DNA of 64,000 nucleotides from assembly GCF_016595155.1 (NCBI RefSeq), contig NZ_JAENGP010000004.1, positions 124,001-188,000 of the forward strand, in the 5' to 3' direction. The notes below the pieces were generated by a model. It saw only the letters and a program-made list of their open reading frames with translations. It made no database searches and had not been told where the DNA came from. The first letter of the stretch is position 1, and each line of letters starts with the position of its first letter. The stretch is from Advenella mandrilli (lineage in GTDB: Bacteria; Pseudomonadota; Gammaproteobacteria; Burkholderiales; Burkholderiaceae_B). The translations under genes and the position numbers were made by a program. Positions 1 to 64,000 of this stretch are shown piece by piece.

Positions 1-32
1 ACGGCCTCAATGATTGCTGTTTGAGTATTCAT
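1..32 (-). CDS. Cro/YdaS-like regulator, first codons only
   Basis: A reading frame starts with ATG at base 32 on the minus strand and runs off the left edge; the ten visible residues are MNTQTAIIEA. The position, divergent from the CI gene and across palindromic operators, is that of Cro in lambdoid phages. The visible start is also compatible with YdaS-type Cro-like proteins, which often begin with a similar stretch before an HTH. No strong ribosome binding site is visible. The product is inferred from position and from ten residues only. Confidence 0.5.
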   Translation of the reverse strand, partial: MNTQTAIIEA

Positions 33-45
33 AAGCATAATTCTA

Positions 46-110
46 TACTAGTTTTTCTAGCAATGCTAGATACTCTTGTGTTGATGCAATTTTTTCTTGC
101 ATGGTTTAAT
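46..110. promoter_or_regulatory. cro/cI intergenic operators and leaderless cI promoter
   Basis: Palindromic sites lie between the divergent genes: ACTAGTTTTTCTAG (47-60), the perfect inverted repeat CTAGCAATGCTAG (57-69) and TGCAATTTTTTCTTGCA (85-101). Closely related sites recur at 4222-4254, as expected for an OR/OL pair bound by one repressor. A possible sigma-70 promoter for cI is TTGATG (81-86), an 18-base spacer, and TTTAAT (105-110). Its predicted start would fall almost on the cI ATG at 116. That would give a leaderless message like lambda cI from pRM, and fits the absence of a Shine-Dalgarno sequence. The sites are seen; repressor binding and the start point are inferred. Confidence 0.6.
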
Positions 111-115
111 GCGGT

Positions 116-775
116 ATGAGCACAATTCACGAACGCATTAAACGATTAAGAGAAAATTCAGGGCTTTCTATGGAGGCCCTAGCCGCCCTTTTGTCGCTAA
201 AATCATGGCAAACAATTCAGCAGTGGGAGAACGGGAAGACCGCGCCAAAAAGATCAAGAGTGGATGATGTGGCAAGAGTACTGAACACAACTTCCGAATA
301 CATTCTTTTCGGGGATGCTCAAGCGCAAACCGGCAATGAAGTAAAAGAGACACCGGCCGCGAATGAAAGTGAATTTACAAATATCCGCAGATTTGATTTG
401 CGAGCGTCTGCCGGGGAAGGCAGGCTTGTGTTTGATTATGATGCCCTTGAGCCATTCAAAATACGATCTGATTTCTTGAAAAAGAACGGTGCATCAGAAA
501 AGAACACGTTCTTTATGACCGCTAAGGGCGATAGCATGGAGCCGATCATACCGGACGGGGCTGATGTTCTAGTGGTTGAGAATGGCCATGAAATTATCAA
601 TGGCAAGGTATATGTGTTTTTCCTAAATAAAAACATATACATTAAGTCGCTTAGCAAAACTGAGGGAGGCATCGTGGCGCTTTCCTACAACCATGCTTAT
701 GATCCAATGTTTATTGGCCCAAAGGATAGCTTCAAGATTATCGGCCGCGTGATTATGTGTAGCTTTGTGCTTTAA
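116..775 (+). CDS. CI-type phage repressor (XRE HTH + S24 peptidase)
   Basis: This 219-residue lysogenic repressor should hold the lytic promoters off and be inactivated by RecA-stimulated self-cleavage. The N-terminal XRE helix-turn-helix spans about residues 4-66, with the recognition region around the SWQTIQQWENGK segment. A linker is followed by the LexA-like S24 domain. The probable cleavage bond is Ala99-Gly100, the catalytic serine is Ser140 in GDSMEP, and the general-base lysine is Lys177 in IYIKSL. All the parts needed for SOS induction are therefore present. The start follows directly on the -10 box without a Shine-Dalgarno, suggesting a leaderless message. The lipoprotein genes downstream lie on the same strand and are probably co-transcribed from the lysogen. 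Confidence 0.93.
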   Translation: MSTIHERIKRLRENSGLSMEALAALLSLKSWQTIQQWENGKTAPKRSRVDDVARVLNTTSEYILFGDAQAQTGNEVKETPAANESEFTNIRRFDLRASAGEGRLVFDYDALEPFKIRSDFLKKNGASEKNTFFMTAKGDSMEPIIPDGADVLVVENGHEIINGKVYVFFLNKNIYIKSLSKTEGGIVALSYNHAYDPMFIGPKDSFKIIGRVIMCSFVL

Positions 776-801
776 ATATTTTAACCTTGAGGTAATGAAA
801 T

Positions 802-1398
802 ATGAATATATTTTCAAAAGTTATTTTAACGACACTCGCAATGATTTCTATATCTGGCTGTGTAGCGCTCAATGAAATGTCTGGCATAGGCGCCATCAGG
901 GAAAACACTTCGACTTTTGATGGCTCGAAAGAAGTACTAATGGAGCCTGCGTTTGTGTATGCCGATACGTCCGGAATGAGCGGATGGCAGATAAAGATGG
1001 GCGTTCGCTGGAGCAGCAAAATGCCTAAAGATACGCTTGTTTTTGATGTTTATGTCGATGGAGCGCACAGCATAGAAAGAGGAAAGTCATTGTTATTTAA
1101 CATTGACGGAAAGGTGGTTGAGATCAGTACTATGGATGATACGACTGACTTCCAGCGAGTGCCTGGATTTGTTCATGCTGGCTCATACATCCCCGGGAGA
1201 TCTACATCTTCAAAACGTTATTACATTCCCTTTAGCCTGGCAAGCCAACTGGTTAATGCTAAAGATGTTCGTGTAAAAGTATTGCTTAGTAAGACCTATG
1301 TTGAAGGCATCTTTTCTACTGATGTAGTCGGTTCCGCCAAGCCGGCCATTATCAAGTACTTTGATAAGCTTAAAGAATATGGGGTATTTGTTAATTGA
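802..1398 (+). CDS. Putative prophage lipoprotein
   Basis: This 198-residue protein has a type II signal peptide: hydrophobic core about residues 5-17, and a lipobox ending at Cys20 in SISGC. The mature part has no domain I recognise; it looks beta-rich, with a charged C-terminal tail. A GAGG ribosome binding site precedes the ATG. It starts 26 bases after cI and is probably expressed with it in the lysogen. By position it corresponds to the lambda rex genes, so a role in altering the host envelope or excluding other phages is a reasonable guess, but nothing in the sequence proves it. Confidence 0.7.
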   Translation: MNIFSKVILTTLAMISISGCVALNEMSGIGAIRENTSTFDGSKEVLMEPAFVYADTSGMSGWQIKMGVRWSSKMPKDTLVFDVYVDGAHSIERGKSLLFNIDGKVVEISTMDDTTDFQRVPGFVHAGSYIPGRSTSSKRYYIPFSLASQLVNAKDVRVKVLLSKTYVEGIFSTDVVGSAKPAIIKYFDKLKEYGVFVN

Positions 1399-1448
1399 GG
1401 CTAAATTAGCTGAGATTTTAAAAAAATTTAATCATGGAGTAACGAAAA

Positions 1449-1862
1449 ATGAATCGTGTATTAAAAAATATCTTATTGATGGCATGCGTTGCCCTTGTTG
1501 GGTGCGCGTCTTCTGGCGTGAAAATTTCAGATGAAAAAATAGCTACCCTCCAGGACGGCAAGACCACTAAAACAGAGGTATTAGCATCATTTGGGCAGCC
1601 CACTTCTCAGCACAGAAACTCTGATGGCACATCAACATTGATTTATAGCCACTCTCAAACTCAAGCCCGGGCCATTACGTTTGTTCCTATTGTTGGTGCG
1701 TTTGCGGGTGGCGCTGACACCACATTTGGCTCAGTCGTATTGAATTTCGATAAGTCTGGCGTTCTGTCCAGCTATTCAACCAGCTCAGATCAACATGGCG
1801 TTGCCACAGGAATTGCGGCCGGGTCAGTAGAGCAAACGCAGCAGCCAAGGCAGCAGAATTAA
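1449..1862 (+). CDS. SmpA/OmlA (BamE-like) domain lipoprotein
   Basis: This 137-residue lipoprotein has a signal peptide and a lipobox at VGCAS (Cys19). The mature part reads LQDGKTTKTEVLASFGQPTS, the usual opening of the BamE/SmpA/OmlA fold, in which a helix ends in a G-x-P turn before a beta hairpin. The middle holds a hydrophobic Gly/Ala-rich stretch (about residues 80-95), and the C-terminus is Gln-rich and low in complexity. It follows the preceding lipoprotein in the presumed cI transcript and has a GGAG ribosome binding site. Such domains bind outer-membrane partners. An envelope-modifying or superinfection-exclusion role is inferred from position only. Confidence 0.75.
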   Translation: MNRVLKNILLMACVALVGCASSGVKISDEKIATLQDGKTTKTEVLASFGQPTSQHRNSDGTSTLIYSHSQTQARAITFVPIVGAFAGGADTTFGSVVLNFDKSGVLSSYSTSSDQHGVATGIAAGSVEQTQQPRQQN

Positions 1863-1881
1863 TTCCTCCTGGAGAAGCGCG

Positions 1882-2211
1882 GTGTTAATAAATTGCCCGG
1901 AGTGCAACTCCAATGTAAGCGACCAATCAACAAAGTGTGTTTCGTGCGGAATACAGCTAAAGGAGCCCAAAAGGGGTTTCTTTGGCACGGCATTCAAGTG
2001 GCTTTTTGTTGTTTTTAATGTCTTGATGCTACTGCTTTTGATTATGTACATGGTCGGGACCAATGATATTTTTGCCAACATGGTGGATCAGGTCGGCCTT
2101 GAGAAGACTATAAATAACTCAACGATGGGGTTTTTAATAGTTTTGGGCACCTGGATGGCTGGGGATATTATTCTTGGAATGCTGGTGTTGTTTACCAGAC
2201 CAAGGGATTGA
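1882..2211 (+). CDS. Zinc-ribbon membrane protein of unknown function
   Basis: This 109-residue protein starts with GTG at 1882 after a clear GGAGAAG ribosome binding site. The N-terminus holds a compact zinc ribbon: CPEC at about residues 5-8 and CVSC at about 19-22. Two hydrophobic segments follow (about residues 38-58 and 82-104), separated by a polar loop, so the ribbon and both termini are probably on the same membrane side. The layout matches zinc-ribbon/TM proteins of unknown role in many bacteria and phages. It lies 19 bases after the BamE-like gene and belongs to the same presumed lysogen-expressed block. Confidence 0.7.
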   Translation: MLINCPECNSNVSDQSTKCVSCGIQLKEPKRGFFGTAFKWLFVVFNVLMLLLLIMYMVGTNDIFANMVDQVGLEKTINNSTMGFLIVLGTWMAGDIILGMLVLFTRPRD

Positions 2212-2235
2212 TTGGGTTTTTGATGCGGGATAGAA

Positions 2236-3111
2236 ATGGGCAAAGAATCAAAAGACAAAAACAACATGATAGATGGCGAATCGGTAACGATAAGATATGA
2301 TGGTTTGGATAGCGCCGATCATCAAATAGATCTAAATCAACTTGGCGTTTCGCTTCAGGGATTCGCCAGAATTTTGGCTGTTTGCTCCCATTTTTCCGTC
2401 ACCGGGCAGTACAATAAACAATACGATGCTTTATCAGTAAAAGTATATGCCGCTCCGGTCGAGAAACACAATTGCTACGAGGTAATGGCTGTAATTCAAG
2501 GCGTGGCGCAGTCCGGGCAGTTTTGGAGCGGAACAGGAGGCGCTCTTCTAACGGGGCTGATTGGCTATATATTTAATCGCCGAAAAGAGGTCGAAATGAA
2601 ACATCTAAGCAAAGCGCTGGAACAATCGCTTGGCCAAAATGCAGAAAATGCAAGTAGACTTATGACGGTAATTGAAAAAATGGCCGATGGGCTTGCTGCA
2701 TCCGCTCGTCAGGCGCTTGCCCCAATAGGAAATTCTTGTAGCGACATAAGCATCACCGAAAAAAAAGAAGGAACTACCGTAAAGTTCGACCAGAAAACAA
2801 AAAACCTTGTGATGATACCGAAAACATCCACTATTGAGCCCACCCGTGAATACAACGGATATATTGTGGAAATGGATATTCGCAATGGGAATTGCAAAAT
2901 TGAGCTTGCGGGCTCCACTGAAGATCAAGTGACGGTATCCGCAGTCATCTCAGATCCGATTGCGTCATTGGCCGGTAACTCTTATGCTATTTCAATGGCA
3001 AATCGAACGGCAATTAAGTTTCTCGCAAAAGCCGAAATTGATCAAGATGGAAATATCAGCAGACTGCACATTAGTGATTTAGTTGCTCCGCCAAAAGCAA
3101 GCTCGACTTAA
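2236..3111 (+). CDS. Conserved prophage protein of unknown function
   Basis: This 291-residue protein opens with a beta-type segment (GESVTIRYDGLDSADHQIDL), then a region ending near the hydrophobic, Gly-rich stretch ALLTGLIGYIF (about residues 103-113). A charged helix and a second beta-rich half (about 170-285) follow. The N-terminal pattern recalls a family I remember as DUF7946, found in phage and mobile cargo, but this match comes from memory and is uncertain. No catalytic motif is visible. It is the last gene of the cI-side block and is followed by a hairpin terminator. Confidence 0.65.
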   Translation: MGKESKDKNNMIDGESVTIRYDGLDSADHQIDLNQLGVSLQGFARILAVCSHFSVTGQYNKQYDALSVKVYAAPVEKHNCYEVMAVIQGVAQSGQFWSGTGGALLTGLIGYIFNRRKEVEMKHLSKALEQSLGQNAENASRLMTVIEKMADGLAASARQALAPIGNSCSDISITEKKEGTTVKFDQKTKNLVMIPKTSTIEPTREYNGYIVEMDIRNGNCKIELAGSTEDQVTVSAVISDPIASLAGNSYAISMANRTAIKFLAKAEIDQDGNISRLHISDLVAPPKASST

Positions 3112-3123
3112 GCCCATCAAACC

Positions 3124-3154
3124 AAGCCGCACACGATGCGGCTTATTAATGTAT
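3124..3154. terminator. Bidirectional terminator-like hairpin
   Basis: An eight-base perfect inverted repeat, AAGCCGCA / TGCGGCTT (3124-3131 and 3137-3144), with a five-base loop is followed by a T-rich stretch. It lies between two convergent genes, ending the cI-side transcript and probably also the opposing DUF4760 gene, whose stop codon adjoins it. Confidence 0.7.
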
Positions 3155-3655
3155 TTTCTTTAGTGGTTTCTTTTCCCAGCGACGAGCAAGCCACTCAAAC
3201 TCCTGAAATAGCGTCTCTCTTCCTGTTTTACGCCTGATTTCCATTATTAATGGTTTTGTGGCGCGCCATATTTTCATGTTGTTAGAATATTGAGTGTCTT
3301 TATAAATTTCTTCTTCAAAAGCCTTGCATCGAATACCCTTGGCTATGAATTCTTTTTGATTAAGCACCATGAGAATTAATTTTTTATCTTCGGACTCGTC
3401 ATTATTGTATCCATCCATAAAATTATAATTAGGGATATCTAATATTTCATAAATTCTGGCTTTTGCTTTATTAAGCTTATCGTTATTTCTTTCATCTAAT
3501 ATCACGTCAATTGTCGCTCTCCTGCGTGCCTGGGTTGCTTGATGGCGCCACATAAAGAAAGCAATGATCGCAGATATAACAATGGCTCCTGTTTGTGTCC
3601 AGAAGCCATATGTTTCACCTAAGATTAGGTCGCTATTTACTACTGATGGATCCAT
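3146..3655 (-). CDS. DUF4760-family membrane-anchored protein
   Basis: This 169-residue protein has one N-terminal membrane segment (about residues 20-40, rich in Ile/Ala, followed by positive charges) and a cytoplasmic helical domain. The segment order (RRRATIDVILDER, then MVLNQKEFIAKGI, then a C-terminal FEWLARRW) fits the DUF4760 family, whose function is unknown. It points leftward, against all its neighbours, with its own AT-rich upstream region. It sits in the immunity cargo block, so it looks like an independently expressed 'moron'. A phage-exclusion role is possible but not shown. The ribosome binding site is weak. Confidence 0.68.
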   Translation of the reverse strand: MDPSVVNSDLILGETYGFWTQTGAIVISAIIAFFMWRHQATQARRRATIDVILDERNNDKLNKAKARIYEILDIPNYNFMDGYNNDESEDKKLILMVLNQKEFIAKGIRCKAFEEEIYKDTQYSNNMKIWRATKPLIMEIRRKTGRETLFQEFEWLARRWEKKPLKKIH

Positions 3656-3888
3656 ACGTTACTAGCCATCCCATCCGTCACTTACTCTCATAACCATCTC
3701 CTTTTCTAACAAAAAACATATAATCCAACAAAACAACCGGCGACAAAAAAAGCCTTCCTATGACAAGGAAAGCCCGGTTACCGCCACTGTTTTATTAAAG
3801 ATCGACCCTGATAATATAACACATACATAAGTATAAGTCCCGTTAATGTTGTTGATTCCTATCTTCCCCCTCTCGCGATGCGGTTTAT

Positions 3889-4095
3889 TCAATTCAACCT
3901 CCGCAAAAATCCCAGGGCATCCACAAGCAGCTGCCTAAATCGCTCATCGAGCGCGCCCTCCTCTTCTTGATTCATCCAGGCCACAAATTCATCAAAAGTC
4001 AAAACGTCCAGCCGGATCATTTCATTTTCGGTGATAAGGACAAAACCGCTGTCGTGTAAAAGATTGCCGTCCGGCAGTAATGTAAAAGTATTCAT
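3889..4095 (-). CDS. Small hypothetical protein
   Basis: This 68-residue acidic protein begins MNTFTLLPDGNLLHDSGF and ends in a helical, Leu/Arg-rich tail. I recognise no family. The 233 bases between it and the DUF4760 gene hold only a weak hairpin and no other frame I would support. No good ribosome binding site is visible. Its placement between the cargo block and the early operator, on the minus strand, would fit a small regulator or another lysogen-expressed gene, but this is a guess. Confidence 0.45.
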   Translation of the reverse strand: MNTFTLLPDGNLLHDSGFVLITENEMIRLDVLTFDEFVAWMNQEEEGALDERFRQLLVDALGFLRRLN

Positions 4096-4221
4096 GACCG
4101 AATATTAAGCCGGCGGCTGGCCTGAGCCGGGCCAAAGTGGGCAATTTTAGCCATTGTTGCAATTCACCCCAATCAACACAACCATCAAATTTACATTTTG
4201 TTTCTATTTCACTATGCTTTA

Positions 4222-4263
4222 TTGCTAGTTTTTCTTGCATACTAGTTTTTCTAGTGGTAATAT
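4222..4263 (+). promoter_or_regulatory. pL-like early promoter with CI operators
   Basis: Seen: a good sigma-70 promoter, TTGCAT (4235-4240), an exact 17-base spacer, and TAATAT (4258-4263). Two repressor-type sites overlap it. TGCTAGTTTTTCTTGCA (4223-4239) covers the -35 box. TACTAGTTTTTCTAG (4240-4254) fills the spacer and is identical to bases 46-60 beside cI. Transcription should start near 4270 and run right into the structured RNA region and recombination genes. Repression by CI is inferred from the shared sites. Confidence 0.75.
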
Positions 4264-4302
4264 TCAACTCATGCACTCAACGGAGCGCACGCTTCAAACG
4301 AA

Positions 4303-4314
4303 GCTTCTTTAACA
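4303..4314 (+). promoter_or_regulatory. boxA-like antitermination motif
   Basis: The sequence GCTTCTTTAACA contains TCTTTAACA, which matches the core of the bacterial rRNA/phage boxA consensus (TGCTCTTTAACA). It lies about 35 bases into the predicted early transcript and directly before the long-range RNA helix. A small hairpin, GCTTC-AAAC-GAAGC (4291-4304), just precedes it, in a boxB-like order reversed relative to lambda nut. A second, weaker boxA-like string follows at 4841-4850. Function is inferred. Confidence 0.5.
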
Positions 4315-4316
4315 AC

Positions 4317-4834
4317 TGAACTTAGGCGAGAGGCCATAACGAAAAAAGGCAAGGTGTATTAGCACCCTGCCCTTGGATTCGCAGCCAGCCCCTTTCGAGG
4401 CTGGGGCACTTCTAGCTGACGAAAAGCATGAACAAGCCAGCCAATAGCTTTATGGCCTGTTTGTAGCTCAACGTCATCTTGATTGTCAGTTCTATCATGG
4501 CAAAAAGCCCCGAAAGAAGTTGACAGGCCTGCCAACAGTTAAGGGTTGGCATTTATATAGCGCCGTGCCTGGCGCTTTGCGAATCAGTACCCGGGTACTT
4601 TTCCGCACTCATCCAACCCTCGGCAAGATGAGTCGGCTAACCCCAAATCTCAGAATCTTTTGTCTTGCTAAGCGTACCGGGTAAGTGCATCAGCACCATC
4701 CGAGGGGCTATCCAACCCCTGGCTTGCAAGAGATTTAAGAAATGGTTTTCACCTTCAGCGGTTTACTAGGCCGCAACCGGAGTTAGTGGATCCGGCAAGG
4801 TGATTATAGCTGAATGGCCTCTCCCCTAAGTTTG
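4317..4834 (+). ncRNA. Large structured non-coding RNA closed by an 18-pair helix
   Basis: Bases 4319-4337 pair with 4814-4832 in 18 Watson-Crick pairs with one C-C mismatch, plus two outer G-U pairs (4317-4834, 4318-4833). About 476 bases lie between the arms and no credible gene fits. Inside are many local hairpins: GGCA/GGTG..CACC/TGCC (4348-4371), CCAGCC..GGCTGG (about 4385-4404), AACAAGCCA..TGGCCTGTT (about 4431-4461), GCCAAC..GTTGGC (about 4531-4550), AGCGCC..GGCGCT (about 4559-4576), ACTCATC..GATGAGT (about 4606-4632), GTGC..GCAC (about 4686-4696) and CCGGA..TCCGG. ACCCGG near 4590 could pair with CCGGGT near 4677. Size, prophage setting and ornate folding recall the ROOL and GOLLD classes, but I cannot confirm membership. 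Confidence 0.72.
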
Positions 4835-4835
4835 G

Positions 4836-5086
4836 TTTGATCTTTAAAAAACTGGAATCGATAAACACGGAAATGATGCCGATCACGGCATGGCTATCCG
4901 CAGGACGAAACGCTTTACTCCTGAGTGAAAGATCAAGGCCCTTCAGCGCTGGATATGAGTCAGGGAGACTTAGCGAAAGCCCGCGAAATGCGAGAGTCCA
5001 GATGTTGATTGTATTGCCATCCTTTTACCGGAGCCGACGAGGGAACAGCCGGTAACTGGGTGGCAGGCATTCTAACGAGTGCCATC
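4836..5086 (+). ncRNA. Second structured RNA domain after the large RNA
   Basis: TTGATCTTT (4837-4845) is perfectly complementary to AAAGATCAA (4928-4936). Inside this helix is a perfect six-pair hairpin, ATGCCG-ATCA-CGGCAT (4876-4891), and an AGGA..TCCT pairing. Beyond it are ACCGG..CCGGT (about 5028-5054) and a seven-pair hairpin with a four-base loop at about 5066-5083. A frame of 72 codons crosses the region but has no ribosome binding site or protein-like composition. It may be a further domain of the upstream RNA rather than a separate molecule. Confidence 0.5.
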
Positions 5087-5185
5087 TATTGAGCAGGTTC
5101 CGCCGGGAGTTATTCACCCGGCACCAATTAACCAATTGCACAAAAAATAATTGAAAAACGAATTAAAACGGGAGCCTGCTCAATA
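5087..5185 (+). ncRNA. 15-pair stem-loop leader upstream of a small phage gene
   Basis: Bases 5087-5101 pair with 5171-5185 over 15 consecutive positions, including one G-U. The loop carries an inner hairpin, GCCGGG..CCCGGC (about 5103-5123), and an A/T-rich stretch. The 3' arm ends 27 bases before the ATG of the next gene, leaving its AAAGGAA ribosome binding site free. It could stabilise the message, act as a processing site, or be the third domain of the structured RNA. Confidence 0.55.
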
Positions 5186-5212
5186 AATACCAACCACCAA
5201 CAAAGGAAATTT

Positions 5213-5407
5213 ATGCAACCTCACCAACAAAGAGTAGTTGAAGAAAAATCGGAACTGGACGAGCGCCGCACAAAGCTTGGCGAATTCAAAAATACAGATC
5301 TTTTTGCCTCCCTTCCTTGGCAGGAGCAGGAGCGATTGAATACGCAGGCGCACATTATGACGATGTATAGCGCAATTTTGGGTGAGCGGATTACTCAGTT
5401 TAAATAA
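5213..5407 (+). CDS. Small conserved phage protein (crAss001_48-related type)
   Basis: This 64-residue, highly helical and charged protein has an excellent AAAGGAA ribosome binding site. The pattern QQRVVEEKSELDERRTKLGEF, then an LPWQEQERL segment, then a closing YSAILGERI helix matches a family of small phage proteins named as related to crAss001_48. These are common in early operons of temperate phages; their function is unknown. The gene stands between structured non-coding stretches, so it is a short coding island in an otherwise RNA-like leader. Confidence 0.8.
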   Translation: MQPHQQRVVEEKSELDERRTKLGEFKNTDLFASLPWQEQERLNTQAHIMTMYSAILGERITQFK

Positions 5408-5634
5408 ACAGCCCAACCCCGCATAGGGTAAAGACCGGTTCGCAACGGTGGGCAAATAGCGAGAACGGTAGCGGATAGTGATCTGCATTAAAGCGCCAGA
5501 GCTGATTTCATAACTGACTCCTTGCGGTACGGTTTTGCTGGTTTTCCGTGATAAACCAGCCACGTTACTCCTGTAATGAGTATGACGGGCGGCTGAAGAC
5601 ATGAGCCGATGACCACCCCGGGAAAGTAGCGGGG
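5408..5634 (+). ncRNA. Third structured non-coding stretch
   Basis: No supported gene lies between the stop at 5407 and 5709. Seen helices: GCCCA..TGGGC around 5411-5453 enclosing ACCG..CGGT; a perfect eight-pair hairpin GCTGGTTT..AAACCAGC (5537-5560, loop of eight); ACTC..GAGT (about 5566-5580) flanked by CGT..ACG; CGGCT..AGCCG (about 5591-5607); and CCCCG..CGGGG (about 5616-5634). The density of hairpins resembles the RNA at 4317-4834 more than spacer DNA. Its role is unknown. Confidence 0.5.
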
Positions 5635-5713
5635 GCCATCAAGAATCCACTCGGGCAGCAGCGGAAGCCAAGGCCGAAGGGGAGCGTAAGTCCGGGAGTG
5701 GATTCTTGATGGC
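5635..5713 (+). promoter_or_regulatory. 17-bp perfect hairpin covering a start codon
   Basis: Bases 5635-5651 and 5697-5713 form a perfect 17-base inverted repeat around a 45-base purine-rich loop. The 3' arm contains the ATG at 5709, and the GGGAG Shine-Dalgarno (5694-5698) lies at its edge. When folded, ribosome access to the next small gene should be blocked. This is the layout of a translational switch or attenuator: an alternative fold, an antisense partner, a protein or a ligand in the loop would release the start. Confidence 0.6.
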
Positions 5714-5900
5714 TTTAATCGCGGCTTATATGGCTGGATGGCAGTTAGCCGCCAAACTAGTTGGCATACATGCGAAAGCAGAGGATCTCCTTCCAGCAGC
5801 CATCAACCTATTTTTTCAGCACAACGACTGTCAGTATGAAGTCCGTGAAAAGTCCCGTAAATGTGCGATACCGGGATGCTCATGCGTACACGGGCATTAG
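5709..5900 (+). CDS. Small phage protein with Cys-rich tail
   Basis: This 63-residue protein opens with a hydrophobic helix (MALIAAYMAGWQLAAKLVG) and ends in a Cys/His cluster (CAIPGCSCVHGH) that could bind a metal. I recognise no family. The ATG lies within the 3' arm of a 17-bp hairpin, with a GGGAG Shine-Dalgarno ten bases upstream. A TTG one codon before it is a less likely start. It is on the strand of the early operon, with RNA-like sequence on both sides. Confidence 0.5.
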   Translation: MALIAAYMAGWQLAAKLVGIHAKAEDLLPAAINLFFQHNDCQYEVREKSRKCAIPGCSCVHGH

Positions 5901-6263
5901 TTAGCGAGCCGGTTTACCGGAGATGCAAAAGCAGTGCGTAAAGCCCCTAACCTGTGCCGGGCAAGAGCGCAGGGCCATCACAAGAGCGGCGGCGTGGAAA
6001 GTGGACACGCAGGGTAGGTAGCCGCGGTCCCGTACCGACCACGCGCGACTGTCGAGTGGGTACAGCTGGAGTAACGCCCGGCCACCATCAACCAATCAAA
6101 CAATCCAAACTCCAACCCAGCAAACGCTGGACTCATGGTAGCCGACGGCTTGGACAGGCCACACCTTGGCGCGATCTGGACGCCCGGCGAAAGTCAGAGA
6201 ACGGCACGGATATTGATCCGCACGGCCAGCCAGTGGCCCCACTCCTCACCCACGGAGAAATCA
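5901..6263 (+). other. Structured non-coding interval in the early operon
   Basis: This 363-base interval has several overlapping frames, but none has a ribosome binding site and protein-like sequence. It shows pairing: GCCGGGC (5956-5962) with GCCCGGC (6076-6082); CCGG-TTTA-CCGG near 5910; CCAGC-AAAC-GCTGG near 6117-6130; CGGAT-ATTG-ATCCG near 6208-6222; GTACC..GGTAC around 6031-6064. GTTAG near 5900 could pair with CTAAC near 5948. It appears to continue the series of RNA elements, ending at the GGAG ribosome binding site of the next gene. Confidence 0.4.
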
Positions 6264-6476
6264 ATGAAAAACCCCTTCCCCGGCCTCGCGGCACATCTGC
6301 GAAGCCACACGACACGCACGCCCAAACACAAACCAAAGCCAGCCCAGCCACGCTGCGAAGATTGCGACCACTGCAAGACCGTGCGCGATCCTTACGCCAC
6401 CGGTGACTGGTGGTACGCGGTGCTGGATTGCACAACAACCCCCTGCCCGTTCGGCAAAACTGAAATGGATGATTGA
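6264..6476 (+). CDS. Small Cys-rich phage protein
   Basis: This 70-residue protein is taken from the ATG at 6264, which has a GGAG ribosome binding site; the frame is open further upstream, but that part reads as non-protein. The N-terminal half is basic and Pro-rich. The C-terminal half has CEDCDHC followed by two further cysteines (CTTTPC) and the WWYAVLDC string, a probable small zinc-binding fold. Similar Cys-rich mini-proteins occur in phage early operons; the function is unknown. Confidence 0.62.
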   Translation: MKNPFPGLAAHLRSHTTRTPKHKPKPAQPRCEDCDHCKTVRDPYATGDWWYAVLDCTTTPCPFGKTEMDD

Positions 6477-6477
6477 T

Positions 6478-6621
6478 ATGAATGCATACATCGTAAATAA
6501 AGAATTTATTACGTTCGCGGTTGACCAAGCTCACGCGGCTGATAACTACAAAAAAGCTCATGGTGAGTTTGTTTTTGGATATGTATCAGTGAGTCCATGG
6601 AGGCCGCATGGATCCGTATAA
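6478..6621 (+). CDS. Small hypothetical phage protein
   Basis: This 47-residue protein starts at an ATG one base after the stop of the previous gene, suggesting translational coupling; no strong Shine-Dalgarno of its own is seen. It is mixed helix/strand (MNAYIVNKEFITFAVDQAH) with no recognised family. Its last 14 bases overlap the next small gene. The coding status is moderately supported by the tight packing. Confidence 0.45.
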   Translation: MNAYIVNKEFITFAVDQAHAADNYKKAHGEFVFGYVSVSPWRPHGSV

Positions 6622-6772
6622 AGACATTGGGCATATCTGCCACGAACCGGACTCAGAGTACGACCCGCTCACTGGCAGCTGGGCACCGAATGAGCCTGGA
6701 TTTGATTGGCTACTTGCAATCGCAATGCTGATTGGTTGCGTTGTAATAATTTTATTAATGGTGTGGTTATGA
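6608..6772 (+). CDS. 54-residue small membrane protein
   Basis: The ATG at 6608 has a strong GGAGG ribosome binding site seven bases upstream. The product has a soluble, acidic, aromatic N-terminal half (MDPYKDIGHICHEPDSEYD) and one C-terminal transmembrane helix (about residues 36-54: LLAIAMLIGCVVIILLMVWL). It overlaps the preceding gene by 14 bases and the next by ATGA. It is short enough to be missed by length filters. The function is unknown; tail-anchored phage proteins of this size often act on host membranes. Confidence 0.62.
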   Translation: MDPYKDIGHICHEPDSEYDPLTGSWAPNEPGFDWLLAIAMLIGCVVIILLMVWL

Positions 6773-7857
6773 CACAAACAGCACAAACAGCACAAACAAC
6801 AGAACTGGTAACGCTACCAGCTTACGAAAATGCATTACAGGTTTTCACTACAGAGGATTCTCTGGATCAACTGTATGCCGAGGTTGAGAATCAAGTAGTT
6901 GGCGTAGTCTACGACATAAGCACAAAAAAAGGCCGAGACCAGTGCGCAAGCGACGCCTATAAGGTGGCACGCAGCAAGACTGCCATTGAGAAGCTGGGCG
7001 CCAAACTATCAGCGGAATACAAAGAAATCCCTAAAAAGATCGACGCATCACGCCGTCGCATCAAAGATCGCTTCGATGCCCTGCAGGAACGGATTCGCAA
7101 ACCTCTGACCGAGTGGGAACAAGCCGAAGAAGGCCGACTCGCAAAACACAACGCGGCAGTTATGCGGCTCAATCAGGCTGGCGCAAATGCAAGCACAAGC
7201 CTTGAGTCTAATGTTCTACGTCAGATGATTGCAGATGTTGAGTCTACTGCTGTAGATGAATCATGGGAAGAATTTGAGGCTGAAGCCCACAGGGCCAAAC
7301 AAAAGGCGCTTGATAGCCTTGGCTTCGCTTTGGCTGACCGTGAAAAATACGAAGCCGAGCAAGCCGAACTGACTGAACTCAGATGCAAGCAAGCTGAACA
7401 GGAACGAAAAGACAGGGAAGCTGAAATTGCCCGTCAGGCTGCTGAAAAAGCTAAGGCAGATGCTGAAACCAAGGCCCGGGCAGAGCGCGAAGAAGCGGCC
7501 AAACGTGAAGCTGACATTAAAGCAGCAGCAGAGCGAGCCGAGCGGGAAAGACAGGAAGCCATTGAGCGCCAGAAGCAAGCTGAGGCCCGCGCTGAAGCTG
7601 AAAAGCTGGCATCAGAGCAGCGGGCAAAAGAGGCGGCAGAAGCCGCACGGCAGGCAGAAATAGCCCGACAAGAACGGGAAAAGACGAAGGCCGAAGAAGA
7701 ACAGCGTAAACGTGAAGCTGACCGCGAGCATCGTGGCAACGTGAACCGTATCGCCATGCAAGCACTTATTGATGGTGGCGTACCTGAAGAATGCGCAAGG
7801 CAAGCAATTATCCTGATAGCAAAGGGGGAGATTCCAAATGTCTCAATTAACTATTGA
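6769..7857 (+). CDS. TolA-like coiled-coil phage protein
   Basis: This 362-residue protein has a start (ATG at 6769) that overlaps the previous stop as ATGA. The N-terminal domain (about 1-135) looks globular and basic. Residues about 180-325 are a continuous Ala/Glu/Lys/Arg coiled coil of the type often mislabelled TolA. The last 40 residues form a small conserved C-terminal domain (HRGNVNRIAMQALIDGG to the end). Proteins of this design sit immediately before RecT/ERF annealing proteins in many phages. A link to the recombination module is inferred from that constant position. Confidence 0.75.
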   Translation: MTQTAQTAQTTELVTLPAYENALQVFTTEDSLDQLYAEVENQVVGVVYDISTKKGRDQCASDAYKVARSKTAIEKLGAKLSAEYKEIPKKIDASRRRIKDRFDALQERIRKPLTEWEQAEEGRLAKHNAAVMRLNQAGANASTSLESNVLRQMIADVESTAVDESWEEFEAEAHRAKQKALDSLGFALADREKYEAEQAELTELRCKQAEQERKDREAEIARQAAEKAKADAETKARAEREEAAKREADIKAAAERAERERQEAIERQKQAEARAEAEKLASEQRAKEAAEAARQAEIARQEREKTKAEEEQRKREADREHRGNVNRIAMQALIDGGVPEECARQAIILIAKGEIPNVSINY

Positions 7858-8155
7858 TGGCGTTGAGCCAGTGCAAGTAACGGACGACTTCATTATTTCA
7901 AAAGTCGTTGAGTGCCTGGATGGAAAGAAGTGTCACGCATTCGGCGAACCAAAGGCCGAGTGGATAAAAGCATTTCATGCTTCGTATCGCGAGGGCGAGC
8001 TTGAGTCATGGCTACTTACATACTCGCAAAGAATTGTTAGGGAATCACGGCAGTCTGTTATCGAGTACGCCCGCGAATTAATTGATATGGCCTACTCCCA
8101 TGGCTGGACTGACCAACTGGAAGAATGGGGTGTGTGGCAAAAGGAAGTGATATGA
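7838..8155 (+). CDS. Hypothetical phage protein
   Basis: This 105-residue protein overlaps the coiled-coil gene by 20 bases, with a GGGGGAG ribosome binding site inside that gene. The sequence is acidic and aromatic, mostly helical (ELESWLLTYSQRIVRESRQ), with no recognised domain. It couples by ATGA to the ERF gene downstream, so it belongs to the recombination block. Confidence 0.65.
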   Translation: MSQLTIDGVEPVQVTDDFIISKVVECLDGKKCHAFGEPKAEWIKAFHASYREGELESWLLTYSQRIVRESRQSVIEYARELIDMAYSHGWTDQLEEWGVWQKEVI

Positions 8156-8904
8156 GCACAAACACAGAAATTATTGAGGCCAAGCCTGCCGCTATCGCAG
8201 CGGCAGGACAGGTGCCTGCTAATTCCCCAATGGGAATGATGATGGCAGCCATACAGCAAGGCGCCAGCCTGGAGCAGATCAGCCAAATGATGGACCTCCA
8301 GGAGCGCTGGCAAAAAGCTGAAGCCAAGAAAGCCTATGACGCTGCTTTTGCTGCATTTAAAGCCGAATCAGTGAAAGTAATCCGAAGCAAGGATGTCAAA
8401 GATGGCCCGCTGCGTGGCAAAAGCTATGCGGAGCTGCATGACTGGGTGAATGCTGTAACTCCTGCCTTATCAAAACACGGCCTTTCATCTTCATGGAAGC
8501 TAACTAAGGACGAAAAAGACTGGATTGAAGTTACCTGCTACTTACGCCATATAGGCGGTCATGAAGAAAGCGTAAGCATGGGCGGCCCACCGGACACAGG
8601 CGGGGCAAAGAATGCTATTCAAGCCCGGGCCAGTGCGAAATCATATCTTGAGCGGTACACCTTGAAAGCGATCACCGGCCTATCAGAACAGGACGATGAC
8701 ACCGATGGAGTGGCCCCGGATGATACCAGCTTACGTGACAAGTGCATCAGCGCTGTTGCTCAGGCGTCTTCAGTAGAAGAATTGCAAAAAATATGGGATG
8801 GCGAAGATGCTGCCAAACTGTTTGCAGCAAATAAGCTTGATCAATATGCTGCATTCTCCAGGGCGTGGAAATCAAAGAAAAAAATGATTGAGCAGGGAGA
8901 GTAA
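8152..8904 (+). CDS. erf: ERF-family single-strand annealing protein
   Basis: This 250-residue protein is a phage recombinase that pairs complementary single strands. After a short Ala-rich N-terminus comes the ERF core. Around residues 55-180 are AYDAAFAAFKAE, SYAELHDWVNAVTPALSKHGLSSSW (shortened in the middle), the CYLRHIGGHEESVSMGGP strand region and the AIQARASAKSYLERYTLKAITGL segment. These are the family landmarks of P22 Erf-like proteins, ending in DDDTDG. The start at 8152 overlaps the previous stop as ATGA. Together with the exonuclease and SSB next to it, it forms a Red-like pathway for replication and repair of phage DNA. Confidence 0.9.
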   Translation: MSTNTEIIEAKPAAIAAAGQVPANSPMGMMMAAIQQGASLEQISQMMDLQERWQKAEAKKAYDAAFAAFKAESVKVIRSKDVKDGPLRGKSYAELHDWVNAVTPALSKHGLSSSWKLTKDEKDWIEVTCYLRHIGGHEESVSMGGPPDTGGAKNAIQARASAKSYLERYTLKAITGLSEQDDDTDGVAPDDTSLRDKCISAVAQASSVEELQKIWDGEDAAKLFAANKLDQYAAFSRAWKSKKKMIEQGE

Positions 8905-8907
8905 GAA

Positions 8908-9543
8908 ATGACCGACAACATTATATATACCGACGAGCAGGGGTCTGAAGCTTGGCTGGCGGCAAGAAAAGGTGTTATCACCGGAAGTCGGTTCAAGGAT
9001 TGCCGTGACCGCCTGAAAAACGGTCATCCCTCAAAAAAATGCCTGGACTACGCAAAAGACGTGGCCAGGGAGCGTGAAGGTGGCGAACCAATGCCAGTTT
9101 TTACCAATGGTGCAATGCGAATAGGCACAGAACAAGAGCCGCTTGCCAGAATGATATACGAACGCAAGACCGGCAACATCGTTGATGAAGCGGGTTTTAT
9201 CACTACGCACGACCGGCTGTTTGGCGTCAGCGTTGATGGCCTTGTTGATGACGATGGAATCATTGAAATCAAGACCATGGTTTCCAGTGACACGCTTTTT
9301 ACTGCTTTTGTTGATGGTGATATTTCCGGCTATATCGACCAGTGCAACGGCGCAATGTGGTTGCTTGGCAGGAAATGGGTTGATCTGATTTTGTGGGTAC
9401 ATGATCTTGCCGCAATGAAAATCATCAGAATCAACCGTGACGATGATGTCATTAACGCGCTGGAATCAGACTTGGTTGAATTTGAAAGAATGGTTTCTCG
9501 ATGCCAAAAACAACTGGCTGATGCACTGAAAGAAGCTGCTTAA
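8908..9543 (+). CDS. YqaJ-family (lambda-exonuclease-like) recombinase nuclease
   Basis: This 211-residue protein should degrade one strand of duplex ends, making 3' tails for the ERF annealer. The N-terminal motif GSEAWLAARKGVITGSRF is the usual YqaJ opening. FTNGAMRIGTEQEPLARM holds the conserved acidic residue. The PD-(D/E)xK core shows as FGVSVDGL...IIEIKT, with Asp110, Glu120 and Lys122 as the likely metal and catalytic residues. Three bases separate it from erf. The ribosome binding site is GGGAGAGTAAG. Confidence 0.92.
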   Translation: MTDNIIYTDEQGSEAWLAARKGVITGSRFKDCRDRLKNGHPSKKCLDYAKDVAREREGGEPMPVFTNGAMRIGTEQEPLARMIYERKTGNIVDEAGFITTHDRLFGVSVDGLVDDDGIIEIKTMVSSDTLFTAFVDGDISGYIDQCNGAMWLLGRKWVDLILWVHDLAAMKIIRINRDDDVINALESDLVEFERMVSRCQKQLADALKEAA

Positions 9544-9561
9544 TATTTTGAAGGAATAAAA

Positions 9562-9984
9562 ATGGCTCAATTAATTGGAGTTGCTCGGCTCGGCAGGGAT
9601 GCGGAAGTAAGGCACACAAGAGATGGTAAAGCAGTTGCTGACTTGTCGCTTGCATTTTCTTATGGCAAAAAACAAGACGGCAAACAGCCCACACAATGGG
9701 TTAAGGGTTCGCTTTGGAGGGATAACGCGGAGGCTATTGCGCAATATCTCACAAAGGGACAGCAACTTTATGTTGTTCTGAGTGATGTGCATATCCAGAC
9801 GTTTCAGAGGAATGACGGCACGCAAGGCACCGCATTGGCAGCAACAGTATCTATGTTTGAGTTTGTTGGTAGCCAAGCCCAGCCGCAAGAGCAGCAAAGA
9901 GCCGCACCCCCGCCACCACAAAGGCAGCGCCCAGCTGCCCCGCCAGCAAACATCATGGATATGGATGACTCAATCCCATTCTGA
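9562..9984 (+). CDS. ssb: Single-stranded DNA-binding protein
   Basis: This 140-residue OB-fold SSB begins AQLIGVARLGRDAEVRHT. It has the usual tryptophans (WVKGSLW), a Pro/Gln-rich linker, and the acidic tip MDDSIPF that recruits host repair and replication proteins. It has a good AAGGAA ribosome binding site and lies within the exonuclease-ERF block. Phage SSBs of this type protect the single strands formed by the exonuclease. Confidence 0.93.
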   Translation: MAQLIGVARLGRDAEVRHTRDGKAVADLSLAFSYGKKQDGKQPTQWVKGSLWRDNAEAIAQYLTKGQQLYVVLSDVHIQTFQRNDGTQGTALAATVSMFEFVGSQAQPQEQQRAAPPPPQRQRPAAPPANIMDMDDSIPF

Positions 9985-9997
9985 CATAAGGATTAAT

Positions 9998-10921
9998 ATG
10001 TGGTTTAAAAACTTAAAGATATTCCGCCTTTCACCTGAATTCAATTTCACGGCCGCGGATCTCGAAACCAAACTTGAGCGGCAACTATTCCAGCCCGGCA
10101 ACCGGTCAGACATGCAAAACATGGGCTGGGTATCACCCTGCAATAATGGCGCTTTGGTACACGCGATAAATGGTCAGTACCTGCTGGCATTGCGTGTTGA
10201 AAAAAAGCTTCTGCCCGCCTCTGTCATTAATCAGACAACAAAAGAAAAATGTCTGGAAATCGAAGAGCAGCAAGGCTACAGACCTGGTCGCAAACAGCTC
10301 AAGGAAATCAAGGAGCAGGTTACCGAGGAGCTACTGCCCAAGGCCTTTGCTGTCCAAAAAGACACCCGCGTCTGGCTGGATACCAAAAACCACTGGCTGA
10401 TTATCGATGCAGCCTCCTCTGCCAAGTCAGATGAAGTCATTGGTATGCTGGCCAAAGTACTGGATCCGCTGCCGGTGCAAAGTCTGTTCACCGAGCTATC
10501 CCCATCTGCTGCCATGACCGAATGGCTGCTCCAGGATGAGGCGCCTGCAAACTTCAGCATTGACCAGGATACCGATCTTGTTTCAAAAGCTGAAAGCAGC
10601 GCAACGGTTCGCTATATCCGCCAAACGCCTGAGTCCGGTGATGTGGCCAAGCATATCCAGAATGGGAAAGTTTGCACAAAGCTGGCCATGACATGGGCAG
10701 ACCGCATTTCATTTGTGTTGAATGATTCTCTGGATATCAAACGCATCAAACCGCTGGACATTCTCAAAGAAGGTGGCGATTTTTCAAGCATGGATGAAGC
10801 TGAACGCTTCGATGCTGACATGACGCTGATGTGTGCTGAGCTGGCCAAGATGCTGGATGATCTGGTGTTGGTGTTGGGCGGTGAAAAATTGAGACAAGGC
10901 AATGAACAGAAAGCAACGTAG
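9998..10921 (+). CDS. rdgC: Phage-borne RdgC recombination-associated protein
   Basis: This 307-residue protein is close to the length of chromosomal RdgC. It begins WFKNLKIFRL and continues with the expected GWVSP, LALRVEKKLLPASVI and the GYRPGRKQLKEIKEQV segment. RdgC forms a ring around DNA and restrains RecA. The start at 9998 has AAGGA upstream and lies 13 bases after ssb; open sequence further upstream belongs to another frame of ssb. Carriage of rdgC beside erf, exo and ssb suggests the phage limits host RecA filaments in favour of its own annealing route. That is an inference from context. Confidence 0.9.
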   Translation: MWFKNLKIFRLSPEFNFTAADLETKLERQLFQPGNRSDMQNMGWVSPCNNGALVHAINGQYLLALRVEKKLLPASVINQTTKEKCLEIEEQQGYRPGRKQLKEIKEQVTEELLPKAFAVQKDTRVWLDTKNHWLIIDAASSAKSDEVIGMLAKVLDPLPVQSLFTELSPSAAMTEWLLQDEAPANFSIDQDTDLVSKAESSATVRYIRQTPESGDVAKHIQNGKVCTKLAMTWADRISFVLNDSLDIKRIKPLDILKEGGDFSSMDEAERFDADMTLMCAELAKMLDDLVLVLGGEKLRQGNEQKAT

Positions 10922-11468
10922 AGCAAAGCAAAAAACCAGAACGATCATTGATTACGATCTTTTTGATAAACGGTTTTCTTATCTGATCGAATCAAACATT
11001 CAGCGCTCGTTAACCCCGGAAGAAATCAACAACTTCCATATGCCGTGGCAAGCCGCCATAAACAGCCTGCGTTTCGGCACGATGATGGAAGAAGAATATT
11101 TCACCCTGTCAAAAATGCTGATACTCGGCACCGAACTGGCTGACTTAATCGGCCAATACGACAAGTCCGGAAAAATTATCGAAGCCGGAAACCGGCATCA
11201 GCTTTACGGCCAAACTTTGGGGGTCATCGGTGACCGGCATACGGAAACCGGAAAATACATTGCCACCGGTGATGAATTAAGAGCGCTCGAAGAGGCCAAA
11301 AACACAAATTTGGAACTGCTTGAGCTGGCCAATTATGCGCACGTCATCAGAGCAGCAAGGCAAACCGGCCTCATTGTAGGAAGCATGATTCGTGCATCAT
11401 CAAGGAAAAAGAATGGAGCAAGAAAAATGGACGATCACGCCACGGCTATGGCATCACAGGCTGGGTGA
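10902..11468 (+). CDS. Hypothetical phage protein
   Basis: This 188-residue basic, helical protein opens with a strongly basic MNRKQRRAKQKTR string that may bind nucleic acid. It overlaps the end of rdgC by 20 bases. I recognise no domain. A helical middle part and a C-terminal ARKMDDHATAMASQ tail are visible. Its C-terminal coding sequence overlaps the next gene in another frame by 56 bases. Confidence 0.7.
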   Translation: MNRKQRRAKQKTRTIIDYDLFDKRFSYLIESNIQRSLTPEEINNFHMPWQAAINSLRFGTMMEEEYFTLSKMLILGTELADLIGQYDKSGKIIEAGNRHQLYGQTLGVIGDRHTETGKYIATGDELRALEEAKNTNLELLELANYAHVIRAARQTGLIVGSMIRASSRKKNGARKMDDHATAMASQAG

Positions 11469-11631
11469 CGTGATCAAGCTGTCCCTCGACTCACGTGAAT
11501 ACAAAATTACCGGCATCGAGGGCAGGCACTACATCCTGAATGGGTACGTGCGAGCATCTCATGATTGTCAAATTCAGATCGATGGTGATTATGCGAAGTG
11601 GTGGAAAGAGGTCTGCAAGAGGATTTACTGA
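11413..11631 (+). CDS. Small hypothetical phage protein
   Basis: This 72-residue protein is taken from the ATG at 11413, which has AAGGA upstream. It overlaps the preceding frame for 56 bases. The protein is beta-rich and Trp-containing (WTITPRLWHHRLGD, YAKWWKEVCKRI). No family is recognised. It is coupled to the HNH gene by a TGATG overlap. Confidence 0.6.
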   Translation: MEQEKWTITPRLWHHRLGDVIKLSLDSREYKITGIEGRHYILNGYVRASHDCQIQIDGDYAKWWKEVCKRIY

Positions 11632-12284
11632 TGAAGCAAGACGATATTGATTATCTGGCCAAGCACTACTCAACAATGTCAGCGCCTGATATCGCCAAAG
11701 CGCTAAATTGCTCCCTTTCAGCAGTCTATTATCGCGCCGGCAAGATGGGCCTGAAAAAAGACAAGGCGTTTTTAAGCGAGTGCGGCAAAAAAGTCAGTGC
11801 GCATGGCGCCGGCACCCAGTTTAAAAAGGGCCAAACACCCTGGAATAAAGGCACGGGTTGGTCGGCAGGTGGCAGAAGTATTGAAACACGCTTCAAGAAA
11901 GGCGAGATGTCCGGTGCGGCCCAGCGAAACTATGTGCCAATCGGGTCTTTTCGAATCACTAGGGATGGGGCTCTTGAGCAAAAGACGACCGACACCCCAG
12001 ATTTGTACCCTGCCAGGCGGTGGCGCCCGGTTGCTCACCTTGTGTGGGAGCGAGAGCGCGGACCAATACCCGGTGATCATGTCGTCAGGTTCATGCCTGG
12101 GATGCACACCAACAAGATCGAGGAAATCACCATTGACCGATTGGAGTGCATCAGCCGAGCCGAAAATATGAGGCGCAACACTATACACAGGTACCCGCTT
12201 GAGGTGAAAAACGCTATTCGAGCAGTCAAAAAATTAACGAAAGGAATAAGCGAACATGAGCAAAACAATAACCGATCTGCGTGA
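11631..12284 (+). CDS. HNH homing-type endonuclease with N-terminal HTH
   Basis: This 217-residue protein starts at ATG 11631, overlapping the previous stop by one base. The N-terminus (DDIDYLAKHYSTMSAPDIAKAL) is a small helix-turn-helix, followed by basic, Gly-rich repeats (GTQFKKGQTPWNKG, ETRFKKGEMSG) typical of NUMOD-like DNA-contact motifs. The C-terminal half holds the HNH core (HLVWERERGPIPGDHVVRF, then a bipartite end around ECISRAENMRRNTIHRY). These are usually selfish free-standing endonucleases in phage genomes. Its TGATG junction and overlap with the next gene show it is well settled in the operon. Confidence 0.85.
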   Translation: MKQDDIDYLAKHYSTMSAPDIAKALNCSLSAVYYRAGKMGLKKDKAFLSECGKKVSAHGAGTQFKKGQTPWNKGTGWSAGGRSIETRFKKGEMSGAAQRNYVPIGSFRITRDGALEQKTTDTPDLYPARRWRPVAHLVWERERGPIPGDHVVRFMPGMHTNKIEEITIDRLECISRAENMRRNTIHRYPLEVKNAIRAVKKLTKGISEHEQNNNRSA

Positions 12285-12537
12285 ATCGCTCTTTGATGCA
12301 ATGGATCTTTTGAAAGCCGGAAAGATTACTGTGCAGGATGCAAAAGCCATTGCCGATCTTGGCCAGGTGCTGGTGAATACAGCCAAGATTGAGGCTGATT
12401 ATGTGGCCAGGACAGGCGCTCGCGATTCTGGGTTTATTGTGCATAACGGAAAGCCGGCCATATCTGGATTAATCAGCGAAGAAACAAAAGACCTGCCGGA
12501 TGGTGTTGTGCGCAGAACCGTACATAAATTGTTGTGA
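12256..12537 (+). CDS. Hypothetical phage protein
   Basis: This 93-residue protein overlaps the HNH gene by 29 bases and has an AAGGA ribosome binding site. The helical start (ITDLRESLFDAMDLLKAGKI) and a second helix about residues 25-50 look like a small regulator or subunit of a kind frequent in phage early regions. I cannot assign a function. Confidence 0.65.
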   Translation: MSKTITDLRESLFDAMDLLKAGKITVQDAKAIADLGQVLVNTAKIEADYVARTGARDSGFIVHNGKPAISGLISEETKDLPDGVVRRTVHKLL

Positions 12538-12601
12538 TTTTGGATAACTGGCAGTATGCCGATTTTTGGCAGAAATATGCCGGAAGTTTTTGAGGATAAA
12601 T

Positions 12602-13003
12602 ATGAAAAAAACACTTTTAATAATGCTTGCCAGCGTAGCTCTGGCCGGATGCGATACGGACTCAAATATTGCCTCTCGGAATTTAAGTAAAGCCGCTGAT
12701 ATGTTTGAAATCAATCGCCGAATCGTGTTCTACAACGGCATCACAGATCAATACATTTTGACGATTGAGGGCAAATGTTCGATTGACACTAATGCATCAA
12801 ACACGTCATTTCATGTCACCTGCAAGACCGGGCCAAACGAGTACAAGAAGCATTTTCTTGGGTTATCGGACAACGTGACTTACTTTGCCGAGCAGCTGGA
12901 CGGCGTGGATGTCAGTACATACCATTACCGAGTTGTATTCAAACCGCAGGTTATTGTGCCGGATGTTGATTTTAGGGGTAGCACGAAGGGGCTTTTGAAA
13001 TGA
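12602..13003 (+). CDS. Phage beta-sandwich lipoprotein
   Basis: This 133-residue lipoprotein has a signal peptide (KKTLLIMLASVALAGC) with a lipobox at LAGC (Cys18). The mature part, from SNIASRNLSKAADMFEINRR through IVFYNGITDQYILTIEG to YHYRVVFKPQVIVPDVD, matches a family of small beta-sandwich lipoproteins common in early operons of proteobacterial temperate phages. Their function is unknown; a superinfection role is often proposed. The start at 12602 is chosen for its GAGG ribosome binding site and signal peptide. It couples to the next gene by ATGA. Confidence 0.8.
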   Translation: MKKTLLIMLASVALAGCDTDSNIASRNLSKAADMFEINRRIVFYNGITDQYILTIEGKCSIDTNASNTSFHVTCKTGPNEYKKHFLGLSDNVTYFAEQLDGVDVSTYHYRVVFKPQVIVPDVDFRGSTKGLLK

Positions 13004-13227
13004 ACTTTGACAAAGCCAACGAATGGCGAAAACAGAATTTCCCTCACCTAGAGGGATACGAAATTAGGGCATATACCTTTGATCTTTGTTTCTCGGCTAC
13101 ACAACGCGATGAAGATGCTGAATTCCGGCCAGCACCGCTGGGTTACATTTATGCCATTGCACGCGTCAGACTTTATGACGATACCTGGGGTGATGATGTT
13201 GTTTTATTGATGCCGGAGAATTTATGA
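13000..13227 (+). CDS. Small hypothetical phage protein
   Basis: This 75-residue protein overlaps the lipoprotein stop by ATGA. The sequence is acidic and aromatic (NEWRKQNFPHLEGYEIRAYTF), with no recognised family. It is one link in a run of six small genes, each joined by a four-base ATGA overlap, which supports real translation. Confidence 0.6.
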   Translation: MNFDKANEWRKQNFPHLEGYEIRAYTFDLCFSATQRDEDAEFRPAPLGYIYAIARVRLYDDTWGDDVVLLMPENL

Positions 13228-13391
13228 AATTTGAAAAAGAACGCAGGGCGTTTGAGCAGTGGGCGATCAAAGATTTCATGACGCGCACCTTATCTCGCCA
13301 AAATGACGGGTCTTACCTGTCTTTAACGACAGACGTGGCTTGGAACGCATGGCAAGCCCGGGTAAATCTATGCACAGAGGAACAGAAATGA
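13224..13391 (+). CDS. 55-residue phage protein with FExW...AWxAW motif
   Basis: ATG at 13224 overlaps the previous stop and its own stop overlaps the next start, both as ATGA. It is too short for most filters. The sequence FEQWAIKDFM ... VAWNAWQARV shares its pattern (F-E-x-W-A, then about 30 residues, then A-W-x-A-W) with the C-terminal half of the next gene product (FEYWAKVHMG ... GAWYAWGAEN). This is a recurring small module in phage early proteins of unknown function. Confidence 0.6.
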   Translation: MKFEKERRAFEQWAIKDFMTRTLSRQNDGSYLSLTTDVAWNAWQARVNLCTEEQK

Positions 13392-13864
13392 ATATCAGAC
13401 CCCTTGAATCACTCACCAAAGAAGAACTCATTGAAATTATTCAGCGTGAACGCGAGGGCCATAATGAGGAAGCCCTCAATGCGGCACCTGAAGGCTGGCG
13501 GCTGGTGCCAATCGTCCCTACATTGGAAATGCTCTATGCTGCACTAATCGCGTGGAAGGCGGACGGGTTAAAAAAAACCAGCACAATGTACACGGCGATG
13601 ATTAAATCCGCCCCACAGCCCGCAGAGCCATGCCCGGATTGCACGCCCGGCTCCCCAGTTGTTAATGATTCCTTGACGGACGAATCCACCGGAACCGAGC
13701 GAGAGCGCTTTGAATATTGGGCCAAGGTACATATGGGTATGGATATAACTCCGAATGAAAGTTGTGGGTACGTTAGCAAAAAAACATTAGGCGCATGGTA
13801 TGCCTGGGGGGCCGAGAACAGATGCCGTGAAAAAATTGACGAAGCAATGAGAGGTGAGGGATGA
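13388..13864 (+). CDS. Hypothetical phage protein with GWRLVP and W-rich modules
   Basis: This 158-residue protein is taken from ATG 13388 (ATGA overlap). After a helix (LTKEELIEIIQRERE) comes PEGWRLVPIVPTLEMLYAA, a segment common in modular phage early proteins. The C-terminal FEYWAKVHMGMD ... AWYAWGAENR motif is shared with the preceding small protein. A CPDC pair lies in the linker. No enzymatic role is evident. Confidence 0.65.
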   Translation: MNIRPLESLTKEELIEIIQREREGHNEEALNAAPEGWRLVPIVPTLEMLYAALIAWKADGLKKTSTMYTAMIKSAPQPAEPCPDCTPGSPVVNDSLTDESTGTERERFEYWAKVHMGMDITPNESCGYVSKKTLGAWYAWGAENRCREKIDEAMRGEG

Positions 13865-14118
13865 ATATTTATAGATACAACACCGATGATGATTTTGAAA
13901 ATTCATACGAGTTTAAGTGTGATTTTGACTGTCATGATAGAGATCCAGGGTTTATAGCAAAACAGGCAGCTGATGATTACCACTCAGAACACGATGGATG
14001 GGAGTGTTTGTGGCCCATAAATATGACGCTCTGGCTACCGAACGGAACATTGATCGGTAAGTTTGAAATAGATCGTGAGTTTGATCCCGTATTCTTAGCC
14101 AGGAAGGTTGAGGAATGA
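13861..14118 (+). CDS. Small hypothetical phage protein
   Basis: This 85-residue, very acidic, aromatic protein (NIYRYNTDDDFENSYEF, then DCHDRDPGFIAKQAADDYH) has GAGGG in front of the ATG and an ATGA overlap with the preceding gene. I recognise no family. Its strong negative charge might suggest a DNA-mimic type, but this is speculative. Confidence 0.6.
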   Translation: MNIYRYNTDDDFENSYEFKCDFDCHDRDPGFIAKQAADDYHSEHDGWECLWPINMTLWLPNGTLIGKFEIDREFDPVFLARKVEE

Positions 14119-14318
14119 AAACAAAACCCCAAAAACTAACCAGCACCCGCGAATACCACGCCCCAAAATCAATCGCCCTGGAGCGGACATTCGAGCTTTA
14201 CGGCGATCAGCGAATGAGCTTGAGCGAAAGTCCTGTGCGCACCACAGCTGGGCAGTTGACTGCAGCGATGATGCGGGAAGCGGCGGTAAAGATTAAAGCA
14301 AAGAAGGATAGACAATGA
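14115..14318 (+). CDS. Small basic hypothetical phage protein
   Basis: This 67-residue basic protein (KTKPQKLTSTREYHAPKS ... AAVKIKAKKDRQ) is joined to both neighbours by ATGA overlaps, with GAGGA as ribosome binding site. It has no recognised domain. A second frame of similar length on the same strand at 14108 lacks the coupling and is not supported. Confidence 0.55.
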   Translation: MKTKPQKLTSTREYHAPKSIALERTFELYGDQRMSLSESPVRTTAGQLTAAMMREAAVKIKAKKDRQ

Positions 14319-14545
14319 CACACATACTTGAAAAAGCCGAATTGCAGGAAATGCTGGTTCAGGCGGCCAGGATAGGGGCATTGAATATGTTCAATGAAAT
14401 CACCCTATATCATCTAAAAGATGCCGCAAATCTTTTGGGGGTAAGCTACAATACTTTGCAGAAGCGTATAGCCCAAGGCAAGATACAAGTTATTGACGGC
14501 CGTATTACCGGCGCGGAAATCTCAAGATACCTGAAAATAAAATAA
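14315..14545 (+). CDS. Excisionase-like HTH protein
   Basis: This 76-residue protein has a C-terminal winged-helix/HTH region (LKDAANLLGVSYNTLQKRI, then a short wing AQGKIQVIDGRITGAEISR) of the MerR/HTH_17 type found in excisionases and small phage activators. It is the last gene before the tRNA-derived attachment site, the usual place of xis. Unlike lambda, no integrase follows. An alternative role as a transcriptional activator is possible. Confidence 0.65.
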   Translation: MTHILEKAELQEMLVQAARIGALNMFNEITLYHLKDAANLLGVSYNTLQKRIAQGKIQVIDGRITGAEISRYLKIK

Positions 14546-14598
14546 ATCTTCCCAAAAATTACCCACAATATGGCTGAAATCGGCTTGTTTACTTGTTT

Positions 14599-14621
14599 TT
14601 CGAGTCTCTCCGCTCGCACCA
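14599..14621. other. Prophage attachment site: tRNA 3' end fragment (probably tRNA-Leu)
   Basis: The 23 bases TTCGAGT-CTCTC-CGCTCGC-A-CCA have the exact layout of a tRNA end: T-loop, 3' half of the T-stem, 3' half of the acceptor stem, discriminator A and encoded CCA. The five bases before it cannot pair with CTCTC, so this is not a complete tRNA. It is the duplicated 3' end left by integration into a tRNA gene, whose intact copy should lie at the far left end of the prophage. The implied tRNA (acceptor GCGAGCG, T-stem GAGAG) looks like a betaproteobacterial tRNA-Leu. The remaining 14622-14831 is A/T-rich and holds no gene I support. Confidence 0.75.
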
Positions 14622-14831
14622 AGATATTTTAAAAAAAACAATAAACATCCCTCTTTATCAGTACATTCGTCACTGTCCTCCCCCCCATAGTCTGTTCAGT
14701 TTATATTGCCTTGAATTAAGGCCCTCTTCATTTTTTCAAGCAAATCTAACGTAAATCCAATATTAGAATGATTTGTTGTGCATAATAAAAAAAACAAAAA
14801 ACCTTGTAACCAAAACGGACATTTCAATCCA

Positions 14832-16025
14832 ATGAATGCCAGACTAGATTTACTACAGCCCTACCCCTTTACCAAACTAAGAGTGCTGCTTGCCAATGCA
14901 ACCGCTCCCGCACACAAATCTCACATCAACCTGTCTATTGGCGAACCCAAGCATGCCACCCCCAAGTTGATTGAAGAAGCCATTAAAAACAATCTTTCGG
15001 GCCTGTCTTCATACCCACCCACCAAGGGTGACGCGGCTTTGCGCCAGGCAATTGCCAACTGGATTGCCCGCCGCTATGATATCCCGGCGCCCGATACCGA
15101 AACCCAGGTCTTGCCCTGCACCGGTTCACGCGAAGCGCTTTTTTCATTTGTACAGGCCATGATTAACGGCGGACCAAACAGTCTGGTTATTTGCCCCAAT
15201 CCGTTCTACCAAATATACGAAGGCGCAACCCTGCTGGCTGGCTCCACCCCCTTCTACCTGAATGCCGACCCTTCCAAAAACTTTGGCAGTAATTGGTCAA
15301 GCATTACGGCTGACGTCTGGGAAAAAACCGAACTGGTATTTGTATGCTCTCCGGGTAATCCTGCGGGCAATGTCATGCCACTTGAAGAATGGAAGACCCT
15401 GTTTGAATTGTCTGACCGGCATGGCTTTGTCATCGCCTCTGATGAATGCTATTCAGAAATTTATTTTTCTGAAGAGAACAAACCGATTGGCGGCATGCAG
15501 GCGGCCCAGCTATTAGGGCGCCCCAGCTACCAGAACCTGGTGTGTTTTTCCAGTTTGTCCAAACGGTCCAATGTGCCGGGCATGCGCTCCGGTTTTGTGG
15601 CCGGTGATGCCCGTCTGCTGGAAAAGTTCCTGCTTTACAGGACCTATCACGGATGCGCCATGAGCCCCGTGTTCAGCGCCGCCAGCATTGCCGCCTGGAA
15701 TGATGAGCACCATGTAGAACAGAATCGCGCCCTGTATAAAACCAAGTTCGAAGCAGTTCTACCCATTCTGGCTGAAGTACTGGATGTAAAAATGCCCGAT
15801 GCCTCTTTTTACCTTTGGGCCTGCACCCCTATGGCCGATGAGGAATTTGCGTTGCGCTTATATGAGCAAGAGCACGTAACCGTTTTGCCTGGCAGCTACC
15901 TGGCCCGCGATGCCCATGGCATTAATCCGGGCAGAAACCGCATTCGCATTGCCCTGGTTACCCCCCTTGAACAATGTATTGAAGGCGCACAACGGATTGC
16001 CAGTTTTATCAATAACAACCGCTAA
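14832..16025 (+). CDS. dapC: Succinyldiaminopimelate transaminase
   Basis: This 397-residue PLP-dependent class I/II aminotransferase makes N-succinyl-L,L-diaminopimelate in the succinylase branch of lysine and peptidoglycan synthesis. The start [13 protein letters not shown] matches the family; upstream codons in frame are A/T-rich and not conserved in type. The Schiff-base lysine lies in [17 protein letters not shown]. The cofactor motifs [17 protein letters not shown] and SDECYSE are present. dapD and dapE follow on the same strand, so three steps of the pathway form one operon-like unit. Confidence 0.93.
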
Positions 16026-16101
16026 ACCCATGCCTCACGGGCATGAAAAACCATTTATTCAACCCGATTTCCAACATAACCTTCCCGCCGGGAAAAAAAT
16101 C

Positions 16102-16923
16102 ATGAACTGCGCATTGCAAAACACACTTGAACAAGCATGGGAAAACCGCAACGAACTGTCATCTTCAACCGTTAGCGCTAAAGTACGGGACGCAATAGAA
16201 ACCGCCCTGTCCGGCCTTAATGATGGCAGCCTTCGCGTGGCAGAAAAAACAGCAGGCACCTGGATTGTCAACCAGTGGTTAAAAAAAGCCGTTTTATTGT
16301 CCTTCCGGATTCAGGACAATGAAGTCATGAGTCATGCCCCCATGCAGTTTTATGACAAAGTTCCGCTTAAGTTTCAAGACTATACCGCCGCAGATTTTGT
16401 GAAGGGCGGCTTTCGGGTCGTACCGCCAGCCGTTGCCCGACGTGGGGCTTTTATCGGCAAGAATGTAGTGCTCATGCCCTCCTATATCAATATAGGTGCT
16501 TACGTTGATGAAGGTGCCATGGTAGATACCTGGGCTACTGTTGGTTCCTGCGCCCAGATTGGCAAAAACGTTCACCTTAGTGGCGGTGTCGGCATCGGTG
16601 GCGTACTGGAACCCCTGCAGGCCAACCCCACCATTATTGAAGACAACTGCTTTATTGGCGCACGCTCGGAAGTGGTCGAGGGTGTCATTATTGAAGAAAA
16701 CTCAGTGTTGGCCATGGGAGTATTTCTTTCCCAAAGCACCAAAATCTACAACCGTGAAACGGGCGAAATTACTTATGGCCGCATTCCCTCCGGCTCGGTC
16801 GTGGTGCCCGGCTCTCTGCCCTCTGCCGATGGTACCCACAGCCTTGCCTGCGCGGTAATTGTCAAACGGGTTGATGCAAAAACCCGCTCAAAAACCAGCA
16901 TCAACGACTTGTTAAGGGCCTAA
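16102..16923 (+). CDS. dapD: Tetrahydrodipicolinate N-succinyltransferase
   Basis: This 273-residue enzyme transfers succinyl from succinyl-CoA to tetrahydrodipicolinate, opening the succinylase route. The N-terminal helical domain leads to left-handed parallel beta-helix hexapeptide repeats (about residues 100-230: [20 protein letters not shown] and so on). [23 protein letters not shown] is the conserved active-site region. The start at ATG 16102 has GGGAAAA upstream and gives the usual length. It lies between dapC and dapE. Confidence 0.95.
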
Positions 16924-16928
16924 GCAAC

Positions 16929-18059
16929 ATGAATACCACTGTGCTGGATCTGGCCAAAACGCTAATCAGTCGCGCCTCGGTAACCCCTCAAGACCAGGAT
17001 TGCCAGGACTTAATCGCCTCCCACCTGGTCCCTTTGGGGTTTTACGCAGAAAAAATGCGTTTTGAAGAAGTGGACAATCTCTGGCTCAGGCGTGGCACGG
17101 CTTCACCGGTACTGGTGTTTGCCGGACACACCGACGTCGTTCCCACGGGACCCCTTGAGAAATGGGACACAGCCCCTTTTACGCCAACTGAAAAAAACGG
17201 GGTTTTGTACGGACGCGGGGCTGCCGACATGAAAAGCTCTATTGCCGCCTTTGTGATTGCGGCCAAAGAGTTTGTCACACAACACCCTCACCATAAAGGT
17301 TCCATCGCCATGCTGATTACCGCAGACGAGGAAGGCCCCTCTGTGAATGGCACCGTCAGGGTTTGCGATGCATTAAAAGCGCGAAACGAAAACCTGGACT
17401 ATTGCATTGTTGGTGAACCCACGTCAGACAAACAACTGGGGGATGTAGTTAAAAATGGACGCCGGGGCTCCCTGAACGGGGAGCTGCTTATAAAGGGAAA
17501 GCAAGGCCATGTTGCCTACCCACACCTGGCACGCAACCCTATTCACCTTTGTGCTGCCGCCATTGATGAATTGGCCCGAACCGAATGGGACCAGGGAAAT
17601 GAGTATTTTCCTCCTACCACTTTCCAGATTTCCAATTTTCATGCTGGTACCGGTGCCGGCAATGTGGTGCCTAGCCAGGCCAATATTTTATTCAATTTCC
17701 GCTTTTCCAGCGCCAGTACTGCCGAGAGCCTGAAAAACCGTGTTAATACAATCTTAACAAGCCATCGGTTAGAATATAGCCTGACCTGGACGCTTAGTGG
17801 AGAACCCTTCCTGACGCCACGGGCAGAGTTAAGCAAGGCCATGGCCAAGGCCATTCTGGATGAAACCGGTATTAGCACCGAATTATCCACCACTGGCGGC
17901 ACCTCAGATGGCCGATTCATTGCTAAAATCTGCCCGCAAGTGATTGAGTTTGGTCCCATTAATGCCAGTATTCACCAAATCAATGAAAACATTGAAATCA
18001 GTACGCTTGAACCCCTGAAAAACATTTACCGTCGTACACTAGAACACCTCCTGCTTTAA
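16929..18059 (+). CDS. dapE: Succinyl-diaminopimelate desuccinylase
   Basis: This 376-residue M20-family metallohydrolase makes L,L-diaminopimelate. It shows the two-zinc motifs GHTDVVPTG (His/Asp ligands), [10 protein letters not shown] and [12 protein letters not shown] (catalytic Glu), plus the C-terminal ligand region near [10 protein letters not shown]. The lid/dimerisation domain spans about residues 180-290. It starts five bases after dapD, so it is co-transcribed. Confidence 0.95.
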
Positions 18060-18087
18060 TCACTTATTTTGTATTTACCAGCCTTTC

Positions 18088-18987
18088 ATGACAAAAATTC
18101 ATAACGAACTTAAAACAGTCCGGGACATGATCCGCTTTGCGGTTTCCCGGTTCAACCAAGCCAAGCTATCTTTTGGCCATGGCTCCGACAGCGCATGGGA
18201 TGAGGCGGTTTACCTGGTTTTGCATACCTTGAACCTGCCCTTGGACACACTGGAGCCTTTTCTGGATGCCCGCCTGCTTGAAGAAGAAAAAAAACTTTGC
18301 CTCAAACTCATAGACCAGCGCGTCAAGAAACGCATCCCCCTGGCTTATTTAATTGGCGAAGCATGGCTGCAAGGACACAAGTTCATTGCCGATAAACGGG
18401 TTATCGTCCCCCGTTCGCCCATTTCTGAACTGCTCTCAGAGCAATTGAACCCCTGGGTGGTTGACCCTGAAAATACGGCTAATATCCTGGATATGTGTAC
18501 CGGCTCAGGCTGTCTGGCTATTTTGGCTGCATTGGCCTTTCCGCAAGCAACCATTGATGCCGTCGATATTTCAGATTACGCTATCCGTCTGGCCAACGTC
18601 AACGTTGCCATGTATGGTCTTGAGCATCAGGTTAATGTGATCCACAGCGACCTATTCGAAGCACTGGGCAACAAGCAATATGATTTTATTATTTGCAACC
18701 CCCCCTATGTAAACAGTACTTCCATGAAGGCCTTGCCCGTTGAATATCAGAACGAGCCTGAACTGGCCCTTGATGGTGGGGAAGATGGCATGGAGCTTAT
18801 CCGTCGTATCCTGAAACTCTCTCCCTCTCATCTTCAGGATGATGGCTTTATCGTGCTGGAAATTGGCCATGAATATGAAAACTTCATGAATGCCTTCCCC
18901 ACACTGGATCCGGTTTTTCTTGAAACAGAAACCACCTCTCACTGCATCTTGTTGTTGAACCGAACCCAGCTGCTTACCCTGGAATAA
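18088..18987 (+). CDS. prmB: Ribosomal protein L3 N5-glutamine methyltransferase
   Basis: This 299-residue class I SAM-dependent methyltransferase of the HemK/PrmB group has an N-terminal helical domain (about 1-90) and a Rossmann domain. That domain holds ILDMCTGSGCLAIL (SAM loop), VDISDYAI and the catalytic NPPY in FIICNPPYVNS. NPPY binds the target glutamine amide. Length and N-terminus fit PrmB (uL3) better than PrmC (release factors). It lies 28 bases after dapE, as in other Burkholderiales. Confidence 0.9.
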   Translation: MTKIHNELKTVRDMIRFAVSRFNQAKLSFGHGSDSAWDEAVYLVLHTLNLPLDTLEPFLDARLLEEEKKLCLKLIDQRVKKRIPLAYLIGEAWLQGHKFIADKRVIVPRSPISELLSEQLNPWVVDPENTANILDMCTGSGCLAILAALAFPQATIDAVDISDYAIRLANVNVAMYGLEHQVNVIHSDLFEALGNKQYDFIICNPPYVNSTSMKALPVEYQNEPELALDGGEDGMELIRRILKLSPSHLQDDGFIVLEIGHEYENFMNAFPTLDPVFLETETTSHCILLLNRTQLLTLE

Positions 18988-19013
18988 ACAGCTTCTTTTT
19001 ATCTGGATTTATT

Positions 19014-20942
19014 TTGATTCGTTCTACCGGCCTCACGCTAAGACGAGGCACAAAAGTATTATTGGATAGCGCCGAATTTGTCATACACCCCGGCGAACGG
19101 GTAGGTATCGTTGGCAAAAACGGCGCCGGGAAATCCACCCTGTTTGCCCTTTTACAGGATGAACTGGATCAGGACGCCGGCTCATTAACCATGCCAGATA
19201 CCTGGCGCATAGCCAGTGTCCGGCAGGAAGTGGTTTCAAGCCAGCAGCCTGCCCGTGAATTTGTGATAGACGGTGACACCCATCTGCGTGCCCTTCAGGC
19301 TGAGCGCGCTCAACTGGATGAGCATGACGGCACTAAAATTGCAGAACTGGAGTCGGCCCTGATAGAGGCCGATGCCTGGAGCGCACCCTCACGGGCCGAA
19401 CAGTTGCTGGCAGGGCTTGGTTTCAAACCAGACCAATGGATGAACCCGGTGAACAGTTTTTCAGGGGGATGGCAAATGCGACTGGCACTGGCCCGCGCCT
19501 TAATGGCCCCTTCCGAATTGCTGCTGCTTGATGAACCTACCAACCACCTTGACCTTGACGCTATGCTGTGGCTTGAGAAATGGTTGACGGCTTACCAGGG
19601 CACGGTTGTCCTGATTTCGCACGACACCGAGTTTCTTGATGCCGTGGCCAAAGTGATTTTACATTTTGACCAATGCAAGTTGGTTCGATACAAAGGCGGC
19701 TATGAAGACTTCCTGACACAACGCGCCGAACGCCTGAAACAAGCCCAAATCGCGATTGACCGCCAGTCACGTGAAAGCGTCCGCCTGCAAGGCTTTATCG
19801 ACCGTTTCAAAGCCAAGGCAAGTAAGGCCAAACAGGCACAAAGCCGCGTCAAGGCATTGGCGCGCATGGAAAAGCTGGCGCCACTGCAAATGGAATCTGG
19901 TATTAGTATCCATATTCCCTCTCCGGCCAATATGCCAGACCCTCTTCTGGTGCTGGATAAAGTCTCGACCGGTTATACCAATGAAAAAGGCGAATCCAAA
20001 ACGATTCTTTCCGATGTCACGCTTATGGTTCGTGGTGGTGCCCGCATTGGTGTTTTGGGGGTTAACGGCGCGGGAAAAAGTACGCTGATCAAAACCATTG
20101 CCCAAGAATTATCACCGCTAGCCGGGCAATATAAGCCCGCCAAAGGCATGGAGGTTGGTTATTTTGCCCAGCAGCAGCTAGATATGCTGGATCTGGATGC
20201 CACTCCCTTGCAGCATCTTGCCCGGATAGCACCAGACACCCGTGAACAGGAAATGCGTAACTATTTGGGCGGCTTCGGTTTTGGCGGAGATACCGTCAAT
20301 TCAAAGGTAGCCCCGTTTTCTGGTGGTGAAAAAGCCCGTTTGGCCCTGTCGTTAATTGTTTGGCAAAAACCCAATCTGCTTTTGCTTGACGAGCCCAGCA
20401 ACCACCTGGATGTTGATACCCGCGAAGCCCTGGCTACGGCATTGGCCGAATTCAACGGCAGCATGCTCATGGTTTCGCACGACCGGCACCTGTTGCGTAC
20501 CACTGTGGACAGCTTCTGGATTGTTGCCGATGGCAAGGTCCAGGAGTTTGACGGTGACCTGGAAGATTACCGTGAATGGCTGAACCAGCGCAACCAGGCG
20601 CAACGCAGCGAAGCCCGCCAGGAAGCGGCAGAAAACAATGGCAAGGAAAACATTGACCGCAAAACGCAAAAACGCCTTGAAGCCGAAGAGCGCCAGCGCG
20701 TTTCTGCTTTACGTAAACCTTTGGAAAGCAAACTCAAAAAAGTGGAAAGCGAGATGGCAAAAAGCCAGAAGCGGCTCGAAGAGATTGATTTGCTAATCAC
20801 CAATGAGTCTTTTTATGCAGATGAGCGGCGCGATGAGCGCGTTAAGGTGCTTAACGAGCATGGTGAGCTCAGTAAGCGCCATAATGATCTGGAAGAGGAA
20901 TGGCTCATGTTGCAAGAAGAAATAGAATCGCTTGCCGTGTGA
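19014..20942 (+). CDS. ABC-F family ATPase (YheS/Uup type)
   Basis: This 642-residue soluble protein has two ABC modules. The first has Walker A GKNGAGKST, signature FSGGWQMRLALARAL and LLLDEPTNHLD. The second has GVNGAGKST, FSGGEKARLALSL and LLLDEPSNHLD. An inter-domain linker follows the first module, and a charged C-terminal coiled coil spans about 540-642. ABC-F proteins act at the ribosomal E site; the length and C-terminal domain suggest the YheS or Uup branch. The best start is a TTG at 19014, which places the usual start immediately before IRSTGLTLRRG. Confidence 0.9.
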   Translation: MIRSTGLTLRRGTKVLLDSAEFVIHPGERVGIVGKNGAGKSTLFALLQDELDQDAGSLTMPDTWRIASVRQEVVSSQQPAREFVIDGDTHLRALQAERAQLDEHDGTKIAELESALIEADAWSAPSRAEQLLAGLGFKPDQWMNPVNSFSGGWQMRLALARALMAPSELLLLDEPTNHLDLDAMLWLEKWLTAYQGTVVLISHDTEFLDAVAKVILHFDQCKLVRYKGGYEDFLTQRAERLKQAQIAIDRQSRESVRLQGFIDRFKAKASKAKQAQSRVKALARMEKLAPLQMESGISIHIPSPANMPDPLLVLDKVSTGYTNEKGESKTILSDVTLMVRGGARIGVLGVNGAGKSTLIKTIAQELSPLAGQYKPAKGMEVGYFAQQQLDMLDLDATPLQHLARIAPDTREQEMRNYLGGFGFGGDTVNSKVAPFSGGEKARLALSLIVWQKPNLLLLDEPSNHLDVDTREALATALAEFNGSMLMVSHDRHLLRTTVDSFWIVADGKVQEFDGDLEDYREWLNQRNQAQRSEARQEAAENNGKENIDRKTQKRLEAEERQRVSALRKPLESKLKKVESEMAKSQKRLEEIDLLITNESFYADERRDERVKVLNEHGELSKRHNDLEEEWLMLQEEIESLAV

Positions 20943-20958
20943 TAGACGTTACCACACA

Positions 20959-20980
20959 GTGAACTGACACAACAGTTCAC
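20959..20980. terminator. Hairpin after the ABC-F gene
   Basis: GTGAACT..AGTTCAC is a seven-pair stem with an eight-base loop (20959-20980), 17 bases after the stop codon. No T-tract follows, so it may slow or protect the transcript end rather than terminate it alone. Confidence 0.4.
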
Positions 20981-21015
20981 GAAGCATTATATTGGGTATT
21001 TTCAAACTTGCAAAA

Positions 21016-21087
21016 GCGGTATCATCGTTCAGGTGCAGCGACTTCGGCGCGAAGCGGCGTCGGAGCAAACCTGAATGATGATACCGC
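21016..21087. repeat. Palindromic intergenic element, copy 1
   Basis: A 48-bp core (21028-21075) is bounded by TTCAGGT and ACCTGAA and has an inner CTTCG-GCG-CGAAG stem. It is identical to bases 47820-47867. The outer arms, 21016-21027 and 21076-21087, extend the hairpin (GCGGTATCATC / GATGATACCGC type) but differ in sequence from the outer arms of copy 2. It lies between the convergent ends of the ABC-F gene and trpF. This looks like a REP/BIME-type element or non-autonomous miniature element. Confidence 0.8.
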
Positions 21088-21171
21088 GCTGCCACAGAAA
21101 AAACGTATGCATTCCACACTGGAGTATGTAACGAGTAATGCCCGTTTTTTTGTGCAAATGGGACAAGCCTG

Positions 21172-21813
21172 TTAAGCCTGCGCCACCTTTTTCATGAATT
21201 CCCGTACTTTTTCGGCCGATTTAACACCAGGGGCTGCTTCTACGCCACTGCTTAAATCAATCGCATAAGGCTGCACCTGACTGATAAGTTGCTGCACATT
21301 ACCGGCATTCAGACCACCGGCAATAATGATTTTTCTGGCAGGCAAGATTTCACGCACTTTTTCAAGCAAAGACAAATCAAAGGTTAACCCCGAGCCACCA
21401 TAACCCGTACTGTAAGCATCAAACAAAAACCCGCTGGCATTGGGATATTTTTGCACTTCCCGGGCAACCGCTTCAGCCGAAATCAACTCTCCGCCGCCAA
21501 CCCTGAGTGCCCTGATATAGGGAAACTGGAACTGCTCACAAAATTCGGCTGATTCATCACCATGAAACTGCAATAACGAAGGATTTACGTCTTTGATGAT
21601 TTGTGTTATTTCTGCCTGGCTGGCATTAACAACCAGCACCACGGCAGAAACAAAGGCAGGAATTTCACGACGCAGTACAGCCGCTTCTTGTATGCTAACC
21701 GCCCGCTTGCTGCCGGCGTAGGCAACCAGACCAATGGCATCAGCACCGGCATCGGCCACCATATGAATGTCTTCTTTACTGCGCAGGCCGCAGATTTTTA
21801 CCCGTGTTCTCAT
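21172..21813 (-). CDS. trpF: Phosphoribosylanthranilate isomerase
   Basis: This 213-residue (beta/alpha)8 enzyme of tryptophan synthesis begins RVKICGLRSKEDI, where Cys is the catalytic base, and has the catalytic Asp in the LFDAYST region. The phosphate-binding IIAGGLNAGNV and the closing AIDLSSGVEAAPGVK are canonical. In many Burkholderiales trpF follows truA and is followed by trpB and trpA. Here two TRAP genes intervene before truA and there are no trpBA at this end. Confidence 0.95.
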   Translation of the reverse strand: MRTRVKICGLRSKEDIHMVADAGADAIGLVAYAGSKRAVSIQEAAVLRREIPAFVSAVVLVVNASQAEITQIIKDVNPSLLQFHGDESAEFCEQFQFPYIRALRVGGGELISAEAVAREVQKYPNASGFLFDAYSTGYGGSGLTFDLSLLEKVREILPARKIIIAGGLNAGNVQQLISQVQPYAIDLSSGVEAAPGVKSAEKVREFMKKVAQA

Positions 21814-21825
21814 ATATTTCCAAGC

Positions 21826-23517
21826 TTACTTGAACGCATCGGCAGGACTAGAGAACCCGTCGCCGCCATACGGGCTGGGGGTTCCGTAAGGATCGGCACC
21901 ATAAGAGCCAGCACCGGTATCGATAATAATGGTACTTGGATCAATACCGGACTCTTGCCCTTTGTAGTGCATGACCACATCTGGCCAGTACATGACCAAA
22001 GCCACCATCATCAATTGGATAACAATAAAAGAAATGGAACCCTTGTAAATATCCCCGGTGCTTACCTTGGGAATAAGCTTGCCGGTCACCTTGTCTATAT
22101 AGTCATCTTTGGCAGCCACCGAACGCAGATAAAACAGGGCAAAGCCAAAGGGTGGATGAATGAACGAAGTTTGCATGTTCACGGCCAGTAACACACCAAA
22201 CCAGATCAAATCAATGCCCATGCTTTCGGCCACCGGCCCCAGCAACGGCACCACAATGAAGGCCAGCTCGAAGAAATCCAGGAAAAATGCCAGGAAAAAA
22301 ACGGCAATACTGACAACGACCAAGAAGCCAAACTGCCCGCCCGGCAATGATTCAAACAGGTTATGAACCCATACCTGGCCACCAAACCCGGTAAACGTCA
22401 GGGTGAAAATGGTTGAACCCACCAGAATAAACACCACAAAACTGGTGATTTTAGTTGTGGTGTCCATGGCCTGTTTTAACAAATCCAGACTAAGCCTGCG
22501 ACGTGACAATGCCAGCAGAATAGAACCAACCGCACCCATTGCCCCACCCTCTGTGGGTGTAGCCACGCCAATAAAAATAGTTCCAAGCACCAGAAAAATC
22601 AGGAACATAGGCGGAATCATGACAAATATCACCCGCTCGGCAATACGCGATAGCAAGCCCAAACGAAGAAATTTATTAGTCAAGGCAATCGCAAAAGCAA
22701 TCACCCCCCATAACAACAGGGAAACCACCACTTTTTCATCGACCGGTGCACTTTCATTGATCAGGATACTATCCAGATAATAAGCGGCAGCAGAGGCAAT
22801 TAGTGTAACCACCAACAGGGATTTAAGTCCCCGGCTTCCATTGGGCTGATTATAAACACGCGCCTCTTCTGGCAAGGCGGGTGCCGATGATGGCTTGATA
22901 ATGGAAGAAATAATAATATAGATAATGTAGGCGCCCGTTAGCAAGAAGCTAGGCACAATGGCACCGCGATACATATCGCCAATTGAACGACCAAGCTGGT
23001 CAGCCAAAACAATAAGCACCAGAGATGGTGGAATGATTTGAGACAGGGTTCCCGAGGCAGCAATGACACCGGTTGCCAGCTTGCGGTCATAGCCATAACG
23101 CAGCATGATTGGCAGTGAAATAAGGCCCATTGAAATAACCGATGCGGAAACCACCCCGGTTGTAGCAGCCAGCATGGCTCCCACCAGCACAACGGCAATG
23201 GCCAGGCCACCACGAATAGGGCCAAATAATTGGCCAATGGTTTCCAGCAGGTCTTCGGCCATCCCCGATCGTTCCAGCACAAGCCCCATTAAGGTAAAGA
23301 ACGGTACCGCCAGCAGGGAGTCATTTTGCACAATACCAAAAATACGCTCAGGTAAGGCCTGGAGGAATGAAAAGGTAAATTCCCCCATGAAAATACCTAA
23401 CAAACAGTACAAAATACCGTTAGCCGCCAAAGAAAATGCGACTGGAAAGCCTAACAGCAAGAAGCCAATCAGGGTCAGGAACATGATTGGAGGCATGTTG
23501 TTGATGATGATTTCCAT
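21826..23517 (-). CDS. dctM: TRAP transporter large membrane subunit (DctM)
   Basis: This 563-residue integral membrane protein has some 12-14 hydrophobic segments. It is the solute-translocating subunit of a sodium-driven tripartite ATP-independent periplasmic transporter. GATTGVVSASVISMGLISLP, SGTLSQIIPPSLVLIVLADQ and the GGAMGAVGS repeat are typical DctM motifs. It is longer than classical DctM (about 430) because of a central insertion (about 205-255) and a Gly/Tyr/Pro-rich tail. The gene is preceded by dctQ with a two-base gap. The periplasmic binding subunit DctP is not in the neighbourhood. Confidence 0.9.
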   Translation of the reverse strand: MEIIINNMPPIMFLTLIGFLLLGFPVAFSLAANGILYCLLGIFMGEFTFSFLQALPERIFGIVQNDSLLAVPFFTLMGLVLERSGMAEDLLETIGQLFGPIRGGLAIAVVLVGAMLAATTGVVSASVISMGLISLPIMLRYGYDRKLATGVIAASGTLSQIIPPSLVLIVLADQLGRSIGDMYRGAIVPSFLLTGAYIIYIIISSIIKPSSAPALPEEARVYNQPNGSRGLKSLLVVTLIASAAAYYLDSILINESAPVDEKVVVSLLLWGVIAFAIALTNKFLRLGLLSRIAERVIFVMIPPMFLIFLVLGTIFIGVATPTEGGAMGAVGSILLALSRRRLSLDLLKQAMDTTTKITSFVVFILVGSTIFTLTFTGFGGQVWVHNLFESLPGGQFGFLVVVSIAVFFLAFFLDFFELAFIVVPLLGPVAESMGIDLIWFGVLLAVNMQTSFIHPPFGFALFYLRSVAAKDDYIDKVTGKLIPKVSTGDIYKGSISFIVIQLMMVALVMYWPDVVMHYKGQESGIDPSTIIIDTGAGSYGADPYGTPSPYGGDGFSSPADAFK

Positions 23518-23519
23518 GC

Positions 23520-24128
23520 TTATTTCACTCCTGCCTGTTGCTCACGCTGCACTGCCTCACGGGCAATTTCTTCGGCCAGTAATTCTTCTGCCGATTTTGT
23601 ATTTTGTCGGGCCAATGGATTGGGCCCCTTGCCGGCAAGAAAAGCAGCGCATTTGATTAAATGTGAAACCCCGGACAATGCCAGCAACAGGAAACCAAGC
23701 GGAATTAACAGCTTTACCGGCCAGCGGATTAGACCACCGGTATTGGAAGACTGCTCCATGGTTTCAAACGACAGCATGAAAAATGGCCATGAGAGGTAAA
23801 TAATCAGGCCGCAGACCGGAAGCAGGAACAGAAAGACACAAATCAGGTCAATAGTGACCTGCGTGCGTTCGGACAAGCGTTGTGAAAGAATATCAACCCG
23901 CACGTGCTCATTTTTCAGGAAGGTATAGCCGGCGGCAAGCAGAAAGATGGCACCAAACAAATACCACTGGATTTCCAGCCAGGCATTGGAGCTAAGATGA
24001 AACACTTTGCGGAAAATAGCATTTCCAGCGCTGATCACGACCACCACCAGCGTTAACCAGGTGACAAACTTACCGGTATAAGTATTCAGCGAGTCTATCA
24101 ACCGTGAAATGGAAAGTAAAAAACCCAT
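23520..24128 (-). CDS. dctQ: TRAP transporter small membrane subunit (DctQ)
   Basis: This 202-residue protein has four membrane segments in its first about 165 residues and a charged C-terminal tail rich in Glu/Gln. The segment LEIQWYLFGAIFLLAAGYTFLKNEHVRVD is the DctQ family signature. It pairs with the large subunit directly downstream. The 244 bases upstream to truA hold only A/T-rich sequence and a small CCGGA..TCCGG hairpin; no binding-protein gene is present. Confidence 0.9.
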   Translation of the reverse strand: MGFLLSISRLIDSLNTYTGKFVTWLTLVVVVISAGNAIFRKVFHLSSNAWLEIQWYLFGAIFLLAAGYTFLKNEHVRVDILSQRLSERTQVTIDLICVFLFLLPVCGLIIYLSWPFFMLSFETMEQSSNTGGLIRWPVKLLIPLGFLLLALSGVSHLIKCAAFLAGKGPNPLARQNTKSAEELLAEEIAREAVQREQQAGVK

Positions 24129-24372
24129 GAAATTCTCAATCGTAAAAATAAACCAATTGTTATTCAGGCATGGGCATCTTGCAAATAGGGATGTCCACTG
24201 AATAGATAGTTTTTATCTGAATGATTCCGGATATATTCCGGGATGCAAAATGATAACTGATTAACCACATTTTGTAAGCTGATATTAACCCCTGAAGCAA
24301 TTTTAGTTTGACAAACCTGAATGACAAGGGATTTATTGATTTATGCAAACCGGCATCAATTTATTGTTTGCT

Positions 24373-25209
24373 TCAGGCCTGCAACAATGAATGTAAAGGG
24401 TGATTAATGTCGAACTGATTAAATGAGTCCAGCCCATATTCTTCGGGGTAATCAACCTGGGCCAGGTACAGGCCATCAGACATGAAAGTGGGGGCTGCAA
24501 ATTTACGGTCTTTTTCCTGCAGTAACGATTTTACCCACTCGCTTGGGAAACGACCTTTGCCCACATACACCAGAGAACCAATAATATTGCGTACCATGTG
24601 ATGCAAAAAAGCATTGGCTTTTAATGTAAAAACAATAAAAGTGCCCTGCTTTTCTATCTTCAATAATTCCATCGTTCTGACCGGACTGGCCGCCTGGCAC
24701 TGTGATGAACGGAAACTGCTGAAGTCATGGGTACCCACCAGGTGTTCTGCGGCCTTGCACATGGCGTCAAGGTTTAACGGACGGAAGTCCCAGCCGGCCC
24801 GGCCTACCCAGTGGGGTGACATAATTCGCTCATTCCTGAGCACGTACACATAAGTTCTGGAGCGGGCAGAAAATCGCGCATTAAAATCCAGGGCCACTTC
24901 TTTAGCCCAACGCACCGTAATACTATCGGGTAACAGGGCATTAAGCCCCCTGACCCAGGACTCAGTGCGTCGTTCCGCCTGTGTGTCCAGGTGCACGACT
25001 TGAGAAAGTGCGTGCACCCCGGTATCGGTTCGTCCGGCACAAATAGTGGGGGTTACCTGTGTTGTGAATTGCCGCAAAGCCGCTTCAAGTTTATCCTGAA
25101 CCGTTTTACCATTAGGCTGGGTTTGCCAGCCGTAATAGGGGGTACCGTTATAGGCAATACCCAAGACTATTCTTTTTAATGGCAATTCAGGAAGCAGGTC
25201 CATAGGCAT
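24373..25209 (-). CDS. truA: tRNA pseudouridine(38-40) synthase
   Basis: This 278-residue enzyme converts U38-U40 in the tRNA anticodon arm to pseudouridine. The catalytic Asp is in [27 protein letters not shown] near the start, [16 protein letters not shown] and [11 protein letters not shown] are further family motifs. It is two bases downstream of the small membrane protein in the place of fimV, within the conserved asd-fimV-truA-trpF order. Confidence 0.95.
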
Positions 25210-25211
25210 GC

Positions 25212-25412
25212 TTATTTGCTTTCTGGAGAATCAAGATCAAGATTGATTTTCCCCAGTTTTGCCTTTAACTCATCATCGGACATCATCCGCGGTTGCTGTG
25301 CCGCCTTTTTTTTAAGAATCGCAATCGCTACCGCAGGTACGATGAGCATGACAAGACAAACCACAAGAATCAACACGGCTGTTTCATTGGCAAGCCAGGC
25401 GGGTAAATTCAT
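25212..25412 (-). CDS. 66-residue membrane protein in the fimV position
   Basis: This short protein has one transmembrane helix (about residues 10-34, [21 protein letters not shown]), a basic KKK stop, and an acidic tail ([24 protein letters not shown]). It lies two bases from both asd and truA. In Burkholderiales this slot normally holds fimV, a large LysM peptidoglycan protein. The TM segment followed by an acidic LDLD-type tail is compatible with a drastically shortened FimV, but similarity is too short to be sure. It has a normal start and no frameshift remnants around it. Confidence 0.6.
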
Positions 25413-25414
25413 GT

Positions 25415-26545
25415 TTACAGCTCACCAATGGCAATACGCAGCATGCGGCGCAAAGGTTCAGCGGCACCCCACAGCAATTGATCACCCACGGTAAAGGCGC
25501 TAAGATATTCAGGACCCATAGACATTTTACGCAAACGGCCAACCGGGATATCAAGTGTACCGGTAGTGGCGACCGGTGTCAGGCCTGCCATGGTGGCTTC
25601 CTTGTTGTTGGGAATGACCTTGGCCCAATCGGTACCCTGTTTTAAAATATCGGCAATTTCATCAAGCGGTACATCACGTTTGAGCTTGATGGTTAATGCC
25701 TGGCTATGGCAGCGCATGGCACCAATGCGAACACACAGGCCATCAATAGGCACGGGAGCCGTGCCAAATGCCTGCCCGCGACCAAGAATTTTATTGGTTT
25801 CGGCTTCGGCTTTCCATTCTTCACGGGACTGGCCGTTTTCAAGGTCTTTATCGATCCAGGGGATCAGGTTGCCGGCCAGGGTAATGCCAAAGTTTTCCTG
25901 TGGCAGCTTTTCGTCTTTTTGTGCAACTAACAATTGACGGTCAATTTCCAGAATGGCGGAAGCGGGATCGTCCAGCAAGGGTTTGACGGAATCGTTAAGC
26001 AAACCAAACTGGGTAATGAGTTCACGCATGTGCTTGGCACCACCACCGGAAGCGGCCTGGTAAGTCATGCTGGTCATCCAGTCGATAAGGTCATGCTTGA
26101 ACAGGCCGGCCAACCCCATTAGCATGCAACTTACGGTGCAGTTGCCACCAACAAAGTTTTTAACACCCTTGCCAAGGGCGGCATCAACCACGGCACGATT
26201 AACCGGATCAAGCACAATAATCGCGTCGTCTTTCATGCGCAGTGTGCTGGCCGCATCAATCCAGATACCATCCCAACCTGCTGCGCGTAATTTTGGAAAT
26301 ACTTCTGTCGTGTAGTCTCCGCCCTGTGCCGTTACAATAATAGGCAGCTTTTTCAGCGCCTCTATATCGTAGGCGTTTTGCAATGGACCGGCGCCTTCCG
26401 CCCAGGCAGGTGCTGTACCCCCTGCATTACTGGTTGAGAAAAAGACGGGATTAATAAGGTTGAAGTCGCCCTCATCACGCATGCGTTGCATGAGAACAGA
26501 GCCGACCATCCCGCGCCAACCGACTAAACCGACAGATTGTGTCAT
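25415..26545 (-). CDS. asd: Aspartate-semialdehyde dehydrogenase
   Basis: This 376-residue enzyme makes aspartate semialdehyde for lysine, threonine and methionine. It has the N-terminal NADP-binding [17 protein letters not shown], the catalytic Cys in [16 protein letters not shown], and the Arg/His active-site region around [17 protein letters not shown]. This is the gammaproteobacterial-type Asd common in this order. It is downstream of leuB on the same strand. Confidence 0.96.
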
Positions 26546-26672
26546 TTTTTAACTCACAAAATTACTAATTATAAAAAATTCAGACAACAAAAGGGACACT
26601 GTCACGCGGGTAGATTCCTACCTTCGCAACAAGCCCCTCTTTACTGTTAAGTGCTTATATTACAACACTATA

Positions 26673-27749
26673 TCAGCTTAATGCCTTTAATACAGCATCA
26701 CCCATTTGAGAAGTTGAAACTTTTTCTGTTCCTTCTTCATAAATGTCGGCTGTACGCAACCCTTGCGCCAATACCTGGCGAACGGCCTCTTCAATTTTGT
26801 CAGCCGCAGCGGTTTCATTTAATGAATAACGCAACAACATGGCTGCCGACAAAATAGTGGCCAGTGGGTTGGCAATGTTTTTGCCGGCAATATCCGGTGC
26901 CGAACCATGGCTGGGCTCATACAGGCCCTGATTGGAAGCATTCAGGGAGGCCGAAGGTAACATGCCGATAGAACCCGTCAACATGGCCGCCTCATCAGAC
27001 AGAATATCGCCAAACAGGTTACCGGTAACGATCACGTCAAACTCTTTAGGCGCGCGTACCAACTGCATGGCAGCGTTATCGACATACATATGGGACAAAG
27101 CGACATCAGGGTATTGCTTGGACACATCAATCATGATATCACGCCAGAACTGGGAGGTTTCCAGTACATTGGCCTTGTCAACACTACACAATTTCCCTTG
27201 ACGCTTGCGGGCTGCTTCGAAGGCGATTTTAGCAATCCGGCGCACTTCGGTTTCTGCGTAGCGCATGGTATCAAAACCTTCCTGCTCGCCCTTGAAAGCA
27301 CCATCTTCGGCGGTACGGACACCGCGGGGCGTACCGAAATAGATATCGCCGGTAAGCTCACGAACAATCAGGATATCCAGGCCGGAAACTACTTCGGGCT
27401 TAAGGGAAGAAGCATTGGCCAACTGCGGATACAGAATGGCCGGACGCAGGTTGGCAAACAGGCCCATGTTTTTACGCAAGCCAAGAATAGCCTGTTCAGG
27501 GCGATGCTCACGCGGCAAAGAGTCATATTTCCAGTCACCCACCGCACCGAACAGAATGGCATTGGAGCTTTTTGCCAGCGCTAGTGTAGAGGGTGGCAAA
27601 GGATGCCCTAATTGGTCGTAAGCCGCACCACCCACCGGGGCTTCTTCAAGCGAGATATCCAGCTTAAGTGCCGTTAAAACACGAGCGGCCTGATCGACAA
27701 TTTCTTTTCCAATGCCATCACCTGGCAATACTGCAATTTTATAAGTCAT
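26673..27749 (-). CDS. leuB: 3-isopropylmalate dehydrogenase
   Basis: This 358-residue enzyme does the oxidative decarboxylation step of leucine synthesis. [14 protein letters not shown] at the N-terminus, the substrate-binding arginines in [25 protein letters not shown], and [19 protein letters not shown] near the end are diagnostic. It lies 15 bases after leuD. The 127 bases to asd hold no clear terminator, so read-through into asd is possible. Confidence 0.97.
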
Positions 27750-27764
27750 GTAAATATCCTGTTA

Positions 27765-28418
27765 TTAAACCAAGCCGGCATTGCCTTCAAGCCATGGATG
27801 GCGGGCCAGCCGTTCTGCTTCAAATGCCCTGATTTTGTCTGATTTTTGCAGGGTAAGACTAATATCGTCAAACCCGTTAAGCAGGCAGTATTTGCGGAAC
27901 CCGTCAATCTGGAAAGACATTTCACGGCCATCAGGTGCAATCACAACCTGACGCTCAAGGTCGATACGCAGTTTATAGCCCGCAAAACCCTTGACCTCAT
28001 CAAACAGGCGCGATACGTCCAGTTCAGACAGCACAATGGGCAACAAGCCATTCTTAAAGCTGTTGTTGAAGAAAATATCCGCAAAAGAAGGGGCGATAAT
28101 GGCCTTGAAACCGTACTGGGTGAGCGCCCAGGGAGCGTGCTCCCGGCTTGAACCGCAACCAAAGTTTTTACGGGCAAGCAAAACTGAGGCACCTTTGTAG
28201 CGAGGCTGATTCAAGATGAAATCAGGGTTCAACGGACGCTTGCTGTTATCCATGCCCGGTTCGCCATGATCCAGATAGCGCAACTCGTCGAACAGGTTAG
28301 GACCAAAACCGGTCCGCTTGATGGATTTCAGAAACTGTTTGGGAATAATTAAATCTGTATCCACATTTTCGCGGTCCAAGGGGGCTACCAGGCCTTCATG
28401 TGTTGTAAAAGCTTCCAT
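27765..28418 (-). CDS. leuD: 3-isopropylmalate dehydratase small subunit
   Basis: This 217-residue subunit forms the swivelling domain of isopropylmalate isomerase. The signature [14 protein letters not shown] and the [16 protein letters not shown] start are conserved. It follows leuC by five bases and should be made together with it. Confidence 0.97.
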
Positions 28419-28423
28419 TTCAA

Positions 28424-29827
28424 TTATCCTAATTTTCTGACATCAACAAAATGACCGGCAATTGCGGCAGCTGCAGCCATGGCAGGACTAACCAGATGAG
28501 TACGCCCCCCCTGTCCCTGACGGCCTTCAAAGTTCCGGTTTGAGGTTGAGGCGCAACGCTCGCCTGGCTCAAGACGATCGGCATTCATGGCTAGGCACAT
28601 AGAGCAACCTGGCTCACGCCATTCGAAACCGGCTTCAATAAATATTTTATCCAGGCCTTCCTGTTCGGCCTGTTTCTTGACCAGACCGGAACCGGGCACC
28701 ACCATGGCCTGGATGACATTTGACGCCACATGTTTACCACGGGCCACCTTGGCAGCAGCACGCAAGTCTTCGATGCGGGAGTTGGTACAGGAGCCGATGA
28801 AAACGCGGTCGATACGAATGTCCTCGATAGGCGTGTTGGGCTTTAAGCCCATATATTCAAGGGCACGCTCCATACCGCTGCGGCGAACATCATCTTTTTC
28901 CTTGTCAGGGTCAGGAATGCGGTCTTCGATGGAAAGCACCATTTCAGGTGACGTACCCCAGGTAACCTGCGGCTTGATGTCTTTGGCATTGATTTCTACA
29001 ACCGTATCAAACATTGCACCTTGATCAGTGTGCAATGTTTTCCAGTATTTGACCGCTTCATCCCACAAGATGCCGGTTGGCGAATAAGGACGGCCACGGA
29101 AGTATTCAATTGTTTTTTCATCAACGGCCACCATGCCAGAACGGGCACCTGCCTCGATGGCCATATTGCACACGGTCATGCGGCCTTCAATGGACAGGGA
29201 GCGAATGGTGCTGCCGGCAAATTCGATGGCATGACCGGTACCACCAGCAGTTCCAATCACCCCAATAATATGCAATACCACGTCTTTCGCGGTACAGCCA
29301 AAAGGCAACTCACCTTCTACCTTGATGAGCATGTTTTTGTTCTTTTTCATCAGCAGAGTCTGGGTAGCCAAAACGTGCTCAACCTCAGAAGTACCAATAC
29401 CAAAAGCCAGGGCACCCATGGCGCCGTGCGTGCTGGTATGCGAGTCACCACAGACAACCGTCATACCTGGCAGCGTTGCGCCCTGTTCAGGCCCAATCAC
29501 GTGCACAATTCCCTGGCGCATGTCGTTCATGCGAAATTCTGTGATACCAAAGGTTTCACAGTTTTTATCCAGGGTATCAACCTGCAACCTTGAGACAGGA
29601 TCGGCAATGCCCTCGGCCCTGTCCTGGGTAGGTACGTTATGATCCGCCACGGCCAGGTTGGCGCTTAAACGCCATGGTTTACGTCCGGCAAGGGTCAGGC
29701 CTTCAAAAGCCTGTGGACTGGTAACTTCATGCAACAACTGACGGTCTATATACAATAGACAGGTCCCGTCTTCTCCCTGGTCGACGACGTGGGCGTCCCA
29801 GAGTTTATCGTAAAGTGTTTGCGCCAT
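28424..29827 (-). CDS. leuC: 3-isopropylmalate dehydratase large subunit
   Basis: This 467-residue aconitase-family subunit is counted from the ATG at 29827 (ribosome binding site GGAGAAA; the open upstream extension is not protein-like). The 4Fe-4S ligands are in [14 protein letters not shown] and [43 protein letters not shown] (split here by family blocks) and RNFEGRQG are typical. It heads the leuC-leuD-leuB unit; a promoter with a palindrome lies about 110 bases upstream. Confidence 0.96.
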
Positions 29828-29933
29828 TTTTTTCTCCGCACAACTAAATGAATAGTTTTGTTGGGTTGACAAAAACCTTTTTGCCAACAATGCAATAATT
29901 ATCGCTGATTGCTCATGCTTAACAAGCCCATTA

Positions 29934-29962
29934 TTTATACTAGTAGTAGTACTACTATAAAA
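29934..29962 (-). promoter_or_regulatory. Putative leuC promoter with operator palindrome
   Basis: On the minus strand a TTTTAT (29957-29962), 17-base spacer, TATAAA (29934-29939) pair is seen. The spacer contains the perfect 14-base palindrome TAGTAGTACTACTA (29944-29957), a likely regulator site. The rest of the 372-base divergent gap to the aminotransferase gene is A/T-rich with no gene. Confidence 0.4.
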
Positions 29963-30199
29963 ACCAATCACTTGCCCAGGCTCGCAGCATTCAAACCTTC
30001 CAAACAACCATTATCTCACTTAAAACTGTTGCAAAACAATCACATAGCCCGTCCACATAGGTAAAACCCGCCTTTTTTTCTCTATTAATCACATGCCATA
30101 ATGCAACGGTTAATTGCACATAATAAAAAATTTTTCATATCAGACATAAGCCCCCCCTAAATACGCCCTGAATAATTATGCACTTTTCGGAGTAAAGTC

Positions 30200-31516
30200 A
30201 TGAGCCAGACACCCGACCTTTCCCATTTCTGGATGCCATTTACCGCCAACAAAAATTTCAAAGCCTCTCCTCGCCTGCTAAAAGCGGCCAAAGGCATGTA
30301 CTACACCACCATCGATGATCGACAGGTACTGGATGGCTGCGCCGGTTTATGGTGTGTGAACGCTGGACATGGCCGTGATGAAATAACACAGGCGCTCATT
30401 GAACAACTGAATGTGCTGGATTACGCCCCCGGTTTCCAGATGGGGCACCCCGTCGCATTTGAAGCGGCCCGGGCTGTGGCCGAATTCATGCCAGACACCA
30501 TTAACAAAATATTTTTTACCAATTCGGGATCAGAGGCTGTGGATACGGCCCTGAAAATCGCCCTGGCCTACCATCGGGCCAATGGTGAACCCACCCGCTC
30601 GCGGTTGATTGGCCGCGAGCGGGGTTACCATGGCGTGGGTTTCGGGGGAATCTCAGTGGGCGGCATCAGCTCCAACCGCAAAACCTTTTCCAATACCCTG
30701 CTGCCCCAGGTGGATCACTTGCCGCACACCCATGATCTTGAGCACAATGCCTATAGCAAGGGGCAACCGGCCTGGGGCGTACACCTTGCCGATGAACTTG
30801 AAAACATCATTGCCCTGCATGATGCATCAACCATTGCCGCCGTTATTGTAGAACCGATTGCCGGCTCTACAGGCGTCTTGATTCCCCCCAGGGGCTATCT
30901 GGAACGTTTGCGTGAAATTACCCAAAGACACGGTATTTTGCTTATTTTTGATGAAGTCATTACCGGTTTTGGCCGTTTAGGTACCGCAACTGCCAGTGAA
31001 TACTTTGGCATTACCCCTGATATCCTTACCCTGGCCAAGGGACTGAGTAATGCAGCGGTTCCAGTTGGCGCTGTAGCGGTCCATGACCATATTTACAACA
31101 CCATTGTCAATAACGCTGCGGGCGGCATAGAACTGTTTCATGGCTATACGTATTCCGGACACCCCCTGTCTGCAGCCGCCGTCAAAGCAACGCTGGCCAT
31201 GTACAAAAACGAGCATATTTTTGAAAATGCCAAGGCATTAAGTGGGGTATTTGAACAAGCCGCGCACGGCTTAAAAGGTTTTCCTCATGTTGTAGATATC
31301 CGCAACCTTGGCCTGGTGGCGGGCATAGAGCTTAAATCCAGAGCCGGGGCTCCTGGCGCCCGTGCCGCAGAAGTCTTCCAGAAATGCTACGACCAAGGTG
31401 TGCTGTTGCGCTACACCGGCGATATTATCGCCATTTCTCCTCCGCTAATTATTAATCAGGAACAAATCAGACATATATTCAATGTGCTTGGCAATGTCCT
31501 GAAACAAGTGGATTAA
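30200..31516 (+). CDS. Omega-amino acid: pyruvate-type class III aminotransferase
   Basis: This 438-residue PLP enzyme of class III (beta-alanine/omega-amino acid: pyruvate branch) begins SHFWMPFTANKNFKASPRLL. FFTNSGSEAVDTALKIA binds the cofactor phosphate, and LLIFDEVITGFGRLG holds the Asp that contacts the pyridine nitrogen. The Schiff-base lysine is in LTLAKGLSNAAVPVGAV. It probably moves amino groups from beta-alanine or similar amines to pyruvate; the exact substrate cannot be read from sequence. CGGAGTAAAG is a good ribosome binding site. Confidence 0.9.
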   Translation: MSQTPDLSHFWMPFTANKNFKASPRLLKAAKGMYYTTIDDRQVLDGCAGLWCVNAGHGRDEITQALIEQLNVLDYAPGFQMGHPVAFEAARAVAEFMPDTINKIFFTNSGSEAVDTALKIALAYHRANGEPTRSRLIGRERGYHGVGFGGISVGGISSNRKTFSNTLLPQVDHLPHTHDLEHNAYSKGQPAWGVHLADELENIIALHDASTIAAVIVEPIAGSTGVLIPPRGYLERLREITQRHGILLIFDEVITGFGRLGTATASEYFGITPDILTLAKGLSNAAVPVGAVAVHDHIYNTIVNNAAGGIELFHGYTYSGHPLSAAAVKATLAMYKNEHIFENAKALSGVFEQAAHGLKGFPHVVDIRNLGLVAGIELKSRAGAPGARAAEVFQKCYDQGVLLRYTGDIIAISPPLIINQEQIRHIFNVLGNVLKQVD

Positions 31517-31776
31517 GACATTAATCGGTAGCCAACAAATACAAAACCTGCAAGGCAAGATAAAACTTTTTCAGCCTCAGCCGGACTTGCCTCTGGCTGT
31601 TTTTTTGCTTATCCGGTAAAGTATCATCTGTTACGGTTTTATCCGTTACGCCAAACCGGGCAATAAAACGCAGTACCATACAGGAAAACCCTTGTTCGCT
31701 TTTTTCAAGGAGATCCCGTTACAATGGTTGCGTTTTCAACTATAATTTCAAACTCTTTTTTAAATTATTCAAACGC

Positions 31777-33096
31777 ATGACAACACTAAACGAGACACAT
31801 AACCCCCAACTGCAAAGCTGGGTAGATTCCGCCAACGTACCAGGTAACGGTTTTCCTATCCAAAACCTGCCTTTTGCTTCATTTCGCCAGGCCGGATCAC
31901 AAGAATCATTCCGCCCAGGCGTTGCCATTGGCAACCAGATTGTTGACCTGGCCGCACTGGCAAACCTGAACCTGTTTGATGGCAAAGCCCAAGAGGCCCT
32001 GAATGCCTGCCGTGGCACCCACCTGAACGAACTCATGGCCCTGGGCCAGGAATACTGGTCTGCACTACGCCTGGCCCTGTCCCGCGCCCTGCAAAGCGGG
32101 TCTGACTTGCAAGCCAGCATCCAAGCACTACTGGTACCCCAGGCCAATGCCGAATACACGACTGCAGCAAAAATTGGCGACTACACCGATTTTTATATTT
32201 CCGTCCATCATGCTACTGCCGTCGGCAAACAGTTCCGCCCCGACAATCCTTTGTTGCCCAACTACAAATGGATTCCCATCGGCTATCATGGCCGCGCGTC
32301 AAGCATTGGCGTATCAGGCCAGCAGTTTCATCGTCCGGTTGGGCAATTGCGTCCAACCACTGAAGATGGCAAACCGGAATTAAGTCCTTGCAAACGCCTT
32401 GATTACGAACTGGAATTAGGTGTTTTCATTGGCAGCGGCAACCCGCTTGGCCATCGCGTCACAATAGAAGATGCCTCCAGACACATTTTTGGCCTGTGCA
32501 TTTTGAATGACTGGTCTGCCCGTGATTTGCAAGCTTGGGAATACCAACCGCTTGGCCCATTCCTGGCCAAAAACTTTGCCAGCACGATTTCTCCATGGGT
32601 GGTTACCACAGAAGCCCTGCTACCCTTCAAGACTGCCTTCTCTCATCCGGCCGAAGACCCTCAGCCCCTTGAGTACTTAAGCTCTGAAGAAAACAGCCAG
32701 GCCGGTGCCTATGATCTTAAACTGGAGGTTTTGCTAAGCACCGAACAGTCGCGTAGTAGCAATCAGCAGCCGGCACACCTGGCCAGCAGTAATTTCAAGG
32801 ACGCCTACTGGACCATTGCCCAAATGGTCACGCACCACACCGTCAATGGTTGCAATCTGCAACCCGGAGACTTGCTGGGTTCGGGCACACTGTCGGGTCC
32901 CAACCCCGAAGAAGCAGGTTCATTGCTTGAATTAAGCGAAGGCGGCAAAAAAACCATTGACTTGCCTTGGGGTGAAAAACGCACCTTCCTGGAAGATGGC
33001 GATGAAATCATTATCAAGGGTGTTTGCCAGAAAGAAGGCTATCCAGATATCAGCCTGGGCTCTGTTTCAGGAACCGTACTGAAAGCATTGTTCTAA
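31777..33096 (+). CDS. fahA: Fumarylacetoacetase
   Basis: This 439-residue last enzyme of tyrosine/homogentisate breakdown cleaves fumarylacetoacetate to fumarate and acetoacetate. It has an N-terminal SH3-like domain and the FAH catalytic domain. Metal and substrate motifs include YTDFYISVHHATAVGKQF, PIGYHGRASSIG, LDYELELGVFIG and LNDWSARDLQAWEYQPLGPF. Homogentisate dioxygenase, its usual operon partner, is not present in this window. A terminator follows the gene. Confidence 0.95.
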   Translation: MTTLNETHNPQLQSWVDSANVPGNGFPIQNLPFASFRQAGSQESFRPGVAIGNQIVDLAALANLNLFDGKAQEALNACRGTHLNELMALGQEYWSALRLALSRALQSGSDLQASIQALLVPQANAEYTTAAKIGDYTDFYISVHHATAVGKQFRPDNPLLPNYKWIPIGYHGRASSIGVSGQQFHRPVGQLRPTTEDGKPELSPCKRLDYELELGVFIGSGNPLGHRVTIEDASRHIFGLCILNDWSARDLQAWEYQPLGPFLAKNFASTISPWVVTTEALLPFKTAFSHPAEDPQPLEYLSSEENSQAGAYDLKLEVLLSTEQSRSSNQQPAHLASSNFKDAYWTIAQMVTHHTVNGCNLQPGDLLGSGTLSGPNPEEAGSLLELSEGGKKTIDLPWGEKRTFLEDGDEIIIKGVCQKEGYPDISLGSVSGTVLKALF

Positions 33097-33113
33097 GCGC
33101 TTTTCATTGCAGC

Positions 33114-33146
33114 AAAAAAAGGACGGTTGAGATACCGTCCTTTTTT
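33114..33146. terminator. Bidirectional intrinsic terminator (fahA / aroC)
   Basis: A seven-pair G/C stem GGACGGT..ACCGTCC (33121-33140) with a six-base loop is flanked by seven A on the left and six T on the right. It can thus end transcripts from both sides. It lies between convergent genes. Confidence 0.9.
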
Positions 33147-33175
33147 ATTGGCAGGAAATTGCCCACAACCGGCAA

Positions 33176-34234
33176 TCAGCAGCGATAAGCCCGCTGCCTG
33201 AGTGCGTGATCAATCAGGATCAGCGCCAGCAAGGCTTCAGCAATCGGCGTTGCGCGAATACCCACGCAAGGATCGTGCCTGCCCAGGGTTTGCACCATAA
33301 CCGGCTCGCCCGCCTTGTTAACCGATTGACGTTCGATGCGAATACTGGAGGTTGGCTTGATGGCCAGGGACACCGTAATGTCCTGTCCGGTGGAAATGCC
33401 CCCCAAGATGCCGCCTGCATGATTGCTTAAATAGCCATCAGGCGTCAATTCATCGCCATGTTCAGAGCCGCGTTGCGCCACGGACTCGAATCCGGCACCA
33501 ACCGACACCCCCTTCACGGCGTTTAGACCCATCATGGCATGGGCAATATCGGCATCAAGACGGTCATAAATAGGTTCACCCCAGCCTGCAGGCAGGTTTT
33601 GGGCCACTACTTCTATACGCGCACCAATAGAATCGCCGTCCCTTCTCAATTCATCCATGTAATTTTCCAGTTCCGGAACCAGACTTTGGTTAGCCGAAAA
33701 AAACGGGTTATTGGCGACATGATCCCAGGAAATGAAGGGAATTTCGATAGGACCCAACTGGCTCATATAGCCACGGATAACAGTGCCAAACTCTTGTTTA
33801 AGCCATTTTTTGGCCACCGCACCGGCCGCCACCGTGGGCGCGGTTAAACGGGCCGAAGAACGACCGCCCCCCCGCGGATCGCGAATACCGTATTTTTTCC
33901 AGTAAGTGAGGTCTGCATGACCGGGACGGAATGTATCCGAAATGGCTGAATAATCTTTGCTGCGCTGGTCCTGGTTACGAATAAGTAAGCCAATGGGCGT
34001 TCCGGTGGTTTTACCTTCGTAAACACCAGACAGAATTTCCACCTGATCGGGCTCCTGACGTTGGGTCACGTGCCGTGAGGTCCCGGGCCTGCGCCTGTCC
34101 AGTTCTTGCTGGATATCTTCAGCTGACAGCGCCATGCCGGCCGGGCAGCCATCAATAACACAACCAATGGCCGGCCCGTGCGACTCGCCAAAATTGCTAA
34201 CCGTAAAAATTTTTCCTAATGTATTACCTGACAT
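33176..34234 (-). CDS. aroC: Chorismate synthase
   Basis: This 352-residue FMN-dependent last enzyme of the shikimate pathway is counted from [10 protein letters not shown] (34234). Signatures are [40 protein letters not shown] and the [12 protein letters not shown] block with its conserved arginines, then GGISTGQDI. The length is normal. It shares the terminator with fahA. Confidence 0.97.
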
Positions 34235-34289
34235 TTTTCTCTTACCCAAATCGTTTTTATTTCTGCTGTTTATAGTTTATATATCTTGT

Positions 34290-35774
34290 TCAAGAAGAAC
34301 AACTTACCGCAATCTCATTGGCCCACTCGGGTGGCAAGGCGGCAAATTGCGCCATGCCGGCCTGTTCCACAAACGGGTTTCTTAATACCGTTAACAAATT
34401 TTCCATAGTTACCGGATTTTTACGCTTGGCATCCCAAATAGCCCTTTCGGCCAGATAATTGCGCAAGACATACAAAGGGTTAACCGCGTTCATGCTATCC
34501 ACCCGTTCCTGCTCGTTTCCTTCAAGACCGGCAATACGCGCTTTGTATTGCTGCAACCACTGCTGCGCAGCAGGCTGGTCTGAAAAAAGCGAAAGAAACC
34601 GAGAGTCGTCTTGCATGACTTCTGACAAATACCTGAAACTTAACGTAAAGTCTGCCTTTTGGGTATGCAGTATTTGCCACCATTGTTCAAGCAGTTGTTC
34701 ATCACCTTCCTGCCATTGCACCAAACCCATTTTGCGTATCATCTTTTCGCGAAAAGCATCGGTAAAGACAGGCTCGTAGCGATCAAGGCATTGGATTAGC
34801 GCCTCTTGGGTAACCCCTAGCGATATAAAACAATTAGCCAAACGGTATAAATTCCACAAACCTGCGGATGCCTGTTGATTCCAGGCGTACCGGCCTTCGG
34901 TGTCGGAATGGTTGCAAATATGATTGGCCTGGAACCCGTCCATGAAGCCATACGGGCCGTAATCAATGGTTAAACCCAGAATGGACATGTTGTCTGTGTT
35001 CATGACGCCATGACAAAAACCCACACATTGCCAGTCGGCCATTAACAAAGCGGTACGCTTGATGACACTATCGAGGAATCCGCAAACCATTGCCGACAAA
35101 TCGGCATCGCTTTGTGCCACCTTAACTTCATCGGCAAAAAAATGGCTAACCACATAATTGAGCAACTCGCGAAGCAGGTCTGGGCGGCGGTTAGCATACC
35201 AGTGCTCGAAAGAACCAAAACGGACAAAACTGGGTGCCACTCGCGTGACGATTGCCGCGGTTTCGGTGGTTTCCCGATAAACCGGATCATCAGACTGGGT
35301 AATGCATAAGGCCAGCGTGGTGGGTATACCCAGGCCAACCATGGCTGCACTGGCCAGATATTCGCGCACTGAAGAGCGTAAAACGGCTCGACCGTCTCCC
35401 ATGCGGGAATAGGGGGTTAGCCCCGCTCCTTTTAACTGCAGCTCCCAGTCACAGGGGAAGCCGTTAACATCGTGCCCTGCCACGGCACCCAGCAAATGCG
35501 CCCTGCCATCACCCAGCTGCCCAGCCCAAACGCCAAACTGATGGCCACTATAAACAGCCGATAAAGTCACCCCGCCTGGCAACGGAGCATTACCGGACAT
35601 GATTTGCAGGAACTCATTGCTTTCAGTTTGTGCTTGGTTAAGACCCAGCAAACCCGCAACATCGTTGTTAACATGCAGTAAGGATGGATTGTTCAGGCCA
35701 CGCGGCTGCAACCGGGTATAAAACTCGGGTGACAGTTGGGCAAAACCATTACTAACCGACAATTGGGCAAACAT
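34290..35774 (-). CDS. selO: SelO/YdiU-family protein adenylyltransferase
   Basis: This 494-residue pseudokinase-fold protein attaches AMP to protein targets and is linked to redox stress. The family motif SGHQFGVWAGQLGDGRAHLLG, KGAGLTPYSRMGDGRAVLRS and the metal-binding HGVMNTDNMSILGLTIDYGP are seen. Bacterial members usually end without the selenocysteine; here the C-terminus is VSCSS. The start MFAQLSVSNGF (35774) is preferred over upstream in-frame codons because it fits the family length. Confidence 0.93.
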   Translation of the reverse strand: MFAQLSVSNGFAQLSPEFYTRLQPRGLNNPSLLHVNNDVAGLLGLNQAQTESNEFLQIMSGNAPLPGGVTLSAVYSGHQFGVWAGQLGDGRAHLLGAVAGHDVNGFPCDWELQLKGAGLTPYSRMGDGRAVLRSSVREYLASAAMVGLGIPTTLALCITQSDDPVYRETTETAAIVTRVAPSFVRFGSFEHWYANRRPDLLRELLNYVVSHFFADEVKVAQSDADLSAMVCGFLDSVIKRTALLMADWQCVGFCHGVMNTDNMSILGLTIDYGPYGFMDGFQANHICNHSDTEGRYAWNQQASAGLWNLYRLANCFISLGVTQEALIQCLDRYEPVFTDAFREKMIRKMGLVQWQEGDEQLLEQWWQILHTQKADFTLSFRYLSEVMQDDSRFLSLFSDQPAAQQWLQQYKARIAGLEGNEQERVDSMNAVNPLYVLRNYLAERAIWDAKRKNPVTMENLLTVLRNPFVEQAGMAQFAALPPEWANEIAVSCSS

Positions 35775-35775
35775 T

Positions 35776-36156
35776 TTATTTACCCTGTTTCTTGGTGGCA
35801 CGGGCCACTTTCTTGGCCGGGCGCACATATAAAACAGCGCTTACAAACACAAGCAATGAAAGCAGGGTTTCTGCCATACCCAAATACATTGAGGCGGAAC
35901 TTAAGTCTGAATACCAACGCACGGTACCCTCCATAATGTAAAGCAGGACCAGCATGGAAGACCATTGCATGGTGTATAAATTACCTTTGTAAACACCATA
36001 CAACGGAAAAATAAGGGGCAAGGCTTTCAGGACATAGATACTGCCCCCCGGCACCAGCGGATCAAGAACCAGCTCCCACAGCACACATAACAGCAATAAG
36101 GCCAACAGACTGGCAAAACAAATATAACGGTAGACCGGATTAAGCGATATGGTCAT
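35776..36156 (-). CDS. DUF2069 inner-membrane protein
   Basis: This 126-residue protein has four transmembrane segments (about 15-32, 43-58, 66-80, 88-108), a conserved YTMQWSSMLVLLYIMEGTVR central part, and a basic tail. It belongs to the DUF2069 family of small membrane proteins in beta- and gammaproteobacteria, of unknown function. The frame is open to a TTG at 36231, adding 25 residues; I prefer the ATG at 36156 because family members usually begin just before the SLNPVYRY segment. It lies two bases from selO. Confidence 0.8.
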   Translation of the reverse strand: MTISLNPVYRYICFASLLALLLLCVLWELVLDPLVPGGSIYVLKALPLIFPLYGVYKGNLYTMQWSSMLVLLYIMEGTVRWYSDLSSASMYLGMAETLLSLLVFVSAVLYVRPAKKVARATKKQGK

Positions 36157-36335
36157 GGGCTGGTTGACAGAATAAACGGGGGTATCCTGGTCAGAAGAAA
36201 AAATTACAGGTGCAGGCACAAAAATACTCAATAATCATTTAACGTTAATTACTGTATTATAAGCGCAGCCTGGCTTAAAGCGCGGGGATAATCTTGTTAT
36301 ACTGCCCTTAAAATGGTTAATTCCCTTACTTTTTC

Positions 36336-37649
36336 ATGAAAACAGAAGACAAACAAATCTATATGGACCAGGAAGAGCACCTGGAACAAAAGCAGGAAGC
36401 CCAAGAGGCACAAGAAGAACAAGAACAGCTTTCGCGGTTTAGCGGCAAATCCCGCCTGCTATTTTATAAAGATGCCTTTCTATACGCCTTATCCAGGCTA
36501 ATGCGTGACAACCTCACGCAAGCAGCTTCCAGTCTTACTTTTACCACCGTATTGGCCATCGTTCCTTTGCTGGCGGTTGTCCTGTCCCTTTTCACCGCCT
36601 TCCCGCTGTTTACCGATTTCAAGGCCTCGCTTGACGCTTTTCTAACCAACAACCTGATGCCGCCCGCCATGTCAGAGAACATTATGGGCTATCTTAATAC
36701 GTTTGCCCAACAGGCAAGCCGACTTACCGCTATTGGGGTTGGCTTCCTGATTGTGACATCTATCATGCTCATGATGACGATAGACGAAGCGCTGAACAAA
36801 ATATGGCATATCAGGCGCCAGCGGCCAATTTCCCAGCGCATTCTGGTTTATTGGGCCATTCTGTCGTTAGGTCCCGTCATGCTGGGTGCCAGCCTGTGGG
36901 CCACCGCTTACCTGGCCCAGGAAAAATTCGGTCTGGTTGATGACTTGTCCCTGATTAGCAGCATCCTGGTTCCCATGATACCCATCCTGATGTCTGTTCT
37001 GGGATTTACCTTATTGTATTTTGTAGCGCCCAATCGCAAGATTGCCCTTAAAGACGCCTTAATTGGTGGCTCAACCACGGCTATTTTGCTGGAAATCATG
37101 AAAGTCGGCTTTACCTTTTACATAAGCCGTTTTCCTTCTTATACGCTTATTTATGGCGCATTCGCCACGATCCCTCTTTTTCTGTTATGGATCTACCTAT
37201 CGTGGCTGGTTATCCTGTTTGGTGCCTCGGTAGCGGCCATAGCCCCCCAGATCCGGCTTGGCAGTTTTCATTACAATACCCTACCAGGCACCCGGTTTAT
37301 GACTGCTATCCGTGTGTTGCGCCTGCTTCATGCTAACCGTGATGACAATCCACCCGGCAGAAGTAGTTCTTTTCTGGCTTCTTCACTAAAAATCAATCAT
37401 GATGAATTGCCAGAAGTGCTCGCCCCCCTTCAGGCAATGGGATACATTGTTAACACAACCGGAAAAAGATCTGAACGATGGGCATTGGCCAGCAGTGAAA
37501 ACGCCAGCCTAACCCCCTTGTCCAATTATTTTTTGTTTGACAATGAGGCCAATCCCCTGGATGACGAACCTGAAATTCGCCAGGCTATCCCGATGCTTCT
37601 CATGAATGATAATGCTGTCAAGCTTCGCGATATCATTAAAAAACAATAG
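36336..37649 (+). CDS. YihY/BrkB-family membrane protein
   Basis: This 437-residue protein has an acidic Gln/Glu-rich N-terminus (about 1-35), a core with six membrane segments (about 60-320) and a soluble C-terminal region of about 110 residues. The core holds [25 protein letters not shown] and [27 protein letters not shown]-type family blocks (given here from two separate parts). The family was once called ribonuclease BN, which is not supported by later work; transport or envelope roles are suspected. It stands alone between divergent and downstream genes. Confidence 0.88.
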   Translation: [437 protein letters not shown]

Positions 37650-37882
37650 CAAGCAAAACAACGCCGGCCGTCATTCTATAGGTATTAATACTGGGAAAAC
37701 GGCCGCCACCCCGTCATCAACGGGCCATACATGAAAATTTAACTTTAAAAGACTCTTTGTATGGTGTACATTTCTATATATCAAATTTCATTTATTCAGT
37801 AAAAGCAGCCAGATCCGGTTAAGAAGTTTTGAACAGTACTTAAAATATAAAAATCCGGCTGGCAAGTATCAGGGAGAGCAAT

Positions 37883-38338
37883 ATGTTGAAAATCAGCGAA
37901 GTCTTGCGTGTTAAAGGCGATACGCTTTATACGGCCACACCAGACCAAACCGTTGCCCAGGCCATTGAAACCATGAGTGTTCATGATATTGGCTCTTTAG
38001 TCATTATGGAACAGGGGCAACTGGCCGGCATGCTTACCTTTCGGGAAATTATCCGCCACCTTAGCAACAACGACAATCAGGCAGGCAACACCACCATTCG
38101 CAAAATCATGGACGATGCACCGGTTAGTATTTCACCCAATACCAATGCCAATGAGGTACAGCGTTTAATGCTTGAGCACCACGCCAGGTATGTACCGGTT
38201 ATGGATGGCCCGACCCTTATGGGCGTTATTTCATTTTACGATATGGCTCGCGCCATCCTTGAAGCTCAAAAATTTGAAAACACCATGCTCAAAGCCTATA
38301 TTCGTGACTGGCCCTCTGGCACACCAGAAGAGGAATAA
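37883..38338 (+). CDS. CBS-pair protein
   Basis: This 151-residue protein consists almost entirely of two CBS motifs (about 5-60 and 75-130). These form one Bateman module that usually binds adenine nucleotides: DQTVAQAIETMSVHDIGSLVI with GMLTFREIIR, and NTNANEVQRLMLEHHARYVPV with GVISFYDMARAIL. Stand-alone CBS proteins act as energy or redox sensors on partners. Two hairpins follow, the second a clear terminator. Confidence 0.92.
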   Translation: MLKISEVLRVKGDTLYTATPDQTVAQAIETMSVHDIGSLVIMEQGQLAGMLTFREIIRHLSNNDNQAGNTTIRKIMDDAPVSISPNTNANEVQRLMLEHHARYVPVMDGPTLMGVISFYDMARAILEAQKFENTMLKAYIRDWPSGTPEEE

Positions 38339-38353
38339 GTGTCATTGTTTTTT

Positions 38354-38418
38354 GGGCAATCTCTTCTGCGATTGCCCGTTACACAAAAAATGCACCCAAT
38401 TAAAAGGGTGCATTTTTT
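38354..38418 (+). terminator. Tandem hairpins ending the CBS gene
   Basis: GGGCAATC..GATTGCCC (38354-38377) is followed by TGCACCC..GGGTGCA flanked by A6 and T6 (38385-38418). The second is a strong intrinsic terminator that could work in both directions. Confidence 0.85.
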
Positions 38419-38549
38419 GTATCTGGCGTTTAAGCACTTACCGTTTAAACCTTAGCTAACAAAAATCATCAGCCCGGCTTTCCCGTTGTCGTTTCGGGTT
38501 ATTTAACCCAAGATGGCAAGTCTGAGATTCCAATGGCTAAGCTTTTAAC

Positions 38550-39620
38550 TTATTCAACCAGACCCAAGCCATTCAAAGCGCCCAGGTTTTGCGGCCATTC
38601 ACGCTTACGCGCATGTTGCAGCAAAATACGGGCCCAGGCAACCCAGGCTTCCCAGGCAATTCGTTTATCCCAGGCCAGCCCCCAGGATTGCAAGGCTTGC
38701 AGGCCGGCCAGCGCCTGTGTTTCAGCCGTTTCAAAGTCACCTTGTGTTAGGGCCAGTTGGGCCAGTAACAAACGCGGCTCACCCACATAAGGGTTATGAT
38801 CTATAACTGATTCAACCATCAGCCTTGCTGTCATGTTTTCAGTCAGGGGATGCATACGGGTAATCACCTGCCAGTACAAGGCCGATGCCGCCGCTTCATC
38901 CTTTCGCTCAAGAACGCCCTGCCCCTGGTTAAAAGCCGAAGGAACCGGTATGCCGGTATCTGCCGGTAATGAATGCAATACATTAACCAGCCGCGACAGC
39001 ATATGCAAAATATTGGCGGGTGGTTTTAATGGCCCGGGCCACATAGACGATACCCAATGCGGTGCCAGCTCCCGCTTTTGCTGGTAGGGATAACCGGAAA
39101 AAATCTCATCCTGCCAGCTATGCCACTGTTCACCAACGTCTGCCACAGTAAGCACAATAAAAGCCGCAACCTGGCGTGGTGTGAGGTGAGTGATTTCACC
39201 GTTATCATTGTCCAGGTCAAGACCCTCAGGGCCGATACCCTGCCCATTCAATACCGCCTGGACAAAACGGGTACGGGAAATAGCACAAAACAGGCTAACC
39301 CAGGATTCAGCCTCTTCACCAATCAGGCCACGCAAGGTTTCCCGTTCCTGCTCACGGTCAAACAGGGTCAGGTTAACGTATTCATTGCCATACACACTAT
39401 GAAACAAACCCAGCATACGCACTTCCCGTGGCTGGTCCCACAAACTTAACGCACGATACACCCCCAACAGATGATGTTTGAAGGTACCCGCCTTGTGCCA
39501 ATCTTCACTGGCATTACGGGCAAACAAAACCGCTAGCAATTGGGGTAAATCGGCATCAATCGCAGCATAATTGTCAGCTAGCAGATCGGGAACATAATGA
39601 TGTAATTCGGGCAATGACAT
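38550..39620 (-). CDS. DUF6817-like HD-type protein with TPR-like C-terminus
   Basis: This 356-residue protein has a putative HD-like alpha-helical domain in its N-terminal half: HKAGTFKHHLLGVYRALSLW, then EVRMLGLFHSVYGNEYVNLTLF, where His residues and Asp/Glu could bind a metal. It reminds me of the DUF6817 family. The C-terminal part (about 240-335) is made of TPR-like helices (AAASALYWQVITRM, EPRLLLAQLALTQGDFETAETQALAGLQ in pieces). The function is unknown. It converges on the CBS gene. Confidence 0.7.
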   Translation of the reverse strand: MSLPELHHYVPDLLADNYAAIDADLPQLLAVLFARNASEDWHKAGTFKHHLLGVYRALSLWDQPREVRMLGLFHSVYGNEYVNLTLFDREQERETLRGLIGEEAESWVSLFCAISRTRFVQAVLNGQGIGPEGLDLDNDNGEITHLTPRQVAAFIVLTVADVGEQWHSWQDEIFSGYPYQQKRELAPHWVSSMWPGPLKPPANILHMLSRLVNVLHSLPADTGIPVPSAFNQGQGVLERKDEAAASALYWQVITRMHPLTENMTARLMVESVIDHNPYVGEPRLLLAQLALTQGDFETAETQALAGLQALQSWGLAWDKRIAWEAWVAWARILLQHARKREWPQNLGALNGLGLVE

Positions 39621-39856
39621 AAATTTTTCACTAATTTGGTTAAAACTGCCAAGTTGGCAATTGTATAGCTGATAATTTTAATCCAATATATATTCCCAAT
39701 GGTTATATCCATATAATAAATAATTTCTTATGGCATTTATTCCTTCTGGTTATAATTGAAGGCCAAATAAAGCAAAAATCCCATAAAGATTTATCTGTCC
39801 ATACTGATACCCCATCTGTTTTCCATTATTCACTTTCCAACAGAGACTTATAAAAA

Positions 39857-40675
39857 ATGAACATTTTTCACTCAATCATGAAGTTGAAAAAAACACTGGT
39901 TTGCGCGACATTATCACTGGGCCTGGTTTCTTCTCCAATGGCCATTGCCCAGGAAGAACCACTGAAAATAGGCGTAACGGTTGGTCCACACGCCCAAATA
40001 GGTGAAGTCGCACGCCAGGTTGCCGAAAAACAGGGCTTGTCGGTCAAATTGATTGAATTCAGTGACTTCATCCAGCCTAATGCCGCCCTGGACACTAAAG
40101 ATATTGATCTTAATATCTACCAGCACCGCCCATTCATGAATGCCCAGAACAGCACCCGAGGTTATAAACTGGTGCCGGTGGCCGATGCGGTGGTGCAACT
40201 CATGGGTATTTATTCCAGCCGTTACAAAAACCTGGAAGACCTGCCTTCAGGCGCCACGATTGCCATTCCCAATGATCCCAGTAATGGGGCCCGTGCCCTG
40301 TTGGTATTGGAAGCGGCCAAGCTGATTAAAATCAAGGATGGCGTCACCTCTACCGCATCGCTGTTTGATATTGTAGAGAACCCCAAAAAACTTAAATTCA
40401 TTGAAATTGAAGCCGCACAATTGCCCCATTCTTTAAAAGATGTGGATGCCGCGGCAGTTAACTCGGCCTATGCCATTCCTGCCGGCCTTGACCCTGCCAA
40501 AGACACATTGGTCCTTGAAGATGAAAAAGCCGATTTCGCCGTCGTGGTCATTGCCGCCCGCGAAGATAACAAAGATGACCCCCGGGTTGCCCGGTTTATC
40601 AAGGCTTACCAATCTGATGAAGTTAAAGCATTTGTTGAAAAAACATTTCCCGGCGCCTACTTTACTGCCTGGTAA
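39857..40675 (+). CDS. MetQ/NlpA-family substrate-binding protein
   Basis: This 272-residue periplasmic binding protein of the methionine-type ABC importer family has a signal peptide (about 1-31, ending PMAIAQ) and a mature part starting EEPLKIGVTVGPHAQIGEV. DLNIYQHRPFMNAQN, IAIPNDPSNGARALLVLE and AAVNSAYAIPAGLDP are family motifs. Most relatives are lipoproteins; here there is no Cys at the processing site, so the protein should be freely soluble. metN and metI are not adjacent, so it must work with permease genes elsewhere. A strong terminator follows. Confidence 0.9.
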   Translation: MNIFHSIMKLKKTLVCATLSLGLVSSPMAIAQEEPLKIGVTVGPHAQIGEVARQVAEKQGLSVKLIEFSDFIQPNAALDTKDIDLNIYQHRPFMNAQNSTRGYKLVPVADAVVQLMGIYSSRYKNLEDLPSGATIAIPNDPSNGARALLVLEAAKLIKIKDGVTSTASLFDIVENPKKLKFIEIEAAQLPHSLKDVDAAAVNSAYAIPAGLDPAKDTLVLEDEKADFAVVVIAAREDNKDDPRVARFIKAYQSDEVKAFVEKTFPGAYFTAW

Positions 40676-40705
40676 TACAGGGTAGGAATCTGCTTGTATT
40701 AAATT

Positions 40706-40735
40706 AAAAAGCACGAATAGTTTCGTGCTTTTTTC
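40706..40735. terminator. Intrinsic terminator after the NlpA-family gene
   Basis: A perfect eight-pair stem AGCACGAA-TAGT-TTCGTGCT is flanked by A4 and T6, 30 bases past the stop codon. Confidence 0.9.
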
Positions 40736-40921
40736 TGCTCGTTCAATCTGCGCAGGAATGCAAACTCACCCACGTAAGCGTTCAGGGCATAAGAGCGAGG
40801 AAGCAACCCAAAAAAACATGCTAATAACAATAAAGATATATATAAATTAAGAATTGGTATTTAGTAACTTTAGCCAGACACCTTACACTGGTAACAAGAT
40901 AACCAATAAAACAGATCAGGT

Positions 40922-41158
40922 ATGAAAACTATTCATAAACTGCAAATACTGGCTGGCATACTTTTCTTTGCCCTTCTGGTCATGAGCTTTTCTGTTGCCG
41001 AGATTGCTTCTACCCTGAATCAGGACACTGCCCTGACAGCCAAACAAATCCTTTTATTAGTGGTACATGGTATCTGGATTACCATCTGGTCCTTATGCAT
41101 TCTTTTCACATTTCGGCTAACCTTAAAAAAAACCCCTGCTTTGGCAGGGGAGCAATAA
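40922..41158 (+). CDS. Small two-helix membrane protein
   Basis: This 78-residue protein has two transmembrane helices (about 7-27 and 43-64) separated by a short polar loop, and a basic tail (LTLKKTPALAGEQ). No family is recognised. It starts with ATG at 40922 after CAGGT. Near the stop, CCCCTGC..GCAGGGG forms a hairpin overlapping the last codons, perhaps an attenuating terminator. Confidence 0.6.
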   Translation: MKTIHKLQILAGILFFALLVMSFSVAEIASTLNQDTALTAKQILLLVVHGIWITIWSLCILFTFRLTLKKTPALAGEQ

Positions 41159-41206
41159 ACTATTATTGTTTTTTCTAGTTAATTTCTTTATTTAACCATA
41201 TAAAAA

Positions 41207-42730
41207 CTAGAAGAAACCCAAGGCATTCGGACTGTAGCTAACCAGCAAACATTTGGTTTGCTGGTAATTGGACAAGGCCATTTTATGGGTTTCCCGTCCA
41301 ATGCCCGATTGCTTGTAGCCGCCAAATGCCGCATGTGCCGGATACAGGTGATAGCAGTTTGTCCATACCCTGCCGGCTTCTATACCCCTTCCCATCCGGT
41401 AGGCTCGTGATCCGTCACGTGACCATACACCAGCACCCAGGCCATAATAACTGTCATTGGCAATCGCAAGCGCTTCTTCTTCATCTTTAAAGGTGGTTAC
41501 CGACGCCACCGGCCCGAAAATTTCCTCCTGGAAAATACGCATGTCGTTTTTGCCCAGCAACATAGTGGGATTAATATAGTAACCATCTTCAAGCTTGCCC
41601 GGACGATGACGGTCACCGCCCGTGAGGCAAACCGCCCCCTCTTCCCTTCCGATATCAATATAAGACATGATTTTGTCCATTTGCATCTGCGATGCCTGCG
41701 CCCCCACCATGGTGGCTGAATCAAGCGGATTACCGGTCTTGATAGACTGAACACGCTTGATGGCTTTTTCAATAAAAGCCTCGTAAATGGATTCCTGAAT
41801 CAGGATTCGGGATGGGCAAGTGCATACTTCACCCTGGTTAAGCGAGAACATGGCCAAGCCTTCCAGTGCCTTGTCAAGAAAAGCATCTGGTTGGTCCATC
41901 ACATCGGCAAAGAAAATATTCGGGCTTTTGCCACCCAGTTCAACCGTGGAAGGAATCAGGTTTTCGGCGGCCGCATGCAAAATATGCTTACCGGTTGCGG
42001 TTGAACCGGTAAACGCAATTTTTGCAATGCGTTTATTGCTTGCCAGGGCATTGCCGGCTTCTTTGCCAAAACCGTTAATCACATTAATCACGCCGGGCGG
42101 GAAGATATCTGCCGTCAACTCCATTAACACCAGAATTGATGCCGGTGTCTGCTCGGCTGGTTTTAATACCACACAACAACCCGCCGCCAAGGCCGGCGCC
42201 AGTTTCCAGATAGCCATCAGGATGGGGAAGTTCCAGGGAATGATCTGGCCAACCACCCCTAACGGCTCATGAAAATGATAGGCAACGGTTGTTTCATCAA
42301 TTTCTGAAATACCGCCTTCCTGGGCACGGATACAACCAGCAAAATAACGCAAGTGATCAATCGCCAGGGGCAAATCAGCCGCCATGGTTTCACGAATAGG
42401 TTTGCCATTATCAATGGTTTCGGCCACCGCCAGCAACTGCAGGTTCTGTTCCATACGGTCTGCCATGCGCAGTAGCAAATTAGAACGCTCCATAACCGAT
42501 GTTTTACCCCAGGCGTGCCGGGCAGCATGAGCCTTGTCGAGTGCCAGCTCAACGTCCTGGGCTCCCGAACGGGCTACCTGACAAAATGGTTTTCCGGTAA
42601 TAGGGGAAATATTTTCAAAATATTCACCTGAAACCGGGGGTACCCATTGGCCGCCTATGAAGTTGTCATACTTTTTTTTATAAGGATAAGTTACATCCAG
42701 GCCAAATTGCTTTAATTCTGAAAGATCCAT
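41207..42730 (-). CDS. NAD-dependent aldehyde dehydrogenase (ExaC/AldB-like)
   Basis: This 507-residue ALDH has [21 protein letters not shown] at the start, the NAD-binding [12 protein letters not shown], the catalytic Glu in [11 protein letters not shown], and the catalytic Cys in [11 protein letters not shown]. Length and CTCPSR put it with the acetaldehyde dehydrogenases ExaC/AldB/AcoD, which oxidise acetaldehyde and similar short aldehydes. It lies downstream of the aromatic cluster on the same strand but 192 bases away, so a functional link is only possible. Confidence 0.9.
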
Positions 42731-42922
42731 GTCATTTCCTTGGTGATATTAAGGTTTGTTTTCTTCTTATACCAAGTATCTTACAAGGTTTTTCATAACA
42801 ATCAAGAAGTGAAAACACCAAGAAAAACAGCCTGAAAGCAGATTACATTCTTGCTTTCAAGCTGTGTTTAAGTTCAGGCAATGGTATTTTATGTTCTTAC
42901 AAAAGCCTTTTATTGAATGCGC

Positions 42923-43774
42923 TTATTCTGTGCTGATGGTATTGCGCAGTACACCCACGGCATCCACTTCAATTTCCACAATGTCGCCCTCTTTCATGAA
43001 AACAGGCGGATTGCGTTTGGCACCCACACCACCGGGCGTACCGGTCACAATCACATCACCGGCATTCAACGGCAGGAATGAAGAAATATAGGCAATCTGC
43101 CTTGGAATACTGTGAATTAACAATTCAGTAGTGGTACGCTGCATCTCCTGACCATTCAAACGGGTCACCAGGGTTAATTCCTGACCAGGCTTGATTTCGT
43201 CTGAGGTCACCAGCCAGGGGCCAAAACCACCGGTTTTCCAGAAGTTTTTGCCGGGACCCCATTGTGAAGTAGCCGTTTGCCAGTCACGGATACTGCCATC
43301 GTTATAGCAGGCATAACCGGCAATATGATCCCAGGCCTCTTCTTCTGATATGCGCCGCCCACCTTTGCCAATCACAATCGCAATTTCACCCTCGTAATCC
43401 AGCTTGACAGATTCTGGCGGCAAGACAATGCTGTCATTATGTGCCACCTGGGATTCAGCCACGCGCAAAAATATGGTGGGCGATTCAGTCACTTCACGAT
43501 TGGTTTCCTTGACGTGGTCGGCATAATTCAGGCCAATGCAAAAAATTTTGCCTGGCTCGGGAATCACGGGTAGCAACTCCAGCGCATCATAATCCAGCGT
43601 TGCCAGATTGTTTTCAAGCGCCTCGTGGACCGGTGCAAGATCATTATTACCCAGCAGGCTGGCCAGATCCGCAAATCGGTCTCCCAGCAAAGGGCCCAGA
43701 TCCAGGACTTTTTTATCGTTGGTAACCACACCATAGGTATTTTTACCATTCAAAACAAAACTGATTAACTTCAT
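42923..43774 (-). CDS. Fumarylacetoacetate hydrolase-family protein
   Basis: This 283-residue enzyme (start MKLISFVLNGKNTYG) has the FAH fold. The metal-binding acidic residues are in KLDYEGEIAIVIGKGG and the motif VTGTPGGVGAKRNPPVFM is near the end. IFCIGLNYADHVKE is the usual opening of the catalytic domain. Members hydrolyse acylpyruvates or ring-fission products (HpcE/MhpD-like roles). With a flavin hydroxylase and VOC dioxygenase in the same cluster, hydrolysis of a ring-cleavage product is the natural suggestion. Confidence 0.88.
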   Translation of the reverse strand: MKLISFVLNGKNTYGVVTNDKKVLDLGPLLGDRFADLASLLGNNDLAPVHEALENNLATLDYDALELLPVIPEPGKIFCIGLNYADHVKETNREVTESPTIFLRVAESQVAHNDSIVLPPESVKLDYEGEIAIVIGKGGRRISEEEAWDHIAGYACYNDGSIRDWQTATSQWGPGKNFWKTGGFGPWLVTSDEIKPGQELTLVTRLNGQEMQRTTTELLIHSIPRQIAYISSFLPLNAGDVIVTGTPGGVGAKRNPPVFMKEGDIVEIEVDAVGVLRNTISTE

Positions 43775-43813
43775 CTCTCTTCCTTCTTCCAAATTTCATA
43801 TTATTGAAAACAA

Positions 43814-44572
43814 TTAAACCAAACTTTGTGAAATACTTCGGATAGCGACTTCAAGCAGCTGTTTCATTTTTTGAGCATCAACCACCTCGAAACGCGATAA
43901 CTCTGCCACTAGTGACAGGGCTCCCCACACCCCTGGCTGTCCCACCTTTTCAATGGGTACCGACAAGGCACCCAAATGAGACTCCAGCTCACCGGCAGAA
44001 TAATAAAACCCCTGTTTTTTAATCTGCTGATAATAGGCCCTGAAGCTACTCCAATCTTCCGGTACACCTGATTTTTTCAGCTCATGGGCATGCCCGTCAT
44101 AAATTTTACGCAACTGCCGGGGGGGCAAATGGGCCAGAATCACTTTTGGAGCTCCTCCCTGAAATAAAGGGCGTGGCATGCCCCTGCCATAACTGAGAAA
44201 AGTTTTACCATCACTTTTTTCATGATGGGAATCCAGCACCCGATCACCATAAAATGCGGACAGGACACACGCAAACCCGGTTTTAGCCACCAGTTCCTGC
44301 ATGTGCGGGACACTGGCGCGCAAAACCGGATCAGACTGCCGCACGTAATAATCCATAACCAGGATGCGGGGACCAAAGGTATAACAAGACTCTGACTGAT
44401 GAGTAAGCCAACCCGATTCCACCAGCATTTTCATATAGCGATAACAGGTTGGAATGGACACCTCCAGTTTCTGGGCGATATCCTCGACACTCCATATGGG
44501 CGTGTCTTCGGTAAAGAAATCCAGCACCATTAACATACGGGCCAGGCTGGAAGGGGATTTTTCACTCATCAT
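43814..44572 (-). CDS. IclR-family transcriptional regulator
   Basis: This 252-residue regulator has an N-terminal winged HTH (about 10-65: LARMLMVLDFF, SVEDIAQKLEVSIPTCYRYM) and a C-terminal IclR ligand-binding GAF-like domain (about 80-245: VPHMQELVAKTGFACVL, PRPLFQGGAPKVILAHL, YYSAGELESHLGALSVPIE). It sits inside the aromatic cluster between hydrolase and hydroxylase genes. It likely controls that operon and the divergent receptor gene, whose spacer has two palindromes. Confidence 0.93.
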   Translation of the reverse strand: MMSEKSPSSLARMLMVLDFFTEDTPIWSVEDIAQKLEVSIPTCYRYMKMLVESGWLTHQSESCYTFGPRILVMDYYVRQSDPVLRASVPHMQELVAKTGFACVLSAFYGDRVLDSHHEKSDGKTFLSYGRGMPRPLFQGGAPKVILAHLPPRQLRKIYDGHAHELKKSGVPEDWSSFRAYYQQIKKQGFYYSAGELESHLGALSVPIEKVGQPGVWGALSLVAELSRFEVVDAQKMKQLLEVAIRSISQSLV

Positions 44573-44594
44573 AAAACCTTTAACAAAAACAGTA

Positions 44595-46076
44595 TCACGG
44601 TACTAACGATAATAATGCCTGTAATTGTGCCTTATTTTTACCCGTACCCAGCACATAACGGTCGGGGCGCAGCACAACAAATTCCGCCTCTTTTTCTGCC
44701 AGCCAGTTACCAACCTCCTGGTTATCCAGTTCCACCGGCACGATATTAGCCCTTTCTGCCAACGCATCCTCCAGTTTGTTAAAACCCGCTTTATCGGTAT
44801 GTACAATCGCAAAACGGTTGCCAACAAGATCATCCAGTGCAATGCCTTCCCTGTTTCTGGGTTGGAAAAATAATTGCCCCCCCGCCTTTCTTTGGCTATC
44901 CCACAAGCCTTCACCCAATTGCGAGACCGGCATGAAAAATTCACGGCAGCCGTCTTCACGCAGTTTCCTGTCGCGCTCTGCCGCTTTATCAGGGTCTGTG
45001 GTCTGGATAATACTGCCCAGATAGACAGCCAGCCCAATAACTTCATGGACATGGGCAGAACGCTCTGATTCGTAAGTATCCAGTAAGGTATCACTGGCAT
45101 TGCCCTTGATAATCGATGTGAGTTTCCAGTACAGGTTGGCCGCATCTCGAATCCCGGCACACAAGCCCTGCCCCAGAAATGGCGGGGTCTGATGGGCGGC
45201 ATCACCGGCCAGCATCAGGCGCCCTTTGCGCCAGCCCTGGGCAATCAGGGAATTAAAGGTATAAATAACCGCACGCTCCAGGTCTGCCTGCTCTGGATTG
45301 ATCCAGCGCTCAAGCATTTTCCAGATGTTTTCAGGTTTAACCAACTCCTCAAGGTTGTCATCGGGCATGACCATGATTTCCCAACGGCGGCGGTTATCCA
45401 CCACATTGCAATAGGTCATGGGGCGTGCCGGATCGCAATGCTGGATAGTGTAAGGTGGTAACTCTACATTCTGTTTAAGCAAGACATCAAAGACCAGCCA
45501 TTGCTGACGCAATCCCAGGTTTTCCATGGGACTATTCATGGTATTGCGAACAAATGAACGGGCACCATCACAGCCCACCACGTATTTGACCCTATAATGA
45601 CTGCTTGCATGGGTATTATGATTTTGTGCCGTCAATTCAACACAATCGCTTTGTTCCTGAATACCAATCAGTTCGGTGCTTAGCCTTAGCGTCACGTTTT
45701 CATGGCTGGCTGCCTTTTCCCGCAGCAAAACTTCCAGCTGGGGCTGGTGAAAATAATAATTATTGGCGCATCCATTGGGGCCGCTTTCGTTACTGCCCGC
45801 CCGAACCAGCAAGGTTTCCCCTTCTGCATTCACAAAATGCATGCCATGAATACCGGGGCGGCTGATTTCCAGCACTTTGTCTTTAAGACCCAGGCTTTGG
45901 AAAATCCGCATGACTTCACCATCAAAATGGATGGCACGCGGTAATGGATAAATATCCGCCTCGCGGTCCAGCACCAATACCTTCAAGCCTTCCTGGCCTA
46001 ACAGGCCGGCCAGGGTGGCACCAACCGGGCCGTAACCCACAATCGCGACATCATACAGTTCGTTTTCTGTCTTCAT
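44595..46076 (-). CDS. FAD-dependent aromatic hydroxylase (MhpA-like)
   Basis: This 493-residue group A flavoprotein monooxygenase has the N-terminal FAD-binding AIVGYGPVGATLAGLLGQEG and the second FAD motif RLMLAGDAAHQTPPFLGQGLCAGIRDA (in two halves). The GD-type motif is YVVGCDGARSFVR. It resembles 3-(3-hydroxyphenyl)propionate hydroxylase MhpA and should add an ortho hydroxyl group to a phenolic substrate with NAD(P)H. It is one base from the VOC gene upstream; both are probably in one message. The exact substrate cannot be told. Confidence 0.88.
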   Translation of the reverse strand: MKTENELYDVAIVGYGPVGATLAGLLGQEGLKVLVLDREADIYPLPRAIHFDGEVMRIFQSLGLKDKVLEISRPGIHGMHFVNAEGETLLVRAGSNESGPNGCANNYYFHQPQLEVLLREKAASHENVTLRLSTELIGIQEQSDCVELTAQNHNTHASSHYRVKYVVGCDGARSFVRNTMNSPMENLGLRQQWLVFDVLLKQNVELPPYTIQHCDPARPMTYCNVVDNRRRWEIMVMPDDNLEELVKPENIWKMLERWINPEQADLERAVIYTFNSLIAQGWRKGRLMLAGDAAHQTPPFLGQGLCAGIRDAANLYWKLTSIIKGNASDTLLDTYESERSAHVHEVIGLAVYLGSIIQTTDPDKAAERDRKLREDGCREFFMPVSQLGEGLWDSQRKAGGQLFFQPRNREGIALDDLVGNRFAIVHTDKAGFNKLEDALAERANIVPVELDNQEVGNWLAEKEAEFVVLRPDRYVLGTGKNKAQLQALLSLVP

Positions 46077-46077
46077 A

Positions 46078-46629
46078 TTACACCCCCATTAATTGACGCA
46101 TTTCTTCGTACCACTCAGAACGCAATTTGAATTTTGGATATTTGCGGGCAATGGCTTCGGCTTGTGCCATGATGGCGTCATCGCTTAGATCAAGATCAAT
46201 GGATTCGCGCAGGGGCTGGTCACAATACCAGGGAGTGTCCATGAAAATTTCAAGACGGTTACCCTCGGGGTCACGACAATAAATGGATACGGCATTACCA
46301 TGCGTAACACACTGGATATCATTAACATCATTATGTTTTTTTACGCGCTCGTAAAAACGGCGCAAATTATCCAGGTTGGGTACACGAAATGAAATCTGGT
46401 TAATCAAGTTGAACTGAAGATTTTCCGGCCGTCCGGTTGCCAAGACGAGTTGGTGATGCTCGGCAGGATCACGACTTAAAAACACCAGTTGGGTATGGCC
46501 CAGGTCTCCCTTGTCGGTTTGGGTGAACTCAAATGTTTCTTTGTAAAAAGCACTCATTTTTTCCAGGTCATGTACATAAATACCCAGATGGCTGAGTGAA
46601 AGCTGAATATTGTCTTTGGCTTGTGTCAT
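46078..46629 (-). CDS. VOC-fold extradiol dioxygenase-like protein
   Basis: This 183-residue vicinal-oxygen-chelate protein has two beta-alpha-beta-beta-beta modules. SLSHLGIYVHDLEKMSAFY carries the first likely metal His, the HHQLVLATG region may carry the second, and GNRLEIFMDTPW carries the Glu. Classical type I extradiol enzymes are about 300 residues; this is the small one-unit type seen in some catechol or bicyclic-ring pathways. As the first gene of the leftward cluster it probably opens the ring made by the hydroxylase. Confidence 0.85.
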   Translation of the reverse strand: MTQAKDNIQLSLSHLGIYVHDLEKMSAFYKETFEFTQTDKGDLGHTQLVFLSRDPAEHHQLVLATGRPENLQFNLINQISFRVPNLDNLRRFYERVKKHNDVNDIQCVTHGNAVSIYCRDPEGNRLEIFMDTPWYCDQPLRESIDLDLSDDAIMAQAEAIARKYPKFKLRSEWYEEMRQLMGV

Positions 46630-46779
46630 TTCTGTCTCCTAAATACAAATATCATTTAATGATAATTTGATTAAAATTAATCAAAATTAATTTGATCTTT
46701 TTATTATATTATGATAATTTAACAAAGATCAAGTTTTATTCGATTTAATCAAGACAATGACATCCCTGAGGAGACAACT
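46630..46779. promoter_or_regulatory. Divergent control region of the aromatic cluster
   Basis: This very A/T-rich spacer between the leftward VOC gene and the rightward receptor gene has two perfect inverted repeats: ATCATTTAATGAT (46651-46663) and TTGATTA-AAAT-TAATCAA (46667-46684). They are good candidates for IclR-type operators. The cluster encodes an IclR regulator. Confidence 0.5.
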
Positions 46780-47760
46780 ATGCGTTTTACCATTAATAAG
46801 CTTTCAAGAAAAATCACTATCGGACTAAGCCTGGGGCTTATCGCTTTCAGTGCACAAGCGGCTTACCCCGATCGCCCTATTCGTATCATTACGCCGTTTG
46901 CCCCTGGCACTGGCCCTGATACCAATGCCCGTGAAGTTGCTGCCGAGCTTCAGAAAAACCTGGGCGTTAGCGTTATTATTGACAATAAACCGGGCGCATC
47001 AGGTGCCATTGGCAATGCTGCCGCAGCCCAGGCAAAACCAGACGGTTACACGTTGTTGATTGGTTCAACCAGCACATTGTCCATTCAGCCTCATTTGTAT
47101 ACCAAAAAAACCTATGACATTGAAAAGGATTTTGTTCCGGTCAGCCTGCTGGGTATCATGAACACCGGCTTAATTGCCAGCCCCAAAGTAGCGGTTACCG
47201 ATGTGAAGGATTTAATCGAAAAATTACAGAAAAATCCAGGGCAATTCAATATTGCCAGCATGGGTGTAGGCAGCTATTCCCATTTATCAGGTGAATGGTT
47301 TGGCTTTGACAGTAAAACAAGCCCGGTTTTCATTCCGTACAGCACCACCAACCCATTTGCTGATTTAATGGCCGGACAGGTGGATTTCTTATTTGATGCC
47401 CTGCCCGCCGCTGCCGGTGGCATTAAAACAGGAAAACTGAAACTATTGGCCATTACCGGTGACGAGCGCCATCCCAGCTTCCCCGATGTACCCACCTTCA
47501 AAGAAGCCGGTCTTGACGACTTTAGCCCCTTCGGTTGGCAAGGCTTGCTGGCACCTGCCGGAACGCCACCTGAAGCACTGAAAGTGTTGGGAGAGGCCAT
47601 GCAAAAAGTAAACGATAACAAGGAACTGGCCGAACGCTGGGAAAAAACCTATATCGGCAAACTGGAGGGCAGCACGCCTGAAGAGTTCAAGGCGTTTATT
47701 GCTGATGATAGCAAAAAGTGGCAGAAAGTGATTGAACGCGCCCAAATCAAGCTGGATTGA
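46780..47760 (+). CDS. Bug/TctC-family periplasmic receptor
   Basis: This 326-residue extracytoplasmic receptor of the tripartite tricarboxylate transporter family, hugely expanded in Alcaligenaceae, has a signal peptide (about 1-27, ending SAQA). The mature part starts AYPDRPIRIITPFAPGTGPD and carries the family motif VIIDNKPGASGAIGN, then GSTSTLSIQPHLY. TctA and TctB are not nearby. Its divergent place next to the hydroxylase-dioxygenase cluster suggests capture of the aromatic or carboxylic substrate. GAGGAG is a strong ribosome binding site. Confidence 0.92.
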   Translation: MRFTINKLSRKITIGLSLGLIAFSAQAAYPDRPIRIITPFAPGTGPDTNAREVAAELQKNLGVSVIIDNKPGASGAIGNAAAAQAKPDGYTLLIGSTSTLSIQPHLYTKKTYDIEKDFVPVSLLGIMNTGLIASPKVAVTDVKDLIEKLQKNPGQFNIASMGVGSYSHLSGEWFGFDSKTSPVFIPYSTTNPFADLMAGQVDFLFDALPAAAGGIKTGKLKLLAITGDERHPSFPDVPTFKEAGLDDFSPFGWQGLLAPAGTPPEALKVLGEAMQKVNDNKELAERWEKTYIGKLEGSTPEEFKAFIADDSKKWQKVIERAQIKLD

Positions 47761-47805
47761 TTAGCCTCTGAAAAGTATTGTTTTATCTGTATACGTTTCC
47801 ACGCT

Positions 47806-47881
47806 GGAGCGAGGTATTATTCAGGTGCAGCGACTTCGGCGCGAAGCGGCGTCGGAGCAAACCTGAATAATGCTTCGCTCC
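47806..47881. repeat. Palindromic intergenic element, copy 2
   Basis: The core 47820-47867 is identical over 48 bases to 21028-21075. It is enclosed by its own outer arms, 47806-47819 and 47868-47881, which pair with two mismatches (GGAGCGAGGTATTA / TAATGCTTCGCTCC). It lies just after the receptor gene and 11 bases before the left end of the IS element. Confidence 0.82.
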
Positions 47882-47944
47882 TACAAAAGAAATGAACTGA
47901 CCCCAATAAGTTGGACACCCATTCAACTTTTAGGGGTCTTTTCA

Positions 47945-48484
47945 ATGACAAAATATGATTTGCCGTTCAAAATCAAATTAGTCCAAGAGTATCTGTCCGG
48001 CCAGAGTGGCTATCGCCTCATTGCCGATACCTACGGGGTGGATATTTCTCAATTGCGCTATTGGGTAGCAAGCTACCAGCATCATGGCGTATCCGGCCTG
48101 GATAACAAGCGCGGTGCCTATAGTGATGAATTCAAGCAGCAAGTACTGCGACACATTGCCCGCGAGGGGGTATCCGACCGACAGGCCGCAGCACTCTATA
48201 ACATCCGCAGCATAGGAACCATCGGCAAGTGGCGTCGCCAGTATAATACTACCGGTGAATCCTGGGCCTTGAAGCCCCCCCATAAAGGTGGAACTCAAAT
48301 GAAAATGCCTACAAAACATCTTCCCAAGACGCCTGCGTCTGACGAAACACGGACACAGCAAGAACTGCTGGACGAGCTGGCTTACTTGCGTGCGGAGAAT
48401 GCCTACTTAAAAAAATTGAGGGCCTTAATCGAAGCGAAACAGGCTGCAGCGCTGCAGACAAAGCGCAAGTCATCCAGGGATTAA
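47945..48484 (+). CDS. IS150-type transposase OrfA
   Basis: This 179-residue DNA-binding half of the IS3-family transposase has two HTH units, about 10-55 (FKIKLVQEYLSGQSGYRLIADTYGV in pieces) and about 63-110 (FKQQVLRHIAREGVSDRQAAA). A leucine-zipper-like segment follows at about 140-165 (LLDELAYLRAENAYLKKLRALIE in pieces). The ribosome can shift -1 at seven A (48409-48415) to make the OrfAB transposase; unshifted reading ends here as OrfA. Confidence 0.92.
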   Translation: MTKYDLPFKIKLVQEYLSGQSGYRLIADTYGVDISQLRYWVASYQHHGVSGLDNKRGAYSDEFKQQVLRHIAREGVSDRQAAALYNIRSIGTIGKWRRQYNTTGESWALKPPHKGGTQMKMPTKHLPKTPASDETRTQQELLDELAYLRAENAYLKKLRALIEAKQAAALQTKRKSSRD

Positions 48485-49311
48485 GGCCCGATCATTCGCT
48501 CAATCTGCTGCTCCAGATAACAGGGCTGTCGCGCAGTACGTTTTACTACCAGCTCAAGGCGCAAACGGTAGGCGACAAATACGCAGCCATCAAGGACAAG
48601 ATTCTTGAGCTTTATGAGCGCCACGAAGGCCGCTATGGCTATCGGCGCATCACGGCAGCGTTACGCCATCTCAAGACTGTGGTGATCAACCACAAGGTGG
48701 TGCAGCGCCTGATGCGGGCACTGGGTTTAAAGTCGTTGGTCCGCGTCAAGAAATATAAATCGTATGCGGGTGCGGTCGGGACGATTGCGCCGGATTTGCT
48801 CCAGCGCCAGTTTGAGGCCGATCAACCGAATCAAAAATGGGTGACTGATGTGACGGAATTCAAAGTCAACAATCAAAAGCGGTACCTCTCTACCGTGATG
48901 GACTTGTCCAATCGTGAAATCATCGCCTGGCAGATGGCACGGCGCCCGGTTTTGCAGCTGGTCACCGAGATGTTGGATAAGGCCTTGGCCCGGCTTAAGC
49001 CGTCTGAAAAGCCCCTTTTGCACTCCGATCAGGGCTGGCATTACCAACATGCCCGTTATCGGAAAATGCTGGAAGACAGGGGTATCGTGCAAAGCATGTC
49101 CAGGAAAGGAAACTGCCTGGACAATGCGGCAATGGAAAGCTTCTTTGGTATACTGAAGTCCGAGTTCTTCCACCTGAAACGCTTCGATAATATCGAACAG
49201 CTGGAGGCGGGCATTGAGGAATACATTCACTACTACAATCACGAACGTATCAAGCTCAAGTTAAACGGCCTGAGTCCGGTACAATACCGGATTCAGGTGT
49301 TAGCTGCCTAG
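48415..49311 (+). CDS. IS150-type transposase OrfB (via -1 frameshift)
   Basis: This catalytic half is read after the -1 shift. It shows an HTH_21 segment (YERHEGRYGYRRITAALR) and an rve integrase core. The DDE triad is in KWVTDVTEF (Asp), LHSDQGWHYQ (Asp) and CLDNAAMESFFGILKSE (Glu), ending in HYYNHERIKLKLNGLSPVQYR, the family C-terminal signature. No disruption is seen, so the element may be active. Confidence 0.92.
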   Translation: MEGLNRSETGCSAADKAQVIQGLRPDHSLNLLLQITGLSRSTFYYQLKAQTVGDKYAAIKDKILELYERHEGRYGYRRITAALRHLKTVVINHKVVQRLMRALGLKSLVRVKKYKSYAGAVGTIAPDLLQRQFEADQPNQKWVTDVTEFKVNNQKRYLSTVMDLSNREIIAWQMARRPVLQLVTEMLDKALARLKPSEKPLLHSDQGWHYQHARYRKMLEDRGIVQSMSRKGNCLDNAAMESFFGILKSEFFHLKRFDNIEQLEAGIEEYIHYYNHERIKLKLNGLSPVQYRIQVLAA

Positions 49312-49378
49312 TTTTTAACCGTCCAACATTTGGGGGTCACTTCATTCAGCGCGTGGGAACGTTCCGCTTACAGAAAAA

Positions 49379-49702
49379 TCAGGCTTTAGTGAAATCCAGG
49401 CTGTTTTGCGGTTCCAGATCCTCACTTAAAGCAAGCTGCTCGGGCTCATAGGCCTGCGCAACATCCAGATGCACGGTATTAACCGGCACGCAGCAGCATG
49501 GCAACACTTCATTACGTGAAATAAAAGCCAGCGGCTCGGATAGGTATCGGACCTCGCCGGATATCAGGCGGGTGCGGCAAGACCCGCAATAACCCGAACG
49601 ACACTGATACTCCACCTCATGGCCGGTTCTTTCAAGCCCCTCAAGAAGGGTTTCCCCATCTAGTAAATCAAAACTGGTATCCAGTGTTGCAACAAGGGTC
49701 AT
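49379..49702 (-). CDS. yfaE: Ferredoxin for ribonucleotide reductase maintenance (YfaE-like)
   Basis: This 107-residue plant-type 2Fe-2S ferredoxin has CRSGYCGSC and the later CCC region. It is located at the end of the nrdA-nrdB operon, overlapping nrdB by four bases. YfaE-type ferredoxins supply electrons for assembly and repair of the diferric-tyrosyl cofactor of NrdB. Confidence 0.9.
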
Positions 49703-50832
49703 AGCTCAAAATTTTGTAGTGCATCTGTATTGATTTCGGCATCAATCTGACCGATCAGGTAAGAACTGATTTCCACTTCCTGGGGTGCAACCTGTACATT
49801 ATCGGATGACAACCAGGCATTGATCCATGGAATCGGGTTTTGTTTATTACCGTCAAAGGCAGGTTTCAAGCCAACGGCTTGCATACGAAAATTAGTAATG
49901 TATTCAACATACTGACACAGGATATCCTTGTTCAGGCCAATCATGGAACCATCCCTGAACAGATATTCAGCCCATTCCTTTTCCTGCAAGGCTGCCTTTT
50001 TGAACAGGTCAAAACAGGGCTGCTCAAGCTCTTTGGCAATGTCGGCCATTTCAGGGTCGTCTTCGCCGCTACGCATAATGTTAAGGATATGCTGCGTACC
50101 GGTTAAATGCAGGGCTTCGTCACGGGCAATCAGCTTGATGATTTTGGCATTGCCTTCCATCAGTTCACGCTCGGCAAACGCAAACGAGCAGGCAAAACTA
50201 ACGTAGAAACGGATGGCTTCAAGGGCATTGACCGCCATTAGGCACAGGTAAAGCTTTTTCTTCAGTTCACGCAAACTGATCGTCACGCTTTTTCCGTTAA
50301 GGGTGTGAGTACCCTCTCCAAAAAGATCGTAATACTCGGTCAGTTTAATAAGCTCATCGTAGTAAATGGAAATATCGCGGGCACGGGCAAGAATATGTTC
50401 ATTCACAACGATATCGTCAAATACCGTGGCAGGGTTACTGACAATATTCCTGATAATATGCGTATAGGATCGCGAATGAATCGTTTCCGAGAACGACCAG
50501 GTCTGTATCCAGGTTTCCAGTTCGGGAATAGAAACCAGCGGCAGCAATGCCACGTTGGGGCTACGTCCCTGAATAGAATCCAGCAATGTCTGGTATTTCA
50601 GATTGCTAATGAAAATATGTTTTTCATGATCGGGCAAAGCTGCGTAATCAATCCGGTCCTGGGAGACGTCCACTTCCTCGGGGCGCCAGAAAAAAGACAA
50701 TTGCTTTTCGATTAGTTTCTCGAAAATCTCGTATTTTTGCTGATCATAGCGAGCCACATTCACGGGTTGACCAAAGAACATAGGTTCTTTTAATGGGTCA
50801 TTGGCTATCTGACAAAAAGTACTATAAGACAT
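49699..50832 (-). CDS. nrdB: Class Ia ribonucleotide reductase beta subunit
   Basis: This 377-residue subunit carries the iron-tyrosyl radical. Iron ligands are in [31 protein letters not shown] (radical Tyr and neighbouring His) and [15 protein letters not shown]. The C-terminal acidic tail ends ALQNFEL, which docks into NrdA. It is close to the E. coli NrdB type. It follows nrdA by 28 bases. Confidence 0.96.
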
Positions 50833-50860
50833 AATTTATTTACTCTATTAAAACCACGGC

Positions 50861-53137
50861 TTAAATTTTGCAAGCACCACCGGCACAATCATCGTCACCC
50901 TGATCAGCGGTTTGTGCATCGTCGGCACCATCACGGGTGTTTTGGTAATACAAGGTTTTAAGGCCGAACTTATAAGCGGTTAACAAATCTTTCAACAGCT
51001 GGTTCATGGGCACACGACCATTTGGGAAACGGGACGGATCATAGTTGGTATTGGCCGAAATGGACTGATCAACAAATTTTTGCATAATACCCACCAGTTG
51101 CAAATAACCGTCATTACCGGGCATGTCCCACAACAATTCATACTTGTCTTTCAGGCGATCATATTCGGGGACGACCTGTTTCAGGATACCATCTTTGGAA
51201 GCCTTGACACTGACCAGACCACGGGGAGGCTCAATGCCATTGGTCGCATTGGAAATCTGGCTGGAGGTTTCTGAAGGCATGAGAGCGGTCAGGGTGGAGT
51301 TACGCAAGCCATGGGTAATAATATCCTTGCGCAAGGCCTCCCAGTCCAGATGCAAGGGCTCATTGCAAATCGCATCCAGGTCTTTTTTGTAGGTATCAAT
51401 AGGCAAAATGCCTTTTGAATAGGTAGTCTCATTAAAAGCCGGACAAGCACCAAACTCTTTGGCCAGTTTTACCGATGCCTGCAGTAAATAATATTGAATG
51501 GCTTCAAAGGTGCGGTGTGTCAGTGCCTTGCCACTGCCATCAGAGTACTTGGCATTGTTTTTAGCCAGGTAATAAGCATAGTTGATAACGCCAATACCCA
51601 GGGTACGACGGTTCATGGTGGCAATTTCAGCCGCCTTGATGGGGTAATCCTGATAATCCAGCAAAGCATCCAACGCACGCACAGCCAGTTCAGACAAATC
51701 CTTCAATTCATCCAGGGACGCGATGGCGCCCAGATTAAACGCCGACAGCGTGCACAGGGCAATCTCGCCGTTTTCATCGTTAATGTCGTTCAGGGGCTTG
51801 GTTGGCAAAGCAATTTCAAGACACAGGTTGCTTTGGCGAACCGGCGCCACAGCCGGATCAAAGGGACTGTGCGTATTGCAATGGTCAACGTTCTGGATGT
51901 AAATACGACCCGTACCGGCGCGTTCCTGCATCATGAGCGAAAACAGGTCTACCGCCTTTACCTTGCGCTTGCGAATGGAAGGATCATTTTCATATTGCTC
52001 ATACAAAGTCTCGAAACGGCTCTGGTCTTCGAAGAAAGCATCGTACAGACCAGGCACGTCAGAGGGAGAAAACAGAGTGATGTCGCCACCCTTGATTAAG
52101 CGCTGGTACATAAGGCGGTTGATTTGCACGCCGTAATCCATGTGGCGTACCCGGTTTTCTTCTACGCCACGGTTGTTTTTAAGTACCAGCAAGGATTCAA
52201 CTTCAAGGTGCCAGATGGGATAGAACAGGGTTGCTGCACCACCCCGCACACCACCTTGCGAGCAGCACTTCACCGCTGTCTGGAAGTGTTTATAGAAAGG
52301 AATGCAACCGGTATGCTTGGCTTCACCACCACGAATGGTGCTACCAACCGCACGAATGCGGCCCGCGTTAATGCCAATGCCGGCCCGTTGCGATACATAA
52401 CGTACAATTGAACTGGTGGTGGCATTGATGGAGTCAAGGCTGTCACCGCATTCAATCAGCACGCATGAACTGAACTGGCGGGTAGGCGTGCGAACACCCG
52501 ACATAATCGGGGTTGGCAGGGAAATCTTGAAGGTGGAAATGGCATCATAAAAACCTTTCACGTACTGCAAGCGGGTTTCTTTGGGGTATTTGGAAAACAG
52601 ACAGAGTGCAACCAGAATATACAAGAATTGGGGGCTCTCATAAATTTCATGAGTGACCCGGTTTTGCACCAGGTATTTGCCTTCAAGCTGTTTTACCGCG
52701 CCATAGGAAAACGACATGTCACGCCAGTGATCAATGTAGGAATCGGCTTCTTCCAACTCTTGTTTGGTGTAGTCTTCAAGGATATGAGCATCGTATTTGC
52801 CCATCTCTACCATTTTGACAACGTGCTCATACAGCTTGGGCGGATCAAACTGGCCAAATGCGATCTTGCGCAAATGAAAAATAGCCAGGCGTGCAGCCAA
52901 ATACTGGTAATCGGGTGATTCTTCGGAAATCAGGTCGGCGGCCGCCTTGATGATGGTTTCATGAATATCATCGGTACGGATACCGTCATAAAACTGGATA
53001 TGGGAACGCAACTCTACCTGAGAAACAGAAACATGATCCAAGCCTTCAGCAGCCCATGCGACAACACGGTGAATTTTATCCAGATTCAGGGGTTCTTTTT
53101 CCCCGCTACGTTTGGTGACTAATAGGTTCTTGTTCAT
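50861..53137 (-). CDS. nrdA: Class Ia ribonucleotide reductase alpha subunit
   Basis: This 758-residue catalytic subunit makes dNTP precursors. The N-terminal ATP-cone (about 3-95, LLVTKRSGEKEPLNLDKIH) gives dATP inhibition. The active site has RQFSSCVLIECGDSLDS, NLCLEIALPTKP and the TSSQISNATNGIEPPRG region. The C-terminal CAGGACKI pair passes reducing power from thioredoxin. Upstream lies a tandem NrdR-box pair. Confidence 0.96.
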   Translation of the reverse strand: MNKNLLVTKRSGEKEPLNLDKIHRVVAWAAEGLDHVSVSQVELRSHIQFYDGIRTDDIHETIIKAAADLISEESPDYQYLAARLAIFHLRKIAFGQFDPPKLYEHVVKMVEMGKYDAHILEDYTKQELEEADSYIDHWRDMSFSYGAVKQLEGKYLVQNRVTHEIYESPQFLYILVALCLFSKYPKETRLQYVKGFYDAISTFKISLPTPIMSGVRTPTRQFSSCVLIECGDSLDSINATTSSIVRYVSQRAGIGINAGRIRAVGSTIRGGEAKHTGCIPFYKHFQTAVKCCSQGGVRGGAATLFYPIWHLEVESLLVLKNNRGVEENRVRHMDYGVQINRLMYQRLIKGGDITLFSPSDVPGLYDAFFEDQSRFETLYEQYENDPSIRKRKVKAVDLFSLMMQERAGTGRIYIQNVDHCNTHSPFDPAVAPVRQSNLCLEIALPTKPLNDINDENGEIALCTLSAFNLGAIASLDELKDLSELAVRALDALLDYQDYPIKAAEIATMNRRTLGIGVINYAYYLAKNNAKYSDGSGKALTHRTFEAIQYYLLQASVKLAKEFGACPAFNETTYSKGILPIDTYKKDLDAICNEPLHLDWEALRKDIITHGLRNSTLTALMPSETSSQISNATNGIEPPRGLVSVKASKDGILKQVVPEYDRLKDKYELLWDMPGNDGYLQLVGIMQKFVDQSISANTNYDPSRFPNGRVPMNQLLKDLLTAYKFGLKTLYYQNTRDGADDAQTADQGDDDCAGGACKI

Positions 53138-53291
53138 GTGTTTACCCGAAAAAATATTAACAACATTTCCCGCTTATTAACCTGTCTGTCACAGGAGTGT
53201 AAACGGTTGCTTTGGCGTGGATTTATTAAAATAAAACAGCCATCTTCATTGTATTTGATGAAAAAACAGTAAAGACAGCCATTAGAAAAAT

Positions 53292-53334
53292 TCTACATTT
53301 AGTAAGGGCGCAAGGCCGAACCACAATATATAGT
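53292..53334. promoter_or_regulatory. Tandem NrdR-box candidate upstream of nrdA
   Basis: ACAATATATAGT (53323-53334) is a strong match to the core of the NrdR consensus ACACWATATATWGTGT. A weaker partner, TCTACATTTAGT (53292-53303), lies with its centre 31 bases away, the three-turn spacing typical of NrdR operators. Other parts of the 331-base gap 53138-53468 are A/T-rich with no gene. The sites are seen; control by NrdR is inferred from the known regulation of nrd operons. Confidence 0.6.
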
Positions 53335-53468
53335 AATTTAACGAGAATATCAAGTTTAAAAAAACCGTTCGAAAGGCTTATTCATTTATACAATCAATTG
53401 ATAAAAAAGCCAATTCTTCCCTTGCCGGAGATAAAAAATTATTGTAAATAATTTTTATTTTTTACGCT

Positions 53469-54509
53469 TCATACCACAGTTTGACTATTTACCAACTGAG
53501 CAAAAGCCTGCATAAGCAAAGCCGGATCATTGGCGGCCAACAAACGGTGATCGGACAGGGTGCGGCGCCACAGCCGCGAGCCCTTCTGGCCATTGACCAG
53601 ACCCAACATAGCCCTGACCGTCAAACGCATGGGTACCCCTGTCAACCGCTCTTTGGCGATGTAAGCCATCATGATTTCAACAATCGTCTCATTGGAAGGA
53701 ACCGCAACGTCCGGCCATAACAGCTGGCTGGCTTCACGCAGCAAATAGGGATCATGCCAGGCAGCGCGCCCTATCATGACACCATCAAACTCATTGGCCA
53801 TGAGATACATTTGCTGCACTTCTTTAAGCCCGCCATTCAGGACAAACAGGGCGTCGGGGAAATCTTGCCTGAGTTTTGCAACGACATCATAACGCAAAGG
53901 TGGAATTTCCCGGTTATCTTTGGGTGACAGGCCCTTAAGCACGGCATTACGGGCATGCGAAACAAACACCCGACATCCGGCATCATAAATTTTCCCAACA
54001 AAATCCCGCACAAAACCATAAGAGGTATCGTAATCAAGCCCCAGGCGGTGCTTGACCGTTACGGGCAGATTAACCGCATCTTGCATGGCCTTTATGCAAT
54101 CGGCCACCAGTTGGGGTTCTGCCATTAGGCAGGCACCAAAAGCCCCTTTTTGCACCCGTTCGGAAGGACAGCCACAATTAAGATTAATTTCATCGTAGCC
54201 CCACTCCTGACCCAGCCGGGCACAATGCGCAAGCTCCCGTGGGTCGCTGCCCCCCAGTTGCAAGGCGAGTGGATGCTCTTCTTCATTAAACCTTAAGTGT
54301 CTGGCAATATCACCGTGAATAAGGGCACCGGTCGTAACCATTTCTGTATATAGCAATGCTTTGGGCGCCAAAAGGCGGTGAAAGAAACGGCAATGACGGT
54401 CTGTGACATCTATCATGGGCGCAACCGACAGTCGCCATGGCGCATCGGCACGGGCATAAAGCCCGACTGGTGCCAATTTTTCCTGCTGTTTATTTTCGAC
54501 GATTGTCAT
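53469..54509 (-). CDS. dusA: tRNA-dihydrouridine(20/20a) synthase
   Basis: This 346-residue FMN enzyme reduces U20/20a in the tRNA D-loop. WRLSVAPMIDVTDRHCRFF, LQLGGSDP, YDEINLNCGCPSERVQKGAFG (with the catalytic Cys) and MIGRAAWHDPYLL are signatures of the DusA branch. The start overlaps the end of the chloride channel gene by 20 bases, so the two are probably co-transcribed. Confidence 0.95.
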   Translation of the reverse strand: MTIVENKQQEKLAPVGLYARADAPWRLSVAPMIDVTDRHCRFFHRLLAPKALLYTEMVTTGALIHGDIARHLRFNEEEHPLALQLGGSDPRELAHCARLGQEWGYDEINLNCGCPSERVQKGAFGACLMAEPQLVADCIKAMQDAVNLPVTVKHRLGLDYDTSYGFVRDFVGKIYDAGCRVFVSHARNAVLKGLSPKDNREIPPLRYDVVAKLRQDFPDALFVLNGGLKEVQQMYLMANEFDGVMIGRAAWHDPYLLREASQLLWPDVAVPSNETIVEIMMAYIAKERLTGVPMRLTVRAMLGLVNGQKGSRLWRRTLSDHRLLAANDPALLMQAFAQLVNSQTVV

Positions 54510-56292
54510 ACAATTTTCTCGCTCTTACATCCAAAATAGCGTCACTGCTGGCATCCAGCAATTTTTTCAACTCATTAAATTTCTTAAGCACATCAGATTT
54601 ATAAACCACCCCTAGCAAGAGCGGCCTTTCATCTGCGCTTAAAACCGGTAACCGCTCGCCATTGAAGGCCACAAAATAATCTTGCACTTCATCCAATGTC
54701 ATATCGGGTTGCAGTGTCGTTAAATAAGAACGATTAATCAGTTCTCCTGACAAAGGCGCCAGCATGTCGTTACCAGACAGCAGGAAACTGCTAACGTCTT
54801 TATGCGCAATCACCCCCTGATATTCGTTCATTTCATTAACCACATAAATAAAACGCACGCCAAATTCAATAAACATATTCAGGGCATCTTGCATCGTTTG
54901 ATTATGCTTGATGACCGTACTTACCGGACTGACCAAATTGGCCAACCTAAGCTGGCGCAAGCGATGCCGTAGCAGCAAATCCTTGTCACGCGATTCTGTT
55001 ACCGCATACATAACCGCGCCCGCGATAGACCGGGAGGTGAAATAGGAAAACACACAGGCCAGCATAAGGGGGAGTATTATAGTATAACTGTGCGTCATTT
55101 CAAAAATCATGAGTATCGCCATTAGCGGTGCACTGGTAGCCGCAGCCAAAAATGAGCCCATACCCAGCAACACAAACAGCGCGGTGTTGGATAACACTGC
55201 TGGCAACAGCAAACCAAAAAGCTGTACACACAATAAGCCCAAGGCCCCACCCATAAACATCACAGGCGTAATCACCCCGCCTACCGCACCCGACCCAACC
55301 GTAATCCCCGTAGACAAAACCTTGGTCAACAATATCAGGGTCACTGCCGTCCAGGCCCAGGGTTCATGTAAAAAAGAACTCAGAACACTGTAACCATTGC
55401 CGGCCACACGGGGTTCTAACAATGTAAACAAGCCCAGAACAAAACCACCCAGGGCCAGCCGCAATGGCAACCCCAGCCCGGTTTTCCTGAACAGACGTTT
55501 GCCGCCATCAAGAAAACGCAAAAACTGGGGGGCCAACAAGCCCGAGACAATACCCAGTAAAACCGCGAAAACCAGGAAAGACGGATCAATTGGCATGAGC
55601 TCGGGCAAATCGTACATGACATGGTAATAACCCAGCATACGCATGGTGATGTTTGCGGTTGCCGCAGACAGCAGCAAAGGACCAAGAGTTTGCATAGACA
55701 TGCTGCCCAGCACGATTTCAGCCACAAACAGGGCCCCTGCAACCGGTGCATTATAAGCGGCCGAAACCCCGGCTGCCGCTCCGCAAGCGACCAGCAAGCG
55801 TAAGGGAATCGCCTCGAAGCAAAAAAGCCGTCCTGTGGCCGAAGCGCCCATGGCAGCAAGGTGAATCATGGCCCCCTCACGACCAATCGAACCACCGGTA
55901 GCAATCACGCTTAACGAAGACAGAACCCTTAAAAACCCCTGCCGCAGTGACAAGTGCCCATTGCCAATGGCCACCGCCTCCATGTAGTCGGCATTGCTGT
56001 CCACCTTGAGTTTGCTTGCCCACCACAAAAGCAGCCCAGCCACAAGGCCGCCAAGCGCCGGATACAGTATTCGTTCAGAGCTTGACCAGATGCGCGTCAC
56101 CGAAACGATAGACCCTGATTGCCCCGACAGCAACAGTTGGACCTGGTGGATGCCCCAATAAAAAGCAATGGTGGCCAGTGCGCCCAACACGCCCATGAAC
56201 AATGCCCATACCAGCAAAGCGGGTTGCCCGGAAAGCCACCGGGCTTGTTTACATTGTTCCCTGAGCACGTGAAGACCATTACTGAAAATCAT
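54490..56292 (-). CDS. ClC-type chloride channel/antiporter with CBS pair
   Basis: This 600-residue membrane protein has the ClC core of about 18 helices (to about residue 430) and a C-terminal cytosolic pair of CBS motifs (about 450-570). GGSIGREGAMIHLAAM corresponds to the GREGP gating motif, with Ala in place of Pro. GSGAVGGVITPVMFMGGALG matches the GxFxP-type selectivity region, with ITP. It probably exchanges chloride or another anion for protons; transporter or channel cannot be told from sequence. Confidence 0.9.
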   Translation of the reverse strand: MIFSNGLHVLREQCKQARWLSGQPALLVWALFMGVLGALATIAFYWGIHQVQLLLSGQSGSIVSVTRIWSSSERILYPALGGLVAGLLLWWASKLKVDSNADYMEAVAIGNGHLSLRQGFLRVLSSLSVIATGGSIGREGAMIHLAAMGASATGRLFCFEAIPLRLLVACGAAAGVSAAYNAPVAGALFVAEIVLGSMSMQTLGPLLLSAATANITMRMLGYYHVMYDLPELMPIDPSFLVFAVLLGIVSGLLAPQFLRFLDGGKRLFRKTGLGLPLRLALGGFVLGLFTLLEPRVAGNGYSVLSSFLHEPWAWTAVTLILLTKVLSTGITVGSGAVGGVITPVMFMGGALGLLCVQLFGLLLPAVLSNTALFVLLGMGSFLAAATSAPLMAILMIFEMTHSYTIILPLMLACVFSYFTSRSIAGAVMYAVTESRDKDLLLRHRLRQLRLANLVSPVSTVIKHNQTMQDALNMFIEFGVRFIYVVNEMNEYQGVIAHKDVSSFLLSGNDMLAPLSGELINRSYLTTLQPDMTLDEVQDYFVAFNGERLPVLSADERPLLLGVVYKSDVLKKFNELKKLLDASSDAILDVRARKLYDNRRK

Positions 56293-56468
56293 CGCCTATC
56301 CAAAAATGCCAGAATTAAAAAATTTATTATATCCAAACATCATTTGGGAATATCCCTAGATGGCTATGCTTTATTTTTAAATGTATTAAATGAATGTATC
56401 ATTGACTATTCATCCTGGACTAAAATACCGGGCATCTGCATTAACTTAATTGATGATATATACCTGAT

Positions 56469-57437
56469 ATGGCTGTTTTTACAAATCTGACCACCTCTGA
56501 AGCCGAAGCATTTCTTGCTGAATATGACCTGGGTGAGCTTGTTTCCTTACGAGGCATTACGGCCGGCATCGAAAACACCAACTTTTTCCTGACCAGCACG
56601 CATGGCGAATATGTCCTGACCCTATTCGAAGTGCTTACCCACGAACAGTTGCCTTTTTACATTGAATTAATGCACCATCTGGCCAGCAAGGGTGTCAAAG
56701 TACCCATGCCGCAAACCCGCAAAGATGGCAAGCGTATTGGTACACTAAAAAACAAGCCAGCATCTATCGTTACCCGCCTGGCGGGTGGCTATGAGGCCTC
56801 ACCCAGTGTCAATCACTGTATTATTGCGGCCCAAACCCAGGCCCAGGCACACCTTGCAGCGGTAGATTTTCCAATCAGGCAGCCAAATTTGCGCGGGCTT
56901 GGCTGGTGGCAGGCTACCTACCCCAGCATACAGCCGTTCCTGAACCCGGAATTAACGCAGCTGTACCAAACCTCACTGGACGAACAAATCCGTGTCCAGG
57001 GTTCAGCCCTTTGGCAAAACCTGCCAGCCGGCCCCTGCCACTGCGACATGTTCCGCGATAATGTCCTGTTTGATGGCACGTTTGAAAACCCAAGCATGGG
57101 TGGTGTTATTGACTTTTACTTTGCCGGTTGCGATAAATGGATTTTCGACGTGGCGGTTGCTGTCAATGACTGGTGTATAGAACGCGAAACCGGTGCTTTG
57201 CTTAAGGATCATACAAACGCCTGGCTGCAAGCCTATCACCGCATCCGCCCTTTCACCCATGAAGAACGACAGGTGTGGCCGGTTGCCCTCAGGGCCGCTG
57301 CCTTGCGTTTCTGGACATCCCGCCTTTATGATTTTTTCATACCGCGCCCGGCACAAACCCTGAAACCGCACGACCCGACCCACTTCGAACGCATTCTCAA
57401 GCTGCGTACCGAATCAGTCCTTCCACAATTACCATAA
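56469..57437 (+). CDS. thrB: Homoserine kinase (ThrB type II)
   Basis: This 322-residue enzyme of the aminoglycoside phosphotransferase-like homoserine kinase family is used for threonine synthesis in Pseudomonas and beta-proteobacteria. AVFTNLTTSEAEAFL, GITAGIENTNFFL, the catalytic loop GPCHCDMFRDNVLF, and VIDFYFAG (metal-binding DFG-like) are visible. It stands upstream of a BPSS1780-family gene, an arrangement common in Burkholderiales. Confidence 0.95.
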   Translation: MAVFTNLTTSEAEAFLAEYDLGELVSLRGITAGIENTNFFLTSTHGEYVLTLFEVLTHEQLPFYIELMHHLASKGVKVPMPQTRKDGKRIGTLKNKPASIVTRLAGGYEASPSVNHCIIAAQTQAQAHLAAVDFPIRQPNLRGLGWWQATYPSIQPFLNPELTQLYQTSLDEQIRVQGSALWQNLPAGPCHCDMFRDNVLFDGTFENPSMGGVIDFYFAGCDKWIFDVAVAVNDWCIERETGALLKDHTNAWLQAYHRIRPFTHEERQVWPVALRAAALRFWTSRLYDFFIPRPAQTLKPHDPTHFERILKLRTESVLPQLP

Positions 57438-57443
57438 TCAATT

Positions 57444-58259
57444 ATGCAAGCAGCTAAACTACCTTTTTCTGCGGGATTACAATGGGTTCAAGCCGCTTTC
57501 GCCTTGTTCAGAAAGCAGCCTATGGCACTGCTGGCCATCACGTTTATTATCAATTTCCTTAGCCAGATTCTTATTGTTCTCCCCCTCATCGGCTTGCCAC
57601 TTTTTATTGTGAGCATTCCCGTCTCCAGCCTGGTCATGGTAACCGCCTGCCGTTCTATCGACAGCAACAACAAAGTCATTCCAGCCGAATGGGTCCTGCC
57701 ACTTAAAAAGCCCGATGTTATCCGACGCCTGGCCGTAATTGGTTTTTTATACGCCAGCATCTTCATGCTCATTACATTCATCTCATTTTATCCAACCCTG
57801 AATGCCCTAAGCCATGAAGACATGCAAAAAATCTCCAGGTTGCTTTCCGATCCCGAATACAAACTGACACTGGCCGACATTCCCAGTTTTTCCATTAGTA
57901 TTTTTCAGTATGCTTTATGGGCAATCCTTACATTTTTAACCGCCATTTCTTTCTGGAATGTACCCCAATTAATTGGGTGGGAAAACCTAAGTGTTAAAAA
58001 AGCCCTGTTTTATTCCATGGTTGCTTCCTGGCGTAATAAAATTGCCTTTATGGTTTACTTTTCCATTTGGGGTATATTATTTTATGCCTGTCAGTTTCTT
58101 CTGACAGACCTGCTGGTGTTAATGGGGCTGCCACTTATGCTGATTGCCTTTATTGCCCAAATACTGGTCATGATTATTGCAGTCAGCATGTATTGCGGTT
58201 TTTACTCCAGTTATGTTGCCATTTTTGGTAAGCCAGACATACGCACCATAGAACCCTGA
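57444..58259 (+). CDS. BPSS1780-family membrane protein
   Basis: This 271-residue protein has six membrane helices, beginning with the amphipathic LQWVQAAFALFRKQPMALL, and has the typical VPQLIGWENLSVKKALFYSM motif in the second half. The family is restricted mainly to beta-proteobacteria and its function is unknown. It is placed six bases after thrB, so they are likely co-transcribed. Confidence 0.85.
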   Translation: MQAAKLPFSAGLQWVQAAFALFRKQPMALLAITFIINFLSQILIVLPLIGLPLFIVSIPVSSLVMVTACRSIDSNNKVIPAEWVLPLKKPDVIRRLAVIGFLYASIFMLITFISFYPTLNALSHEDMQKISRLLSDPEYKLTLADIPSFSISIFQYALWAILTFLTAISFWNVPQLIGWENLSVKKALFYSMVASWRNKIAFMVYFSIWGILFYACQFLLTDLLVLMGLPLMLIAFIAQILVMIIAVSMYCGFYSSYVAIFGKPDIRTIEP

Positions 58260-58292
58260 TTCACATTTATTTTTATCAGTATGAGAGTAATC

Positions 58293-59015
58293 ATGATAAA
58301 GAAACTCATTATTTCCGGCCTGTTGCTTGGCTCATTAAGCGCCTGTGAAGGCATGAATAGCGCGGGCATGGTTGACGCGGCCTCGTCCCTATTCCAGGCC
58401 GCCACCATTAACGATGCCGAAATCCAGACCCTGGCGGTGCAATCCCAACAGCAACTAGACCAGCAAAACACGGTTGCCGGTGCCAATAACAGCTACACCA
58501 CACGTCTTAACAATATTACCCGTAACCTGCGCAGCTACAATGGCACAACCCTGGACTACAAGGTCTACCTTAATCCGGAAGTCAATGCCTTCGCCCTGCC
58601 CAATGGCAGCATTCGGGTTTATTCAGGCTTAATGGATAAAATGACAGACCCCGAACTGCTGTTCGTGATTGGCCATGAAATTGGCCACGTCATGAATGGC
58701 CATTCAAAATCACAGGCACGCACCAACCTGCTTACACTGGCGGCACGCAAAGCCGGCGCGGCAAGTGGCAACTCAATTGTTGCATCACTGTCGGGCAATG
58801 AAATTGGCACTTTGGCCCATAATCTGGTTAATGCCCAGTATTCACAATCGCACGAACTGGAATCCGATGCTTATGGCCTGAAAATCCTGCAAGAAAACAA
58901 TTACGATAAATCCCATGCGGTATCGGCCCTGCGCAAACTGGGTGGTGGCGGTGGTGGTTTTTTCTCCAGTCACCCAGATTCTGCCAATCGGGCAGACCGG
59001 ATAGAAAAAATGTAG
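58293..59015 (+). CDS. M48-family metalloprotease lipoprotein (LoiP/YggG-like)
   Basis: This 240-residue outer-envelope protease is counted from the ATG at 58293 (GAGAG ahead; an in-frame ATG four codons earlier is the alternative). The signal peptide has a lipobox at LSAC. The zinc site is GHEIGHVMNGH, and the third ligand is in ELESDAYGLK. DYKVYLNPEVNAFALPNGSIRVYSGLMD (in two parts) is a family block. It resembles LoiP/YggG, which degrades outer-membrane proteins. It is followed by an intrinsic terminator. Confidence 0.92.
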   Translation: MIKKLIISGLLLGSLSACEGMNSAGMVDAASSLFQAATINDAEIQTLAVQSQQQLDQQNTVAGANNSYTTRLNNITRNLRSYNGTTLDYKVYLNPEVNAFALPNGSIRVYSGLMDKMTDPELLFVIGHEIGHVMNGHSKSQARTNLLTLAARKAGAASGNSIVASLSGNEIGTLAHNLVNAQYSQSHELESDAYGLKILQENNYDKSHAVSALRKLGGGGGGFFSSHPDSANRADRIEKM

Positions 59016-59029
59016 TTAATGCCAGCCAT

Positions 59030-59058
59030 AAAAAAACGCTTCAAATGAAGCGTTTTTT
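59030..59058. terminator. Intrinsic terminator between convergent genes
   Basis: The stem AACGCTTCA..TGAAGCGTT has a two-to-four-base loop and is flanked by A and T runs. It can serve the M48 gene and, in the other direction, etfA. Confidence 0.88.
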
Positions 59059-59119
59059 ATTACCTTAACAGGGCAAAATACCAACTATGCATTGTATTTT
59101 ACCCTGTTTAAACGGTGCC

Positions 59120-60049
59120 TTACAGCGCACCGACCAGTTCAGGAACGGCAGTGAACAAGTCGGCAACCAGACCGTAATCGGCCACACCAAAAATAGGTGC
59201 TTCTGCGTCTTTATTGATAGCAACAATAACTTTGGAGTCTTTCATGCCGGCCAGGTGCTGAATGGCACCAGAGATGCCAACCGCAACATAAAGTTGTGGC
59301 GCAACAATCTTACCGGTTTGACCAACTTGCCAGTCGTTAGGAGCATAACCGGCATCAACCGCTGCACGGGAAGCACCCAATGCTGCACCCAGTTTGTCGG
59401 CCAATGGGTCAAGAATCTTGAAGTTCTCGGCACTGCCCATACCACGGCCACCAGAAACAATAATGGCAGCAGCGGTTAATTCAGGACGATCGCTTTTTGC
59501 AACTTCACGACCTACAAATGAAGACAGGCCAGAGTCGGTAACCGCGTCAACGTTTTGCACAGAAGCAGAACCACCTTCGGCAGAAACCGCATCAAACGCA
59601 GTTGTACGCACCGTAATGACTTTTTTGGCATCAGTGCATTCTACGGTTGCAATTGCGTTACCGGCATAAATAGGACGCTGGAACACATCTGCAGACTCTA
59701 CGGCAATGATGTCGGAAAGTTGGGCAACATCAAGTTTGGCAGCAACACGGGGAGCCACGTTTTTACCGGATGCAGTCGCTGGGAACAGGATATGGCTGTA
59801 ATTACCGGCAATAGCAATAACCTGTTCGGCCACATTTTCAGCCAAAGAGTCGGCCAATTGTGCCGCATCTGCCAGCAGGACAGTGCTTACACCGGCAACT
59901 TTGGCCGCTTGTTCGGCAACTGTCTGTGCACCGCTACCAGCAACCAAAACGTGAATATCACCACCAATTTTTGCTGCGGCGGCAACGGTATTTAATGTAG
60001 CTGCTTTTAATTCTGCATTATCATGTTCAGCAATAACCAAGATCGTCAT
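59120..60049 (-). CDS. etfA: Electron transfer flavoprotein alpha subunit
   Basis: This 309-residue subunit binds FAD and hands electrons from acyl-CoA dehydrogenases to ETF-ubiquinone oxidoreductase. The C-terminal FAD domain shows IIVSGGRGMGS, PNDWQVGQTGKIVAPQLY and the diagnostic SGAIQHLAGMKDS followed by VIVAINKD. It follows etfB after one base. Confidence 0.96.
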   Translation of the reverse strand: MTILVIAEHDNAELKAATLNTVAAAAKIGGDIHVLVAGSGAQTVAEQAAKVAGVSTVLLADAAQLADSLAENVAEQVIAIAGNYSHILFPATASGKNVAPRVAAKLDVAQLSDIIAVESADVFQRPIYAGNAIATVECTDAKKVITVRTTAFDAVSAEGGSASVQNVDAVTDSGLSSFVGREVAKSDRPELTAAAIIVSGGRGMGSAENFKILDPLADKLGAALGASRAAVDAGYAPNDWQVGQTGKIVAPQLYVAVGISGAIQHLAGMKDSKVIVAINKDAEAPIFGVADYGLVADLFTAVPELVGAL

Positions 60050-60050
60050 A

Positions 60051-60800
60051 TTAAATCACCTTTGCTTCATTCTTTAATTTATCTACCAGCGTAGCCACAT
60101 CAGGAACGGTAATACCGGCTTTGCGTGCTGGTGGTTCTGACACTTTCAGTGTTTTGATGCGAGGAGTCACATCAACACCCAGATCTTCGGGTGTGTAGGT
60201 ATCCAGTTGTTTTTTCTTTGCTTTCATGATGTTGGGCAACGTTACATAACGTGGCTCATTCAGGCGCAAGTCTGTGGTGATAATGGCCGGCAATTTAACT
60301 GAAATAGTTTCCAGACCACCGTCAACTTCACGGGTAACCTTGGCACTGTCGCCTTCGATTTCAATTTTGCTGGCAAAAGTAGCCTGGGGCCAGCCCAACA
60401 ATGCAGCCAGCATCTGACCAGTCTGGTTGGCATCGTCGTCAATGGCCTGTTTACCCAGAATAACCAATTGAGCCTGTTCTTTTTCGGCAACCGCTTTGAG
60501 CAGTTTTGCAACGGCCAATGGCTGAAGCTCGACGTCTGTTTGCACCAGCGCGGCACGATCGGCACCAATGGCCATTGCTGTACGCAATGTTTCCTGGCAC
60601 TGCGTGACGCCGCAAGAAACCGCCACTACTTCAGTCGCAACACCTTTTTCTTTTAATCGCGTTGCTTCTTCAACAGCGATTTCATCAAAAGGGTTCATTG
60701 ACATTTTTACATTGGCAATATCTACCCCAGTTTGATCTGATTTGACGCGCACTTTGACGTTATAGTCAACGACACGTTTTACAGGTACTAATACCTTCAT
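60051..60800 (-). CDS. etfB: Electron transfer flavoprotein beta subunit
   Basis: This 249-residue partner of EtfA binds AMP. The start [20 protein letters not shown] is typical, and an upstream extension to 60836 is not. [35 protein letters not shown] and [20 protein letters not shown] are family blocks. It is the first gene of the two-gene operon. Confidence 0.96.
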
Positions 60801-60933
60801 CCAAGTATCTCCTAATATTGGCAACATTACTGCCATAAACCAAAACCTTTCAATTCTACAATGTAGCTGTGATAAAGGTAAGCCATTTTTATATAACTGG
60901 CTATTTTTCTTTACTGAAGACCTGTTTCAGTTT

Positions 60934-61866
60934 TCATAAAGAAGCCAGCGCCTTGATATGTGCGGTTACACTTCTTCCCAATGCCGATAAACTATACCCC
61001 CCTTCCAGAAAGCTGATTATTCGGCCTTGCGCATATTGATTAGCCACCTCCATCAACTGTTTGGTGATCCATTCATAATCTTTTTCTACCAAGTCCATTT
61101 GCCCCATTTCATCTTCCCGGTGGGCATCAAATCCCGCAGAGATAAGCACCAACTCGGGTTGAAAATCATTAAGGACCGGCAACCACTTGTTAAGAACAAT
61201 ATCCTTGACCATCTCGCTCTTGGTAAAGGCAGGTACCGGCGTATTAAACATATTGGGTGCAACGTTGGCAACGCCGCAGTCAGGGTACAGAGGATATTGG
61301 AAAAAACTGCACATAATAATATGTGGATCATTTTTAAAAATATCTTCGGTACCATTACCATGGTGTACATCAAAATCAATCACGGCAATTTTTTGCAGTT
61401 TGTATTTTTCAATGGCATAACGGGCCGCAATGGCCAGATTATTGAAAAAACAAAACCCCATGGCCCGGCCTCGTTCCGCATGATGCCCGGGCGGCCTGAC
61501 CGCACAAAAAGCATTAAGTGCATTGCCCGCCATAATTTCATCAACCGCCATAATTCCTGCCCCCGCAGCAGAATAAGCAGCTCGCAAAGTATGCGGATTC
61601 ATACTGGTTTCTTCATTATCTATATTGAAATAACCTTCCTGGGGCACATGCTCTTTCAGGTAGGCCAGGTATTCTGGCGTATGAACCCTTAACACATCGC
61701 CATCTGAGGCATTAGGTGCATCTAGATGTTTTAAGCATGGCGACACCCCACTGGCCAGCAAACGGTCGTTAATTTCATCCAGACGGGCAGGTGCCTCTGG
61801 ATGCCACTTTTGCATCATATGCAAACGACAGTTTGGATGTGTAATATATAAAGTCTCCACGCTCAA
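60934..61866 (-). CDS. Histone-deacetylase-family amidohydrolase
   Basis: This 310-residue class II HDAC/acetoin utilisation-like zinc deacetylase has AVRPPGHHAERGRAMGFCFFN, the zinc ligands in IDFDVHHGNGTEDIF, and the third in LISAGFDAHREDEMGQMDL. Bacterial members deacetylate polyamines or other small N-acetyl compounds. It lies upstream of etfBA on the same strand, as in many beta-proteobacteria. Confidence 0.93.
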   Translation of the reverse strand: MSVETLYITHPNCRLHMMQKWHPEAPARLDEINDRLLASGVSPCLKHLDAPNASDGDVLRVHTPEYLAYLKEHVPQEGYFNIDNEETSMNPHTLRAAYSAAGAGIMAVDEIMAGNALNAFCAVRPPGHHAERGRAMGFCFFNNLAIAARYAIEKYKLQKIAVIDFDVHHGNGTEDIFKNDPHIIMCSFFQYPLYPDCGVANVAPNMFNTPVPAFTKSEMVKDIVLNKWLPVLNDFQPELVLISAGFDAHREDEMGQMDLVEKDYEWITKQLMEVANQYAQGRIISFLEGGYSLSALGRSVTAHIKALASL

Positions 61867-62043
61867 CTCTCTGATTGAATATCGTTATGGCTAAAAAATC
61901 CGCCATTTATTTTAATGAATCATTACAATCTAACATATTTATATCAAATAATTGGCGCACCAATTATATTTTCCATAAATCAAATTCAGTCTGCCATAAA
62001 ATTCGTTAAACCGCCTTTAACTGTAAACAATCACCACTAAATC

Positions 62044-63177
62044 ATGATGTTAAAAACCAGAAACCCTATTTTGATTGCCATAAGCACCCTGTTTTTAACC
62101 GCCTGTGCCAGTGCTCCCATAGAGCAGACACATAAAACAGCCTCTACCACAACAAATACGCCTGCCGTTTCTAAAAAAACCGGCTGGGAAGTTGAAAACA
62201 CCATGCTATCGGCTAATTCTGCAGAGTTTATAAAACAGGTTTCCCGGCGTTATGGCATTCCTGATTCCTATATACAAAACCTGCTCAACAACGCCCAATA
62301 CAATGAAAGGGTTGCCAAGCTTATTATGCCTCAGGGCCCCAAAGGCCGCATCAAGCGTGTTTGGCCAAGTTACCGCGCCCGTTTTGTAGAGCCGGTTCGC
62401 ATACGGTATGGCACCGAATTCTGGAACGCCAACCGCAACACGCTTAGCCGGGCCGAACGCGAATATGGTGTACCGGCTGCCGTTATTGCCAGCATTATTG
62501 GTGTCGAAACAGTTTATGGCCGTTACATGGGTTCATTCCGCATGCTGGATGCCCTATATACCCTGGGCTTTAACCACCCCGATACTTCACGCCCTGAAAA
62601 AAGCCAAATGTTCAGGAACCAGCTCGCTGCCCTGATTAACCTTGATTACCAGGGCAAGCTTAGTGCCAGGCATGAAGAAGGTTCTTTTGCCGGTGCAACC
62701 GGCCTGCCTCAATTCATGCCTATTAGTATTTTGCACTACGCCATTGATGGTGACAACAATGGCAAAATTGACTTACGTAACAGTAAGGAAGATGCCATTA
62801 TGTCGGTTGCCAATTTCCTGGTTAAACACGGCTGGCAAAGCAATACACCCATATTTGCCCCTGTTCGCCTGCCTGCCAATGCCGCAGGCTTGGTAGATGG
62901 TGGGCTGGAGCCTTACCTGAGCTGGACACAATTGCAATCTTCAGGGGCTACGCTTTCCAACAACAATAACAATAACTGGGCATCAGGCAAGCAACTTGGC
63001 GTCATCAACCTGCCCGATGAAATAAGAGGGCAAACGGAATACCGCACGGCTACCCCCAACTTCTTTGCCATTACCAAATACAACCGTAGTTACTTCTACG
63101 CCACTTCAGTTGCCGACCTGGCCCAGGCCCTGGCCCAGAAACAGCGAAGTAATGGTTACAACGTGATTTTTCCTTAG
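62044..63177 (+). CDS. mltB: Lytic murein transglycosylase B
   Basis: This 377-residue lipoprotein has a signal peptide and a lipobox at LTAC (Cys20). The catalytic SLT_2 domain includes IIGVETVYGRYMGSFRMLDALYTLGF (in two halves), with the catalytic Glu in GVET, then FAGATGLPQFMPIS and GDNNGKIDLRNSKEDA. It cleaves peptidoglycan glycan strands to 1,6-anhydro ends. The N-terminal part after the lipobox is Thr/Ala-rich linker. Confidence 0.94.
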   Translation: MMLKTRNPILIAISTLFLTACASAPIEQTHKTASTTTNTPAVSKKTGWEVENTMLSANSAEFIKQVSRRYGIPDSYIQNLLNNAQYNERVAKLIMPQGPKGRIKRVWPSYRARFVEPVRIRYGTEFWNANRNTLSRAEREYGVPAAVIASIIGVETVYGRYMGSFRMLDALYTLGFNHPDTSRPEKSQMFRNQLAALINLDYQGKLSARHEEGSFAGATGLPQFMPISILHYAIDGDNNGKIDLRNSKEDAIMSVANFLVKHGWQSNTPIFAPVRLPANAAGLVDGGLEPYLSWTQLQSSGATLSNNNNNNWASGKQLGVINLPDEIRGQTEYRTATPNFFAITKYNRSYFYATSVADLAQALAQKQRSNGYNVIFP

Positions 63178-63274
63178 TATCCCGTCAAACTTCCTGGCGG
63201 GCTTTATAGAAAACCATTCAGCACCGCCCGGAAACACTGCATTCAACAAAAAACAGCTTGTTAATTAAAGAAAC

Positions 63275-63306
63275 GGGTGCCTCGCATCCTATCTTGCGAG
63301 ACACCC
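63275..63306 (-). terminator. Terminator hairpin of aceA
   Basis: GGGTGCCTCGCA (63275-63286) and TGCGAGACACCC (63295-63306) pair with one mismatch. On the minus strand the stem is followed by a T-rich GTTTCTTTAATT, as expected for the end of the aceA transcript. Confidence 0.7.
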
Positions 63307-63348
63307 CAACGGAGCCTTTACGAGCTGTTTCTTAACCCAATGTGCTTA

Positions 63349-64000
63349 TTAGTGTGCAAACTGAGCTTCTTCGGTAGAACCGGTGAGAGCTGTGGTTGAA
63401 GCCTGACCACCTTCAATAACCTGGGTAACGCTATCAAAATAACCGGTACCCACTTCACGCTGGTGTTTAACGGCAGTAAAGCCCTTGTCAGCAGCCGCAA
63501 ATTCTTTTTGCTGCAACTCAACAAATGCACTCATTTGATTACGGGCGTAACCGTGCGCCAACTCAAACATGCCATAGTTCAGTGCATGGAAGCCTGCCAA
63601 TGTGATGAACTGGAATTTATAACCCATTGCACCCAGCTCTTTCTGGAACTTGGCGATGGTAACGTCATCCAGGTTTTTCTTCCAGTTGAAAGAGGGTGAG
63701 CAGTTATAAGCCAGCAGTTTGCCAGGGAACTGTTTGTGAATGGCTTCTGCAAATTTTTTGGCGTCTTCAAGGTTGGGCGTTGAGGTTTCGCACCACAGCA
63801 GGTCGGCATAAGGCGCATAAGCCAAACCACGGGAAATTGCCTGATCCACACCGGCACGGGTACGGAAAAAGCCTTCAACGGTACGCTCACCGGTAATGAA
63901 CTCGTGGTCGTTTTCGTCAATATCGCTGGTAATCAGATCGGCGGCCTCGGCATCGGTGCGGGCCAGCAACAAGGTTGGAACACCCATTACGTCGGCAGCC
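63349..64000 (-). CDS. aceA: Isocitrate lyase, C-terminal part
   Basis: The gene runs off the right edge; about 217 C-terminal residues are present. [64 protein letters not shown] and [20 protein letters not shown] are isocitrate lyase blocks. The family ends near the [10 protein letters not shown] motif and the tail [13 protein letters not shown]. It is the first glyoxylate-bypass enzyme, cleaving isocitrate to succinate and glyoxylate. The KKCGH active-site region is outside the window. Confidence 0.95.

Follow-up and report, generated by a model that had tools for sequence, protein, structure and literature searches.

A boxA-linked long-range helix in a prophage early leader of Advenella mandrilli and the exchangeable reverse-strand genes found inside it

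Introduction

What occupies the ~500 nucleotides of a prophage early leader in Advenella mandrilli? The original prediction held that this interval forms one large structured RNA, closed by a helix between distant arms, devoid of credible genes, and possibly either a divergent member of the phage-borne ROOL and GOLLD classes or a new class made on induction. We have followed this proposal in a 64 kb stretch of the genome (contig NZ_JAENGP010000004.1), referred to here as the window, whose positions serve as coordinates throughout, and in related loci from bacterial genomes and viral contigs. The reading at which we arrive, to which we assign a probability of roughly 0.58, is that the early leader carries a scaffold resembling the leader of an rRNA operon, consisting of a boxA and a leader-trailer helix, and that this scaffold holds a slot for an accessory gene on the reverse strand. 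The individual parts are of known kinds, and a search of the open-licence PubMed Central literature found no description of boxA, helix, and refillable slot combined as a conserved, rRNA-like leader.

The Prophage Early Region

The window begins in the early region of a prophage, where a CI-like repressor is followed by the leader, an ORF matching phrog_774, and genes for an Erf-like annealing protein, an exonuclease, and a single-strand binding protein, with another recombination-associated exonuclease and an HNH endonuclease also encoded there (Table 1). The repressor assumed in the original prediction is therefore a real gene. The placement of a repressor upstream and of recombination genes downstream was examined in the window and in the viral stretch L172, which has the same order of S24 repressor, leader, RecT, and YqaJ-type exonuclease. 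A promoter-like pair does precede the leader as had been proposed, but its description as strong is unsupported, because by our own count it matches the consensus at 7 of 12 positions and it is absent from the output of the consensus scan. The stretch around this pair (4217–4279) shows 86% identity to five Bordetella avium phages by blastn; these phages have the promoter stretch in common with the window and also possess a boxA, but no such helix or insert was seen by eye in L059, the one that was read.

Table 1. Positions of features in and around the prophage early leader of the window
Position	Strand	Feature	Basis
116–775	+	CI/LexA-like phage repressor gene	phrog_4 transcriptional repressor, E 1.8e-43
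4235–4263	+	Early promoter-like pair TTGCAT-17-TAATAT, overlying repeated operator-like CTAGTTTTTCT(T/A)G	Sequence
4306–4316	+	boxA, TCTTTAACAAC	Core identical to both boxA copies in host rrn operon (leader and spacer)
4314–4337	+	5′ arm of long-range leader-trailer-like helix	Fold; covariation of homologous arms
4345–4374	−	Terminator-like hairpin and T tail, just inside 5′ arm	Consensus match only
4385–4404	−	Hairpin shortly after peptide stop codon	3 of 8 pairs changed on both sides; terminator-like in chromosomal copy L133
4412–4498	−	Conserved ORF for 28 aa hydrophobic peptide (peptide A), MIELTIKMTLSYKQAIKLLAGLFMLFVS	21 aligned copies, 0 in-frame stops
4530–4551	+	Terminator-like hairpin TGCCAAC..GTTGGCA then TTTATAT, upstream of peptide start	Scan of window, L133, and L060
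4803–4808	−	−10 element TATAAT of putative peptide-gene promoter, 9 nt inside 3′ arm	Sequence
4814–4837	+	3′ arm of long-range helix	Fold; covariation of homologous arms
4842–4850	+	Second boxA-like sequence CTTTAAAAA, past 3′ arm	Sequence
5213–5407	+	First early-operon ORF with phage-family match, function unassigned	phrog_774, E 4.1e-15

The Long-Range Helix and Its Conservation

In the minimum-energy fold of 4312–4840, bases 4314–4326 pair with 4825–4837 and bases 4328–4337 with 4814–4823, giving 23 pairs (13 + 10) around one mismatch, C4327 opposite C4824, so that the helix first described as 18 positions with one mismatch between 4319–4337 and 4814–4832 is real and longer than had been thought. 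The z-score of this fold is −7.73, a value equalled by none of 100 shuffles, and the full leader (4265–4860, z −6.35) forms the identical helix, with boxA left unpaired up to its last three bases, at which the helix starts. The minus strand of the region folds better still (z −9.58).

Relatives were sought over viral contigs with a pattern composed of boxA and the conserved arm (TCTTTRACAAN{2,10}TCAGGAGAGGG), and 18 of the 20 matching stretches possess a matching 3′ arm; the other two, L178 and L182, lack one and look like chance matches. The helix spans 387–481 nt in copies with a recognized gene. The arms co-vary, a point that the original prediction had proposed to test: among 17 distinct arm pairs, 87% of positions are paired and 31 cells are compensatory, either value being reached by none of 1000 reshuffled pairings. 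A third measure is weaker, in that 5 of 1000 shuffles attain the 10 pairs for which a compensatory change was counted, and the shuffles take no account of the relatedness of the phages. The 17 pairs derive from 20 listed leaders, from which L155 (not parsed) and the window (arm length) dropped out and in which the identical arms of L172 and L175 were merged; L033, L173, and L181 were outside the listed set. Close relatives stand among the rows (L032/L060, L172/L175, L168/L173, L176/L181), so the counts are not counts of independent events. Pairing in L033 is good in the inner part of the helix and poor in the outer.

The strong folding of the early region extends beyond the helix, since the stretch between it and the first ORF (4835–5212) has a z-score of −6.3, with neither an Rfam match nor a relative found for it, and an intergenic stretch between two small early-operon ORFs (5405–5720) has one of −3.2.

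The Parallel with the rRNA Operon Leader

What had been called a boxA-like motif is an rrn-type boxA, whose consensus core CTTTAACAA occurs in the window, in the host rrn leader, and in the host spacer. Its position relative to the helix does not depend on how the leaders were collected, as boxA precedes the 5′ arm in all eight leaders that were first found by their interior, or are the window itself, rather than by boxA. The host's own 16S leader-trailer helix (−61 kcal/mol) starts at the third base after the rrn leader boxA GCTCTTTAACAA, and a second boxA is located before the 23S rRNA; the phage helix likewise starts within a few bases of its boxA. A boxA-like sequence past the 3′ arm is found in the window and in L062, and the boxA of L061 is degenerate. 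The host spacer before the 23S rRNA (L189) also contains CCAGGGATTCAG, the very sequence with which the phage arms of L033, L169, and L171 begin.

According to the part of PMC10250234 consulted here, 30S formation in Escherichia coli depends critically on a leader-trailer helix longer than 17 bp, the contribution of boxA is 2- to 3-fold, and RNase III cleaves the leader-trailer helix. With the rRNA operon leader treated there, the phage leader shares a boxA core identical to that of the host, a long-range helix that starts within a few bases of it, a long untranslated interior, and, in two phages, a second boxA-like sequence afterwards. It differs in that the phage interior is devoid of rRNA, is exchangeable, and often carries a gene on the reverse strand, and in that a boxB hairpin appears not to be conserved in the phages: a boxB-like hairpin with a stem of at least 5 bp precedes boxA in 7 of 22 leaders against 2.4 expected, the window leader having one of 5 bp. 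Another comparison is with the nutL leader of lambda-type phages. In both, a boxA-bearing early leader has the repressor on one side and recombination genes on the other; the leader studied here differs in having no identified short boxB N-site and instead a helix that closes over as much as ~480 nt. The part of PMC11893012 consulted here treats the nut sites of lambda-like phages.

Exchangeable Contents of the Helix

The sequence between the arms varies greatly among the 18 viral stretches with a complete helix. Six hold the gene for the hydrophobic peptide found in the window, here called peptide A (L060, L145, L156, L160, L172, L175), and five that for a second hydrophobic peptide, peptide B (L169, L176, L179, L181, L183, of which L176 and L181 look identical), which has no match in Pfam or PHROGs. 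Two encode a membrane protein of ~107 aa (L171 and L180, 54% identical to each other) and one, L177, a DUF1508 protein (PF07411, E 6e-12) together with an open plus-strand ORF of 55 aa; L174 contains 256 nt of other sequence, and L168, L170, and L173 contain 93–112 nt with no recognized gene. All of the recognized genes lie on the reverse strand.

That these contents are exchanged emerges from a comparison covering nine leader pairs. The flanks of L170 and L175 are 85% (78 nt) and 83% (361 nt) identical and those of L060 and L177 are 90% (73 nt) and 85% (211 nt) identical, with no similarity in the interior in either case, while L172 and L175 are 95% identical over 422 nt of interior, L168 and L173 have their interior in common at 97%, and L060 and L176 share 50 nt of interior at 84%. 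Pentapeptide-repeat proteins are encoded just behind the leader slot in L175 (3103–3843) and ~1 kb behind it in L160 (8122–9015).

Phage morons are accessory loci expressed in lysogeny, and like them the slot genes are present, absent, or replaced among related phages and are accompanied by what, by its match to a promoter sequence, appears to be a promoter of their own; they differ in that the recognized slot genes are encoded on the reverse strand and are enclosed by a conserved RNA helix. Of the 14 leaders with peptide A or B, 13 have a −10-like element on the minus strand, located 9–16 nt inward from the right arm, and none of the four without a recognized gene has one; the element is missing in L033 and lies deeper in the cargo C/DUF1508 leaders. 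Twenty-two leaders were listed for this comparison; L155 was not parsed, which leaves 21, and the 14 with a peptide gene are among these.

The direction in which arms and interior are read was approached through wobble pairs. On the plus strand the arms have 26 G.U against 19 A.C cells, and as 13 of these 19 belong to one fixed mismatch column, the ratio elsewhere is 26 to 6, a pattern that leans toward a plus-strand RNA. For the hairpin behind the peptide ORF the plus-strand count is 2 G.U against 15 A.C, which favors the minus strand and suits a terminator on that strand. Taken across the interior as a whole, the counts do not settle the strand, being 22 against 43 in 13 copies and, in 19 copies, 40 against 62 for pairs that are predicted whichever strand is folded and 97 against 73 for all pairs, with the ORF confounding these counts; folding energy does not discriminate the strands, its z-scores being similar on both over 13 units. 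Because of the split between arms and hairpin, together with the minus-strand −10-like element, we assign the helix to the early transcript and regard the interior as a gene on the reverse strand. The consensus scan that gave the minus-strand terminator-like hairpin just inside the 5′ arm of the window gave none in L060.

The Reverse-Strand Peptide

The interval had been described as holding no credible gene, which does not stand, as its minus strand contains a small ORF conserved in 21 copies. In these copies the peptide A frame has a mean BLOSUM score of 2.38 and no stop, against scores of at most 1.28 and 16 to 75 stops in the other five frames, and codon position 2 is the least variable (0.147 against 0.350 and 0.388); a first set of 12 copies was also analyzed for coding. 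The 21 copies exclude L032, whose peptide is that of L060, and L139, a copy outside the phage leaders that has an in-frame stop in the peptide and looks decayed. The original prediction had set a conserved reading frame against a conserved pairing; both are found, the frame inside the helix on the other strand and the outer pairing around it.

Across copies the peptide is hydrophobic and 23–28 aa long, for example MFELTIKLKLSYKQLHALIALLMLFLS in L160 and MFTLAIKLELSYKQLVQMIALLLMLFFS in L133, and in L033 four codons are absent with the frame kept. Most copies have, by eye, a purine-rich stretch resembling a ribosome-binding site before the ATG, and a hairpin after the stop. No family match was obtained in Pfam, NCBIfam, PHROGs, or PADLOC. 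Of ten peptides examined from both families, eight have in common a strongly alternating polar/hydrophobic N-terminal half and all ten a hydrophobic C-terminal half (no control was run for either pattern), which suggests a membrane-active micro-peptide. The peptide is most likely membrane-active, perhaps as a type I toxin-like or an exclusion peptide. A palindrome, GCTGGCAGNNCTGCCA, with a variable center lies just upstream of the peptide start in many copies (e.g., L060:9288–9306) and could pair in two alternative ways, and alternative pairing is known from switching toxin mRNAs. At ~9150–9245 of L165, a divergent viral relative with a weak model score, the minus strand encodes MFKLTIKAVKVEINLWALAAILHVLVDRILS, which in appearance lies between peptides A and B.

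The peptide unit is not confined to the helix. It is found in three viral contigs (L151, L157, L161) with no boxA or arm beside it; in L188 (5442–8193) it lies immediately downstream of gyrB in the same direction, an arrangement that L133 and L138 resemble by eye; and in the copy L129/L186 (L186:9740) it lies ~2.4 kb from an integron integrase (12137–13117; TIGR02249, E 1.1e-143). An IS110 transposase lies between the unit and the integrase in L186. Sequences resembling attC were seen by eye near the copies L129 and L137, for which a regular-expression test gave 0–1 matches per strand against 0.1–0.4 in shuffles and thus no clear excess. Since peptide units occur without the helix and helices without the peptide, the two travel separately in both directions.

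Distribution of the Unit

A DNA search of 268 genomes of the family found L032, L033, and the locus L039/L061/L062, which is split over two contig ends, and L060 was found by a DNA pattern over viral contigs. The unit is thereby placed in Verticiella sediminum DSM 27279 and Allopusillimonas ginsengisoli KCTC 22046, both Alcaligenaceae of the Burkholderiales; the split unit (L061/L062) is that of A. ginsengisoli, and by eye a sequence resembling an insertion sequence lies at the break. A covariance model of the core of the unit (R1) matched in 19 of the 268 family genomes at E ≤0.1 (four strong and 15 weak) and, among 399 genomes of the order, in the genome of origin and three distant ones. A second model (R2) matched in 10 of 158 genomes of one other family (one weak), 1 of 12 of another, and 5 of 399 in the order (one weak), and among 369 of the class only in the genome of origin. 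Pattern scans over viral contigs together with R2 added L145, L151, L155, L156, L157, L160, L161, L172, and L175. Weak model matches were not taken as members, namely the 15 of the 19 R1 family genomes (six of them looked at), G362, G776, and L165. Among named phages and plasmids, matches to the units of the window, L032, and L160 by blastn and to two peptides by tblastn were confined to Bordetella avium phages, where they comprised the shared promoter and the stretch that follows the helix; the low-complexity filter of this search may hide hydrophobic peptides.

Comparison with Known RNA Classes

Rfam 15 gave no match in the whole window at gathering score, and when the 4227 models, which we take to include those of ROOL, GOLLD, HEARO, and raiA, were run at E ≤10 over 3700–6500, none of these four matched and the only hit was a CrcZ fragment outside the helix (minus strand 4172–4238, E 0.3). 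In six homologous loci at E ≤1 the matches were Burkholderiales-2 behind the helix and a mir-21 match far below the cut-off. Assignment to ROOL, GOLLD, HEARO, raiA, or another Rfam class was accordingly rejected. The Burkholderiales-2 RNA (RF02917) directly follows the 3′ arm and is encoded on the strand opposite to the early transcript (L032:1920–1995, L060:9573–9649), in a stretch common to nine Bordetella avium phages that in L059 comes directly after boxA.

Proposed Model

Two layers can be distinguished in the proposed scaffold, an outer one on the plus strand, in which a lambda-like prophage would have an early leader organized in the manner of an rRNA operon leader, and an inner one on the minus strand, in which the loop of the helix would serve as a slot for a reverse-strand accessory gene or moron. 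In the lysogen the early promoter would be repressed and, as the anatomy suggests, the peptide would be made from its own promoter. Upon induction the early transcript would run antisense through the slot. By analogy with rRNA antitermination, boxA would recruit the host Nus/SuhB complex and render the polymerase Rho-resistant over ~500 untranslated nucleotides that bear terminators, and the boxA-bound complex may keep the 5′ arm tethered until the 3′ arm has been transcribed. The two arms would then form the helix, which would probably be cut by RNase III, separating the antisense insert from the early mRNA, and the same anatomy leads us to infer that antisense transcription on induction also silences the peptide gene. 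A conserved closure behind a boxA in an early leader makes it plausible that, as originally predicted, an RNA is made when the early promoter fires; what stands of the earlier interpretation is a conserved, co-varying closure in a prophage early leader, and what falls is the choice of relatives.

A broader proposal, which we put forward only tentatively and regard as somewhat improbable, is that temperate phages of Burkholderiales hosts have taken over the transcription-and-folding apparatus of rRNA as a general slot, in which the polymerase complex would hold the arms and a reverse-strand gene could sit within an early operon without imposing a polar, Rho-terminated, or double-strand-RNA burden, and which would be filled mostly by a new class of strand-plus-helix micro-peptides.

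Alternative Explanations

The closest to the original prediction is a large, trans-acting structured RNA on the plus strand, of the ROOL/GOLLD kind or of a new such class. The phage leader resembles those RNAs in its length of several hundred nucleotides, prophage location, long-range closure, and elaborate and strong predicted folding, and stems of its interior show changes on both sides; but no covariance model of such a class matches it, the 64 kb window contains no tRNA, whereas ROOL and GOLLD often lie near tRNA islands in the part of PMC12286853 consulted here, its interior is not conserved across the scaffold set, being replaced by unrelated sequence while the arms stay, and the ORF conserved within it is on the opposite strand. 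We consider this explanation highly improbable. The swapping of content between the arms, their conservation in sequence as well as in pairing, which fits a role at the level of DNA, and the existence of peptide units without arms, be it in three viral contigs, beside gyrB, or close to an integron integrase, could instead mean that the arms act as inverted repeats (terminal repeats or homology arms) in cassette exchange, with RNA pairing as a by-product. This is difficult to reconcile with pairing and compensatory cells that exceed all 1000 shuffles, with the 26-to-6 preponderance of G.U over A.C on the plus strand outside the fixed column, with arms retained around no recognized gene (L168, L170, L173), and with a location behind boxA that holds in copies found by other means than the boxA pattern, and we judge it unlikely.

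Another explanation would make the helix itself an antitermination signal, put-like or nut-like as in phage HK022 or lambda, and the insert a tolerated passenger. The helix lies immediately behind boxA, its arm sequence is conserved, and the plus-strand terminator-like hairpin in the interior would need read-through; on the other hand, the HK022 put and lambda nut hairpins are short, and by eye the related leaders L059, L034, L003, and L038 have a boxA but no such helix, so that we give this explanation rather low odds, if slightly better ones than cassette exchange by the arms as DNA. Finally, the peptide gene and an antisense RNA arising inside the unit may together make up a complete type I toxin-antitoxin pair, a possibility that we take seriously while leaning against it. 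A short hydrophobic peptide ORF conserved by selection, as type I toxins have, is what was found, with a structured 5′ region and terminator-like hairpins on both strands around the ORF, and the unit is found beside gyrB and close to an integron integrase as well as in prophages; as in the prophage toxin HokW, treated in the part of PMC8621323 consulted here, a short hydrophobic peptide, a structured mRNA, and a prophage location come together. Against this, promoter scans of three copies (window, L133, L060) found no shared plus-strand promoter, no antisense antitoxin promoter and no antitoxin were found, peptide A has no family match in four libraries, and the alternating N-terminal pattern (no control run) differs from the alpha-helix as which type I toxins are described in the part of PMC8309996 consulted here.

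Significance

Helices between leader and trailer that are coupled to boxA are established in ribosome production, and a phage version whose interior changes would amount to a natural experiment in which helix closure and boxA tethering are separated from ribosome assembly. Two unnamed families of micro-peptides are introduced, one of which also occurs next to gyrB and near an integron integrase, and the combination of boxA and arm provides a search pattern for further slots. A slot inside an rRNA-leader-like scaffold would explain how reverse-strand accessory genes are carried inside the early operon of temperate phages.
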